IMG/VR virus record: IMGVR_UViG_3300036760_000359
Coordinates: 1-44,736 of that record
Direction: 5' to 3' (one strand)
Length of the DNA stretch: 44,736 bases
Source: a virus
Positions 1-44,736 of this stretch are shown piece by piece. The notes below the pieces were generated by a model. That model made no database searches. It worked only from the letters and a program-made list of their open reading frames with translations, and was not told where the DNA came from. Each line of letters opens with the position of its first letter. Position 1 is the stretch's first letter. The translations under genes were made by a program, and so were the position numbers.

Positions 1-127
1 TTGAGTCATCATCTCAGCTTGGGCTTTCATCATCTCAACTTCGTGCGCCATTTTTTCACGCGATGCCTGAAGGTCGAGCTGCTTGTTTTTGTAGTCGGCT
101 ATACGTTGTATAGCCACGCCGACAATG
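1..127. repeat. Terminal direct repeat, left copy (assembly overlap)
   Basis: These 127 bases are identical to the last 127 bases of the window (44610-44736). A repeat of exactly 127 bp is what a de Bruijn assembler with k = 127 leaves at the ends of a circular contig, so I read it as an assembly overlap and not a biological terminal repeat. A coding frame continues without a break across the joined ends, which supports circularity or circular permutation. Confidence 0.9.
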
Positions 128-177
128 CCGGTTAGTCCACCAGTAAAAACGCTACCAAGTGCGCCTAAGAAGTCCAC
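1..177 (-). CDS. Holin-like membrane protein, 5' part (continues at 44609-44229)
   Basis: This is the N-terminal portion of a 185-aa protein whose gene spans the contig ends. The likely start is GTG at 177-175, with GGAGG four bases upstream. It overlaps the end of the preceding endolysin-region gene by 13 bp, the coupling typical of lysis cassettes. The first residues (MDFLGALGSVFTGGLTGIVG) are glycine-rich and hydrophobic, as in the 3-TM holin / GTA holin-like family. An in-frame GTG at 117 would give a shorter product but has no good ribosome site. Function is inferred from family-like features and position next to the DUF5675 gene. Confidence 0.7.
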   Translation of the reverse strand, partial: MDFLGALGSVFTGGLTGIVGVAIQRIADYKNKQLDLQASREKMAHEVEMMKAQAEMMTQ

Positions 178-581
178 ATAACCTCCAGTTGAAAGTTTTC
201 CTTGTTCATATACTTTTCAAATCTCTGCACCGCCGGAAAAGAGAGAAGAAGACACTGTTGCCCGTCCATTTCTCCAAGTCTATCACCAAGAGCGATGCAA
301 CCGTTAAGTTGTTTTTTCAGAGGTGAATCACCCATGAAGTTTGCCGAGTGGATCCTAATGCCAGACCTACCAGAAACCTCGTCAAGCAAATAAAGATTCT
401 TGTTAAAATGCCTAGAAAAAGTCCAGCTACAGAGATAGCGGCCCTCTGGAATACACGAATCGTCTAATCTGTTATTCCGCCAAGGGAGTTCCCCTGTAAA
501 AAAAGCTAGGTTATCAACAGCGAGTTTCCCGAAAGTGCCTTCGCGAGAAGTTCTAATCCTCGTCAAAAAGGCAGTTTTCAT
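165..581 (-). CDS. DUF5675 family protein, lysis-region
   Basis: A 138-aa protein. I start it at the ATG at 581, which overlaps the stop of the upstream gene as ATGA; an in-frame extension to 644 would sit wholly inside that neighbour. The pattern GELPWRNN ... SCIPEGRYLC ... GRSGIRIHSANF ... LNGCIALG matches the DUF5675 family, short phage proteins usually found beside holin and endolysin genes. The family's activity is not established; a role in cell-wall degradation or lysis is only suggested by position. Neighbours are the small coiled-coil/TM protein upstream and the holin-like protein downstream. No classical endolysin catalytic motif is visible, so this may be the lysis enzyme of the phage. 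Confidence 0.75.
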   Translation of the reverse strand: MKTAFLTRIRTSREGTFGKLAVDNLAFFTGELPWRNNRLDDSCIPEGRYLCSWTFSRHFNKNLYLLDEVSGRSGIRIHSANFMGDSPLKKQLNGCIALGDRLGEMDGQQCLLLSFPAVQRFEKYMNKENFQLEVMWTS

Positions 582-805
582 TTTATGAATTTTGTAAGAA
601 GTGCCCCAACGGTTCCTGATAAAACCATAGCCGCCGCCGCCCAACCTTTGCCTCGGTTCATCCAGCCGTTAAGTTCCTTCACATCCTTGGCAATTTCTAC
701 AAGGGCTTCTTTGATATTTTTTTCCTGATCATCCACGCGCTTGTGAATAGCGTTGAGCGAGGACTCGAGTTTATATAGACGAGAAGCTGTGGATTCGGCT
801 GGCAT
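578..805 (-). CDS. Small coiled-coil membrane protein, XhlA-like
   Basis: A 75-aa protein with an N-terminal helix-forming segment (residues about 5-45, heptad-like with K/E/D) and one C-terminal membrane segment (AAAAMVLSGTVGALLTKF). This architecture is like haemolysin XhlA and other small phage lysis accessory proteins, in which a cytoplasmic coiled coil is tethered to the membrane. It is preceded by AAGGAGAATAG before the ATG and overlaps the DUF5675 gene by ATGA. The assignment rests on architecture and location, not on a signature motif. Confidence 0.6.
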   Translation of the reverse strand: MPAESTASRLYKLESSLNAIHKRVDDQEKNIKEALVEIAKDVKELNGWMNRGKGWAAAAMVLSGTVGALLTKFIK

Positions 806-814
806 CTATTCTCC

Positions 815-3800
815 TTACCCCTGACTGTAAATTGAGAGCCAGTGGTTTGTTGCGCTATTGCTTAAAGTAGCGTTATTTTGGATTCGGAAACTCACCAAAT
901 CTCCGGCGTTTAGATACTTAGAAAATTTACTAGAATGTTGAGTATCAGCCGTTGAGGTGGTTTGCATAAACAGTGTGCTGGTTCCATTGAGGTACAAATT
1001 TAAGCTTGTGTTTACCCCAGCGGTTAAATTCCACGCCATATCAAATATGTACCAGCCAGCCCTAGGAGCTGTGAACACAGTTCCGCTCCAAGCACCATGA
1101 GAATCGACAACTTTAGTTGCCCAGTCCATATTTGTGGTTGTGGCAGTTTGGGCCGCTCCACCATTCCCTGTGTACTGCAAATATATTTTCTCCGTTGCAG
1201 CGATTGCGGAGGGGCCGGTGAGGCGCTCAAAGGAAACCCAGTTTTCTTGTTCGTTACCGTCTGTGTTCAGAGCAGCGCCAGAGGCTTGAAGTAATCTGAC
1301 CTCTAAAGTATCTCCGGCCACACACGACACCAAGACAGAACCGCTTGCAATTATAGATTCAGTATTCGCGGCGGTTGTCATGCTTGCGGCGAATCTTCTG
1401 TTTAGGACAGCATTTTTATAAAGCCTAACCGATAAAGCCTCGCCAACTCCCCACCCTCCGCCAGAGGCCATTGACACGTGTGCAGCCACTCGATAAAGCC
1501 CTGCCACTGGAACGGTGTAAATATTTGTCGCGTTGTTAAAGGCGTTATGAGTGTCAAAGATTTTATCTTCGGTTAAATATTCCGCAGTATTTGCGGCGGC
1601 ATTTGAGATGCTTCTTGCGGTGTTGCTCTCATAAAGCGCCGCTACCACTCGCGTATCAGTGTCATTCGACATGAGGACTGTGCTTGAAAATCCAGCCACC
1701 GGCACAATAAATGTAGCTGATGCGTTTGAGCTATTATTAATAAAGCTATTCCCAAGCTGCGCCACAAGTTTTGTCGTTGATGTGGCGATATTACCAAAAT
1801 AAACAACCGTTGCTGAGGTTGTTGTTGCTGTAATGATGTGACCTTCCTGATTTGCATTCCCATCATTAGACCATTTTCCTACAATTGGGCCAGGGCCGGA
1901 GGTAGTACTTGCCACTGCTTTCGCTGTATCTATCGACATGCCAGAAGGAAGGGAAATTGATGCTGCTACTCCGGTAGTAGTCCCAACTGTAAAATTTGTC
2001 ATTACATGAACTGAATCACCAACTCTTCGATAGTATCCAGTAATCGCCGAAACAGTCCCAAGTCCTACGAATGTGGGCGTATATGCGGTCCAATCTCCAA
2101 TCGGAGCACCATAAAGTTGAATCTGTGGGCCGATGATTACGTTATCGAGATTCATCGTCCATGCCGAGGCGTTTGTCGTCGCTACATGAAGAATAAGACG
2201 ATAAGAAGTGGAGTTACTAGCAGACTGAAATACCCCAGTAAACTTAAAATTATTTCCGGTGCCGCCCTGTATGGTATATGGCGAGACAGGAATAAGGACA
2301 GCATTTGTGACGTCATAAACCCAAACACGAACATCAGAACTATCTCCAGAGACAAATGCTGCGCTAACAGCGTAATCGAATGAAACATTTAGTACCTTCG
2401 CTTTATCGGCAAGATCGATTGTGAAGTCGGTAGAAACGCCCTGCCCTTGCCGGTTGGCTGCGTCTTTAGTGAGAACTCCCATACCACTTGACCGCAACGG
2501 CGAAGAAGTGGATCGTGTGATCGTTACGTTTGGAGACCCGCCAGTCCCGTCTACTGGAGAATCGGCGGCGGCATCGGCATAAGTATTCCAGCTCGTAGCC
2601 GCGGAATCGAAACTGGGGTTTGCGACGTAGTTGATTCCACTCCCCCCGCTTCCTACTTCAGCCAAAGAAGATCCGTTGTCTTTGTAAAATTTATCAGTGT
2701 CAGTCGCGTAAACAATCGTACCGGCTTTGCGAGTAAGCGCCGTGAGATTGGCGAGCGTGTCTTTCGGAATGGTCATGCGAGACGAATTCGATGCTGTTCC
2801 GCCATCGTAATCTTTCGCGGTAAAAACCTGAGCTTCATCCAAGTTTGCAAATTGCCTAATCGCAGCACTCGTCCTGTAGAAAATCCCAGCCGCTTTTGCA
2901 TACAACTTTTTAAATCCAGCCGACGGAGCCGATGGATCAGATCCTTGATCCGTGTAAATTTCTACGTCGACAGATGGAGTGGTGAGAACAGGAGACGTAA
3001 GGGTTTTATTCGTAAGCGTTTGTGCCTCGTTCAAATTGACGAGCTGCCTGACGTTTCCAGATGAGTCGATGTAAAATATACCAGCCGATTTTCCATAGAC
3101 GTTTTTAAATCCAGACGCCGGTGTCGCGGGATCACTGCCCTGGTCGGTGTACTTTTCAAAAGTGCTTATCACAGGAGCAACTAAAGTTTTATTACTGAGA
3201 GACTGAGAATCAGTCGTGCCAACCACTGCGCCAGCGACCAATACGTCCCTGAAACCTAACGCCTGCCAATCGTCAGGAGATGGGCCTTTGTCTGGGACTA
3301 AAATGTAACCGTTCGTTTGAACGGGAAGAGAAAGAACTGCTGTTGCAAGGTTGATGGTGTCAGTTCCGTTTCTCGTAATAGAAACCGCGTTGGTATCTGA
3401 AGTTTGCTTTCTAACTGAGACGACAAACGCCTCCGTCAGATCCAATCCAGAGATAGCCGGAAGCAGTATAGATACCGCACCGCCTGAAGTATCCACCGAA
3501 AGAAGAGATCCGCGATCGGATTCACTGACCGTGTATGGGCTATTTGCAAAAGTCAGATAAACAACATCGTTTAAGAAAAGAGAATCCGCGCCAGCGAAAG
3601 AAGTAGTTGAAAGCTCAAGGCCGTCTGCGGTTGCGTTTACTACAATTGCCTTACCCGCAGAATCTAAGTCGGTGATGTCAGGCGGAAGAGAAGCGTCGAA
3701 ATCCGCAGGGTCGATAGTTTCTGGCAATTTGAAAGAACGATCCAGCTCATCCTGCTGCTGCTGATCTACCATCGTAAGTTTGTCGAATTCATCTTCGTGC

Positions 3801-4132
3801 GACTCAGGGAAGAAGTCCCCCTGGTTACGAATATCAGTGTCTTGAGTAAGCGGACGAACACGACGAATGCTAAGAATATATCCAGAAGTCAGTTTTCCAG
3901 AGGTAAGCCAAGCTTGCGAAGAGTTTACAAGGTCAATGGATCCGCCACTTTCATCTCCGGCACCATTCACAGTGTAATCGGTCGTGAGAGCAAGGGTCGT
4001 CTCATCTCCGTCCGTATTCCTCACCGTGACCAAGAGATCCGAGTTTACGAAAATCCTAAAGGTGTAGGAGTAATTGCTTACCGCACCGTTTCCGGTATAT
4101 CCGACGCGATTTATAGTTGATGCGATTGTCAT
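815..4132 (-). CDS. Tail fibre protein, T7 gp17-like N-terminus and C1q-like tips
   Basis: A 1105-aa protein. Residues 1 to about 140 (GYTGNGAVSNYSYTF ... LSIRRVRPLTQDTDI) match the T7-type fibre N-terminal domain that docks on the tail. Two copies of a YTDQGSDP ... GFK..Y.K.AGIFY unit lie near residues 327 and 396, each next to shaft-like LTNKTLT segments. The C-terminal third holds two jelly-roll, C1q/TNF-like modules, recognised by VPVAGLYRVAAHV and APRAGWYIFDMAW. It should trimerise and bind the host surface. The start overlaps the end of the 1985-aa ejection protein by ATGA. The C1q-like modules are the likely host-range determinants. Confidence 0.88.
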   Translation of the reverse strand: MTIASTINRVGYTGNGAVSNYSYTFRIFVNSDLLVTVRNTDGDETTLALTTDYTVNGAGDESGGSIDLVNSSQAWLTSGKLTSGYILSIRRVRPLTQDTDIRNQGDFFPESHEDEFDKLTMVDQQQQDELDRSFKLPETIDPADFDASLPPDITDLDSAGKAIVVNATADGLELSTTSFAGADSLFLNDVVYLTFANSPYTVSESDRGSLLSVDTSGGAVSILLPAISGLDLTEAFVVSVRKQTSDTNAVSITRNGTDTINLATAVLSLPVQTNGYILVPDKGPSPDDWQALGFRDVLVAGAVVGTTDSQSLSNKTLVAPVISTFEKYTDQGSDPATPASGFKNVYGKSAGIFYIDSSGNVRQLVNLNEAQTLTNKTLTSPVLTTPSVDVEIYTDQGSDPSAPSAGFKKLYAKAAGIFYRTSAAIRQFANLDEAQVFTAKDYDGGTASNSSRMTIPKDTLANLTALTRKAGTIVYATDTDKFYKDNGSSLAEVGSGGSGINYVANPSFDSAATSWNTYADAAADSPVDGTGGSPNVTITRSTSSPLRSSGMGVLTKDAANRQGQGVSTDFTIDLADKAKVLNVSFDYAVSAAFVSGDSSDVRVWVYDVTNAVLIPVSPYTIQGGTGNNFKFTGVFQSASNSTSYRLILHVATTNASAWTMNLDNVIIGPQIQLYGAPIGDWTAYTPTFVGLGTVSAITGYYRRVGDSVHVMTNFTVGTTTGVAASISLPSGMSIDTAKAVASTTSGPGPIVGKWSNDGNANQEGHIITATTTSATVVYFGNIATSTTKLVAQLGNSFINNSSNASATFIVPVAGFSSTVLMSNDTDTRVVAALYESNTARSISNAAANTAEYLTEDKIFDTHNAFNNATNIYTVPVAGLYRVAAHVSMASGGGWGVGEALSVRLYKNAVLNRRFAASMTTAANTESIIASGSVLVSCVAGDTLEVRLLQASGAALNTDGNEQENWVSFERLTGPSAIAATEKIYLQYTGNGGAAQTATTTNMDWATKVVDSHGAWSGTVFTAPRAGWYIFDMAWNLTAGVNTSLNLYLNGTSTLFMQTTSTADTQHSSKFSKYLNAGDLVSFRIQNNATLSNSATNHWLSIYSQG

Positions 4133-7100
4133 TTTTTAGTTCTCCTAGTAATTAAATCTCTCCAACTGGCATGTCCATTATTTTGTAGCCAGTCGATATA
4201 GTTAAACATCCAGGTGTCGACTTGGTTTGGTACTCCGGCTGCAAATGAAGCCGCGCTTATCACATGCTTCCCAAACTTAGTATCGAACTCTTTGTCGAAC
4301 AATGGCTGAGTGAGCATCTCAAGCGACTGTTCGATCGGGCCAAGTCGATAATTGCTCCCTGGTTGCCCACCAAACTTTTTCTCCGTAAAATAGTTGGCAA
4401 TGTCTCTCACTCCCCACACATAGCCAAATGGCTGCTGCCAGAATCTAGCCCACATTCTTTTCTTGCGAGCCTCTGGATCGTCACTTTGGTTGTTTCGGAG
4501 ATATTCTTTCCACATATTCTCCTGTAACGCCTGCATCCCCCAAAGATAAAAAGTAGCCGCCCCCATAACCTTAATGGCATTGTAGGTGTTTCCTTTGCTA
4601 TATTCCAGACCAGAAATCTTACCAGCAAGCCACGCCTGGTTGAACATCATGGACTGCCAGCTATAAAAGTTTCCAAATATAGAAAGAAGTCCCTTGTATC
4701 TTTGTACCCCTACCTGATCTTCCAAAGCACCCGATCCAAAACTTGAGGTTATCGCATCGTCCGCTATATGCACTGCTTTTTCATGCCCGTAAGCCTCAAG
4801 GCTATTCTTGTAAACGTGAAGCCACATCGGGTAGCTGATGGCTTCATCTGCCTTCGACTGAATGACGTACAGATATGCCTTAATCGCTGAATTACGCCCC
4901 TCCCAGGTGTTTCCAAGGGCGAGGGCATCCTTATCCCTCAAAAGGCTTCTATGCCTCATTCTTTCGGAATTATTCTCGACAAACTCAATATTTTCGTGAC
5001 GGTCTTTTACAAACTCAGTTAGCATAGACGCGGTGCCGCTTGGCCCAAGAACATACATCGCGTTGATAATATTGCCGGTAACGTCAAGTGGGAGAGCTGC
5101 CGCTCGTAAACCAAGCGCGAAAGCTTGGCTTTTTGACTTCATCCATCGAACTGCTGAATCCGCAGGGCTTAAGTCTTCTCGCTGGACTTTAGCTACGTGG
5201 TCTACTGCTTTTTGCATGGCAAAAAGGCCACGCGGCCCGATGGCATTTACGATGGCAGTTGAGGTGTCTCTTTGGTTTAGAAACCGGCTTACGTCGATTA
5301 TAGACTCTCTGTAGGAAAGATCGTGAGCGATGTCCTCAAGGTGGTTGAAAAGCACCTTTCCAATTTCCAATCTTACTGGTCGGTTTACATAGGAGAGTCG
5401 CTCCTTAACTCTTCCTTGATCTGTTGAAGCAGCGGCGGTACTTGATCTCTTGAAAAGCTCGGTTTTTTGAATTTCATTTTTTAATGCTTCAACGGCTCGC
5501 ATCGGATCATATTCAACCGGATAATACCCACCGCGGTACTCCCCATATTTTGTCGAAACTGGGGATGACGGTATTTTAGTAGGTTCAACTCCATTTATCC
5601 GCATTTCAAGCTCTACTGTTTCGGGCCAGTATGTCTGAAGATGATCCCAAACCGACTGCGCAAAGTCCCATTCTTTTTTAGTGAGATGATTCAAAACAGC
5701 CGAGACATGTTCATCTGTCCAGCCAAAACCCACCCTAACCCTATCACGGCTGGACTCATTCCCCCAGTTTAGTGCTACCGCTATCATCTCTTCTCTGGTA
5801 AGGGTGCGGTCTATTTCTGAAATGTATTCTCTACGGTTTTTTAGGTCTGCAAATTCTTTTTCGGTAAAGTGTCTAAGAAGAACATCCTCTTTTACTCGCT
5901 CAACCATCTTTTCATATCGAACGAGTTTCCCGTCGCCAGCCGCCTTTAGCACACGGTAGATAAAGTTTTGAGCAGGGCCATCTGGATTAACCTCGAACTT
6001 TTTCTTCTTTGGATTCCATTGCAGGTCAAGATATTTACAAACGGTAGACAGGTTAACCAGACTGCCAATGGCAAAGTCTGGAATGTTCATTACCGACTGA
6101 AGTTTATCTCCTAAGGCTGTTTTGTTTGAGGATCCTGGGCCTAGTTGCTTCGCCCACGGAGCGCCGATCTCTGCTTCAATATATTTACGAAGCTGGGCCG
6201 CGGACGCTTTCATGTCCGCCTTATCGAATAGAGATGTCCACTTGTCGAAACCTCTCCCAACCCCTGCGATTGTTTTAATTGCAAACTTAAGATCGCGAAT
6301 TTGTGCCATCGTAAGATCGCGATAGTCATTTGCTTTTAGATCGATAATAGAATCAGGTAGCTTCATGGCATAGAAATCGTCGTCTATTCTCTGAACGAAC
6401 TGCCGCAGGTTTTCCTGTACCCAATTTCCACCGGAGTCTTGTACCAGGCCAGTCGAGTTTGCAATGTCGTATGGACTTTCTCCGCTCGATAATTTGTCTT
6501 TTGCGATCTGTTGGAGAGCCGCCAGATCTTGTGGCATTCGATCCGCTATTCCAAGGCTAGACAGGATCCCGTTTACCTGATTGGCAAAAGCTTTCGGCAT
6601 GGACACAAGGAGTTCAGAGACGCTTTTTTTACCCATGTGGTCTAGGTATTTACGATTGGCGACTGATTCCTTTTTGTTTCTCAACGCCTCGGCAGCAAGT
6701 TGGTGGTTCAGTAATTGCTGATCTTTATACTCTGCCGCTGCCTGCTGATCTCCACGCTCAAGAGCTTTACTTACCTTAACAGCCGCGTTTCTTTCTGCGG
6801 TGATGTATGTCCGATAGTTAGTCGCTTCTTTTTCGGTTTTGTTAGATAGAATTCTCGCGGCTCTTTCTTTTGCAAGTCTGGCATCTACCCTTGCCTCATT
6901 CTGCCTTCGGCGAGAAAGCTCTTGTTTAACGCTAGGATCCTTGGAAAACATGCTGGAATATATTTGTTTCTCAAGGGCCAAGAGATCCGCCATTTTATCG
7001 TTATGGATAGCTTCTAAGGCGGCTTCGTGTAAAACATCAGGATCTAGAAGACCAGAATGCTTTAACATCCCGTCGTCAACCATTCGATTAATTTCTAGTT

Positions 7101-10086
7101 CTCTAAGATTGTTTTCTTTCGCTAAAATCAATTCATTCGCCAGGTGGTACATATCCGCAAAACCGTGAACGTCGGCGGCACTTTCAAAAAGGGCTATATC
7201 GTTTGCGTTCCCCTCGCCGCTTAGAATTTTATGGGCCACCTTATCTGGCGGAATAGACTTAAATGCATCTCTTAAAAAATCCCACGCCTTGAAAATAGGA
7301 ATTTCCTTAACTTGCTCCTTGGCATTTTTAGTAAGTTCGGCGCGTTTTTCTACTAGCATGGCTTCATGCTCTTTGGTGGTTTCTTTCAACTGCTCAGGAA
7401 GTAGTTTTTCTTCGGCCTGCGACCTGGCCTGTTCTTGCATTTGCTTAATGGTTTGCGACTGTTTTGGAGCCTCTTTAACCGACTCATCGCCTTTATATCC
7501 TACCTCGTCACGGACGGCATTGATCTCCTCCTGGGTGGCGAGCATTCGATCCATTACGCCACGGATCTCAGGATTCAAATTTAATTCTAGGCCGTTTACT
7601 TTAACCGTACCGTCTTTCTGCTTTATGTTTTTATAGATGCTGGTCAGCCATCTCCCAAATTTCCGAAAGGCAGTTCGCAAAGATTCTGAAGGGGCTTTTC
7701 CCTCTCTCAAATATTCTTCAAAGCCGCGGGCAAACTTCTCATGGTGCTCGGGAGTAAGTTTGTCGAATGATTCCGCTCCAAGCCACTTAAGTAGAGCGCC
7801 AGAGTCAGACATGAATCGTTGCTGTTCTAGCGTCAGTGGCCCAGGCTTACTGAGTAAATCGTGAGCTTCTTTGTGTATATCGAGGAAAAGGTGGCCGGTT
7901 TCATGCAAAAAGGTAGACTTGTTTGAGTCCCTAAAGAGAGAGATAACCGATTCCCTGGCCGAGTTAAAAGAAATTTTCCCCTGCTTTTCTCCGCCTCCAG
8001 CTTGAAGTAACTCGCCGTTTTGAGTAGCGCCAGGGATAAGATCCTCGCCGCCTTTTATCTGAAGTTTTCTTCTGTCGTATAAATCGTTGGCGTCCATTCC
8101 GAGAACGCTACCCATCGTATTAAAATACGCCTGATGGAGTTGACCGGCTCTCAAAGCTTCTTCTTGCGTTTTTCCGGCGAGAACTAATTTTTCAGAAACG
8201 TCTTTGGTGATCCTGCCGCCGTAATCCTGTTCTTCTTGTAGACGTTTTGCTTCGGCATCAAATGCCTTTTGATATTCTGCTTTTTTGTTTCTCTCGTAAA
8301 AAGCCAATTCGTTCGGAGTGTGGTCATCTTCGGCAAACTTCACATCGTTTTCCAGCCCAGCCCAATGCTCGCCGCCAACAATTTTATCTAGGTATTTTGC
8401 GAATGGAATTTTTATATCTTTGCCAGTGGCCTTAGCTTCAATATAGGCATCACCGGCGTCCATCTCTTGCATTGCTTTTTCGATGTCAATGCCTTTCGAC
8501 TGAAAGTATTCTTCAGCTTTGTCGGTGGTCAGATAGATGTTTTCTACCGGAGTGTCTTGAAGGTTTTTAGCCATCAGCGAAGAGTAGGCGACCGGATCCC
8601 TTTTTTTGAGTTCAGACTGCTTCCCACCTTCACCTATCGTTTGGTAATACTGTTTGGCCTCGGCTGTTTTTTGAGCCGAATAAAAATCGCTAATAAGTGT
8701 CGACGTGTGACCAAAGGCACTTAATAACCCTATCGTTCCAGCGCCTTCTTTCCCTGCGGCCAGAAGTCGATCATTAAGTTCTTGCGATGTGATCGGCTGA
8801 TTTTTGCTAAAAGGATCTTGACTAGAGTCCGTCTCTGACTGGTTTCTTAAAATTCTTTTGGCGTCTTCTTCGGTCGCAATGTTTATTCCTTCCATTCCGA
8901 CAAACGTGCCAAAACCATGAACAGTCGATTTAAGAAGGTTATACGCAAAGTTTTTAAGGGCCGCACTTCTGGTTACGGCATCTTTGAGAACCTCTTCTCC
9001 GGCTCCAGATATAAATTTACTCAGAAGTTTATCGGCTCCAGGTATGGTTTTTACTACCGATTTAAGCTGAACCATGCCAAGTGCTGCGTTTGCTGCCCCA
9101 TTGAAAACAGCAAGGGTAGTTAAAAGGTCTGGATCCAATGGTTTTCCATCCGAATCCTTCATCTGTTTGAGACGATCGAGTTCTTGGCCGGTGAATAATT
9201 TGAAGTTGTATTCAACGCCGCCGCCAGTTTCGCCACCTCCAAAACCAAGTTTCGCCGCCGCTATGACAGCCGGAAGACCAAGACCACTTGCTGCGGCTGC
9301 GGTGCCAGCTATTGCTGCTACTGGAACACCATATTTCAAAGAATAGGCACCGCCACTTACTCCAAGTTCCCCCAGCCCTACAGCCCCGTATAGAAATTTA
9401 TTAAATCCAGTAGGCTCCTGCGCAGCAGTTCCCTGAAGAATATACCTAATCTCTTGAGCGCGCTGGGCCGGATCCTTACTCAGTTGCAATTTATCAGCGA
9501 GAACAGATCCAAGGGTGTACCCAGCTTTAGGACTAGCATTTGGAAATTGAGCATCAAAGGCATTGAGTGCTAGTTCTTCACCTAAAAGCGAAGACATAAT
9601 AGACCTCTTTCCAGCACTCCAAGTGTCCTGTATTGCCTGGGTTGCCCTTTCATGGAAAGAAAGGTTTTCAATGTCATCATGGGCCTTTGCCATGTTGGAA
9701 GGATCGCTTAAGAACTCGGCAGTATTTGGAAACCTCTCATGGAGATCCTGAAATAAAGCAGGGCCAGGAGCGGAGTCGATGGCCTCAATTTGTTTTAGGT
9801 TTTTTTGAACTACGTCTTGCGGTAGGTTGGTTTTTGCCGAATAGTTTATAACCTTAGTGGCTTCGTCTGGATTTAAGTCCTTTACTTGATCATAGGCTAC
9901 CTCTGTCGGTAAACGCTGATCTGGTAAGTCGGGCAAAGCCGGTGCCTGTTCTTGGGCAGGAACTCGGGAGTCGTTGAATCCCAAGTCAGGCAAATATGGT
10001 TGTGCGCTATTATCTAAGAAGTCCTGTACAGGAGTTTGCGATGGAAGATTGGTAACGTCAGGAACATAAAGACGACGATGCCCCAT
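4129..10086 (-). CDS. Large internal virion (ejection) protein with zincin-like motif
   Basis: A 1985-aa protein, equivalent in position and size to the largest ejection proteins of podoviruses (T7 gp16-like role). A hydrophobic glycine/alanine-rich stretch lies near residues 235-290, and there are long K/E/Q-rich helical regions near 830-1200. At about residue 727 there is HETGH, a zinc-metallopeptidase-type HExxH motif, within FLHETGHLFLDIHKEAH, as seen in large polyvalent phage proteins injected with DNA. I see no lytic transglycosylase signature. It is probably packaged in the head and ejected to form the DNA channel. Peptidase activity is inference from the motif only. Confidence 0.8.
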   Translation of the reverse strand: MGHRRLYVPDVTNLPSQTPVQDFLDNSAQPYLPDLGFNDSRVPAQEQAPALPDLPDQRLPTEVAYDQVKDLNPDEATKVINYSAKTNLPQDVVQKNLKQIEAIDSAPGPALFQDLHERFPNTAEFLSDPSNMAKAHDDIENLSFHERATQAIQDTWSAGKRSIMSSLLGEELALNAFDAQFPNASPKAGYTLGSVLADKLQLSKDPAQRAQEIRYILQGTAAQEPTGFNKFLYGAVGLGELGVSGGAYSLKYGVPVAAIAGTAAAASGLGLPAVIAAAKLGFGGGETGGGVEYNFKLFTGQELDRLKQMKDSDGKPLDPDLLTTLAVFNGAANAALGMVQLKSVVKTIPGADKLLSKFISGAGEEVLKDAVTRSAALKNFAYNLLKSTVHGFGTFVGMEGINIATEEDAKRILRNQSETDSSQDPFSKNQPITSQELNDRLLAAGKEGAGTIGLLSAFGHTSTLISDFYSAQKTAEAKQYYQTIGEGGKQSELKKRDPVAYSSLMAKNLQDTPVENIYLTTDKAEEYFQSKGIDIEKAMQEMDAGDAYIEAKATGKDIKIPFAKYLDKIVGGEHWAGLENDVKFAEDDHTPNELAFYERNKKAEYQKAFDAEAKRLQEEQDYGGRITKDVSEKLVLAGKTQEEALRAGQLHQAYFNTMGSVLGMDANDLYDRRKLQIKGGEDLIPGATQNGELLQAGGGEKQGKISFNSARESVISLFRDSNKSTFLHETGHLFLDIHKEAHDLLSKPGPLTLEQQRFMSDSGALLKWLGAESFDKLTPEHHEKFARGFEEYLREGKAPSESLRTAFRKFGRWLTSIYKNIKQKDGTVKVNGLELNLNPEIRGVMDRMLATQEEINAVRDEVGYKGDESVKEAPKQSQTIKQMQEQARSQAEEKLLPEQLKETTKEHEAMLVEKRAELTKNAKEQVKEIPIFKAWDFLRDAFKSIPPDKVAHKILSGEGNANDIALFESAADVHGFADMYHLANELILAKENNLRELEINRMVDDGMLKHSGLLDPDVLHEAALEAIHNDKMADLLALEKQIYSSMFSKDPSVKQELSRRRQNEARVDARLAKERAARILSNKTEKEATNYRTYITAERNAAVKVSKALERGDQQAAAEYKDQQLLNHQLAAEALRNKKESVANRKYLDHMGKKSVSELLVSMPKAFANQVNGILSSLGIADRMPQDLAALQQIAKDKLSSGESPYDIANSTGLVQDSGGNWVQENLRQFVQRIDDDFYAMKLPDSIIDLKANDYRDLTMAQIRDLKFAIKTIAGVGRGFDKWTSLFDKADMKASAAQLRKYIEAEIGAPWAKQLGPGSSNKTALGDKLQSVMNIPDFAIGSLVNLSTVCKYLDLQWNPKKKKFEVNPDGPAQNFIYRVLKAAGDGKLVRYEKMVERVKEDVLLRHFTEKEFADLKNRREYISEIDRTLTREEMIAVALNWGNESSRDRVRVGFGWTDEHVSAVLNHLTKKEWDFAQSVWDHLQTYWPETVELEMRINGVEPTKIPSSPVSTKYGEYRGGYYPVEYDPMRAVEALKNEIQKTELFKRSSTAAASTDQGRVKERLSYVNRPVRLEIGKVLFNHLEDIAHDLSYRESIIDVSRFLNQRDTSTAIVNAIGPRGLFAMQKAVDHVAKVQREDLSPADSAVRWMKSKSQAFALGLRAAALPLDVTGNIINAMYVLGPSGTASMLTEFVKDRHENIEFVENNSERMRHRSLLRDKDALALGNTWEGRNSAIKAYLYVIQSKADEAISYPMWLHVYKNSLEAYGHEKAVHIADDAITSSFGSGALEDQVGVQRYKGLLSIFGNFYSWQSMMFNQAWLAGKISGLEYSKGNTYNAIKVMGAATFYLWGMQALQENMWKEYLRNNQSDDPEARKKRMWARFWQQPFGYVWGVRDIANYFTEKKFGGQPGSNYRLGPIEQSLEMLTQPLFDKEFDTKFGKHVISAASFAAGVPNQVDTWMFNYIDWLQNNGHASWRDLITRRTKK

Positions 10087-11975
10087 TAGTAGTTACCGTC
10101 CGGATGCTGCTTAAGCACAGCGTCGATATTCCTCTTGTTGACAGGAGGATGGCGATTATCTCGCATCAAAGACTGAATCGCATTATTTACTGGACTACCC
10201 TTCACCATGTCCTTATACCCGTTAGGGAACTGAGCGGCAAATGCATCTAAATCCTGTATTCCGAAAGTTTGTTGACGCCTTAAAATGCCATCAGCTATAG
10301 CTGACACCTGATCTCTGCCCACGTTATTGTGAATCTTTGCCATCTCCAGAGTATTGTGCTGGGACTGTCTGAGATCGGTTTCTATGTTCAATTCCCCAGT
10401 GCCAGGAATCCTAGCGCCAACAATAGGGATGTGCCATCCAGACTGCGGATTAGTTTCTCTTTCTTTTCCGTATAACTCAATAGCTTGCTCCGGAGAAAGC
10501 TCTTTCTCTGCCGAAACTCCACGAATAAGGGTTTCAACTTTTTTCCCGCCAGCACGATCATTTTTATAATCTTCCGCTATCTGATTATGTAGCTGTACCC
10601 ACTTATTTTTATCAAGATCGTTTATCCCGCCATACCTATAGTTGTAGTCGTCCTTCTGAAGTTGCTCTCTCTGGGAAACCGTAATTTGACCCTTTTGCTG
10701 GGCATCTCTCATTTCGGCAACGCTGCCACGGCCAGCCTGCACATCCTCCCAAAGTTTCATATACCGCTCTGGATCGTGATCTCTGTCGCCTCGGTAAATC
10801 TTGTTTACGCTATCGGCGAAAAGTGTTCGTTCTAATTCATCTTTGCCGGTTTGATTAGCTATGCGAAGAGCAGTTTCCAGCGGTACTGGGTTTGGAGATC
10901 CGTCCTGATTTTTCTGTTTGATCCCAGTGTAAATAGTATTTAAAAAACCGCGCTCGCGCCCAGCATCTTCACGCCTTCCATTCTGGTAGTCTTCCGCAAC
11001 TCTCGCCTTCGATATGGTCAGTAAGTCTAGTTTTTGCTTGTTTGATAGGTCAGCATATTGCTTGCCATTCATAACCAAATTTTCCATCTTGGCTTCGTCA
11101 AGGGTGCCATCTGGACGTTTGAAGCTGGGATCGTTTTTTACCGTAGCAAAAAGTCCCATTCCTTTGTCGAGGGCCACTTCTTTTTCCATTTGGTTTTTTA
11201 AAATGATCCTATCAGGGCCAGAAATTTCGCTTAGGTGATCGTTGAAATAGTTTTGAGCCTGTTCTCCTCGGCCAGAGGAAAGAAGATTTCCTACGGCTTC
11301 AAAATGAGTTTTACTAGCTATTTCAGCTTCTTGTTCTTTTCGTATTGGGCTATCAGCTTTAATGCCGTTTTGCTCGGCCAGGATAGCGGCGGCGTTCTTT
11401 TGCTCTTGAATATTTTGCGCTATCTTTGCCTCATCGTAACTTCCATCTGGGCCAAAGTAATCTGGGATCCGATTCCTTGTCAGTTTAATATTTGCCTCAA
11501 CGGTGTCTTTAGCAAAAAGAGCACCTTGGACGTAAACATGCTCTTGAAGTTTATGGTTTACTTCGTGCCATTGCGTAGTTGCCAGCTGATCTACCGCTTG
11601 CCTTTGCTCGTCGTTATTTGCCCCCTCTCTAAGCTGAGTAACCGAGTCTTCCCAGTCTTTCTGCACTTGATTAGGAAGTCCCTGAATGTCAGATCCCTTT
11701 TTAGCTAGAAATCCATTCGGCCCATCTTGAAGTCTAGTATGGGTAGCGTACAGCGCATTCTTTGCTCCGATAGCCCATATTTCATCGGCTTTTTTCTTCT
11801 CGCCAGCAGCTATCTTCTGCCCTTCTTCGGCGAGCGCCTGACCTGCCGAGAAGACATTACTTATTGATTGACCGCCTCCAAAAGCCTCTAGTGGAGCCTC
11901 AGTGGTATACCGAACCCCTGGCATCGGCGCTTGCTGTACCGTTTGGTTACTATCTAGTCTTGGTACGGTTGGCAT
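10086..11975 (-). CDS. Internal virion protein (ejectosome component)
   Basis: A 629-aa soluble, helix-rich protein between the small (179-aa) and very large (1985-aa) ejection proteins, the place of the middle internal core protein (T7 gp15-like role). It is dominated by charged and glutamine-rich helices with no signal peptide or membrane segment. Its ATG has AAGGAGACAGGATA upstream, and its stop overlaps the next ATG as TAATG. The N-terminus (MPTVPRLDSNQTVQQAP) resembles those of many podoviral internal proteins. The assignment is by size, composition and fixed gene order rather than a catalytic motif. Confidence 0.75.
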   Translation of the reverse strand: MPTVPRLDSNQTVQQAPMPGVRYTTEAPLEAFGGGQSISNVFSAGQALAEEGQKIAAGEKKKADEIWAIGAKNALYATHTRLQDGPNGFLAKKGSDIQGLPNQVQKDWEDSVTQLREGANNDEQRQAVDQLATTQWHEVNHKLQEHVYVQGALFAKDTVEANIKLTRNRIPDYFGPDGSYDEAKIAQNIQEQKNAAAILAEQNGIKADSPIRKEQEAEIASKTHFEAVGNLLSSGRGEQAQNYFNDHLSEISGPDRIILKNQMEKEVALDKGMGLFATVKNDPSFKRPDGTLDEAKMENLVMNGKQYADLSNKQKLDLLTISKARVAEDYQNGRREDAGRERGFLNTIYTGIKQKNQDGSPNPVPLETALRIANQTGKDELERTLFADSVNKIYRGDRDHDPERYMKLWEDVQAGRGSVAEMRDAQQKGQITVSQREQLQKDDYNYRYGGINDLDKNKWVQLHNQIAEDYKNDRAGGKKVETLIRGVSAEKELSPEQAIELYGKERETNPQSGWHIPIVGARIPGTGELNIETDLRQSQHNTLEMAKIHNNVGRDQVSAIADGILRRQQTFGIQDLDAFAAQFPNGYKDMVKGSPVNNAIQSLMRDNRHPPVNKRNIDAVLKQHPDGNY

Positions 11976-12514
11976 TATCCTGTCTCCTTCTTCGCTGTCT
12001 TGCCGCCACTATTAAAATAATAAGCCGCCTCAGATCCGTACTTAAGTGCATTTAATCCGCCAGTAAGAAGCATGTTATTCGATGCGAAGTTAGCGGCGGA
12101 ATTTTGGAAATTTCCAGAGGCAGTATCGTTTAACGCCTGTACTTTGTAACCCCAAGCTTCCTGCCACGCATTGTTTTTGATAGTGATGGCATCCATTTCG
12201 GCTATACGTTTAGTGTCGTATTGAATCTCCAGTGCGGATCCGACGCCAATGTCGATACCCTGAGCCGCAAGCGCAGCTCTCTGTGCTCCGATAACTTGCT
12301 TACCTTGCTTTATTTTTGCAGAGGCAGCCGCATTTCCTCGTTCGATAGCGTCGGTAGCCCTCATTTCTGAAATCCGAGCGTTCATGTCGGATTGCTGTTT
12401 TTGGAAAAGCCCTTGTGATCTTACCGCTCCAGACTGAGAAATATTACTAGCAAGCGAGCTACCGGCCTGCGCCAAAGATGCTGCTCCCATCCAATTTGAA
12501 TTTCCTTCACCCAT
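11975..12514 (-). CDS. Small internal virion protein, gp14-like
   Basis: A 179-aa protein rich in A, Q, S and N. It has a long central helix (GAVRSQGLFQKQQSDMNARI through DAITIKNNAWQEAWGY) containing GAQRAALAAQGIDIGVGSALE, a pattern shared by T7 gp14-type internal core proteins of many podoviruses. Gene order (nozzle, this protein, middle and large ejection proteins) is the standard ejectosome order. Its start overlaps the end of the nozzle gene by 8 bp and has GGGGGATC upstream. It likely forms the outer-membrane part of the DNA conduit. Confidence 0.78.
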   Translation of the reverse strand: MGEGNSNWMGAASLAQAGSSLASNISQSGAVRSQGLFQKQQSDMNARISEMRATDAIERGNAAASAKIKQGKQVIGAQRAALAAQGIDIGVGSALEIQYDTKRIAEMDAITIKNNAWQEAWGYKVQALNDTASGNFQNSAANFASNNMLLTGGLNALKYGSEAAYYFNSGGKTAKKETG

Positions 12515-15350
12515 TGGATCCCCCAGTTTTAAACGGCAATAGCCCTGCCGGAGCCACGGCTAAAACTGACAGAGGCACCGGATCGACCTGACGAATAAAA
12601 ATACGTCCATTAGAATTCCATTCAGGCTTAATATTAATCTCTACTGTGCCGGTGGCAAGGGCTACCGGATCATCATAACTTTCTTGGTTTCTTATTTTCT
12701 CTTCAACCAGATCCTCAAGTGGATCCACCGAATCGTCTGTTGGAGGTTTGGCCCCAACCCATATTCCGCGTGAGGACTCAACGAAAATAGTAACGCGACT
12801 GACCAGCTTTTTCTTGTCCGCTATCGTCTCACCTTGGGCTGAATCAATATCAAGAGTTTCCACGTCGGAAATAAACGGAAGACCGACCTTGATAATTCCG
12901 TATGGCTTGTCAAGGGTTATTGCGCCATTCGTTACCGTCAGAGTGTCGTAAGAAGCGTTATTCGGACTTGCAACAACAAAGCGATCCGCAAAGACCGAAA
13001 CATCTTCTCCTTCAAGGTGCCAGAGTCCACTTATATCGTCGACAGCCTTTACCCAGGAAGTGATGGCGACGGATCTCATTGCGGCTGGCACTGTCTTATG
13101 TGCCTTCCCAGTCACTACAGTACCGCTAGTGTAGGCGTTAATAGTGAATCGAATCAAAGTCCCATCGGATCCGGTGAGTTGAATTTGATTTCCAACGTCG
13201 GTAGAAACAAAGAAAGAAGTGCTTGCCGTCAGCGTTAGCGTTTCTAAATAATCCCAATCTGTGCCGCCAGAAAGGGTCATTGTTCGAGATCCGGTATTCG
13301 TTCCATCGTAGGCCAGAGAACAATCGGTGAAATTATTGTCTATAACGTCGTTGATAAGTCTCGAAGACATTCTCTCGATATATCGAACGTCTCTTCCGTC
13401 GATAGTTCTTTGAATGACCACGTAAAGAGCATCTTCATTCCCCTCTGGCACAGAGCAAACATTTTCAACAGATCCGCCAGGAAAGTCGTGACGATGCCAA
13501 CCAAAAACCTGATGCTCACGAATATAAGTAAGGCCCAAGAGCGTTCCATCGCTTCTTGCCCCCCAGACGACAGAGTGAGGGATTTGCTGATAAGTCCAAT
13601 CGACAAGCGTGTAGTTGTCAAAAAGGTGAGCCGCGAAAATAGTAAGATCGTTCCCTCGATAGCCGTCAATCTGGTAGTCGAATCCTAAGTCTCGAACTAT
13701 AGTACCGCGAGCCTGGACGTATAAAGCATTCTCACTGACGATAATGGGAGCTAAGTCGCCACTGCCATTGTAGGAATATTCTTTCGAGTTCACGTCAGTC
13801 GGTTTCAAAATACCGGCAACATCACCAAGGCAAGCCCACTCACCACCGCTTGTAAGGATGAGAAGTTTCCCAAGGTCGAGAATATGCCTAACCTCATTTA
13901 CCTGCCTGCCAGCCAGAGTGAAGGTTATAGAATCGTCATCCTGAATAGGTTGACTAGTCGTGAAGTTCGTAAATTGTCCAGTGCGAGAGGCCCAAACTTT
14001 TTCCGGATCGTTATCCGTATTTGCGAAGATAAGTCTTTGCTGAAAATAGGAAACTGTCGACGGGCCATACCCTGACTTTAGTGCATTTCCACCCGAGACG
14101 TAAGTAGTGTAGCCGGTGCTGTTGATTCCAGAGAGTTCAAAGGTGTTGGTAGCTTTGTTCGCTACGGTAAAGGTTAGGTTATTAACCTGGGTCATCCCGA
14201 CTACGCCAGAGATAATAACGCTATCTCCGTTTGAAAACCCATGAGCCGTGGCAGTTACTACCGCAGGATTTGCTTTCGTTATTGCAGAGATGTTGGCGCT
14301 CGGAAAAGGATTCCTAATACTCGGTGGAGAATCCGAGGTTAAAGGAGTGATGCCGTTATCGACGAACGAAGTACCTACTGCGACCCCAATAAAGCCATAA
14401 ACTCCATTAAGTCCCTTATAGACATTGTATTCGATAGGAGTCCCAGTAACAGGGGCCGTCCAGTTGATAGTGATAAAATTAGCAACTGAGATTGTGGCGT
14501 TTCCATTCGTCACTGTTCCTACGTCAGAGGGTGGGCTTTCTTCAAAAGTCTCGTCGTCGATAGCCGTTACTTTATAAGTGTAAGTTGTCGAGCCAGTTGT
14601 CCCACTTGCCGTAACGGATCCAATGATGGGTTTTGTTATCCCCTGGACAAAACTTTTCGTAGAAAAGGCCCAGGCCGTATGCCCAGTTCTCGCTAGTTCT
14701 CTGGGCGCATAATTAGGATGAACAATTGTAATAACGTCGGCTGACTGGACAAATTGTAATTCGGACAAGTCTGCTTCTGCGTAAGGAGAAACTATCTGAT
14801 AAATTCTCTCTGCCGTTCCACCAGAGGTGTAGGATCCGAAAGTGGTCGAGTTAACATTCGCGTTGCTCATGTACTTTAATTCGAGCGTATTCGCGCCAGT
14901 ATTAACGTTGGCTATCTTAAAATTTCTGCCATTCAGATAGGTGCCGATTGCTCCGGTTATCCCAGAAATATAAATCTCATCGCCACTAACCGGATCTGTT
15001 CCCGTATAAGTTAAGACGGCGGGGTTTGCATTTGTTATTGCGGTGATAGTTAAAGTTAGATCAGAAAGAACAACCGCGTCTCTAATAACTCGCATGTACT
15101 GATCGCCAAACTCAAGAATGTAAGTTTGACTAGAATTAAAAACGAATGGAATAAGGCGAACAGTTTTGGTCGAGTCGTTCACTTCACCGACAAACTCGGT
15201 GCCAGGACGATTAGAGGCTCCTCCATGCCGCATGACGAACATATTTCTCAACGTCCGAGCGCCAGTCGTATACTTTACGATGTCGACGCGGGCATAGAGA
15301 GATGGCGATATTTCCCCGCCAGCAAACGATAATTGACGAAAGGTGCTCAA
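12507..15350 (-). CDS. Tail nozzle (tail tubular protein B-like / stabilisation protein)
   Basis: A 947-aa beta-rich protein. Its N-terminus (FRQLSFAGGEISPSLYARVD ... GARTLRNMFVMRHGGASNRPGTEFVGEV) is a widespread signature of podovirus nozzle proteins. Two similar modules of the form ITAITNANPAVLTYTG and ISAITKANPAVVTATAHGF suggest repeated immunoglobulin-like or fibronectin-like insertions. The start is TTG at 15350, immediately after the stop of the upstream gene, with GGGGGA serving as ribosome site. It should form the hexameric tail tip below the adaptor ring. Confidence 0.87.
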   Translation of the reverse strand: MSTFRQLSFAGGEISPSLYARVDIVKYTTGARTLRNMFVMRHGGASNRPGTEFVGEVNDSTKTVRLIPFVFNSSQTYILEFGDQYMRVIRDAVVLSDLTLTITAITNANPAVLTYTGTDPVSGDEIYISGITGAIGTYLNGRNFKIANVNTGANTLELKYMSNANVNSTTFGSYTSGGTAERIYQIVSPYAEADLSELQFVQSADVITIVHPNYAPRELARTGHTAWAFSTKSFVQGITKPIIGSVTASGTTGSTTYTYKVTAIDDETFEESPPSDVGTVTNGNATISVANFITINWTAPVTGTPIEYNVYKGLNGVYGFIGVAVGTSFVDNGITPLTSDSPPSIRNPFPSANISAITKANPAVVTATAHGFSNGDSVIISGVVGMTQVNNLTFTVANKATNTFELSGINSTGYTTYVSGGNALKSGYGPSTVSYFQQRLIFANTDNDPEKVWASRTGQFTNFTTSQPIQDDDSITFTLAGRQVNEVRHILDLGKLLILTSGGEWACLGDVAGILKPTDVNSKEYSYNGSGDLAPIIVSENALYVQARGTIVRDLGFDYQIDGYRGNDLTIFAAHLFDNYTLVDWTYQQIPHSVVWGARSDGTLLGLTYIREHQVFGWHRHDFPGGSVENVCSVPEGNEDALYVVIQRTIDGRDVRYIERMSSRLINDVIDNNFTDCSLAYDGTNTGSRTMTLSGGTDWDYLETLTLTASTSFFVSTDVGNQIQLTGSDGTLIRFTINAYTSGTVVTGKAHKTVPAAMRSVAITSWVKAVDDISGLWHLEGEDVSVFADRFVVASPNNASYDTLTVTNGAITLDKPYGIIKVGLPFISDVETLDIDSAQGETIADKKKLVSRVTIFVESSRGIWVGAKPPTDDSVDPLEDLVEEKIRNQESYDDPVALATGTVEINIKPEWNSNGRIFIRQVDPVPLSVLAVAPAGLLPFKTGGSNG

Positions 15351-15668
15351 TCATCCCCCGTAAAGTTTGTCAGCCGGATTCGATTCTGATTCAGAGGGAG
15401 AAAGTGACATGGCGACTATCTGATAATCGATCCCACGCTCTACTCCATCCTGGCTTTCATTTTGACGAACGGCACACACTTCAACTTTCGCCTGAAGCAT
15501 CATCGATTCACCCACCTGTGGAAGTTTATCAATCCCCAATTTTTGTAGCGCCACTTCGTCAAGGCAAACACGAAGCCCGCATGGGTACTCCGGCTTGCTT
15601 GGCTCAGATCCGTAATCTTTTTCAGGTTGTGCGTCTGAAGGACTTAGTTTCATATCTACAAGTGCCAT
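15351..15668 (-). CDS. Small conserved virion protein, capsid-staple-like
   Basis: A 105-aa protein starting MALVDMKLSPSDAQ. Its central part (YPCGLRVCLDEVALQKLGID ... VGESMMLQAKVEVCAV) fits a conserved small podoviral protein often annotated as a capsid staple or decoration protein. It sits between the adaptor and nozzle genes, with a one-base gap on each side. It is predicted to be beta-rich with a flexible N-terminus. The role is remembered from the family and is not provable here. Confidence 0.6.
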   Translation of the reverse strand: MALVDMKLSPSDAQPEKDYGSEPSKPEYPCGLRVCLDEVALQKLGIDKLPQVGESMMLQAKVEVCAVRQNESQDGVERGIDYQIVAMSLSPSESESNPADKLYGG

Positions 15669-15669
15669 A

Positions 15670-16275
15670 TTAGTTCCTCGCTGTTATAAATTCTGATTCA
15701 GGATCTTCCTCGGATTGCTCCTCATTGAGCGCCGAAGCTTTTGCAACGCTTATTTCCTGTAAATACATTCTCATGGCTCTCTCACCCATCTTGAACGGAT
15801 CCCCTCCAGTTACTCGAGGGGCAATATACGAAGCAACCCGAAGAGAGAGCGCAAGAATAAAATCATCAGTAAAAAATGCCGGATCAGAAACTCTCACAGT
15901 GTATTCTGCCTGGGCATCAACTTCATCGGAAAAAATGAGTTTACCGGCTGTGTCTTTTGCAATTTTGGTAGGGGATCGAGACTGCCTTGAATCATTCCTA
16001 ACCCCACTCAGCATTCTTCTAAGCTTAAGGCAATCCGTTGGGAAGCGGTAAGAGTATGCCCATTCATCATTCGGATCTGATTCGACCAAACCAAGGGCTG
16101 CAATTTTAGTTGCAAACGGCCATGCAAAATCCCGCAGGGTTGCATCTCTCGCTGTTTCAAAAAATACCCGACAAGTAGACGCCTCTTCTCCTCTGTCAGT
16201 TTCTACAGCGGATAAAGTTTTCCCAATACCCAGATGAGAGAGTGCCATATTGCAGATTTCAGTATTAGAAGCCAT
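15670..16275 (-). CDS. Head-tail adaptor, tail tubular protein A-like
   Basis: A 201-aa protein with the gp11-type adaptor pattern: EICNMALSHLGIG at the N-terminus, then CRVFFETARDATLRDFAWPF, then EWAYSYRFPTDCLKLRRM. These helices form the dodecameric ring linking portal to nozzle in podoviruses. It is preceded by AGGAGGATAA before ATG, and position next to the nozzle gene agrees. One of the more secure structural calls in the window. Confidence 0.88.
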   Translation of the reverse strand: MASNTEICNMALSHLGIGKTLSAVETDRGEEASTCRVFFETARDATLRDFAWPFATKIAALGLVESDPNDEWAYSYRFPTDCLKLRRMLSGVRNDSRQSRSPTKIAKDTAGKLIFSDEVDAQAEYTVRVSDPAFFTDDFILALSLRVASYIAPRVTGGDPFKMGERAMRMYLQEISVAKASALNEEQSEEDPESEFITARN

Positions 16276-16283
16276 TTATCCTC

Positions 16284-16556
16284 CTACGGATTATACTGTC
16301 CGTCCAAACTCTCTAAAAGCGAATTCAATTCTGCGTCCGATTGAGAACCTCTAACCTGGCTCGCAATGTCTGTTTTCTTAGACTGCAAATCGTTTAGTTC
16401 TTGTGAAGAAAGATTCGACGAGAAACTATCGTTTTGAGAATCATAATTGTCATAGAGCTTAGGGGCTTCATTGTCGGTCAAAACCCTAATTCCATCTCCA
16501 TCAACTAATCCGTAGACTGCGATTACTTTTCCAGATTTATGTACGGCCACTTTCAT
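16284..16556 (-). CDS. Hypothetical virion-region protein
   Basis: A 90-aa protein I do not recognise. The N-terminal half is beta-like (MKVAVHKSGKVIAVYGLVDG), and the C-terminal half is a polar helix rich in S, D, N and Q. It has a good ribosome site (GGGGGAAAT before ATG) and lies eight bases after the glycine-rich gene and eight before the adaptor gene, so it is probably co-translated with them. It may be a partner of the glycine-rich protein or a tail-associated protein. Confidence 0.6.
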   Translation of the reverse strand: MKVAVHKSGKVIAVYGLVDGDGIRVLTDNEAPKLYDNYDSQNDSFSSNLSSQELNDLQSKKTDIASQVRGSQSDAELNSLLESLDGQYNP

Positions 16557-16564
16557 ATTTCCCC

Positions 16565-17524
16565 CTAAACCGCTATTTTAGAAAAAGAACCATCCACTCC
16601 ATTAGTCCCAGAAATTGCGCCACTTCCTCCAAGCCCTTTTGTTACAATAAATCTGGCGTCCACTGGGAATGTGCTTCCGGTGGCATAATACCAAATAATT
16701 TTTCCACCATCTCCGCCACCGCCCCCTCCACCTGATCCGCCAAAACCGCCATCTGGCTCATGGAAGGCACCGGCTCCACCATTTCCACCGTTCTGTCCGG
16801 CTACCGATATGAATCCAGTGCCGTCTCCATCCAAATAATTTCCGCGAACGTAAATTTCAATCCCTTGCCCACTATGGCCCCTCGATCCACCACCGCCACC
16901 TCCAGCTCCATCTTCGTTTCCGATCCCGTCAGCACCATTATTCCCATAAATTGCCGCTCCTGCTCCGCCTGGTTCTCCATTAACGCCAGTGGCACCGTTT
17001 CCACCAGACGAAGCACTCCCGTTTCCGCCAACGTTCGCGCCAATGTCATCCCCACCGCCGCCGCCATTTCCATTACTCTGAGAACCTCCATTCGGGCCAG
17101 GGGCATCGGATCCAGTACCACCACCGCCACCAGCTCGTTGAGTCGTTGAATAACTCAACGAGTTGCTCAGCGGATCTGACAGACTGAACGCCCCAGTAAC
17201 ATTTTGTCCGTTTCGTCCTCTGATCGAACCGCCAGTTGTCAGGGTTATATCCCCTGAAACTCCTACTATAATTACACCATCTCCGGTACTCGCCTGAAGA
17301 ATCCCACCGTTAATTATCAGTACCGACGAATAATCTTTGGTCGTTCCAGGGGCCAGCGTAACTTGAGTTGGCCCTAAAACTCCTAGTCCGTCGATAATTA
17401 GTGGCCCGTCATTTCCAAAGGGCCAAGTTGTAAATGCAGAGCCAACTCTTCTAAAATCATTATTCGAGTACAGCCGCCTTTTCCGTTGTAGAACAGCCCT
17501 CAAACAGCACTTTTCTTCAACCAA
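16565..17524 (-). CDS. Glycine-rich adhesin-like virion protein (start uncertain)
   Basis: An open frame of up to 319 codons. The N-terminal third is beta-like (LIIDGLGVLGPTQVTLAPG, then ILQASTGDGVIIVGVSGD). Residues from about 130 to 280 are extremely glycine-rich, with runs such as GGGGGTG, NGGGGGDD and GGSGGGGGGGDGG mixed with N, D, A and S. Such runs can build a polyglycine-II sandwich like the phage S16 gp38 receptor-binding adhesin. No ATG opens this frame: the earliest in-frame starts are TTG at 17524 or TTG at about 17503, both beside the end of the upstream gene, so translation is probably coupled. A C-terminal beta segment follows (KIIWYYATGSTFPVDARF). Confidence 0.65.
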   Translation of the reverse strand: MVEEKCCLRAVLQRKRRLYSNNDFRRVGSAFTTWPFGNDGPLIIDGLGVLGPTQVTLAPGTTKDYSSVLIINGGILQASTGDGVIIVGVSGDITLTTGGSIRGRNGQNVTGAFSLSDPLSNSLSYSTTQRAGGGGGTGSDAPGPNGGSQSNGNGGGGGDDIGANVGGNGSASSGGNGATGVNGEPGGAGAAIYGNNGADGIGNEDGAGGGGGGSRGHSGQGIEIYVRGNYLDGDGTGFISVAGQNGGNGGAGAFHEPDGGFGGSGGGGGGGDGGKIIWYYATGSTFPVDARFIVTKGLGGSGAISGTNGVDGSFSKIAV

Positions 17525-17931
17525 AGTGTAATGTCGTAACTAGATCCGCTAACCCCTCCATTCGTAGTGAGTAAAATATCTCCGGCTCCCCCAGAGGATC
17601 TTGGATCTAAAAGTCCAGAGGTACTCGTTTTTTCGACGATAACCCCATATTTCCCTGTAAAATCTTCGTAACCGTTATTGCAAAGTACCATCGCAAGATC
17701 GTCAGTCGTATGATCCCAAAGAAGGCGCACACTAGTAAAACCCTGGATAGACCAACGAACTTGCTCTATGTCGAGACTGTTCGGCTCAGCGCCATCAGTA
17801 GCAACTGCAATGGCAGACTTGTCGACTTTTATAACGGCAGTTTCTCCAGTACCGTCGCTGATATTAGTAAGGTGGACAATATACTGGTAGGGAGTTTCTA
17901 AGATAAGTCTGGTTGTAACGGCATCGGCCAT
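17500..17931 (-). CDS. Conserved podovirus virion protein, function unknown
   Basis: A 143-aa beta-rich protein whose C-terminal part (VRLLWDHTTDD ... SSGGAGDILLTTNGG ... SYDITLWLKKSAV) is a pattern I associate with a conserved protein in podovirus head-gene clusters. It appears complete and soluble. It overlaps the glycine-rich frame by up to 25 bp in the -1 frame. I see no canonical slippery heptamer at the overlap, so coupled restart is likelier than a programmed fusion. Probable decoration or tail-associated protein. Confidence 0.65.
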   Translation of the reverse strand: MADAVTTRLILETPYQYIVHLTNISDGTGETAVIKVDKSAIAVATDGAEPNSLDIEQVRWSIQGFTSVRLLWDHTTDDLAMVLCNNGYEDFTGKYGVIVEKTSTSGLLDPRSSGGAGDILLTTNGGVSGSSYDITLWLKKSAV

Positions 17932-17932
17932 T

Positions 17933-18418
17933 TTACATCCTCATCATTTCGGAAATTTTAGATTTGGCTGCGGCGATTTCTTTCTTAATCGACTCAAGCC
18001 TTACGCTTTTTTCTTCAATTTCCTTTTCTACGGAGGAAAGTACCGCCCGTCTCTCGTTAATTTTCTGATCTATTCCAGCACCATTCTTTTTGGCTTCGTC
18101 GACGATAGAAGCCGCTTTCTTATTTGCCCTCTCGATAATGGCACCAACTTTGTTCTCGGCTTCAGCTACTACCTGTTCAGCATGTCCTTCTGATTCGGAA
18201 GCTCGATCAAGAAGATCTTGCAGCTCTCCTTGCCTGAGTTTCAACTTAGGTAAAATCTTTTCGAGTTCCCTTTCTGCGTTAGCCTTTCGTTCAGTCGCTT
18301 CACGTTCAAGTTGCTCGATATTACCTATCTTTTCCAGTGCCTCGGCAGCACTAAAAAGAGGTTGGAGCTTATTTACAAAGTTCCTAATATCGTTCGCAGC
18401 TTGATTGGCTAAACTCAA
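17933..18418 (-). CDS. Coiled-coil protein
   Basis: A 161-aa protein, almost wholly alpha-helical coiled coil from about residue 30 to the end (E/K/R/A heptads, for example ASESEGHAEQVVAEAENKVG). No membrane segment or catalytic motif. The start is TTG at 18418, overlapping the previous stop as TTGA, with AGGAGAGGATC as ribosome site. Positioned among minor capsid/decoration genes, it might be a trimeric linker or chaperone. No specific function can be assigned. Confidence 0.6.
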   Translation of the reverse strand: MSLANQAANDIRNFVNKLQPLFSAAEALEKIGNIEQLEREATERKANAERELEKILPKLKLRQGELQDLLDRASESEGHAEQVVAEAENKVGAIIERANKKAASIVDEAKKNGAGIDQKINERRAVLSSVEKEIEEKSVRLESIKKEIAAAKSKISEMMRM

Positions 18419-18774
18419 GATCCTCTCCTAACTAACATGAAGGAAATTGTCAGTGCAGTATTAGCCCCGCCGCCAGAAGATCTCGGTCTAACATACCTAG
18501 TCACTTCTTCGATAGCCTCGATAGCAGCGGCAGTTTTAGAAATTGCGTTTCCCTGTGGATCGGTAAGCGTAACGTAGTTCGTCCCATCGTTACTGCCTTC
18601 GACAACAACCGTGGCGCTATCAAAAGTACCGGCGATTTGGACACTTCTTATTGCTGATCCAGGTTGCTCCATTGCGACTCCGGTATCGCCAGATCCGGAA
18701 AACTCATACGAGGCCAGGGTTGCATTGTCCCTAAATTTTGCAACATCACTTACTGTGGGTGTTATGGTCGCCAT
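18415..18774 (-). CDS. Putative beta-sandwich decoration protein
   Basis: A 119-aa protein with a sequence typical of small beta-sandwich virion proteins: SVQIAGTFDSATVVVEGSND followed by TNYVTLTDPQGN. The SNDGTNY turn resembles carbohydrate-binding or sialidase-like beta-propeller/sandwich repeats used in capsid decorations. It has AGGAGGATAA before ATG. It is close to the capsid and cement genes, so a head or tail surface role is plausible. Confidence 0.6.
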   Translation of the reverse strand: MATITPTVSDVAKFRDNATLASYEFSGSGDTGVAMEQPGSAIRSVQIAGTFDSATVVVEGSNDGTNYVTLTDPQGNAISKTAAAIEAIEEVTRYVRPRSSGGGANTALTISFMLVRRGS

Positions 18775-18791
18775 TTATCCTCCTTGAATGG

Positions 18792-18818
18792 GAAGGGGGC
18801 CAGATTCCTCCGGCCCCC
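18792..18818 (-). terminator. GC-rich hairpin between head genes
   Basis: An inverted repeat in the 50-bp gap between the 77-aa and 119-aa genes: GGGGGCC and GGCCCCC flank a short AGATTCCTCC-type loop. The stem is strong, but no long T-run follows on the minus strand. It may therefore attenuate transcription or stabilise the upstream mRNA (capsid and cement) rather than terminate fully. Confidence 0.4.
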
Positions 18819-18824
18819 AACCAA

Positions 18825-19058
18825 TCACAGCACTTCCTGATTCCCAGAGGACAAATCCTCGGGAGGAGGTGCTTCAACCTTTTTGGATTTTACTTTTTTA
18901 CTCGCTGGACGAGATTCCTCGGCATCTGAAGCGTCAGCTTCGTCGAGTCGTTTCATCCATTTCTTAGAGAATTCCTTTTCATTTTTCAAATCAAGGATTT
19001 CCCCAGGATTTCTGCGAGCTACTCCATAATACCCAACTTTGGTTACTTGAACTTTCAT
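18825..19058 (-). CDS. Small conserved head-region protein
   Basis: A 77-aa protein. The N-terminal 35 residues (MKVQVTKVGYYGVARRNPGE ... KEFSKKWM) follow a pattern common in small proteins next to podovirus and siphovirus head genes. The C-terminal half is low-complexity and charged (SRPASKKVKSKKVEAPPPED), probably disordered. It has AAGGAGTAGCTG before ATG. A 50-bp gap separates it from the next gene downstream; that gap contains a GC-rich inverted repeat (GGGGGCC ... GGCCCCC region near 18797-18820). Confidence 0.6.
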   Translation of the reverse strand: MKVQVTKVGYYGVARRNPGEILDLKNEKEFSKKWMKRLDEADASDAEESRPASKKVKSKKVEAPPPEDLSSGNQEVL

Positions 19059-19068
19059 CAGCTACTCC

Positions 19069-19500
19069 TTAAGAGACAGTGTATCCCTTTGCATAGGAGA
19101 CGTATTTTTGTACGTCATGCACTATCTCTGCGGTGACTGATCCAGCGGACAAGTCCCCGTTGTTCATGGTGTAGAACAAACGGATATATCGTTCGTTCGC
19201 ACCGCCAGGTTGAATCCTAGCAATGTACACCGTACCAGCCGCCGCAACCGCAGCGATGGTAAACAGGGTTTGACCAGTGGCGTTCGACGAGAAGGACGCA
19301 TTATCGTCCGTTTGCAAGTCGACCGTTACAGTCGAGTTTGAGCCAGTGTCCGCAAGCGCCACATCGACGCTAAGGACGATATACAAATTCTCACCATTGC
19401 CCAAGTCCCTTACGGCACCGAGGTCGATGAGATTTGTGGAAGCCGCAGCCGCGGTTAGCGCCTGGGCATCCGAGAATAGATTGTGTGCATCGTGAATCAT
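19069..19500 (-). CDS. Capsid cement/decoration protein, Bbp16-like
   Basis: A 143-aa protein starting at ATG 19500 (MIHDAHNLFSDAQALTAAAA) with GGAGG five bases upstream; the frame can be extended to a TTG at 19512, but that would place the ribosome site inside the gene. The opening, followed by STNLIDLGAVRDLGNGENLY and a beta-rich body, matches the Bbp16-type cementing protein of Bordetella phage BPP-1, a jelly-roll trimer bound on the capsid. It lies directly downstream of the major capsid gene as in that phage. Confidence 0.8.
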   Translation of the reverse strand: MIHDAHNLFSDAQALTAAAASTNLIDLGAVRDLGNGENLYIVLSVDVALADTGSNSTVTVDLQTDDNASFSSNATGQTLFTIAAVAAAGTVYIARIQPGGANERYIRLFYTMNNGDLSAGSVTAEIVHDVQKYVSYAKGYTVS

Positions 19501-19514
19501 GTGATCCTCCAAAG

Positions 19515-20519
19515 TTAAGAGATTGTCGCCTCTGTTTCGAGCAATTGATCTACGATGCGGATCGGAATCCCACGGAAAGCGTAGGAAATTTTTCCATCCG
19601 AATTTTCGAAGCTCAACTGTCCGCCGGTTTGCACATCATCACGACGCTGAATATCGAGCATTTCAAAGCAAGTACGATTCATATAAAACACAGGTTTTCC
19701 CATGTTCATGTTGTACACGCGATGAAGGGCTTTGACCATCAGGTCGAAAAGATCCGCAGCCGATGACTTTGCTACCAAGTTGGAGATGTCGATGTTACAG
19801 ATCCGAACCACGTAACGCCAGTCACGTAGTGCGATACCCGATTTCCATTGCCATCTATCTTGGAAGGCGCGCATACGGTTGCCCGCAATGCCCGCAGTTA
19901 CTTCAACGGTCGTTTCGCCATGATCTTCATGGACTAAGCCCGCTTTGGAGCCTTTTGGGAAAATCCCGTGGCATGTATTGGCACCCCAACACACAAGCCA
20001 GATCGAAGAGTTGTCCGATCCGGATCCGCCACCGCTGATCACATGCGACCCGTTGGTCGCTCCTGAGATCGTGGAGTAGCGCGGAGAGAGTCCAGTGAAC
20101 TCTTCAGGTGCAAGACCACTATTTCCGTAGAAAAGGGTTTGCGCCATCTCCTGATTCATCGCCTCGATGAATGCTTGTGCCTCAGAGAGACGGAATGCGG
20201 CAGTATTACCATTCAGCTCGGCCAAGTCTTTGTCGACTTCTGACCATGCTTCTAGCATACCGCAGCCTTCGTCAATCTGTGCCGTGGTTGATTTGCTCGG
20301 TTGAACGCCTTGGTTCAATAAGCGCCATGCTACGCTCGGTAATCCAGTCCTGACGGTGGTACGGTGTCCAGTGGGAAGATTTCCTTCCATGAACAACATA
20401 TCCTTCAGGATGTCGTTGGTTTGTGAGAGTAGCTCTACGATCGCAGGAACCTTGCCGTCCGGATCAAGTCTCTTGGCCCAGTCAGCGAGGGTTAATACGT
20501 TTGCGGCTAATGTTGCCAT
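19515..20519 (-). CDS. Major capsid protein, Bbp17-like
   Basis: A 334-aa protein of the podovirus HK97-fold family typified by BPP-1 Bbp17. Its N-terminus (LTLADWAKRLDPDGKVPAIV) and the following segments LPTGHRTTVRTGLPSVAWR and KSTTAQIDEGCGMLEAWSEV are family patterns. It lies between scaffold and cement genes. There is no N-terminal pro-domain of HK97 type, in agreement with a separate scaffold gene. Confidence 0.9.
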   Translation of the reverse strand: MATLAANVLTLADWAKRLDPDGKVPAIVELLSQTNDILKDMLFMEGNLPTGHRTTVRTGLPSVAWRLLNQGVQPSKSTTAQIDEGCGMLEAWSEVDKDLAELNGNTAAFRLSEAQAFIEAMNQEMAQTLFYGNSGLAPEEFTGLSPRYSTISGATNGSHVISGGGSGSDNSSIWLVCWGANTCHGIFPKGSKAGLVHEDHGETTVEVTAGIAGNRMRAFQDRWQWKSGIALRDWRYVVRICNIDISNLVAKSSAADLFDLMVKALHRVYNMNMGKPVFYMNRTCFEMLDIQRRDDVQTGGQLSFENSDGKISYAFRGIPIRIVDQLLETEATIS

Positions 20520-20528
20520 ATTATCCTC

Positions 20529-21152
20529 TTATTGTGGTTGTTTAGAACCGCCATAGAAGACATCTTCGATTGCCTTTTTCCCCGCAGGTTGCGAGCCAGG
20601 GAGAACAAGTTGGTCGGGAGACATCGCCTTGCCGATTCTTGCAAACACACGAACCAATTCAGGATGATTTCCGTACCCCGTGTCTTTTAACGCTTTGACC
20701 AGACTTTCTGATCCGTAGCGTTTAACGACCTGAGAAGCAAGTTCAATATTTTGCTTGAAATTTTGCCCCCCAATTTCAGTGTCCGTTTCAACCATCTTGG
20801 CCCATGAGTCTACGGTTTTATTGTATTGCTCCATTTGCCTACTCGCATAACTTTGGGCCGCTCCGTTTTCGCGTTCAAGAAGTGACTGGGCCTGTTCTTG
20901 AGATAGTCCCTTCTCTTTTGCGTAAGAAGCGATTCTCTCAACAGCACCGTCTCCAAGAACGTGATTTTCTGGTAGCTTGAGGTCGTACTTAACTTCCCCT
21001 GGCTGTGCGGCTGCGGGTTGTGCGTTAGGTTGCGCTCCCCCCGCAGGAACAACCGGAGCGGCTGCGGGCGCTTTTGGCGCTTCGGCTGCTGGGGCTGCAC
21101 TAGCTGGGTTTGCGGCTGGTACTACTGGGACTACTGGCGATGCATCCGGCAT
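20529..21152 (-). CDS. Scaffold protein
   Basis: A 207-aa protein. I start it at ATG 21152, right after the previous stop, with AAGGAGAAGTAAG upstream; the frame reaches 21188 but those codons lie inside the neighbour. Residues 1-60 are an alanine/proline-rich low-complexity segment; the middle is helical (ASYAKEKGLSQEQAQSLLER); the C-terminus is basic (PAGKKAIEDVFYGG). Low-complexity head plus helical body immediately upstream of the capsid gene is the standard phage scaffold layout. Confidence 0.82.
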   Translation of the reverse strand: MPDASPVVPVVPAANPASAAPAAEAPKAPAAAPVVPAGGAQPNAQPAAAQPGEVKYDLKLPENHVLGDGAVERIASYAKEKGLSQEQAQSLLERENGAAQSYASRQMEQYNKTVDSWAKMVETDTEIGGQNFKQNIELASQVVKRYGSESLVKALKDTGYGNHPELVRVFARIGKAMSPDQLVLPGSQPAGKKAIEDVFYGGSKQPQ

Positions 21153-21153
21153 C

Positions 21154-21468
21154 TTACTTCTCCTTGTTTTTTGCGCGTGATTCTTCAATCATACGCATAT
21201 ACAGTTCGGGACAAGCCTCATTGATGTCAGCCATTAGGCTTAGACCAATGCTTCTTTGCCCCTCGTTGAAAAAAGTCGTATTATTTCCGGTAAAGCTTTG
21301 CTCGAATACGCCGCATTTGCTGATGTAGCGGTAAACGAAACGCCTACCAGAGAGTGAATCCATGATACCCCTAAAATCGCCAAGTTCAAGCTCGCGGCCT
21401 CTTTTGACCTTCTGTCCAGCTTCCTTAACTTGCGCTTCGTCAGCCGCATTTTTAACAAAGGCTTCCAT
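21154..21468 (-). CDS. Bbp19-like protein
   Basis: A 104-aa protein with the pattern GRRFVYRYISKCGVFEQSFTG, then FFNEGQRSIGLSLMADINEA and CPELYMRMIEE, which I recognise as the Bbp19-like phage domain. It is found between portal and scaffold genes in BPP-1-like phages, where its function is unknown. The start is at 21468 and shares a base with the stop of the upstream gene. Confidence 0.78.
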   Translation of the reverse strand: MEAFVKNAADEAQVKEAGQKVKRGRELELGDFRGIMDSLSGRRFVYRYISKCGVFEQSFTGNNTTFFNEGQRSIGLSLMADINEACPELYMRMIEESRAKNKEK

Positions 21469-22220
21469 TATGCCACGTCCACGAAAAGAGCGACGCCTTG
21501 TAGGTTTACGCTAGAATCAGAAGCTACACTTGCCGCTATTAAGAAATAATAAGTCTCCCCATCTGCTATTACGCAATTAAAATCCGGAGAAGAAGTGTTG
21601 ATAGCGGATAGCGCAACGCTATTATCACTAATAGCCAACTGAGCCATTGAAGCAATTAGCGCATCTGAGACGTCTGCCTGGGCCGCCATTTGTTTTCTTA
21701 AACTGCAATCGAGAGTTACCGGATCTAGAATCGTCACTTGCCCGATAAGATGAAAGCCATTAATCCGATCTCCGAGTTTCAGTCCATGTACAGGAATAAC
21801 CAGAGTAGCTCCTGTCGTACCATCTTGGCATCTAGCAAGAGGTGAATTACTCGCCTCATTAACAAGCCACCCAGCGGTGGCACCAACCTTAGCGCCAACT
21901 CCGGCGGGAATAACTAGCCGTTGCCCAAGGTTTCCGCTGTTCAAAACAGTCACCGCAGTTCCGCTAGTGAAAGCGATACAATTCAACCGATAAAGCCTGT
22001 CTTGCCTATCTGGACTCTCAGCCAAAAGACTCCCTAAACTAGCCGCTGTGAAATCTTGAATTTTTACCCACGACCTTCCCCCATCCTCACTCTTTTCAAG
22101 TCGGATGGTCGCTACGAAAGTGCCAGACACCGAATAATAATAGCTTTGCCCTTGCTTCAGATGAATAGGCGTACTAAACGTGTTTACCGCCGTGAAACTT
22201 TTTGAAGATAGTTTCGCCAT
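21468..22220 (-). CDS. Tandem paralogous structural protein, copy 2
   Basis: A 250-aa protein, clearly a duplicate of the next gene upstream: both begin MAKLSSKSFTAV and share SYYYSVSGTFVATIRLEKSE, GLKLGD.INGFHLIGQ and INTSSPDF. The N-terminal domain is beta-sandwich-like (SEDGGRSW), as in carbohydrate-binding or decoration modules; the C-terminal half is also beta-rich. It was probably produced by gene duplication with later divergence. Likely a head or tail surface protein; function unknown. Confidence 0.7.
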   Translation of the reverse strand: MAKLSSKSFTAVNTFSTPIHLKQGQSYYYSVSGTFVATIRLEKSEDGGRSWVKIQDFTAASLGSLLAESPDRQDRLYRLNCIAFTSGTAVTVLNSGNLGQRLVIPAGVGAKVGATAGWLVNEASNSPLARCQDGTTGATLVIPVHGLKLGDRINGFHLIGQVTILDPVTLDCSLRKQMAAQADVSDALIASMAQLAISDNSVALSAINTSSPDFNCVIADGETYYFLIAASVASDSSVNLQGVALFVDVA

Positions 22221-22226
22221 TTCCCC

Positions 22227-22973
22227 TTACTCTACGAACACCGCAATCCCCTGAAGGGCGATGTCGCATGAAGATCCGGTCGTAGCCGCAATCAAAAAAT
22301 AATAAGATTCCCCATCTCCAACGACACATGGGAAGTCTGGAGAGGAGGTGTTGATAGAGGACATAACTGCCTGGGCCGCTACCGATAACTGAGCGATTGA
22401 AGCCACGGAGGAATCTACCACGTCTGCCGCAGCCGCTAGTTGTTTTCTCAAATTGCAATCTACCGTGACCGTATTGCCACCAGATTCAATTTGCCCGATG
22501 AGATGAAAGCCATTAATTTTATCGCCCAATTTAAGACCGCGGATTGGCACTACGAGAGTCGAGGCAGTTTTTGAGGCTGGGCAAGTAGAAAGGCATACGT
22601 TGTCAGCCGCTCCGACTACCCATCCAGAAGTCGTTCCGGCTTTCGCAACTATTCCGCAATTATGAATTTGGCGTACCCCAAGATTCGCTCCATTTAGGAC
22701 GGTGACCGCTGTTCCACTGGTATAAGCAATGCAGTTGAGACGATAAAGATAATCCTGACGATCCTTGCTTTCGGATACGAGATTTCCAGAGCTTGCCGCT
22801 GTGAAGTCTTGAATCATCTTCCAAGATTTTCCACCGTCTTCACTTTTTTCAAGACGAATTGTGGCTACGAAAGTACCCGACACTGAATAGTAGTAACTTT
22901 GTCCTTCTCGAAGAAATATCGGGGTACTAAAAGTATCGACCGCCGTGAAACTCTTTGAGGATAACTTCGCCAT
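22227..22973 (-). CDS. Tandem paralogous structural protein, copy 1
   Basis: A 248-aa protein directly downstream of the portal gene and a paralogue of the next gene. The N-terminal 70 residues are nearly identical in both, while the centre diverges (this copy has VCLSTCPASKTAS; the other has SPLARCQDGTTGA). No signal peptide or membrane segment. The strong N-terminal conservation suggests both bind the same virion site, with the variable part exposed. Function not recognised. Confidence 0.7.
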   Translation of the reverse strand: MAKLSSKSFTAVDTFSTPIFLREGQSYYYSVSGTFVATIRLEKSEDGGKSWKMIQDFTAASSGNLVSESKDRQDYLYRLNCIAYTSGTAVTVLNGANLGVRQIHNCGIVAKAGTTSGWVVGAADNVCLSTCPASKTASTLVVPIRGLKLGDKINGFHLIGQIESGGNTVTVDCNLRKQLAAAADVVDSSVASIAQLSVAAQAVMSSINTSSPDFPCVVGDGESYYFLIAATTGSSCDIALQGIAVFVE

Positions 22974-22982
22974 CTTTTACTC

Positions 22983-24737
22983 CTATTGCGGGACTAAACT
23001 GCCCGCGTTTCCCCTATTCATAAGTTCAGATAGGGCATTATCACCACTCAAATCTGCCGCTGACAAGTCCTTAGCTGCGCCTGCCGTTTGCTGAATAATA
23101 GCCGCTTTTTGTTGGGCCGCCGCTTGCTGTGCTCTTTGCTGCCGAATTTGTTGAACTTCATCCTCTGGTCTTATAATCCCAGGCGGCATACTCGTTGCAT
23201 CTCCATAAACGTCAAGCATGTGATCAACGTCAACCTTATCGGCAGCTTCAGGATGAACCTGAGCAACTGTATTTGAGAAACTTGCAAACCGCTCAATGCT
23301 TGATATTCCAATGAGTTTTTGAGCCTGGGCCATGACAGAAATATAGTCCACCTTAAGCTGAACACCCTGCAATTCATCAGGCGGTTTTGGAATAAGGCCC
23401 TGTTTACCCATGATGTCGAAGGTTAAGTCGATTAACGGATCGAGCATATCCTGGTTAAGTTGCTCAAGTACCGGCCCGAGTGCGAGAAGTTTTTCTTCGT
23501 GCCTTTCATCCACTTCACGGGCGGTGATTTCTCGCCTATCAGAGCTGGCAAGCATGAGAAAGAGATCCTCATAAAGTGCGCGCCGTATTCTCTGTTGGTG
23601 ATCTTGGATGTCGGCAGTAATTTCATTTATCCGAATATTTACTTCGTGGGCAGGTCGAAAACCACGCTGTCCTTCACGTTCATCCGAATAAGTAATATCC
23701 CCTGGCAGGATCGTCGCCTTTACTGATCGTAGAGACGACGGCCCTACCATCGGAGGGTTTACCATTTTCTCGACGGCTTGGGCTTTACGCTTTTGCATCA
23801 CCTGGAGAGCTTTAATATCTCCAAGCGCGGACATTCCTGGGCATTCAGTACCATACACATCCTCCCCAGTAACTTCCCATCGAGGACATAAAACAGGAAA
23901 GAGATCATAACCAGATTCCCTTAAAAACTTTTCATCTTCGGATCCCATATAAGCCTGATCCGTCCCAGAAGACATGCCACTTTCAAAATAACAAGAAGAA
24001 TATTTCTTAAATTTTGAATGGAGTTTTGACGGGTCATAAGCGCGATTAGGCTGAACTACGTGAACGACTTCGATCCAGGTTTCGTAAAGTCCTTGATCCC
24101 ACATATTTTTAACTTGGGTGGAAAAATTCGACCAATCTATTTTCCCGTTGTTATCTCTTTGTGCAAAAGACTGGATGAGCTGACGAACTGTCATCTTAAA
24201 ATCTCGGGTGAAGACATCTACTTTTAGTCGATTATTATTTGCGATTGAGTAGGATCCAATCGGAAATGGATAGAAACGAACAACGTCCTCGAAGTCTTCT
24301 TGAACGAGTAAAGACGAAGTGCCAAAACAGCCAATATCTCCGTAAATAATAGGGAGCACGTTATAAAGATTCGATCTCAGGAATACGGTGGTCATCCTCT
24401 TGGTTACTACGTCTAGCCAAACTTTCACCGAAGAAATATCAGCCAAACCAGGATCCGGAGTAGTAAGTCTGAACCACGGGCGAGCTGGCGAGGTGACTCC
24501 ACCCATCATTCCAGACCGGAGGGTTCTCATGGCGAGAGTAGCAGTCGAGTCAATAATTTTCTGGTTTCTTCTATCTCCTCGGTTTACATCCCAAGTAGAA
24601 AAACGAGGACGACGAGGCAAAATGTAATCACCTAAGTCACGCCAATGGGAAAGAAATGTTGATCGTTCAGATTCGAGCTGAGAGCGCAAGATCATGTATT
24701 CTTGTCGCTTTGTAAATAGTGGATTGTCGTTTGCCAT
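22983..24737 (-). CDS. Portal protein (T7-type head-tail connector)
   Basis: A 584-aa protein with hallmarks of the podovirus head-tail connector family: LESERSTFLSHWRDLGDYIL near residue 20, DSTATLAMRTLRSGMMGGVT near 65, and SPARPWFRLTTPD. The C-terminus is glutamine/alanine-rich and helical (IRQQRAQQAAAQQKAAI). It is the central dodecameric ring through which DNA is packaged. It is placed between packaging genes and the capsid block, as expected. Confidence 0.92.
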   Translation of the reverse strand: MANDNPLFTKRQEYMILRSQLESERSTFLSHWRDLGDYILPRRPRFSTWDVNRGDRRNQKIIDSTATLAMRTLRSGMMGGVTSPARPWFRLTTPDPGLADISSVKVWLDVVTKRMTTVFLRSNLYNVLPIIYGDIGCFGTSSLLVQEDFEDVVRFYPFPIGSYSIANNNRLKVDVFTRDFKMTVRQLIQSFAQRDNNGKIDWSNFSTQVKNMWDQGLYETWIEVVHVVQPNRAYDPSKLHSKFKKYSSCYFESGMSSGTDQAYMGSEDEKFLRESGYDLFPVLCPRWEVTGEDVYGTECPGMSALGDIKALQVMQKRKAQAVEKMVNPPMVGPSSLRSVKATILPGDITYSDEREGQRGFRPAHEVNIRINEITADIQDHQQRIRRALYEDLFLMLASSDRREITAREVDERHEEKLLALGPVLEQLNQDMLDPLIDLTFDIMGKQGLIPKPPDELQGVQLKVDYISVMAQAQKLIGISSIERFASFSNTVAQVHPEAADKVDVDHMLDVYGDATSMPPGIIRPEDEVQQIRQQRAQQAAAQQKAAIIQQTAGAAKDLSAADLSGDNALSELMNRGNAGSLVPQ

Positions 24738-25106
24738 TTATGCGCCCAAAAGTGTTTTGCCCCTACCCTGATCGTACAAACCCTGTGAACCAGTTAAAAT
24801 TGTAGATTGCCTGCCGCCAGCCGCACGCCTTCTTTCGGCTTGGGACTGAAGCGCCATATTCCTAGTGTTAATTAAATCTACTTGAGCCGCCTGATCTTGA
24901 TTCTGTTTTTGTTGATCGGCGAGGTTTTTTTTCTGGGTCTCTTGAGCGGCATCAAATTGAGCGGCTTGTTGGTCTTGGGCATTTTTTAGGGCGAGCGCAT
25001 CGGCCTTAGCCTGATCTTGTTGGACGTTTGAATTATGAATAGCAACGCCGGTACTCACTCCAGTTGCCAATATTGAGGCTGCGGCTAAATATCCAGTGAC
25101 ACCCAT
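24738..25106 (-). CDS. Small portal-proximal protein with C-terminal LTG...LLG motif
   Basis: A 122-aa protein. A hydrophobic N-terminus (VTGYLAAASILATGVSTGVA) is followed by a long glutamine/alanine/lysine-rich helix and a C-terminal tail RQSTILTGSQGL ... GRGKTLLGA. The tail is similar to that of the upstream neighbour. GGGGGAGCT precedes the ATG. Similar proteins lie beside the portal genes of other podoviruses, but their role is not known to me; it may be packaged in the head or attached to the portal. Confidence 0.62.
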   Translation of the reverse strand: MGVTGYLAAASILATGVSTGVAIHNSNVQQDQAKADALALKNAQDQQAAQFDAAQETQKKNLADQQKQNQDQAAQVDLINTRNMALQSQAERRRAAGGRQSTILTGSQGLYDQGRGKTLLGA

Positions 25107-25114
25107 AGCTCCCC

Positions 25115-25585
25115 CTAAAGCCCTAAAAGCGACTTTCTCCCGTTTTGTAATGAACTATTATCAGTTAATCCTAAGATCCCAGTTAACAAAGTTCCCCTTC
25201 GCGTGTCTGATCCTTGCGATAAGTAAGCCTCGCGTCTTACAGCTTCAGCATTTCTATTGTTGGTAGCAGCAGTTGCGCTGGTTATAAGATCTGCGGCGGT
25301 GGTTTGCTTTGGATTTCTACCGAGGTTGCCTTTACTTAAAATATCTCCAATAGTACCAGGCAAAATAGGGCCACCAGAAGAAGCTACTGGCTGACCGTTT
25401 ACTGGGGCAGGATTGGCAGCGGAAGCTGCGCCTGGATTAGTTAGAAAATTTGGAGTAGGAGTTCTTGGCCCGCCAGGTTGTCCTTCGGCCATCCAATCGG
25501 GTTGAGTTACAGTTTTGCCTGTTTCAGTATTTTTATAAGTAATATTTACTGGATCTCTTACCTGAAGAGGATTACCTTCTCCCAT
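25115..25585 (-). CDS. Small portal-proximal protein sharing C-terminal motif
   Basis: A 156-aa protein, proline/glycine/asparagine-rich and probably disordered in its first 90 residues. It then has a short helix and a tail RRGTLLTGILGL ... NGRKSLLGL that parallels the next gene's tail (STILTGSQGL ... GRGKTLLGA). The ribosome site is AAGGGAGATTAAA before ATG. The shared tail suggests a common docking or packaging signal; function otherwise unknown. Confidence 0.62.
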   Translation of the reverse strand: MGEGNPLQVRDPVNITYKNTETGKTVTQPDWMAEGQPGGPRTPTPNFLTNPGAASAANPAPVNGQPVASSGGPILPGTIGDILSKGNLGRNPKQTTAADLITSATAATNNRNAEAVRREAYLSQGSDTRRGTLLTGILGLTDNSSLQNGRKSLLGL

Positions 25586-25586
25586 T

Positions 25587-26048
25587 TTAATCTCCCTTTG
25601 GTATGTCGAGCCTACGTCCGTAAATATGGTCGATCAACTCATAACCAATTCGTTCAAGTAGGGGGCCGAAATTATGCTTTGCTTTGACATGATGGTACAC
25701 CATCTGAACTCCTTCGTCGCGAAGTTGCCGATCGCACCAATCAATAAACTTAAGACCAAAGCCACGTCTTTTTGGATCGATGTAAATAATATCCTGCACC
25801 GCTTGTTTTGAAAGAGAATAGTGAATATTCGTATTGACGAAAAAGACCGCGTATCCAGCAGCATTATTCTGTTCGTCTCGCGCCGTATAAACTCTAATTG
25901 CACCGAGATCACTCATGGCTTTATACTTCTCAAAGTCAGGCTCTAGTTTTATATCTTTGTGATGGGCTATCTCTTCGTAGTGCATTCGTAGCAAAGGAAG
26001 TAGATCTTCAACGAGTTGGTCAGTGACCTTTTCCGTGGTAAAATTCAT
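25587..26048 (-). CDS. GNAT-family N-acetyltransferase
   Basis: A 153-aa protein with a GNAT fold pattern: an N-terminal helix (LLPLLRMHYEEIAHH), beta strands around AAGYAVFFVNTNIHYS, then the acetyl-CoA binding region VQDIIYIDPKRRGFGLKFID, where the R-R-G-F-G loop stands for the usual Q/RxxGxG/A. A C-terminal strand (LERIGYELIDHIYGRRLD) completes the fold. Such acetyltransferases are frequent between terminase and portal genes of podoviruses; the substrate is unknown. Confidence 0.8.
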   Translation of the reverse strand: MNFTTEKVTDQLVEDLLPLLRMHYEEIAHHKDIKLEPDFEKYKAMSDLGAIRVYTARDEQNNAAGYAVFFVNTNIHYSLSKQAVQDIIYIDPKRRGFGLKFIDWCDRQLRDEGVQMVYHHVKAKHNFGPLLERIGYELIDHIYGRRLDIPKGD

Positions 26049-26128
26049 GGGTAGCTTGCAGTCTGCCTTTCCGAAGGCTTATCGGCAAATAGAAAATTCT
26101 TTTTAAGTATGAATGTTTTTTTTGAAAA

Positions 26129-27559
26129 TTACAACCGAGTTGGATCGTAGGGGTCGTATTCGGCCACCAATTTGCCGGAAACCGACCTTCCTGGCACAGA
26201 AAGCGATGCAGGCAAGTCTGGGACTGCAAAAGTTAAACAAAGCGCGTCAGCCCTATCAGGACTGAATTTTAAGCGTTCCTTGATTTGATCTTTTTCTTCG
26301 ATCCGAAATTTTCCGTTTTGAAAAGTATACGTTGGCTCGGTGAGTTCCCGAATCATTTCGGGAATGGGAGGGAGCGCGCCACCCTTTTTAATCCAGGCGG
26401 CCATGTTAAACCACATCTCGGCGCGCTTATTCAGATACCGAGTATCAAGAGCGCGCCCAGAAAAATTAATAGGGAGGGCGTTAATGCCTGACTGTAATAG
26501 GGAATCAACCACGCCCGCGCCATAACCGCCCGTATCGTCGATAAGCTCCATCTCAGATCCCCATTCACCCTTCGCTTTGGAAATTCTAGCAGCAATCTCA
26601 TTTGTCCTGGCATTCCTCATCTCGACTGGCCGGAAGGCAACAAGTCCCTGTCTAGGAAATAATACCGTCATATCGTCGCCAAAGCGAGCAACGTCTACTC
26701 CAATTCTCTTTTGCGAAAACTCGAAGTCTGCTTTTCTCATGTGACGCTTCATCGCTGCGTTTACTTCCTCTGGGCCGAGAAGAGTATTCAAAGACGAAGG
26801 AGGAAACTGACCAAAGACGTTGACCAAAACCCACGCATTGTCTCTCCCGTATTTTTGAATCTGCTCCCTCGCCCACTGAATAGAAACGCGAGGCGTTCGC
26901 TTTGGATCATCAGGATCCGCTGTTATCTCAGCGATATGCCAAAGATGCCGCTCGGTAGTCACCGCTCGATAAAGTGGCCCTTCCAAGTGCGTCGGATTTC
27001 CAGCCATGAGAATTTTTGTTTCTACTCCGGTCGCAAGACCGCCCTCCGCGGCAGCCATCACCGCGTCAGGGATCCCTCCTACTTCGTCCAGAATGAAAAG
27101 CAAATAGTCGGCATGGAGACCGGCCAGGGTGTCAGCCTGTTGAGTTGCATCGGCTGCTTTCGGCCAAGTACGGGCTGACATCCACCAATTAGTAGGATGG
27201 TCGGTTGCAAAGATCCTAGTCTTTGTCCAGGTGAAAGTAGATTTTAGGAAAGGTGATCGATGCTGCCACTTCGCCATCTCCGTCCAGAGGCCGTCACTTA
27301 AGTTGTCTTCGGTGATTGAAGTGGCAGCGATCTTGGGCATTAGCCTAGTCGCTAAAAAGTTCCATGCCAACCACGCAAGTACGGTTGATTTTCCTGGGCC
27401 TTTGCACGCCTTCATCCCGAAGCGTTGTTTATCTGTCGAGCCTCCGAAGGCTCGCATGAAGTCTGCCTGCCACTCATCGGGTTGAACATTGAATTGCTCA
27501 ACTACGAATGCAACCGGATCTTCTCGCCAGCGACGAAGGTTTGTTTGCGCGGGGGTCAA
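26129..27559 (-). CDS. terL: Terminase large subunit
   Basis: A 476-aa packaging motor. Walker A is ACKGPGKST (residues 51-59); Walker B is LLFILDEVGG near residue 152. The nuclease domain carries acidic motifs RIGVDVARFGDD near 288, ELIDDTGGYGAGVVD near 340, and DRADALCLTF near the C-terminus. The start overlaps the end of the ParS/MbcA-like gene by ATGA. The 80-bp gap downstream, before the GNAT gene, holds a GCCTT-TCCG-AAGGC hairpin (26069-26082) but no clear terminator. Confidence 0.93.
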   Translation of the reverse strand: MTPAQTNLRRWREDPVAFVVEQFNVQPDEWQADFMRAFGGSTDKQRFGMKACKGPGKSTVLAWLAWNFLATRLMPKIAATSITEDNLSDGLWTEMAKWQHRSPFLKSTFTWTKTRIFATDHPTNWWMSARTWPKAADATQQADTLAGLHADYLLFILDEVGGIPDAVMAAAEGGLATGVETKILMAGNPTHLEGPLYRAVTTERHLWHIAEITADPDDPKRTPRVSIQWAREQIQKYGRDNAWVLVNVFGQFPPSSLNTLLGPEEVNAAMKRHMRKADFEFSQKRIGVDVARFGDDMTVLFPRQGLVAFRPVEMRNARTNEIAARISKAKGEWGSEMELIDDTGGYGAGVVDSLLQSGINALPINFSGRALDTRYLNKRAEMWFNMAAWIKKGGALPPIPEMIRELTEPTYTFQNGKFRIEEKDQIKERLKFSPDRADALCLTFAVPDLPASLSVPGRSVSGKLVAEYDPYDPTRL

Positions 27560-27837
27560 ATAGCCTCATTCCCATCGAGACAAGATTCGATCCACTTCAA
27601 AAGTTTTTTACCTCGCCCGCCGTTTATCATGTCGATGGGCTTTACGTCTCCCAGCATTGGGTTCGTAATATGCAACCAGAAATTTACCTTGGAAGCGTCC
27701 TGAAAAAAACAATGAAGTCCTAAGACTATCTCAATCGTGTCCTCGTCGAGAACGACAGCACTTAAGAGTGAGCTTCTTGGGCGCGCTTTACGTACTCGCT
27801 TAGCCGGAGTTTTCTTTCTTCCTGACTTGGGATCCAC
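27556..27837 (-). CDS. ParS/MbcA/Xre-antitoxin C-terminal domain-like protein
   Basis: A 93-aa protein. I choose GTG at 27837, seven bases after AGGAG; an ATG at 27861 is in frame but less well placed. The first 25 residues are basic and probably disordered (SGRKKTPAKRVRKARP). The rest resembles the antitoxin C-terminal/toxin-binding domain: FFQDASKVNFWLHITNPMLG (41-63 region) and PIDMINGGRGKKLL (67-80). In cellular antitoxins this domain binds RES-type toxins; here no toxin or HTH is present. Placed directly before terL, it may instead be a packaging accessory. It overlaps the SEC-C gene by 76 bp. Confidence 0.6.
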   Translation of the reverse strand: MDPKSGRKKTPAKRVRKARPRSSLLSAVVLDEDTIEIVLGLHCFFQDASKVNFWLHITNPMLGDVKPIDMINGGRGKKLLKWIESCLDGNEAI

Positions 27838-28010
27838 TTGTTTACTCCTGGTAGACAGCATACCTTTGCCTTCTTTCGTTTGCCACACCAACAACCTAAG
27901 TTGCGTGGATATTTTAAAAGCGGATTCTTAACCCAGTCGTGAGCGAAGATCTTCACAGCGCGCTCGCGCCCAAGGAAAAATTTTACAATCCTATACCAGA
28001 TCCATTTCAC
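27762..28010 (-). CDS. Small SEC-C-like zinc protein
   Basis: An 82-aa protein starting at GTG 28010, which overlaps the previous stop as GTGA, with AAGGAG five bases before. Residues 36-55 (PRNLGCWCGKRKKAKVCCLP) follow the SEC-C zinc-binding pattern CxCG...CC (C40, C42, C51, C52), found in SecA tails and many small accessory proteins. The N-terminal segment (WIWYRIVKFFLG) is amphipathic. Similar small SEC-C proteins occur upstream of terL in other phages; exact function is unknown. Confidence 0.65.
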   Translation of the reverse strand: MKWIWYRIVKFFLGRERAVKIFAHDWVKNPLLKYPRNLGCWCGKRKKAKVCCLPGVNKWIPSQEERKLRLSEYVKRAQEAHS

Positions 28011-28237
28011 GGTCGCTCCTTGAGAAGCTTGATCAATTTCTCTACATCGGCCAAGTGTTCCATTGGAGCCAGGACGTAGGCCACTTCAGTTTGTCTTGGA
28101 AGCTTTCCGATGCAGGGGAGATGAACAGCAAATCCCTGATCCTCTTCAACATAAATCGCTCCTCTTGACATCGCAGTCCCGCAAGCCTTGCAAGGCCCGA
28201 TTAGATTCAGTATCATCGTCCGTTGTCTTAAGGTCAT
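28007..28237 (-). CDS. Small zinc-binding-like protein
   Basis: A 76-aa protein with CKACG followed by HLPC about 25 residues later, a probable zinc knuckle. The C-terminal part is a charged helix (HLADVEKLIKLLKERP). The start at 28237 overlaps the previous stop as ATGA; a second ATG at 28216 is possible. It belongs to a chain of overlapping small genes. Function not recognised. Confidence 0.6.
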   Translation of the reverse strand: MTLRQRTMILNLIGPCKACGTAMSRGAIYVEEDQGFAVHLPCIGKLPRQTEVAYVLAPMEHLADVEKLIKLLKERP

Positions 28238-28455
28238 TTGCCTGGATAAGAAACCAACTCCGTGAAGTTGCCATCTTTCTGAGCGACAGCTTTTGCTCCG
28301 AAGAATACAGCTTCCTCCACTTTCGTTTTGAAAATAGACTTCTCACGACACTCAGGCATTAGCTCAAGAGCCTTATTCACGGCTGCGGATATTCCGGCTT
28401 TGAGATCATGCATTTCCTGAAAACCCTTTTCGCTTAACTTGTGTGATTCAAACAT
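28234..28455 (-). CDS. Acb2-like protein (possible cyclic-nucleotide sponge, anti-CBASS)
   Basis: A 73-aa protein predicted to be an alpha-helical hairpin. The C-terminal helix carries ECREKSIFKTKVEEAVFFGA (key residues R37, E38, T44, K45, E47, E48), which fits the R-E-x-S-x-x-x-TK-x-EEA-x-x-W/F pattern of the Acb2/Tad1 hairpin family. The first helix begins KLSEKGFQEMHDLKAGISAA, like the family's first helix. Acb2 proteins bind cyclic di- and trinucleotides and block CBASS/Thoeris-type signalling. AGGAGG precedes the ATG. The match is by eye; the usual W is F here, and ligand binding is not shown. Confidence 0.55.
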   Translation of the reverse strand: MFESHKLSEKGFQEMHDLKAGISAAVNKALELMPECREKSIFKTKVEEAVFFGAKAVAQKDGNFTELVSYPGK

Positions 28456-29161
28456 TTAAGTCGTCCTCCTTTACGCTTCCCCATAGGCCGTTAGAGTACC
28501 TTGCCATGCCTAAATGCTGCAAGCTGATTTCTCGGGTCACAAATATTTTCATTCCAAGCTGATGCGCTTTCCGAGAGAAGTTCCAGTCCTCACTCATCCC
28601 GACTGCTCCCCACTTTCCATCTTTGTTCTTTACGATCGCATCGTTGAATTCAAACCAGAGTTTCTCACACCTATCGTCTAACTTAACAAGCATAAGCCCT
28701 GAGTTAACGAGAAGTTTCTCGTCCGTCCAGGTCGCGGGCTTTGCGTGGATCTCGGTCAACGTCAGACGCCTCACGCGGTAGCGTTGGTCGGCATCTCCCA
28801 GCGGCTCATCGAGTGCTGTCGAAGTGAGGCCGCGATTATCCTTCATCGGCGAGACGACCGAAAGAATGTCCGCGTCCGTCTCTCCCATGATCCTTAGCAT
28901 CTTATCTAACCAGTAAGGCTCTGGGCTAATATCCTCATGGAGCATACAGAAATGGGTCGTGCCCTGTTCTCTCGAATTTAATGCTTGAGTCCATAGAGCG
29001 TTGAAGTTCCTGGTTAGAATAGAAAAGCCAGAGAACTGAATTGTTTTATTGAGTCGTTGGTTACTGGCCGCGAGAACACCTTTCACAGCGCCCTCGCAAA
29101 TTTTATTCCCGTAACAGGGGATACCTATGAAGATGTCGTTCTCTTTTTTTGTGGCATCCAT
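28448..29161 (-). CDS. GT-A-type glycosyltransferase-like protein
   Basis: A 237-aa protein. It begins with a Rossmann-like strand (NDIFIGIPCYGNKICEGAV); the segment THFCMLHEDISPEPYWLDKM resembles the acidic metal-binding region of GT-A enzymes. Toward the C-terminus, MSEDWNFSRKAHQLGMKIFV followed by LQHLGMARYS is the typical acceptor-side ED-W-x-F pattern of family 2 glycosyltransferases. It likely transfers sugar to a phage or host component such as DNA bases, virion protein or surface glycan. Placement among small anti-defence-like genes would fit DNA or protein masking; that part is inference. Confidence 0.7.
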   Translation of the reverse strand: MDATKKENDIFIGIPCYGNKICEGAVKGVLAASNQRLNKTIQFSGFSILTRNFNALWTQALNSREQGTTHFCMLHEDISPEPYWLDKMLRIMGETDADILSVVSPMKDNRGLTSTALDEPLGDADQRYRVRRLTLTEIHAKPATWTDEKLLVNSGLMLVKLDDRCEKLWFEFNDAIVKNKDGKWGAVGMSEDWNFSRKAHQLGMKIFVTREISLQHLGMARYSNGLWGSVKEDDLNV

Positions 29162-29244
29162 TTTGCTTACCTCTCCTGTGAAGTGGGATGGTTACTTTAT
29201 TTAACCTTGGTATTTTCTACATGTGCTGCTTTGTGCATCGCTGG

Positions 29245-29352
29245 CTAACCGCAAAACCCAACATGGAAAATAGCATGGAGAATCGCCGAAGCCAAAGCCA
29301 AGCCGATTCCAATACCGCAACCCTGTACTATCGAACTTACAAATGCGTTCAT
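29245..29352 (-). CDS. Small membrane protein (35 aa)
   Basis: A 35-aa protein starting at ATG 29352, with AGGAGAACAAAA upstream and ATGA overlap with the previous gene. It is almost one membrane segment (VQGCGIGIGLALASAILHAIF) with a cysteine/glycine end. The open frame extends to 29433 but the added codons have no ribosome site. Possibly a small superinfection-exclusion or membrane-active protein. About 80 bases between it and the next gene hold no gene. Confidence 0.6.
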   Translation of the reverse strand: MNAFVSSIVQGCGIGIGLALASAILHAIFHVGFCG

Positions 29353-29546
29353 TTTTGTTCTCCTGCGGCCCCATAAAAAAGAGCGTAGGCCATTTGTGTT
29401 TGTGTTTTTCTTATTCCAATTTCTATCCGCCACTTCATTGAGTTGTCTTCTACGTCTTTGACGGTAAACCCTTGCCTCATCGCCCAGATAGCAAACCGAA
29501 GCCAGCCGCTTTCCTTCAGCTCTTTGGGGGTGTTTCTACGGGGCAA
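29349..29546 (-). CDS. Hypothetical small protein
   Basis: A 65-aa protein starting at TTG 29546, preceded by a strong AAGGAGG; there is no better start. Features: a short helical region (ELKESGWLRFAIWAMRQGFT) and a C-terminal segment TQTQMAYALFYGAAGE. No recognised family. It overlaps the CxxC gene upstream by 31 bp and the 35-aa membrane gene downstream by ATGA, so it belongs to the same transcript. Confidence 0.55.
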   Translation of the reverse strand: MPRRNTPKELKESGWLRFAIWAMRQGFTVKDVEDNSMKWRIEIGIRKTQTQMAYALFYGAAGEQK

Positions 29547-29722
29547 TTCTCCTCCTTTTGTTTATCTAAGTCGTGGTGCCACGGTGGATCTGAAACATTA
29601 CATCTGCAAGGCGCTCCAGCGCCACCGCAACAGCCAGGCTCGCCGTAGTTCCATGCTTTGTCTCGGTGGTTTTCACAAACCCACCCTTCACCTTTGCAAA
29701 TCGAGCAAGGCTTCACTTCCAA
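29516..29722 (-). CDS. Small cysteine-rich protein, zinc-ribbon type
   Basis: A 68-aa protein with pattern CSICKGEGWVCENH ... PGCCGGAGAPCRC, a cysteine-rich DnaJ-like zinc arrangement seen in many small phage proteins. The start is TTG 29722 (or GTG two codons later), preceded by AGAGGC. The C-terminal part is polar and proline-rich. Function unknown; probably binds zinc. Confidence 0.65.
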   Translation of the reverse strand: MEVKPCSICKGEGWVCENHRDKAWNYGEPGCCGGAGAPCRCNVSDPPWHHDLDKQKEENCPVETPPKS

Positions 29723-29966
29723 TTTCTGCCTCTTTCTTTTTTAAAAACGCTGCTACACGTTCCGCTGCTCCGTCAGTTCTTCTCTTATTAAAATTGTGAA
29801 AGCACGCGGCTGAACAAAATTGCCAGGGCTTAACAAAGCGTTTTGGATCGTCAGTAAACATTCTCATTTTCATGCGAGCCTTCTTTTCACATGGGAAGTT
29901 TTTGCAAAGGCCATTTCTCTCGAACCGCCAATAAGCCGTATTAGTATATCGTGATCGTTGCTGCAT
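29688..29966 (-). CDS. Small zinc-finger-like protein
   Basis: A 92-aa protein starting at ATG 29966, overlapping the previous stop as TAATG. It contains CKNFPCEKKA and, later, FCSAACFHNF, suggesting a four-cysteine (MYM/TRASH-like) zinc site. The C-terminal third is a charged helix (DGAAERVAAFLKKKEAEIGS). Similar two-CxxC proteins are common in small-gene cassettes of phages. Function unknown. Confidence 0.62.
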   Translation of the reverse strand: MQQRSRYTNTAYWRFERNGLCKNFPCEKKARMKMRMFTDDPKRFVKPWQFCSAACFHNFNKRRTDGAAERVAAFLKKKEAEIGSEALLDLQR

Positions 29967-30184
29967 TATTTCCAACACTCACACTTTCCCTCGACGTAAG
30001 TATATACTCGGCCAGCCCCGCACTTGATAACACAGTTGCGGTAGCCAGCCGAGTTCTTAACTGACGCACATCCAAACATTGCAAGTAGCGCAAACCACAA
30101 CGGCCAGCGCCGGAATCTAGGCGGGTGATGGCACCCAGCCCAAGCCCTTTGAAACTCAGGATCGTGGCAGTAGCAGTCTTGCAT
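29966..30184 (-). CDS. Small membrane/lipoprotein-like protein
   Basis: A 72-aa protein. An N-terminal cytoplasmic-like segment rich in C, H and R is followed by a hydrophobic stretch ending LWFALLAMFGCAS, which looks like a lipobox (A-M-F-G-C), then a small cysteine-rich domain (CVIKCGAGRVYTYVEGKCEC). It could be an outer-membrane lipoprotein or a signal-anchored protein; a spanin-like (Rz1) or exclusion role is possible but unproven. The long tail before the hydrophobic stretch is unusual for a lipoprotein signal. Confidence 0.5.
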   Translation of the reverse strand: MQDCYCHDPEFQRAWAGCHHPPRFRRWPLWFALLAMFGCASVKNSAGYRNCVIKCGAGRVYTYVEGKCECWK

Positions 30185-30360
30185 TAGTTAGTTATCGGTC
30201 TCACCGGACGGCAAGCGACCGTGATTTTATCACCGGCTTCGATCGTCTCTCTGACGATTTTCTCTATCTGTCTCGTCGTGTACGTTCCATTATCGGTCGT
30301 CACTTCAAGCGTCGTCGTGTCGGTGGTCGTTATCAGACAGTACATAATAAGCGTTAGCAT
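30184..30360 (-). CDS. Small hypothetical protein (58 aa)
   Basis: A 58-aa protein that is short but well supported: ATG at 30360 with AGGAGTTAAA upstream, and a stop at 30184-30186 overlapping the next ATG as TAATG. The sequence is threonine-rich (ITTTDTTTLEVTTDNGTYTT), followed by a helix (RQIEKIVRETIEAGDK). It has no recognised family. The plus-strand frame over the same bases has no ribosome site and is a shadow. Confidence 0.6.
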   Translation of the reverse strand: MLTLIMYCLITTTDTTTLEVTTDNGTYTTRQIEKIVRETIEAGDKITVACRPVRPITN

Positions 30361-30403
30361 TTTAACTCCTAAGTTAATTGTTGGTCTTCCGATTATCGCA
30401 ACG

Positions 30404-30616
30404 CTATTCGGGTGTCAAGCCCGTACACATTTTATTTCTGGCGAGCGTTAGCTTGATGGTTCCACAGACGGCGCATTCGTAAACGCCACACCGAAGTCTC
30501 GTCTCTTTCCAAACGTGCTGGCCGTTCTTAGGGTACTCGTAACAAGGCACTTGGGAATCGTTTTCAAACTTGACGCCAGTGCCGAAACAGTGTTGGCAGT
30601 CGCGCCACTTCTTCAC
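30404..30616 (-). CDS. Small cysteine-rich (zinc-ribbon) protein
   Basis: A 70-aa protein with CQHCFGTG near the start and YECAVCGTIK toward the C-terminus, plus additional cysteines between them. This is a likely zinc-ribbon fold like many phage accessory proteins. It starts at 30616, overlapping the small-terminase stop as ATGA. A 43-bp gap with the next gene's ribosome site follows. Function unknown. Confidence 0.6.
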   Translation of the reverse strand: MKKWRDCQHCFGTGVKFENDSQVPCYEYPKNGQHVWKETRLRCGVYECAVCGTIKLTLARNKMCTGLTPE

Positions 30617-31281
30617 AACGGATCTCCCACGTTACCGGCGGGCAAACTCAATGGAGCGACGAGAGGTAGAGTATCAGAAGGCACAGGAGGAGGATCCAAA
30701 TTAGGTCTGACAGGCTCGAGTGTTGTGGTCGCATCGACTACCTTATCGGGCTTTGTCAGCGATCCCCTTACTAAGTCCTCGAGGCTCACCTTCACATCAA
30801 CCTGAGTCTTGTCGATGAACATTCCCAAATTCTTCCCGAGTAACTCCAGTCCCTTCGTCTTATCCCAGAATCTCACCTTCTTCGTCCACCCGATTTGCAC
30901 CTTCTCCCTACCTCGCTGCTCGAAGAGTTCCTCCGTCTCTATAGACTGAATGCACCTTGCAATCGCTTCCGGCCAAAGGTCAACCGGCTTCATGCTACCG
31001 TCGCTACTGAATATTTCCCTAATATCCGAGGCGGCAATAGCGCGTAGCTCGTCAAGCACCACCTCAACCGCATTCTCCCTACAGTCCTTCTTACAGTCAT
31101 CAAACCGAGTAGCGCGGGTAGTGTCCTTCCTAATCCAACAAAGCATCGAACCAACCGGCACCGCCCAAATTTTACAAAGAGACCGGAGCGACTGGCCTTC
31201 GGCTACGTGAGCGCAAATAGTATCCATCGTCGAAGGGTCGTCGAAGAGGTCTTGCAGGTTTCTACGTAAGTCAGTGTTCAT
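30613..31281 (-). CDS. terS: Terminase small subunit
   Basis: A 222-aa protein. I choose ATG 31281; a TTG at 31293 is in frame but less likely. N-terminal HTH-like segment: DTICAHVAEGQSLRSLCKIW then PVGSMLCWIRKD. Oligomerisation core: REIFSSDGSMKPVDLWPEAI ... GLELLGKNLGMF, typical of small terminases that recognise the pac site. The C-terminal tail is proline-rich. It is the first gene of the long minus-strand transcript and is separated from terL by a 3-kb cassette. The pac site may lie within or just upstream of this gene. Confidence 0.85.
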   Translation of the reverse strand: MNTDLRRNLQDLFDDPSTMDTICAHVAEGQSLRSLCKIWAVPVGSMLCWIRKDTTRATRFDDCKKDCRENAVEVVLDELRAIAASDIREIFSSDGSMKPVDLWPEAIARCIQSIETEELFEQRGREKVQIGWTKKVRFWDKTKGLELLGKNLGMFIDKTQVDVKVSLEDLVRGSLTKPDKVVDATTTLEPVRPNLDPPPVPSDTLPLVAPLSLPAGNVGDPL

Positions 31282-31309
31282 CGTCTCGCCCAAAGGGTAA
31301 CTTGACTTT

Positions 31310-31323
31310 GTTCCACGGGGAAC
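31310..31323. promoter_or_regulatory. GTTCC-ACGG-GGAAC near-palindrome upstream of terS
   Basis: A 14-bp inverted repeat (GTTCCACGGGGAAC) lies 29 bp upstream of the terS start. Six of seven positions pair. It recalls parS/Noc-type palindromes but does not match their consensus well. It is followed by a TTTTTTTAAAAAATTTTT tract. It may be an operator for the long late transcript. No matching second copy was seen. Confidence 0.4.
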
Positions 31324-31639
31324 TTTTTTTAAAAAATTTTTCTAGCCGAAAAGCTCAAGCGTTTCCTGTATATAGAGGACTCAGTGCGTCAACACAGAGC
31401 GTAGCTTATTTTTAGGGAAAACGGCGGGGAGTGGCTGCCCCCACCCGTCGCGCATCTAATAGGCGGGGGTCGACAGCGCCGAGGTCGATGCAAAAGCATT
31501 CTGACTGAATGCATCAGCCCAAGTAGACTGACAGAATACGGCCACAGCTTGAATGATCACACTCGGTCTCCGATCATCTTTAGATCCCTCGGTCGCATTC
31601 GGTTTGAATACACCGGATCGGAAGTCGGTCTACCCAAGT

Positions 31640-31889
31640 GCTACCCTTGACGCAGACCTTTGTGCGTGAATGCTACCGTGTAACCCCTACTACCCCTGTT
31701 TACATGGACTTTCCACGCGCTATTGGATACCCCATACCCTGTAAATAATACATACTATACGCTATACGCTATATACTATCTATAATACTATATATATATA
31801 TAGGTAGCATAGGTAGCAGGGGTATACTAGTAGCGTATTCAAGTAGTTAACGCGCTACCTCAACGCTACCCCTGCCAATCCTCGGTAGC
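31640..31889. repeat. GGTAGC/TACCCCTG repeats around an AT-rich tract (origin candidate)
   Basis: GCTACC occurs at 31640, 31672, 31854 and 31865, and GGTAGC at 31803, 31812 and 31884. The longer core TACCCCTG (or its complement) occurs near 31691, 31815 and 31868. Between these lies an almost pure A/T tract (31745-31800) with TATACGC direct repeats and a TA run. Iteron-like repeats flanking an easily melted tract are classic for replication origins. No replication initiator gene is adjacent, so the call is inference. Confidence 0.55.
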
Positions 31890-32057
31890 ATGCCTAAAAG
31901 TTAGACACTGTATTCCAATTGTATACACAAAAGGCAGGCTCAACGCGGTTTGGCATTCAAACTGCAAAGAGCACTATGCATCGGCGTTGCAATTTCGCAG
32001 CGCCAAACAAACCGCGTCAATCGGCTCAAACCGAGCGACGCAAACAAGGAGAATACA

Positions 32058-32333
32058 GTGAGTGTAAAATTAAACCTAAACGAACAAGCGATCGTCAACG
32101 GGCTACCGGAAGCTATGCGACAAGCGGCTACCGACAGCATCTTGGCTCAAAAAACCAAGACTATGGAACGCGTGACAAAAAACCGCAGTGAGTTTTCGTC
32201 AAGAATAGTTGACGACAAACTCATCGTATACGGGCTTGGGAATCGTTTCCCAGTCACGTTGAGAAAAGCGGGCTGGACTGCGATCATCAACCACGTTGAG
32301 GATCTCAAGGCACAGGTCGCGAAACTCAAGTAG
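32058..32333 (+). CDS. Small conserved phage protein in the control region
   Basis: A 91-aa protein starting at GTG 32058 (GTGAGTGTAAAATT), with AAGGAG upstream; the open frame begins at 31950 but no ribosome site supports that. The C-terminal half (DDKLIVYGLGNRFPVTLRKA then GWTAIINHVEDLKAQV) follows a pattern of small phage proteins of unknown function (strand-turn GLG.RFPVTL). It is the only gene inside the 1.6-kb repeat-rich region and could encode the protein that binds those repeats, although no HTH is visible. A terminator follows. Confidence 0.7.
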   Translation: MSVKLNLNEQAIVNGLPEAMRQAATDSILAQKTKTMERVTKNRSEFSSRIVDDKLIVYGLGNRFPVTLRKAGWTAIINHVEDLKAQVAKLK

Positions 32334-32340
32334 TTAAGAA

Positions 32341-32380
32341 TGCCCGCACGATCCGTCAAGGTGACTGCGGGTATTTTTTT
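32341..32380 (+). terminator. Rho-independent terminator
   Basis: The stem TGCCCGCA / TGCGGGTA (CCCGCA at 32343-32348 pairs with TGCGGG at 32366-32371) is followed by a run of seven T (32374-32380). It lies 10 bp after the stop of the 91-aa gene and ends its transcript. The loop sequence CGTCAAGGTGA recurs near 32468. Confidence 0.8.
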
Positions 32381-32608
32381 GCATTGAGTGTATTCTCAGA
32401 GAATACGCATTCCGTGAGTGCGGCGCGTATTCAAAGAGATCATCCGACTACCGATGCATTCCCCTCAACGTCAAGGTGATCGCAGCACTCTATGCATTCC
32501 AGCGCGTATTATGAGGCATTCCCAAGCGGCGTTGAGACCGCGATCGTCAACGTCTCGATCCCTGTCACGCGATCCAAAGATCGCGCGCGATCTATTAAGA
32601 CAAAAATT

Positions 32609-32752
32609 CAGGCACGCTGGCTAATGATTGGACGATCGCCCAAAACTTCTGCGTATTCTTTCAGTATGCACCGCCAGCTAAGCCTGTTCAGGCACGCCGC
32701 GATCTTGACGTTGATTTTTGCAGGCACGATCCCTGCATTAAAAACAGGCACG
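32609..32752. repeat. CAGGCACG direct repeats
   Basis: Four direct copies of CAGGCACG start at 32609, 32689, 32721 and 32745, separated by 80, 32 and 24 bp, all multiples of eight. They lie between GAATRC palindromes in non-coding DNA. Their role is unknown; they may be binding sites for a second protein or remnants of a duplicated segment. Confidence 0.55.
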
Positions 32753-33090
32753 AATAGTGCGTGACCGCATTCCTGCGGAATACACGGACTGGCTGGCACT
32801 GGTATGACTTCAAGGCTTGGGTATGGTCATGGTCTATGACTATGGTCATGCCCCACTCACACCCTAAGGGTAGCTGTATTCATAGGGAATGCGGCTACCC
32901 TGCGGGGGAGAGTATGCCTTGAGAATACTGGGAGCTGTATTCAGAGTGTTTCAAGCCTAGGCGTATTCTACTTGGCTTCGTTACGCTGTTGGGATTTTCC
33001 GAGGTCTTTGTCGACGGGAAAAGCCTTCGTTTGTCCTAGATCCGCTTGGGGCGGTTTTACCGCCTTGAGTGTGAACTTTGAGATTTGAGA

Positions 33091-33150
33091 TTTTGCCTAA
33101 CGGCAAAAAACGGTTTGGCAATTAAGCCAGACCAAACAAGGAGTAAAAAA
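33091..33150 (+). promoter_or_regulatory. Leader with hairpins before the 211-aa gene
   Basis: A hairpin TTTTGCC-TAAC-GGCAAAA (33091-33108) is followed by CGGTTTGGCA (33111) and GCCAGACCAAACAAGGAG (to 33143). The GGTTTGGC and GCCAgACC arms can pair and close just before the ribosome site. The segments CGGTTTGGCA and CAAACAAGGAG, and the GTGAGTGTA start, also occur before the gene at 32058, so the two leaders are related. Confidence 0.5.
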
Positions 33151-33786
33151 GTGAGTGTACCAAAACTAAAAGAGATGGGGAGTGAAAATCTCCTCTATCA
33201 AACGGATCCAAACTGGGTGTTTGGGTTAGAAGACGCTAACCACCAGTTCGGAATCGTCTACGAAATAACCAACATGGCCGATGCCACAGGAGAAGAGGAA
33301 TACGAAGATTATCCCTTTCTCGTCTCGGCAGAGATCATGGCGCACAAATGCCACAAGAGCTTTGATGAGCAGGGCTTTAGTGGCAAAGAATGTGAAGGAA
33401 GGGCCGACATCGAAAGCCTCCGCTACGACTGTAAACAGTACATGGGCGGCGTTCCGATTGACCACTTCTTGTCACTTGGAGTGAAAAACGGAAACGACGA
33501 AGGAGATGCGTTTGAGATCCTGGCTAAGAATTTTACACCGTTTGAAGCCAAAATCGTTACGCGAAAACCGACGTTCGGCACTTGGGCCGCTCAGAATGGG
33601 CCTAAGACACCCATTCGATATTTGCAATTTAAAACCGAAGCCGCAGCGACGAAGTACGTGATGCTCTTAGCAGAGAGGGCGGTTTGTATGTCCATGATGA
33701 TTGGCTTTCTTCTCGACAGGCCGATTAACATGATGGGCGACTCTGGATGGTCTGTCGTCGAAAAACAAGTGCGAGGTTGCAAATGA
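33151..33786 (+). CDS. Hypothetical early protein
   Basis: A 211-aa protein starting at GTG 33151 with AAGGAG upstream; the frame opens at 33085 without a ribosome site. Acidic N-terminal half (ITNMADATGEEEYEDYPFLV), two cysteine/histidine-bearing segments (AEIMAHKCHKSF, GKECEGRADI), and a C-terminal part ending VCMSMMIGFLLDRPINMMGD, which is hydrophobic but short. No family recognised. Its start and leader match those of the 91-aa gene at 32058, suggesting common translational control. Confidence 0.65.
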   Translation: MSVPKLKEMGSENLLYQTDPNWVFGLEDANHQFGIVYEITNMADATGEEEYEDYPFLVSAEIMAHKCHKSFDEQGFSGKECEGRADIESLRYDCKQYMGGVPIDHFLSLGVKNGNDEGDAFEILAKNFTPFEAKIVTRKPTFGTWAAQNGPKTPIRYLQFKTEAAATKYVMLLAERAVCMSMMIGFLLDRPINMMGDSGWSVVEKQVRGCK

Positions 33787-33995
33787 GTACCGAACACACT
33801 TGGGACACTAACGAAGCGTATAACCTAATAGCCAATGAAGAATGGGCTTACTTAGACGCTAAAAAAGACGACAGCGATGAAAACCTAGAAGCCATACTTG
33901 TGTCCATTTTGGAGCAGTACAAGCTCGACGTGGAACATATTATGTTCCACCTAATCGACTGGACAAAAGTAAGGCGTTTACTTAACGAAGAATAA
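33783..33995 (+). CDS. Small acidic early protein
   Basis: A 70-aa acidic protein starting at ATG 33783 (ATGAG, overlapping the previous stop). It is helical (NEAYNLIANEEWAYLDAKKD, then NLEAILVSILEQYKLDVEHI). No known domain. It is followed after 5 bp by a strong terminator, so it is the last gene of this unit. Small acidic early proteins of phages often inhibit host or defence proteins; nothing specific supports that here. Confidence 0.6.
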   Translation: MSTEHTWDTNEAYNLIANEEWAYLDAKKDDSDENLEAILVSILEQYKLDVEHIMFHLIDWTKVRRLLNEE

Positions 33996-33999
33996 AATC

Positions 34000-34044
34000 T
34001 CCCCTGGTAAGTGCATTTCGGTGCTTTTATCAGGGGATTTTTTT
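34000..34044 (+). terminator. Rho-independent terminator
   Basis: CCCCTG (34001-34006) pairs with CAGGGG (34031-34036) and extends through GTAA/TTAT pairs to a loop around GCATTTCG. It is followed by seven T (34038-34044). It closes the transcript of the two preceding genes. Confidence 0.85.
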
Positions 34045-34087
34045 GCCTTTAAGGGAAGTCTAAATTAACTGCAAAAAAAGATTTTTC

Positions 34088-34111
34088 TTGACAAAATTTT
34101 CCAGCTATGAT
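34088..34111 (+). promoter_or_regulatory. Possible promoter for the 34177-35576 operon
   Basis: TTGACA at 34088-34093 is followed by TATGAT at 34106-34111. The spacer is only 12 bp, shorter than the usual 16-18, so this is a weak sigma70-like candidate. Position, just after a terminator and 66 bp before the first gene, makes some promoter here likely. A palindrome GCGAAAATCGC (34129-34139) lies just downstream and may be an operator. Confidence 0.4.
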
Positions 34112-34176
34112 TTACGCACAAATTCGATGCGAAAATCGCAACGAAAATTGAAAAAACTACCCCTAAGGAGAGAAAA

Positions 34177-34644
34177 ATGCTAATACCAAAATTCAAAATA
34201 GACGCAAGCGACAGGCTTTATGTCGACGAGAAAAACATATCCAACGGGCATTGGCTATTGCGAAGGCAGTACATGAGCTTGCCGCAAATACCAAAGGCTT
34301 TTAAGGCGGTGGAGAACATCAAGAACGGCACTTATGCTATGGGACTTCGTGGTGGATGGGACAGGCCAGGGACCCCAGACATGGAGAGAATACTTCCGTC
34401 GAACATGGACGGATATAAAAAGCTAAACCCGATCCCTCAAGGGGTGATGTTCCATAATGAAAACTGGGTACAGGGCTACCGCTACGAGACGGAAGACAAA
34501 AGCCTCTCTGTTTTTGTTGCTACTCAATACGTGCCGCTCATGCAACTAGGAGAGTGTTTCGCGAAAGAAGAAAAGGCCCCCATTATTATTCAAGCGTGCG
34601 GTGAAACTGCGGCGGTTATCATGCCTTTAAGGGAGCCGAAATGA
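34177..34644 (+). CDS. Hypothetical early protein
   Basis: A 155-aa protein, first gene of a five-gene cluster. ATG 34177 has AAGGAGAGAAAA upstream. Composition is mixed alpha/beta (YRYETEDKSLSVFVATQYVP, then PIIIQACGETAAVIMPL). No membrane segment or recognised motif. The next gene overlaps by ATGA. Function unknown. Confidence 0.6.
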   Translation: MLIPKFKIDASDRLYVDEKNISNGHWLLRRQYMSLPQIPKAFKAVENIKNGTYAMGLRGGWDRPGTPDMERILPSNMDGYKKLNPIPQGVMFHNENWVQGYRYETEDKSLSVFVATQYVPLMQLGECFAKEEKAPIIIQACGETAAVIMPLREPK

Positions 34645-34820
34645 ACACAGCAAAGGAAACAGTTCCGACAGTGATGGAGAAAATCGACCTTCTCGACGGA
34701 AAACTAGGAGAGGCCGCCGAGCTTGGAGAAGAATTAAACCGGCTAACCAAAGAGCTTTTAGGAAAGGAACAAAATGCAGGGGACAGAAATAAAAGGGGGA
34801 TGAATGGCGAAGCTGTATGA
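34641..34820 (+). CDS. Small coiled-coil protein (59 aa)
   Basis: A 59-aa protein starting at ATG 34641, overlapping the previous stop (ATGA). It is largely a single amphipathic helix (MEKIDLLDGKLGEAAELGEE then LNRLTKELLGKEQ). It overlaps the next gene by 17 bp; that gene's ribosome site AAAAGGGGGATGA lies in its tail. A minus-strand frame over the same region has no ribosome site and is a shadow. Confidence 0.55.
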   Translation: MNTAKETVPTVMEKIDLLDGKLGEAAELGEELNRLTKELLGKEQNAGDRNKRGMNGEAV

Positions 34821-35064
34821 GTTTAACGATAGGGCAATCGCCGAAAGGGATCTCTACAACCGTTTTGACGAATACCTTGACGACTCGAACGATCCGGTTT
34901 TGCTTTGCGACCGATCGTACTTGCCGTCTCACGTATTCCGGCACATCAACCGGACGTTGTACGAAAGAGAGTTTATCGAGTGGCTCGCGTGGAAGGTTTC
35001 CGAGCGAGCTTATATCGAGAAAGATGGGAAATATTATCCTGCGGAGGACGGCTACGATGAGTGA
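34804..35064 (+). CDS. Hypothetical early protein
   Basis: An 86-aa acidic protein with helices FNDRAIAERDLYNRFDEYLD and FIEWLAWKVSERAYIEKDGK. ATG 34804 has a strong AGGGGGATGA upstream. No family recognised. It overlaps the next gene at GATGAGTGA. Confidence 0.6.
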   Translation: MAKLYEFNDRAIAERDLYNRFDEYLDDSNDPVLLCDRSYLPSHVFRHINRTLYEREFIEWLAWKVSERAYIEKDGKYYPAEDGYDE

Positions 35065-35344
35065 GTATACGCCTGGGCCGTGGCGAGCAGCTGATTTTGC
35101 TATCGATGATTCAAACTTTATCTCGCAAATGATTTGCCAATTAAGCAGCGGAAGAACGATAGAAGAAGACGCCGCAAACGCCCGTCTCATTGTCGCCGCA
35201 CCGGAGCTGCTTTTTGAATTAAAGCGCGGGTTAGTCCTCTTACAATGCATTGAAGAGGAAACGAAGTACTGCACTGCGGTCACCCAAAGCTTCTGGAAAA
35301 AACTAATCGCCAAAGCCGAAGGGAAGAACAATGAAAACCTTTAG
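35057..35344 (+). CDS. Phage protein with ANARLI.AAPELL motif
   Basis: A 95-aa protein starting at ATG 35057 (MSEYTPGPWRAADFAIDD), overlapping the previous stop. The motif AANARLIVAAPELLFELKRG is widespread in small phage proteins of unknown function that begin with TPGPW. The frame extends upstream to 34817, but those codons lie wholly in the preceding gene. Likely an accessory early protein. Confidence 0.7.
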   Translation: MSEYTPGPWRAADFAIDDSNFISQMICQLSSGRTIEEDAANARLIVAAPELLFELKRGLVLLQCIEEETKYCTAVTQSFWKKLIAKAEGKNNENL

Positions 35345-35576
35345 AGTGAAAATCCCCTTTTGGTATTACGAAGTTTTCGAGGTGGAAGCCGAATCAGAAG
35401 ACACAGCGATCGCTTGTGCGCTTTCTGACATGAGTAGATGGACAACAGAAGAAGAGATTCAAATGGGGTCTCTCGACGATTACTTGCCAATCGCCGAAGA
35501 AGTAAAAACCGCGCGACCGAAAAAAAATCGCTCAAAAATCGTCGCCACGCCGCGTTTGACTGAAAAGCCGTGCTAG
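35331..35576 (+). CDS. Hypothetical early protein
   Basis: An 81-aa protein. N-terminal beta-like segment (FRVKIPFWYYEVFEVEAESE) then helix DTAIACALSDMSRWTTEEEI, then a basic tail (ARPKKNRSKIVATPRLTEKP). It overlaps the previous gene by 14 bp. Last gene of the cluster, followed by a large hairpin that may end transcription. Not recognised. Confidence 0.6.
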   Translation: MKTFRVKIPFWYYEVFEVEAESEDTAIACALSDMSRWTTEEEIQMGSLDDYLPIAEEVKTARPKKNRSKIVATPRLTEKPC

Positions 35577-35580
35577 GAGC

Positions 35581-35635
35581 TGCGTTCGAGGTTTTCAATT
35601 GAAATTTGAAGGCAAAGAATTGAAAATTGAACGCA
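35581..35635. terminator. Large hairpin between convergent genes
   Basis: TGCGTTC (35581-35587) pairs with GAACGCA (35629-35635), and inside it TTTTCAATT (35592-35600) pairs with AATTGAAAA (35618-35626). The two-part stem lies between the end of the plus-strand cluster and the end of the minus-strand replication module. AT-rich arms rather than a T-tail make it a possible bidirectional terminator. Confidence 0.55.
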
Positions 35636-35699
35636 CTGCGACGCGAATTCAACTGCGATTTTCGCGCTGAAAATTTTTCTCGAAAACCGCAACACTTCC

Positions 35700-35834
35700 T
35701 TAGCTCAAGTCCGAATCGAAGAACGACATGATCTTATTCACGACCTTCTTAGCGAGCTGGTAGGCGCTACTGGCCCGCACCTTATCGTGAAACGCTTTTA
35801 ATTTTGCCTTGACTTTTTCAAAAAGGGATTTCAT
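35700..35834 (-). CDS. Small amphipathic basic protein (44 aa)
   Basis: A 44-aa protein starting at ATG 35834 with AGGAG seven bases upstream, overlapping the end of the primase-helicase gene by 17 bp. Nearly one amphipathic helix: MKSLFEKVKAKLKAFHDKVR then AYQLAKKVVNKIMSFFDSD. The frame extends to 35915 but only inside the primase gene. It may bind membrane or DNA; function unknown. Confidence 0.6.
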   Translation of the reverse strand: MKSLFEKVKAKLKAFHDKVRASSAYQLAKKVVNKIMSFFDSDLS

Positions 35835-38100
35835 TGACTGACTCCTGTATTCGTGGTTGTGGATCGGATAGCTCGTCCGGCTGCTTCTCCGTGTGTTCCC
35901 CGCTTCCGTTCCCATTACTCTTATCGGATTCTCCTATCTTAACCCAAACCTTTGAATTTTTCCCGCCTACCCGCCTCACCCTTCTATCCCACCCGAGTTG
36001 GTGGAAGCACCTAGCCACCCGCTTTTGAGCCATAGGATCAAAGCGATCGACCTCTCCCTTGAGGCAGTCTACCCAAATATCTCTCAAGGTCACGCACGCC
36101 GATTCCCTGAACGCCAGGTAAGGCCCGATGTCTTCTATCCAGGCGTCGAGGATTTGCCGACTTTCCTGTTGCATCAGCGTTTCTTCCATCGGCATTTCGT
36201 GCCAGGACGCACCGGCCTTAAGGCAATGCACGGCCTCGGCGAAAAAGAGGTTTCGGTTTTCTCGAATGTAAATGAGATCTATTTTTCCTACTTTTATCGG
36301 CCAGAATCTCCGTCCGCCTGTTGGGTCATTGAGATAAGCCGATTCGTTCGTGGATCCGGCAAAGATGCAAGTCCGCGGGTACTTCTGATTATACCGACCG
36401 TAAGAAACTCGGATGTCGTCGGAAGCGTTCGAGAGATCCTTCTTGATGATGTTGATGTCGACCTTCGAGAAGGAAGAGAGTTCCGCGATTTCAATGAGAA
36501 GCTTTCCTTGAAGTCCCTGGTAAAAATCTTTCTCTCCTGGGCGTGCGCTTGCCTGGGAATACCAATCCCCTCCGATAACAGAGAGAGCTGTCGACTTATA
36601 AGTGCCCTGTGCTCCCTCGAGAACAATCATCTCGTCAGCCTTGCAGCCAGGGGAATAAATTCTAGCCGCGAGAGAGATCCAGAAATTCCTTGAAGCGGCT
36701 CTTGTAAAAGCGGAATCCTCAGCGCCAAGCCCCTCGATAAAAAACCTTTCAATGCGCTCGGCTTTGTCCCACTCGAGAGTCTCCATCCAGTCTTTCGGCT
36801 CATTCTTCGGGTGTTGCCTCCCCCAAGTCATCGCGGCTTGGGCGACAAGAGTAGTGGGAACTTTTCTGATGTCGAGAATGCGCTGCAAGTAAATCGTTAA
36901 CTCGCTGTCGTCGTGCTCTGTCCACTGTCTCGCCTTCCCGTTCTCGCCTTTCGTGAAGTAGCGTCCGTGAAACTCGTCGTACCAAACCAGATCTTGCAAG
37001 TGTTCATCGACTTTAAAAAGCCGCATAATATTGTCGAGATTCACTATTGGTTGCCCCTGTCTTGTGAGAACGAGTTCAGCTCGTTGCCAGGTTATCATGG
37101 CGCTATTTGATGCCGTGCCGTTATCTTCTTCTTCGACTGGCTCGGCCCAGTCTTCTTTCGGCAAAACCTCCGCTTCGTCTAAAAGGCGCACTCTCGTTTT
37201 TGCCCAAGCGAAGAAGTCTTTTCCATTCCACCCATCGTTGATTGCGTCGGCTGCGTCCCACCCCTTTGAGTGGTCGCTTGGATCGATAACTTTAATTTCT
37301 GGGGAATGGTCTTTTAAGATCCTGGCAACTCCGGCCATCGCCTTAAGCCCTGGCTCGTCAGCGTCAGGCCATAGGAGGATTTTACGGCCATAAATCGGGG
37401 AGAAGTCTACCTTATTGTAAGAGTTCCCACCATTCGGCCAGCACATTACGATATAAGGGCCGCTGGCAAGCCTCCGAGCGGAGTCGCAAGCCTTTTCCCC
37501 TTCGACTAGCATAATAGGGGCTTCTGGGCGCAGAGAAAGCAGCTCAAGTCCGTACAATGGCCGCGGAGTGGGCCAGGATTTCATTGTGTACCGGCTGCCT
37601 TTTGTGCTCCATGTCCAAGGAATGATCTGCTTCTTCCCGCCGACCGGATCGTATCTGGCAATGTAGAAAAGAACATCGTCTTTCTCGGTTCGGTAACACC
37701 AATGCATTGAAGGCTTGCCGTATTCTTGGTGAAGCATTTGAGGAACTGGCTTATCTAGTGGAGGGGGGATGATCTCCGGCACCTCGGTTTTCGCAGCGAT
37801 TAGCTGAAAGCCAACTTCTGAAGCGAGCTGCTTGGCCGCCTCGCCTTGTCCGATATTATTTATTGCCGCCCAAAGAGAGATGAGATCGCCACCACGAAAC
37901 TGATCGGGATTAGCAAAGTCGCACCAAGCGCCGGTACGGACATTAACTCGGAAGGAATCTCCTGGCCCTCCGGTGATGTCACCGCACATATATTCTTGGC
38001 CTTTAAGTGTTCCGCCTGGCAACCATTTAGGTAGTAGAATCCTGGCTCGAGAGAGTAATTGGAATGATAGTCCTGAAAAATCAAGCTGGTTTGTAGCCAT
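35818..38100 (-). CDS. Primase-helicase (TOPRIM + VapE/D5-like helicase)
   Basis: A 760-aa replication protein. The N-terminal part has a primase-type fold with GTLKGQEYMCGDITG and WCDFANPDQFRGGDLISLW. A TOPRIM-like region begins with IMLVEGEKACDSARRL (about residue 195) and continues to KILLWPDADEPGLKAM. The C-terminal helicase of virulence-associated E type has Walker A EGAQGTYKST (near 498), then LLIEIAELSSF and TCIFAGSTNESAYLNDPTGG (about 577-597), and RRFWPI. It should prime and unwind DNA at the fork. No DNA polymerase is seen in the window, so the host enzyme is probably used. Confidence 0.87.
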   Translation of the reverse strand: MATNQLDFSGLSFQLLSRARILLPKWLPGGTLKGQEYMCGDITGGPGDSFRVNVRTGAWCDFANPDQFRGGDLISLWAAINNIGQGEAAKQLASEVGFQLIAAKTEVPEIIPPPLDKPVPQMLHQEYGKPSMHWCYRTEKDDVLFYIARYDPVGGKKQIIPWTWSTKGSRYTMKSWPTPRPLYGLELLSLRPEAPIMLVEGEKACDSARRLASGPYIVMCWPNGGNSYNKVDFSPIYGRKILLWPDADEPGLKAMAGVARILKDHSPEIKVIDPSDHSKGWDAADAINDGWNGKDFFAWAKTRVRLLDEAEVLPKEDWAEPVEEEDNGTASNSAMITWQRAELVLTRQGQPIVNLDNIMRLFKVDEHLQDLVWYDEFHGRYFTKGENGKARQWTEHDDSELTIYLQRILDIRKVPTTLVAQAAMTWGRQHPKNEPKDWMETLEWDKAERIERFFIEGLGAEDSAFTRAASRNFWISLAARIYSPGCKADEMIVLEGAQGTYKSTALSVIGGDWYSQASARPGEKDFYQGLQGKLLIEIAELSSFSKVDINIIKKDLSNASDDIRVSYGRYNQKYPRTCIFAGSTNESAYLNDPTGGRRFWPIKVGKIDLIYIRENRNLFFAEAVHCLKAGASWHEMPMEETLMQQESRQILDAWIEDIGPYLAFRESACVTLRDIWVDCLKGEVDRFDPMAQKRVARCFHQLGWDRRVRRVGGKNSKVWVKIGESDKSNGNGSGEHTEKQPDELSDPQPRIQESVNEIPF

Positions 38101-38416
38101 CTAATCCTTCAACCGCGTCTTCTTGGCTTCGGGCGCATATCGCAATTCCTCCCTCACGATGCACCACGGAAAGGAAATTCGCCTGTTCTTTTGTTAATTT
38201 TCCGTTTTCCAGTTTTACCTCACATGCTGTGAAAACCGCAACACGTTTTCCAACCATTTCGGAAGAAATTATTATTGACTTCCATCCGATCAGATCGGAA
38301 CTACCCTTGCAAAGACCATAGGCAACATATTGACCCTGAGCGTCTCTGAGTACGCCGACGTTGTTGCGAAAAAGGCGTGCTTCTTTTTTTGTGGCGGCCA
38401 CCTGACAGCGACGCAT
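38081..38416 (-). CDS. VRR-NUC domain nuclease
   Basis: A 111-aa protein. I start it at ATG 38416 with GAGGGAGAATTA upstream; the open frame extends to 38674 but those codons are hydrophobic shadow of the methylase gene. It has the VRR-NUC pattern: KKEARLFRNNVG, AYGLCKGSSDLIGW, then VAVFTACEVKLENGKLTKEQ and NFLSVVHREGGIAI. This is a small restriction-like nuclease common in phage replication modules. It overlaps the primase start by 20 bp. Confidence 0.82.
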   Translation of the reverse strand: MRRCQVAATKKEARLFRNNVGVLRDAQGQYVAYGLCKGSSDLIGWKSIIISSEMVGKRVAVFTACEVKLENGKLTKEQANFLSVVHREGGIAICARSQEDAVEGLDGYKPA

Positions 38417-38426
38417 TAATTCTCCC

Positions 38427-38897
38427 TCAAGCACTAGGCATCTCCGTTTGCCCAGGGCGTTTAATCTCAGGATGAAAAATAACAAACATGTGCGCCCCAC
38501 GAGGACCGCAGACAGCACCCTTCCAATCGGGTGGTGGTTGAAACTTAATGCGAAATGGAAACCGCTCGACAATACTAGCAAAAGGATTATGAGCAATGAA
38601 ATCTCTGTACCAACGGACAGAGTGATCACAAGGTAAAAGAGCCCCCGTTGTAACTCCGTGGACGGATTCCTCAACAGCTTTTCTCACCCATGGCTTTGGA
38701 TCAGAATAAGGGGGGTTCATCCAGCACTTACCTCCGACCGCCCACACCTTGTCTAATGCGTTGTCGTGTATGGTGAGGTAATCTTTGCACTTGTGATTTG
38801 CATCACTGGCACATACATCAAATGTAAATGGCCCGTAGATCGCATCGAGCTGTTCAAAAAGCCAGTTGGGAGTATGCCATTCATCGGTCAGTTTCAT
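38427..38897 (-). CDS. DNA N6-adenine methyltransferase (Dam-like)
   Basis: A 156-aa protein from ATG 38897 (MKLTDEWHTPNWLFEQLDAI). The catalytic motif is NPPYSD (residues 61-66); upstream FTFDVCASDANHKC forms the adenosylmethionine-binding side. This is the phage-type Dam family (PF05869-like). It may methylate phage DNA against restriction or modify host sites. GATC occurs often in the control region, which would be targets if it acts on GATC; that specificity is not shown. It overlaps the upstream gene by 17 bp. Confidence 0.85.
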   Translation of the reverse strand: MKLTDEWHTPNWLFEQLDAIYGPFTFDVCASDANHKCKDYLTIHDNALDKVWAVGGKCWMNPPYSDPKPWVRKAVEESVHGVTTGALLPCDHSVRWYRDFIAHNPFASIVERFPFRIKFQPPPDWKGAVCGPRGAHMFVIFHPEIKRPGQTEMPSA

Positions 38898-39099
38898 TCG
38901 CCACCCTTGACTCTGCAACAGCAACAAGCTCCTTAGCTCTATTTAACAAGTCTTCCTCACCGGCGATCCAGCCAGCACGATAAGCGAAAATTAAATCTGA
39001 CTCGAGCCTTGTCGCATAGTCCTGTTGAAACCCTTTCGCGAATTCTTTTGCCTTCTCTGCCAATCTATCATCTTGTAAAAATATCGGCGATTGCTCCAT
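38881..39099 (-). CDS. Small helical protein (72 aa)
   Basis: A 72-aa protein starting at ATG 39099 with GGGGGAGATA upstream, sharing TAATG with the helicase stop. Helical: DDRLAEKAKEFAKGFQQDYA, then FAYRAGWIAGEEDLLNRAKE. The pattern AGWIAGEEDLL resembles small phage proteins of unknown function. Lies between helicase and methylase genes. Confidence 0.6.
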   Translation of the reverse strand: MEQSPIFLQDDRLAEKAKEFAKGFQQDYATRLESDLIFAYRAGWIAGEEDLLNRAKELVAVAESRVANETDR

Positions 39100-40487
39100 T
39101 ATCTCCCCCTTTGTAATTTCTTCGCTTGCCTTGCATTGAAAACGTGCTTCGACCACGCCCGAGCGTTGCGATAACCGCGCTTTAACCCGATCTGATAAAG
39201 ATCCTCTAATGACTGAGCGGATCCCTGTTCTTTAAGGCGTACCCTTCTTACGGCGGCCACGTCAACTTCAACCAAGTCTCCTTCAACCGTTTCCACCTCC
39301 CGCTTTTTCTCTAATTGGAAAATATGCCCACACTCAGGGCACTTCATTAACCCGCCAAAGAAAACGGCGTAGCACTTAGGACAAGACCTTGTGGGACATT
39401 CCCCGCCTTTTCGCTTTGCTATTCCACTCAAAGACCATTCTCTATCTTCATCAGGAAGCCCATGCCTCATAGCATTGCCAGCATGATCAAGGATAATAGC
39501 GTACTCTTTCCCAGGAAAAGGACGGAGAGCACGACCTGACTGTTGAATCCAAAGCGCCAACGACATTGTTGGTCTGAGCATGATTGCTACTTCAATTGCT
39601 GGTAGGTCAAAGCCCTCCGATATAATGTCACAGGAAGTAAGAATGTCTATTTTGCCGCTGCGATAGTCGGAAACTATTTGCTTTCGAATATCGCCGTGTA
39701 ATGTCCCATCTATAGAGAGAGCACGAAACCCAGCTCTTGAAAATTCTTCAGCGACGTTTTTGGCGTGCTCAACCGAAACGCAGAATACAATTGCTCTTTT
39801 CCCTGCGGCCCGCTTTTTGTATTCCGTAATGGCGTGGCCGGTGATAACCGGCTTGGCCGCAGCCCGAGCCAAGTCTCCCTTAACGAAGTCGCCGTATTTG
39901 GATTTCACATCGCTTGTGTCGATGGTAGAAGGAGCGAATAACTTATATTTGCAAAGAGCACCCAGCTCAATTAACTCCGAAACGGTCGGCCCCATTATCA
40001 TATCGTCGAAAATGTCTCCCAAAGGCTCACCGGATAGTCTCGCGGGGGACGCCGTTACCCCTACTCGGTAAGCCTTGGGAAAATTTTGTAAAACCCTGCC
40101 CCAGGTGGATCCCTTAATGGCATGGTGGGCTTCGTCGATAATAATAATGTTCGGAGGCACTAGCTTGTGCATTCTCCTCACCACTGAGAAAACAGATCCT
40201 ACGTGAACCGAATGCTCCATATCGTATTCCCTTCCGGCGCAAACAAAGCTATGCTTCACCTTAAATTGTTCAAGCGTATCGCTTATCTGATCGATGAGTT
40301 CTTCCCTGTGAGCCAGGATTAGGACGCGCTTCCCTTTCGCTGATGCGGTTTCCGCAAAGAACGAAAAGGCTACGGTCTTTCCACTGCCACAAGGTGAGAC
40401 TAGGAGCGGAGCGCGGCGACCGGATCGCATTGATTCGCGTGTACTCAAGACAAGTTTGTCTTGGTATGGGCGCAGTGTTATTGGCAT
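39099..40487 (-). CDS. SF2 DEAD/DEAH-box helicase with zinc ribbon
   Basis: A 462-aa protein. Motif I is SPCGSGKTVAF (about residues 32-42), motif Ia region VLILAHREELIDQI, motif II IIIIDEAHHAIKG (DEAH box), motif III GVTASPARLSG, motif VI-like IQQSGRALRPF. Near residue 370 there is a zinc ribbon of four cysteines, CPTRSCPKCYAVF and MKCPECGHIF. Such RadD-like/UvsW-like helicases act in phage replication and recombination. It is the first large gene of the replication module. Confidence 0.9.
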   Translation of the reverse strand: MPITLRPYQDKLVLSTRESMRSGRRAPLLVSPCGSGKTVAFSFFAETASAKGKRVLILAHREELIDQISDTLEQFKVKHSFVCAGREYDMEHSVHVGSVFSVVRRMHKLVPPNIIIIDEAHHAIKGSTWGRVLQNFPKAYRVGVTASPARLSGEPLGDIFDDMIMGPTVSELIELGALCKYKLFAPSTIDTSDVKSKYGDFVKGDLARAAAKPVITGHAITEYKKRAAGKRAIVFCVSVEHAKNVAEEFSRAGFRALSIDGTLHGDIRKQIVSDYRSGKIDILTSCDIISEGFDLPAIEVAIMLRPTMSLALWIQQSGRALRPFPGKEYAIILDHAGNAMRHGLPDEDREWSLSGIAKRKGGECPTRSCPKCYAVFFGGLMKCPECGHIFQLEKKREVETVEGDLVEVDVAAVRRVRLKEQGSAQSLEDLYQIGLKRGYRNARAWSKHVFNARQAKKLQRGR

Positions 40488-40498
40488 TTGAACTCACC

Positions 40499-40729
40499 TT
40501 ATATAGTTCGACCGTAGTCGAGATCGCGAGAAGTAATCGGAAGCTTGCGCCGTTTCGCTATCTTTAAGATAGTCAATCGCGCTGCCTTTGGGATCGTTCC
40601 GCCATATCCACCGCTGGTTTTCGGCGTCTGCCACCGAGACACCGAACCAGGGTGACGGCCAATAATAAAAGCGGCAGACCGAACCCCACCGAAAATTCTA
40701 ATCACGTATTTTGCCGGACTTAATTTCAT
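40499..40729 (-). CDS. Small Cro-like HTH regulator
   Basis: A 76-aa protein with an HTH: VIRIFGGVRSAAFIIGRHPG then SVSRWQTPKTSGGYGGTIPK, a Cro/YdaS-like arrangement (helix-turn-helix with V-S-R-W in the recognition helix). It is divergent from the exonuclease operon and starts at ATG 40729 with GGAGAATTA upstream. It probably binds the intergenic repeats at 40762-40776. No larger CI-type repressor or integrase is seen, so a lysogenic switch is not supported. Confidence 0.75.
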   Translation of the reverse strand: MKLSPAKYVIRIFGGVRSAAFIIGRHPGSVSRWQTPKTSGGYGGTIPKAARLTILKIAKRRKLPITSRDLDYGRTI

Positions 40730-40761
40730 TAATTCTCCTGTTGCGTTTTCCGAATCATATT

Positions 40762-40785
40762 GCTAAAACCGCTAAACACTGTCAA
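40762..40785. promoter_or_regulatory. Divergent control region: GCTAAA repeats and TTGACA
   Basis: Two direct repeats GCTAAA (40762-40767 and 40771-40776), nine bases apart, lie between the HTH gene and the YqaJ gene. On the minus strand a perfect TTGACA (40785-40780) precedes CAATAT at 17 bp. On the plus strand TTGCGT (40741) and TAAAAC (40764) are a weaker pair. The repeats overlap both promoter candidates, as expected of operators for the small HTH protein. Confidence 0.5.
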
Positions 40786-40793
40786 GGAGAACA

Positions 40794-41693
40794 ATGATAG
40801 AAATAATTGAACCGCGTGACAAAGACCATTGGCTAGAAATGAGAGCGAAGGACATTACTTCCACCGAAGTTTCAGCCCTTTTCGGAGCAAACCAATACTT
40901 GACAAAGTTCGAGTTATGGCACCGCAAAAGAGCCGGTCAAGTAGTAAAAATTGAAGAAAACAATTTTATGAAATGGGGTACGCGACTTCAAGATTCTATC
41001 GCGGCAGGCATCGCTGCCGATGAGAAACTGAATATAAAACGATTCGATGGGTACATGAGAGATCCCGAGCTGCGCATAGGATCCTCGTTTGATTTCTTCA
41101 TCGAAGACGACGGCATTCTTGAGATCAAGAATGTCGGAGAGAGACAGTTTCAAAACGCCTGGATAGTTGATGGGGATCACGTTGAGGCTCCCCTCTATAT
41201 AGAGGCACAAGTACAGCACCAGCTCCTACTGTCAGGCAGAAAATACGCATATATTGGGGCATTAGTGGGCGGCAACCAAGTGACTCTAGTAAAGAGGGAG
41301 CCTGATCCTAAAATCCATACAGCTATTAAAAATGCTGTCAGTGCGTTTTGGGTGAGCATCGAGAAGAACGATGTCCCTGCTCCAGATTTCGCAAAAGATG
41401 CCGACTTCATTCGTCAGCTTTATAGTTTTGCGACTCCGGAGAAAACGATTGAGGCCAACGCTGGAATAGCCCTTCTTGCTCAGACATATAAAGAGCTTGG
41501 CGATGAGATAAAAGAATCGGAAGATAAGCGGAAGGCTGTTAAAGCGCAAATGCTAATGGAGATAGGAGACGCCGAGCGAGTAAGAGGAGCTAACTTCTCC
41601 ATCAGCGCAACTATCATCGGGCCAAAGCACGTTGAATACGACGCAAAAGGATACCGAGATTTCAGGGTAAACTGGAAAAAGGAGAAGGTATGA
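40794..41693 (+). CDS. YqaJ-family recombination exonuclease
   Basis: A 299-aa protein of the lambda-exonuclease/YqaJ family. Early: KDITSTEVSALFGANQYLTK. Catalytic D...ExK: SSFDFFIEDDGILEIKN with D100, E110 and K112. The next family segment is EAPLYIEAQVQHQLLLSGRK and YIGALVGGNQ. The protein resects double-strand ends to feed the RecT annealase encoded two genes later. ATG 40794 has AAGGAG six bases upstream. Confidence 0.9.
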   Translation: MIEIIEPRDKDHWLEMRAKDITSTEVSALFGANQYLTKFELWHRKRAGQVVKIEENNFMKWGTRLQDSIAAGIAADEKLNIKRFDGYMRDPELRIGSSFDFFIEDDGILEIKNVGERQFQNAWIVDGDHVEAPLYIEAQVQHQLLLSGRKYAYIGALVGGNQVTLVKREPDPKIHTAIKNAVSAFWVSIEKNDVPAPDFAKDADFIRQLYSFATPEKTIEANAGIALLAQTYKELGDEIKESEDKRKAVKAQMLMEIGDAERVRGANFSISATIIGPKHVEYDAKGYRDFRVNWKKEKV

Positions 41694-42019
41694 GATTGTT
41701 AAATAGCGAAGCACCAGACGATTTTATTTGCGAGGGTGCGAAAACAGTTAGAGAGTGGTTGGTGGAAGATGTGGATGGCCTCAGCACGCTGACCGTAACG
41801 AAAACAAGATGCATGCTTTTCTTAGACGCTTATAGGATGGCCAAAAACCATGAATATTGGACTGAAGATCCATTGAGGCACGAACCCTATGTTTACGAGG
41901 AGCGCGATTACACAGGAAGTGGAGACCTAGTTAAAACAGTATTCTTTTTCAAATTCGATAATATAAACGGGACCACTATTAGGGTGGAAGACCAAGAAGA
42001 AATTAGGAGTGTTTTATGA
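41690..42019 (+). CDS. Hypothetical protein between exonuclease and RecT
   Basis: A 109-aa acidic protein, overlapping both neighbours by ATGA. Segments: REWLVEDVDGLSTLTVTKTR and KTVFFFKFDNINGTTIRVED, beta-like. No known domain. Its fixed place between YqaJ and RecT suggests a recombination accessory role, perhaps inhibiting host nuclease or helping annealing; that is inference. Confidence 0.6.
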   Translation: MRLLNSEAPDDFICEGAKTVREWLVEDVDGLSTLTVTKTRCMLFLDAYRMAKNHEYWTEDPLRHEPYVYEERDYTGSGDLVKTVFFFKFDNINGTTIRVEDQEEIRSVL

Positions 42020-42891
42020 GCGCAGGCAAAGCATTGTCCGTAATGGACGATTTCAGAAACACATTAACCAAGATGGAAGATCAGTTCAAAATGGTTTTGC
42101 CACCGCAGATAAGCCCAGAGAAGTTCATGCGAGTGGTAGTAACCGCGTGCCAGCTAAACCCAAAGCTTTTAGAGGCGACAAGAGCCTCTCTATTTGCCGG
42201 AGCGATGAAGGCCGCCCAGGATGGACTTCTAGCCGATGGCAAAGAGGCCGCGCTTGTTCCGTTTAAGAATAAATCTGGCGACCTTCTTGTACAGTACATG
42301 CCGATGGTTACGGGCATTTTAAAGAAGGTGCGAAACAGTGGTGAGCTTGCGAGTATCTCGGCCCAGGTAGTTTACACGAAGGACGAGTTTGACTACTGGC
42401 TCGACGAAAGCGGAGAACATCTAAAGCACAAGCCCAGTTTTGAAGGAGACAGGGGGGCCGTGAGATTGACTTATGCACTAGCGAGGACAAAAGACAACGC
42501 GGTTTATATCGAAGTCATGACCGAGGATCAAGTGAAAGCAGTTAAGAACGTCAGTCGCGCCAAGGACTCTGGCCCGTGGGCGGGCGCTTTTGCCGACGAG
42601 ATGAGAAAGAAGACGGCAATCCGCAGGCTCTCAAAGAGGCTTCCTATGTCGACCGACCTTGAACAAGTCGTGCAGCGCGACGACGATATGTACGATCTGG
42701 ATCCGACTGAAGTCCAGCCGGAAGCCCCTACAAAATCGTCCAGGCTGTCCCAGGTTGTTGAGGCGTCTTCTCCAGTACCAGAAGCAGAGCTTACAAAGGC
42801 TCCTGGCGCTCCGGTGAGCCGCAAGGATAGCGTGGTGGATATAGACGAAGGATCGGCACAAGAACCAGACGAAAGCGAGATCCCACTGTGA
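42016..42891 (+). CDS. recT: RecT-family single-strand annealing protein
   Basis: A 291-aa protein with the RecT pattern: PPQISPEKFMRVVVTACQLN, then ASLFAGAMKAAQDGLLADGK and EAALVPFKNKSGDLLVQYMP, then MVTGILKKVRNSGELASISA. Later comes GPWAGAFADEMRKKTAIRRL. The C-terminal 70 residues are acidic and proline/serine-rich, probably disordered. It anneals single strands produced by YqaJ. Starts with ATGA overlap to the previous gene. Confidence 0.93.
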   Translation: MSAGKALSVMDDFRNTLTKMEDQFKMVLPPQISPEKFMRVVVTACQLNPKLLEATRASLFAGAMKAAQDGLLADGKEAALVPFKNKSGDLLVQYMPMVTGILKKVRNSGELASISAQVVYTKDEFDYWLDESGEHLKHKPSFEGDRGAVRLTYALARTKDNAVYIEVMTEDQVKAVKNVSRAKDSGPWAGAFADEMRKKTAIRRLSKRLPMSTDLEQVVQRDDDMYDLDPTEVQPEAPTKSSRLSQVVEASSPVPEAELTKAPGAPVSRKDSVVDIDEGSAQEPDESEIPL

Positions 42892-43052
42892 CGAAAAGCA
42901 TAAATGACGTTCGGGTGGAAGAACTACAGAAAGAGATAGACTTTCTTCGTGAGAGGTGTGCGGAGTTAGAAGCGAAACTTAGAAACATTCACGCCGGAAG
43001 ATCGGAGGACGACGATGGCAACAGTAACGATAGTCTTGACAGACCTGCCTGA
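42888..43052 (+). CDS. Small coiled-coil protein (54 aa)
   Basis: A 54-aa protein starting GTG at 42888, overlapping the RecT stop as GTGA. It is a coiled coil (VEELQKEIDFLRERCAELEA) with a polar, aspartate-rich tail. It shares 38 bp with the next gene. Too short for recognition; likely translated by coupling with RecT. Confidence 0.5.
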   Translation: MTKSINDVRVEELQKEIDFLRERCAELEAKLRNIHAGRSEDDDGNSNDSLDRPA

Positions 43053-43227
43053 AAATAAGGTGGAAGTTAAGGCAACGCCGACTTTTGAGTCTATGATTCA
43101 ACAAATGGATAGTGGCACAGCTTTAACGTCTTCGCAGGGATATGCTCTTGCGGCACTTAACCACATTCGGCGCGAAGCCCAACAAAAGGATCCGACTAAA
43201 GTATGGGTTCCAAAGAAGAAGCATTAA
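43015..43227 (+). CDS. Hypothetical small protein
   Basis: A 70-aa protein (MATVTIVLTDLPENKVEVKA). The pattern VTIVLTDLPENKVEVKATPT is shared with small phage proteins that begin with a beta hairpin and end in a helix (ALAALNHIRREAQQKD) and basic tail. Overlaps the coiled-coil gene before it and the membrane gene after it. Function unknown. Confidence 0.65.
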   Translation: MATVTIVLTDLPENKVEVKATPTFESMIQQMDSGTALTSSQGYALAALNHIRREAQQKDPTKVWVPKKKH

Positions 43228-43400
43228 TACGGGTAATAGAAATGGCAATGATCGCTGTTGTGCTTATCGTTTTGTACGCTTGCTCGTCGTATTCGCTCGA
43301 CAGGTCTTTCCCAGTTAGACAGTCGTGTGATCCTCTCGAATGTGATTTGCAAATGCTCCCAGAGTGTGAGAGATTTTGTGAGGAGTTTAACAAAAACTAG
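43203..43400 (+). CDS. Small membrane protein
   Basis: A 65-aa protein with one membrane segment (MAMIAVVLIVLYACSSYSLD) after a short charged N-terminus, then a cysteine-rich outside part (CDPLECDLQMLPECERFCEE). It overlaps the previous gene by 25 bp. The Cys pattern suggests disulfides in the periplasm or outside. Function unknown. Confidence 0.55.
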   Translation: MGSKEEALIRVIEMAMIAVVLIVLYACSSYSLDRSFPVRQSCDPLECDLQMLPECERFCEEFNKN

Positions 43401-43408
43401 GGGGATTC

Positions 43409-43585
43409 ATGGCTAAAGCAAAACTAGGATCAGGCAAGCGATTCGCGGCAGTTGTTAAAAGCGCAAAGAAGAGTGGCGCTCGCAATCCGTATGCGGTGGC
43501 TGCGGCTGCTGGCATTGCGAAATACGGAAAGGCGAAGATGGCTAAAATGGCTCAAGCTGGAAAGAAACGAAAGGCAAAGAGCTAA
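43409..43585 (+). CDS. Small basic protein (58 aa)
   Basis: A 58-aa, strongly basic protein starting at ATG 43409 with AGGGGGATTC before it. The pattern GARNPYAVAAAAGIAKYGKA is common in small phage proteins with the form KNPYALA...G..KYGK. Function unknown; its charge suggests nucleic-acid binding. It overlaps the next start as TAATG. Confidence 0.65.
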   Translation: MAKAKLGSGKRFAAVVKSAKKSGARNPYAVAAAAGIAKYGKAKMAKMAQAGKKRKAKS

Positions 43586-43758
43586 TGCCGCTACGAAAAG
43601 GAAAATCAAAATCAGCCCACGCCGCTAATGTGGCCGAGCTTATTCGTTCAGGCAGACCAGTGGCGCAGGCAAACGCAATCGCTTATCGGGTTGCAGGGGA
43701 GAAAAAAGTGGCAAAGAAACCAAAACCAAGAAAACCGAAACCACGTTCCGGTTATTAA
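43585..43758 (+). CDS. Small basic protein (57 aa)
   Basis: A 57-aa basic protein starting with MPLRKGKSKSAHAANVAELI and SGRPVAQANAIAYRVAG, a pattern of many small phage proteins (MPLKKG...N...L...GRP..QA.AIA). The tail is KPKPRKPKPRS. It is the last gene before the structured RNA candidate. Its product may bind nucleic acid or act as a small packaged protein; unknown. Confidence 0.65.
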   Translation: MPLRKGKSKSAHAANVAELIRSGRPVAQANAIAYRVAGEKKVAKKPKPRKPKPRSGY

Positions 43759-43764
43759 GGACTT

Positions 43765-43857
43765 GAAGTCGGCTGGGCATTAAAAAACGCCCCTGTGAGT
43801 AGCTTCGGCTATTCCTGATCCCAGGTAGTCGCGCAAGCGAGCAGGCAGATCGACTTC
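43765..43857 (+). ncRNA. Structured RNA candidate, cloverleaf-like
   Basis: A 93-nt element between two genes with several independent helices. P1 (7 bp, perfect): GAAGTCG 43765-43771 with CGACTTC 43851-43857. Hairpin A: GAGTAGC 43797-43803, loop TTCG, GCTATTC 43808-43814; the C(UUCG)G tetraloop is the most stable known. Hairpin B: TCGC-GCAA-GCGA 43829-43840, a GNRA tetraloop. GGG at 43775-43777 can pair either in GGGC/GCCC (43775-43778 with 43789-43792) or in CTGGG/CCCAG (43773-43777 with 43820-43824), so two folds compete, as in riboswitches. No tRNA loop or CCA is present. Confidence 0.7.
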
Positions 43858-43866
43858 TATTTTATT

Positions 43867-44082
43867 ATGAGATGTAATTCAGGCAGACGATACGATCCGA
43901 AGCAACGCGAAGCTAAGATCAAGCTTATAATGAACGCGATGGAATCAGGACTTCAATTAAAAGAAGCCGCAATCGCATTCAGTGTTAGCCCCGAAACCGT
44001 TAGCCGTTGGAGGAAAGAATATGTTCTTACAAGACAAATCCGCGATAGAGATTGCCGAGAAAATAGTTGCTCAGCGCAATAA
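43867..44082 (+). CDS. HTH protein downstream of structured RNA
   Basis: A 71-aa protein with an HTH of transposase/recombinase style (ESGLQLKEAAIAFSVSPETV then SRWRKEY). ATG 43867 has no Shine-Dalgarno sequence; the preceding RNA element ends at 43857. A later ATG at 43930 also lacks a clear site. The C-terminal part overlaps the next gene by 62 bp and looks degenerate (RDRDCRENSCSAQ). It may be a small regulator. Confidence 0.6.
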   Translation: MRCNSGRRYDPKQREAKIKLIMNAMESGLQLKEAAIAFSVSPETVSRWRKEYVLTRQIRDRDCRENSCSAQ

Positions 44083-44308
44083 GTTCCCTGGCACTGAGGT
44101 TCCGATTGAGCCACGAGACATCGGTTTAATGGCGTCTTGTCTCGTCGATATGAAAGAGACGTTGTGGGTTTGCGCTGACTCAGGATCTCCCAGAGCCAAG
44201 CAATGCATTGAAAAATGGAGCAAAAAACCTACGAAACATTCGGTTGTTTCCCCCGATTCCTTACTCCGAACCACCAAAGAAGGCAGCTCGTCGTCAGATA
44301 AAGAATAG
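44021..44308 (+). CDS. Hypothetical protein, convergent with lysis gene
   Basis: A 95-aa protein starting at ATG 44021 with GGAGGAAAGA upstream; the open frame reaches 43982 but that part lacks a ribosome site. Sequence: MFLQDKSAIEIAEKIVAQRN then GLMASCLVDMKETLWVCADS; the tail is serine/glutamate-rich (TTKEGSSSSDKE). No recognised domain. Its last 80 bp overlap the holin-like gene coming from the other strand; no terminator is seen between them. Confidence 0.55.
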   Translation: MFLQDKSAIEIAEKIVAQRNKFPGTEVPIEPRDIGLMASCLVDMKETLWVCADSGSPRAKQCIEKWSKKPTKHSVVSPDSLLRTTKEGSSSSDKE

Positions 44309-44736
44309 TCTGAGTTACCTTATTCACCAAAGCTACGGCTTCGGCCTCTGACATCGGTTTATTGAGAAGCTCCCTTGAATGCAAATAGATAAGTGTGGTC
44401 AAAACGCAGAGGTAAACAGTGAGGCCAGGGCGTACAAGGCCGCGGAAAAGATCAAGTAATACCAAAAGCCATGCTTGTCCTTGGGACGGGGTAACTTTCG
44501 CACTATATTTTTCTCCTTCTGAAAAACTTGCCGCGAACGATTTTGCATCCTCTGCTGATTCAGCTCCAGCCGCTTCAATGTCAGCGATCTTAGTTCTTGC
44601 CGCCCACTCTTGAGTCATCATCTCAGCTTGGGCTTTCATCATCTCAACTTCGTGCGCCATTTTTTCACGCGATGCCTGAAGGTCGAGCTGCTTGTTTTTG
44701 TAGTCGGCTATACGTTGTATAGCCACGCCGACAATG
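44229..44736 (-). CDS. Holin-like membrane protein, 3' part (start at 177 across the join)
   Basis: This is the main body of the 185-aa protein. After the hydrophobic N-terminus come about 60 charged, helix-prone residues rich in K, E, Q and A, then two predicted membrane segments (around VLLDLFRGLVRPGLTVYLC and ILYLTTSCLLWWFGV) separated by a short polar loop, then a basic tail. Charged helix plus C-terminal membrane hairpin is the layout of 3-TM holin-type proteins (PF11351-like) in podovirus lysis cassettes. Its last 80 bases overlap the plus-strand gene ending at 44308 tail to tail. An unrelated structural membrane protein remains possible. Confidence 0.65.
   Translation of the reverse strand, partial: IVGVAIQRIADYKNKQLDLQASREKMAHEVEMMKAQAEMMTQEWAARTKIADIEAAGAESAEDAKSFAASFSEGEKYSAKVTPSQGQAWLLVLLDLFRGLVRPGLTVYLCVLTTLIYLHSRELLNKPMSEAEAVALVNKVTQTILYLTTSCLLWWFGVRNRGKQPNVS
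44610..44736. repeat. Terminal direct repeat, right copy (assembly overlap)
   Basis: Exact second copy of bases 1-127. Removing one copy gives a circle of 44,609 bp. The minus-strand membrane-protein gene that ends at 44229 passes through this copy and takes its true start from position 177 on the other side of the join. Confidence 0.9.

Follow-up and report, generated by a model that had tools for sequence, protein, structure and literature searches.

A dense noncoding array of 17-bp inverted repeats around a candidate replication origin in a phage genome with an epsilon15-like virion module: a possible operator field for a dimeric regulator

Introduction

The closest described counterparts of the DNA considered here are phage repressor sites. 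In the Uetakevirus epsilon15 the annotated repressor sites are 17-bp dyads, ATTACC-N5-GGTAAT; seven are annotated, dispersed over a genome with a known repressor gene, degenerate sites occur as well as perfect ones, and one site, at 12-27, stands just before terS at 47. A cluster of ATTACC half-sites of this type, with perfect and degenerate N5 dyads, was also seen around the repressor genes' region in the record of an epsilon15-like phage (L045:860-2198). Mycobacteriophages of the L5 type carry many copies of a repressor site, the stoperators, per genome (PMC9283540, PMC6550527); the first of these papers describes them as asymmetric, monomer-bound and spread through the genome (PMC9283540). 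The PfiA/PfiT operator of phage Pf4, AATTC-N5-GAATT (PMC7264888), is a single site in a toxin-antitoxin promoter and belongs with a Phd-family antitoxin. The replication origins of PICIs and SaPIs (PMC6092414) are also relevant, to a candidate origin that the locus encloses and not to its dyads.

The window analysed here is the whole of IMG/VR virus record IMGVR_UViG_3300036760_000359, 44,736 bases. A sequence-only reading of it had singled out a dense array of a 17-bp palindrome, GYATTC-N5-GAATRC, at 31496-32968, and had offered it as an origin, a partition or packaging site, or an operator cluster. The follow-up partly bears this out: an operator cluster for a dimeric regulator is the best supported of these readings, although we put its chance of being correct at about even.

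Results and discussion

The two ends of the record, 1-127 and 44610-44736, are identical, forming an exact direct terminal repeat of 127 bases, and the phage genome is therefore most likely complete at 44,609 bases. The record is classed as linear despite this repeat. The virion module is epsilon15-like, comprising a portal 50% identical to that of epsilon15, a major head protein, and tail and lysis proteins; the terminase large subunit has 52% identity to Xanthomonas phages SAC/CP2. The small subunit gene, terS (30613-31293, minus strand; PF03592, 3e-9), leads the leftward virion operon, with the array 5′ of it. On the right-hand side of the array, rightward genes without assigned function form a block that begins with the gene of a 211-aa protein (33151-33786, plus strand). 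A leftward block encodes a VapE-like primase-helicase (35818-38100, minus strand; PF05272, 1e-64), which is a candidate origin-binding initiator, a VRR-nuclease, a Dam methylase, a helicase and a Cro-like HTH protein (40499-40729, minus strand; P22_Cro 0.003, carphisopro 0.003). RecE- and RecT-like genes are on the rightward strand, a further HTH protein is encoded at 43867-44082, and no family match to an integrase was found anywhere in the genome. A 73-aa protein encoded at 28234-28455 has an Acb2/Tad1 hairpin domain (PF24729, E 6e-7, above the cut-off) and is a possible anti-CBASS/anti-Thoeris sponge.

The array consists of 26 GYATTC half-sites, all of them in the 1,197 noncoding bases of 31496-32968. 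Dinucleotide shuffles of these bases (n = 2,000) gave a mean of 1.43 half-sites and a maximum of 7, and no other hexamer in the genome is clustered as strongly (26 against 1.94, P about 1e-20). The word is sharply defined: GTATTC occurs 14 times and GCATTC 12 times, while every other one-mismatch neighbour occurs 0-3 times. Five pairs at +11 were found, against 0.13 when 26 half-sites were placed randomly, and the five perfect dyads compare with 0.001 by dinucleotide shuffle. These are GCATTC-tgact-GAATGC (31496-31512), GCATTC-ggttt-GAATAC (31595-31611), GTATTC-tcaga-GAATAC, which with an abutting third half-site GCATTC (32407-32412) occupies 32390-32412, GCATTC-ctgcg-GAATAC (32767-32783), and a dyad at 32876-32892. 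The last forms the centre of a 31-bp compound palindrome, GGTAGC-t-GTATTC-atagg-GAATGC-g-GCTACC (32869-32899), the outer word of which is the iteron of the candidate origin described below. Three further dyads have one mismatch: GTATTC-caatt-GTATAC (31910-31926), GTATTC-tttca-GTATGC (32653-32669) and GTATGC-cttga-GAATAC (32912-32928). The number of half-sites claimed by the sequence-only reading, its excess over chance and the positions of all eight dyads were thus reproduced. So was the absence of half-sites from the coding sequence 32058-32333, which holds a single two-mismatch dyad (32192). The genome-wide count that the same reading had proposed returned no perfect dyad outside the array; dyads with two mismatches number three there, all within the left 15 kb of the genome.

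Half-sites without an exact partner often appear to have a degenerate one. On average, partners match at 4.12 of 6 positions when the gap is 5 bp and at 0.65-2.12 for other gaps. Even the 13 weakest partners average 2.46 matches at N5, against 1.65 (maximum 2.38) at the other gaps tested, and the G at position 1 is kept in 11 of the 16 imperfect partners. Given this sharp peak at N5 and the G bias, we interpret the array as a set of about 21 17-bp sites in which one arm is strong and the other either strong or weak. A conserved hairpin was considered and rejected: of the five perfect dyads, three have Y/R positions that are not Watson-Crick partners (C faces A in two cases and T faces G in one), which points to a symmetry of protein contacts instead. 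No credible match to an RNA family was obtained, and a scan of the array for sigma-70 promoters, the only class covered, gave results at chance level.

Within the array lies a gene for a 91-aa protein of unassigned function (32058-32333, plus strand). A half-site, GAATAC at 32051-32056, falls between its ribosome-binding site and its start codon, and 3′ of the gene is a hairpin resembling a terminator, CCCGCA...TGCGGG with a T run after it (32343-32380, plus strand), which was read by eye as its 17-base loop exceeds the limit of the scanner. Other repeats are present in the same region. The element CAGGCACG occurs four times in 144 bases (32609-32752) and nowhere else in the genome. GCGATC, each copy of which contains a GATC site, occurs nine times in 0.6 kb (32088-32704) and 31 times genome-wide; the phage encodes its Dam-family methylase at 38427-38927.

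The array also encloses an origin-like element, at 31630-31889. CTACC/GGTAG iterons lie to the left (31630, 31641, 31673 and 31690) and to the right (31803, 31812, 31855, 31866 and 31884) of the AT-richest 80 bp of the genome (31740-31819, 74% AT), a candidate unwinding element. Short iterons on both sides of such a stretch are the layout of a PICI-like origin, and 31630-31889 is likely, as judged from sequence, to be one. No DnaA boxes were found near it. Its iteron was concluded to be GGTAGC, not GYATTC. The suggestion that the array might be an origin was thus half right, in that a PICI-like origin probably lies inside it but has iterons of another word. The two sets of sites are interleaved: the half-site at 31668 overlaps a GGTAGC iteron, that at 31835 abuts one, and those at 32876 and 32887 sit inside two.

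The same plan was found in other phages. Among 53 VapE loci, 28 have a significant word cluster around an AT-rich stretch, 20 of them on both sides; at that threshold, clusters were called in 2 of 47 control stretches. Relatives whose VapE is related use other words, namely GGTAAC (L034), GGTCAC (L017) and GACATC (L021), while L255 has the plan 3′ of VapE with GGTAGC itself. Iteron clusters 3′ of VapE were recorded at L209:7300-7610, L255:7640-7950 and L021:2986-3250, and also in L223 and other VapE loci. In L034, L017, L016 and others the origin-like element is immediately 3′ of VapE, and in this the relatives' elements resemble PICI/SaPI origins (PMC6092414). In the window, by contrast, the candidate origin is 4 kb from VapE and the rightward gene block parts the two. 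A comparison of this kind could yield origin predictions for a large number of uncultured phages.

The array itself is not conserved in relatives. Its perfect dyad is absent from 35 portal relatives, which have only six scattered one-mismatch sites. TerS, the 91-aa protein and VapE, each used alone as a query against viral contigs, brought up no close relative. Conservation in related phages, which had been proposed as a test, thus fails among relatives 45-63% identical in portal or VapE. In a noncoding-hexamer scan across the phage loci examined the window's array ranked first; its nearest rivals, L017 (with overlapping loci) and L022, are short, tightly packed tandem repeats. A paired-dyad scan of a genome collection gave 44 stretches; each of the eight densest proved to be a tandem repeat, a dispersed repeat or a repetitive gene, and none looked related to the array. 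Also set aside were two viral matches with two dyads each and modest half-site counts (L136, L137), two tandem repeats that are probably coding (L190, L266) and a CYGTTC cluster that is mostly coding (G001).

The motif does recur in one place, L265 (IMGVR_UViG_3300037590_000105), a 5.8-kb viral contig found by searching a viral collection for two close dyads. It has GTATTC-N5-GAATAC in two perfect and three one-mismatch copies at 1092-1922 (830 bases), across a CI-like HTH_3 gene and a P22_Cro-family gene, and one of the five sites is in the divergent region between these genes. Selection by the search accounts for the two perfect dyads but not for the other three sites or for the location, an immunity region. 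L265 and the array have in common the word, the 5-bp spacing and the combination of strong and weak arms, with five sites in 0.8 kb in L265. They differ in that L265 has five sites and not about 21, uses GTATTC only and not GCATTC, and has the CI-like and P22_Cro genes inside; no other kinship of L265 to the window was seen.

These results are best explained by a dense operator field lying over the PICI-like origin and a divergent promoter region. We infer that the sites would be bound by one dimeric phage-encoded protein of the Cro/CI kind, each subunit reading GYATTC, with the half-sites of each of the about 21 sites of 17 bp inverted and 5 bp apart. Protein bound to the field would switch the divergent units, terS and the virion genes leftward and the genes from 32058 onward rightward. 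It could also gate replication from the origin within, since the sites are interspersed among the origin iterons and in places adjoin them. Support for this operator reading comes from the spacing and arm statistics, the unmatched Y/R positions, the sharp, noncoding-only word, the interleaving with the origin, the dyads at the cI/cro region of L265 and the 17-bp N5 repressor sites of epsilon15. The array shares with Cro/CI-type operator sets its two-fold symmetric, noncoding sites of fixed spacing and a motif that also stands at the cI/cro region of another phage. A cognate repressor or Cro gene beside or within the array is a further such feature, and here none was recognised.

The absence of a recognised repressor gene next to the array is one point against an operator field; others are an integrase-free complete genome with no evident lysogeny to maintain, a number of sites at one locus far above that in L265 (five) or epsilon15 (a handful per locus), the lack of conservation in relatives and the lack of a sigma-70 promoter above chance. 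The Cro-like protein at 40499-40729, which the sequence-only reading had put forward as a binder, is a poor candidate: its gene is about 8 kb from the array and its own promoter lacks the motif. Eight closer homologues of this protein have promoters with other words or with no exact dyad, and only the more distant Cro of L265 (26% identity, E 4e-5 in a single comparison) has the array motif at its promoter. Another Cro-like gene, whose product has 50% identity to that of the window, is preceded by two exact N5 dyads of 17 bp, GTTGAG-N5-CTCAAC and GTTGGT-N5-ACCAAC (L013:300-345). The HTH protein encoded at 43867-44082 has a short stretch in common with the recognition helix of the L265 Cro, but with 8 identities in 17 residues the match is not significant (E 0.43). 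The neighbours of the array (32058-32333, also proposed earlier, 33151-33786 and 34177-34644) have no match to an HTH family. An AlphaFold model of the 91-aa protein (pLDDT 78) gave no significant fold match, and that of the 211-aa protein was not used (pLDDT 42). TerS and VapE belong to families of DNA-binding proteins and remain candidate binders under the alternative readings that follow.

The first of these alternatives is that GYATTC is a second iteron word, providing extra sites for an initiator, either VapE or a partner of it, in the manner of iteron and copy-control clusters. The origin-like element is enclosed by the array, four half-sites touch GGTAGC and one compound palindrome combines both words. 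In addition, the origin iteron 3′ of VapE in L209 is GGTATTC, with seven copies distributed over the two flanks of an AT-rich stretch, and the C-terminus of the L209 VapE is among those most like the window's. C-terminal similarity, however, sorts iteron words poorly, and with about 28 iteron sets compared a single match may be fortuitous. Moreover, the iterons of relatives lie within about 200 bp of the AT-rich stretch, where the window's word is GGTAGC, whereas the density of GYATTC peaks 600-1,200 bp away, and a fixed 5-bp inverted spacing is atypical of iterons at VapE loci. We consider extra initiator sites unlikely.

A packaging (pac) site, read by the TerS encoded alongside, was kept under consideration because terS is adjacent, 200 bp from the array. 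The 127-bp terminal repeat is as expected on assembly of a circularly permuted, headful-packaged genome and is consistent with headful packaging of this phage. The pac site of P1 is likewise a set of hexamers with one degenerate base. It is, however, 162 bp long; the array is about nine times this length and is made of fixed-N5 dyads, and in L017 the DNA between VapE and terS contains an origin only. A pac site is thus distinctly unlikely. That the sites belong to a host protein, a regulator either exploited by the phage or titrated by a decoy, would fit the failure to identify a phage binder and the very high copy number at one place, but the dyad of L265 sits on a phage cI/cro region, and the literature match with a similar core is limited to PfiA/PfiT of phage Pf4; we regard a host protein as very unlikely. 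A centromere-like partition site of a plasmid-like prophage, one of the options first listed, is highly improbable: repeated palindromes resemble sopC-type centromeres and an integrase is absent from the complete genome, but no ParA, ParB or ParM-like protein is among the annotated proteins and those small ORFs that were scanned, and there is no sign of a plasmid prophage.

Conclusions

For a phage group that has otherwise gone unstudied, the array offers a well-defined target for testing, and its 17-bp site, in about 21 copies, could be used as bait for the protein that binds it. If it is an operator field, a single dimeric protein might set both replication and the reading of late genes in a phage without integrase or recognisable CI; we think such a joint switch unlikely.

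Among the known systems, the PfiA/PfiT operator (PMC7264888) has the ATTC-N5-GAAT core in common with the array, although it is a single site and no such toxin-antitoxin gene pair was recognised in the window. Stoperators (PMC9283540, PMC6550527) resemble the array in that many copies occur in a phage genome but differ in that the array is made of dyads with all the perfect ones in one 1.5-kb locus. The epsilon15 operators come with a related virion module and are 17-bp N5 dyads, perfect and degenerate, one of them directly upstream of terS; they differ in their half-site word, their dispersal, their known repressor gene and their number, 7 annotated against about 21 at one locus. Dyad operators as such are therefore known. 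In a phage with neither an integrase nor a recognised repressor, what is unusual is to find about 21 of them at a single locus, interleaved with a candidate origin.
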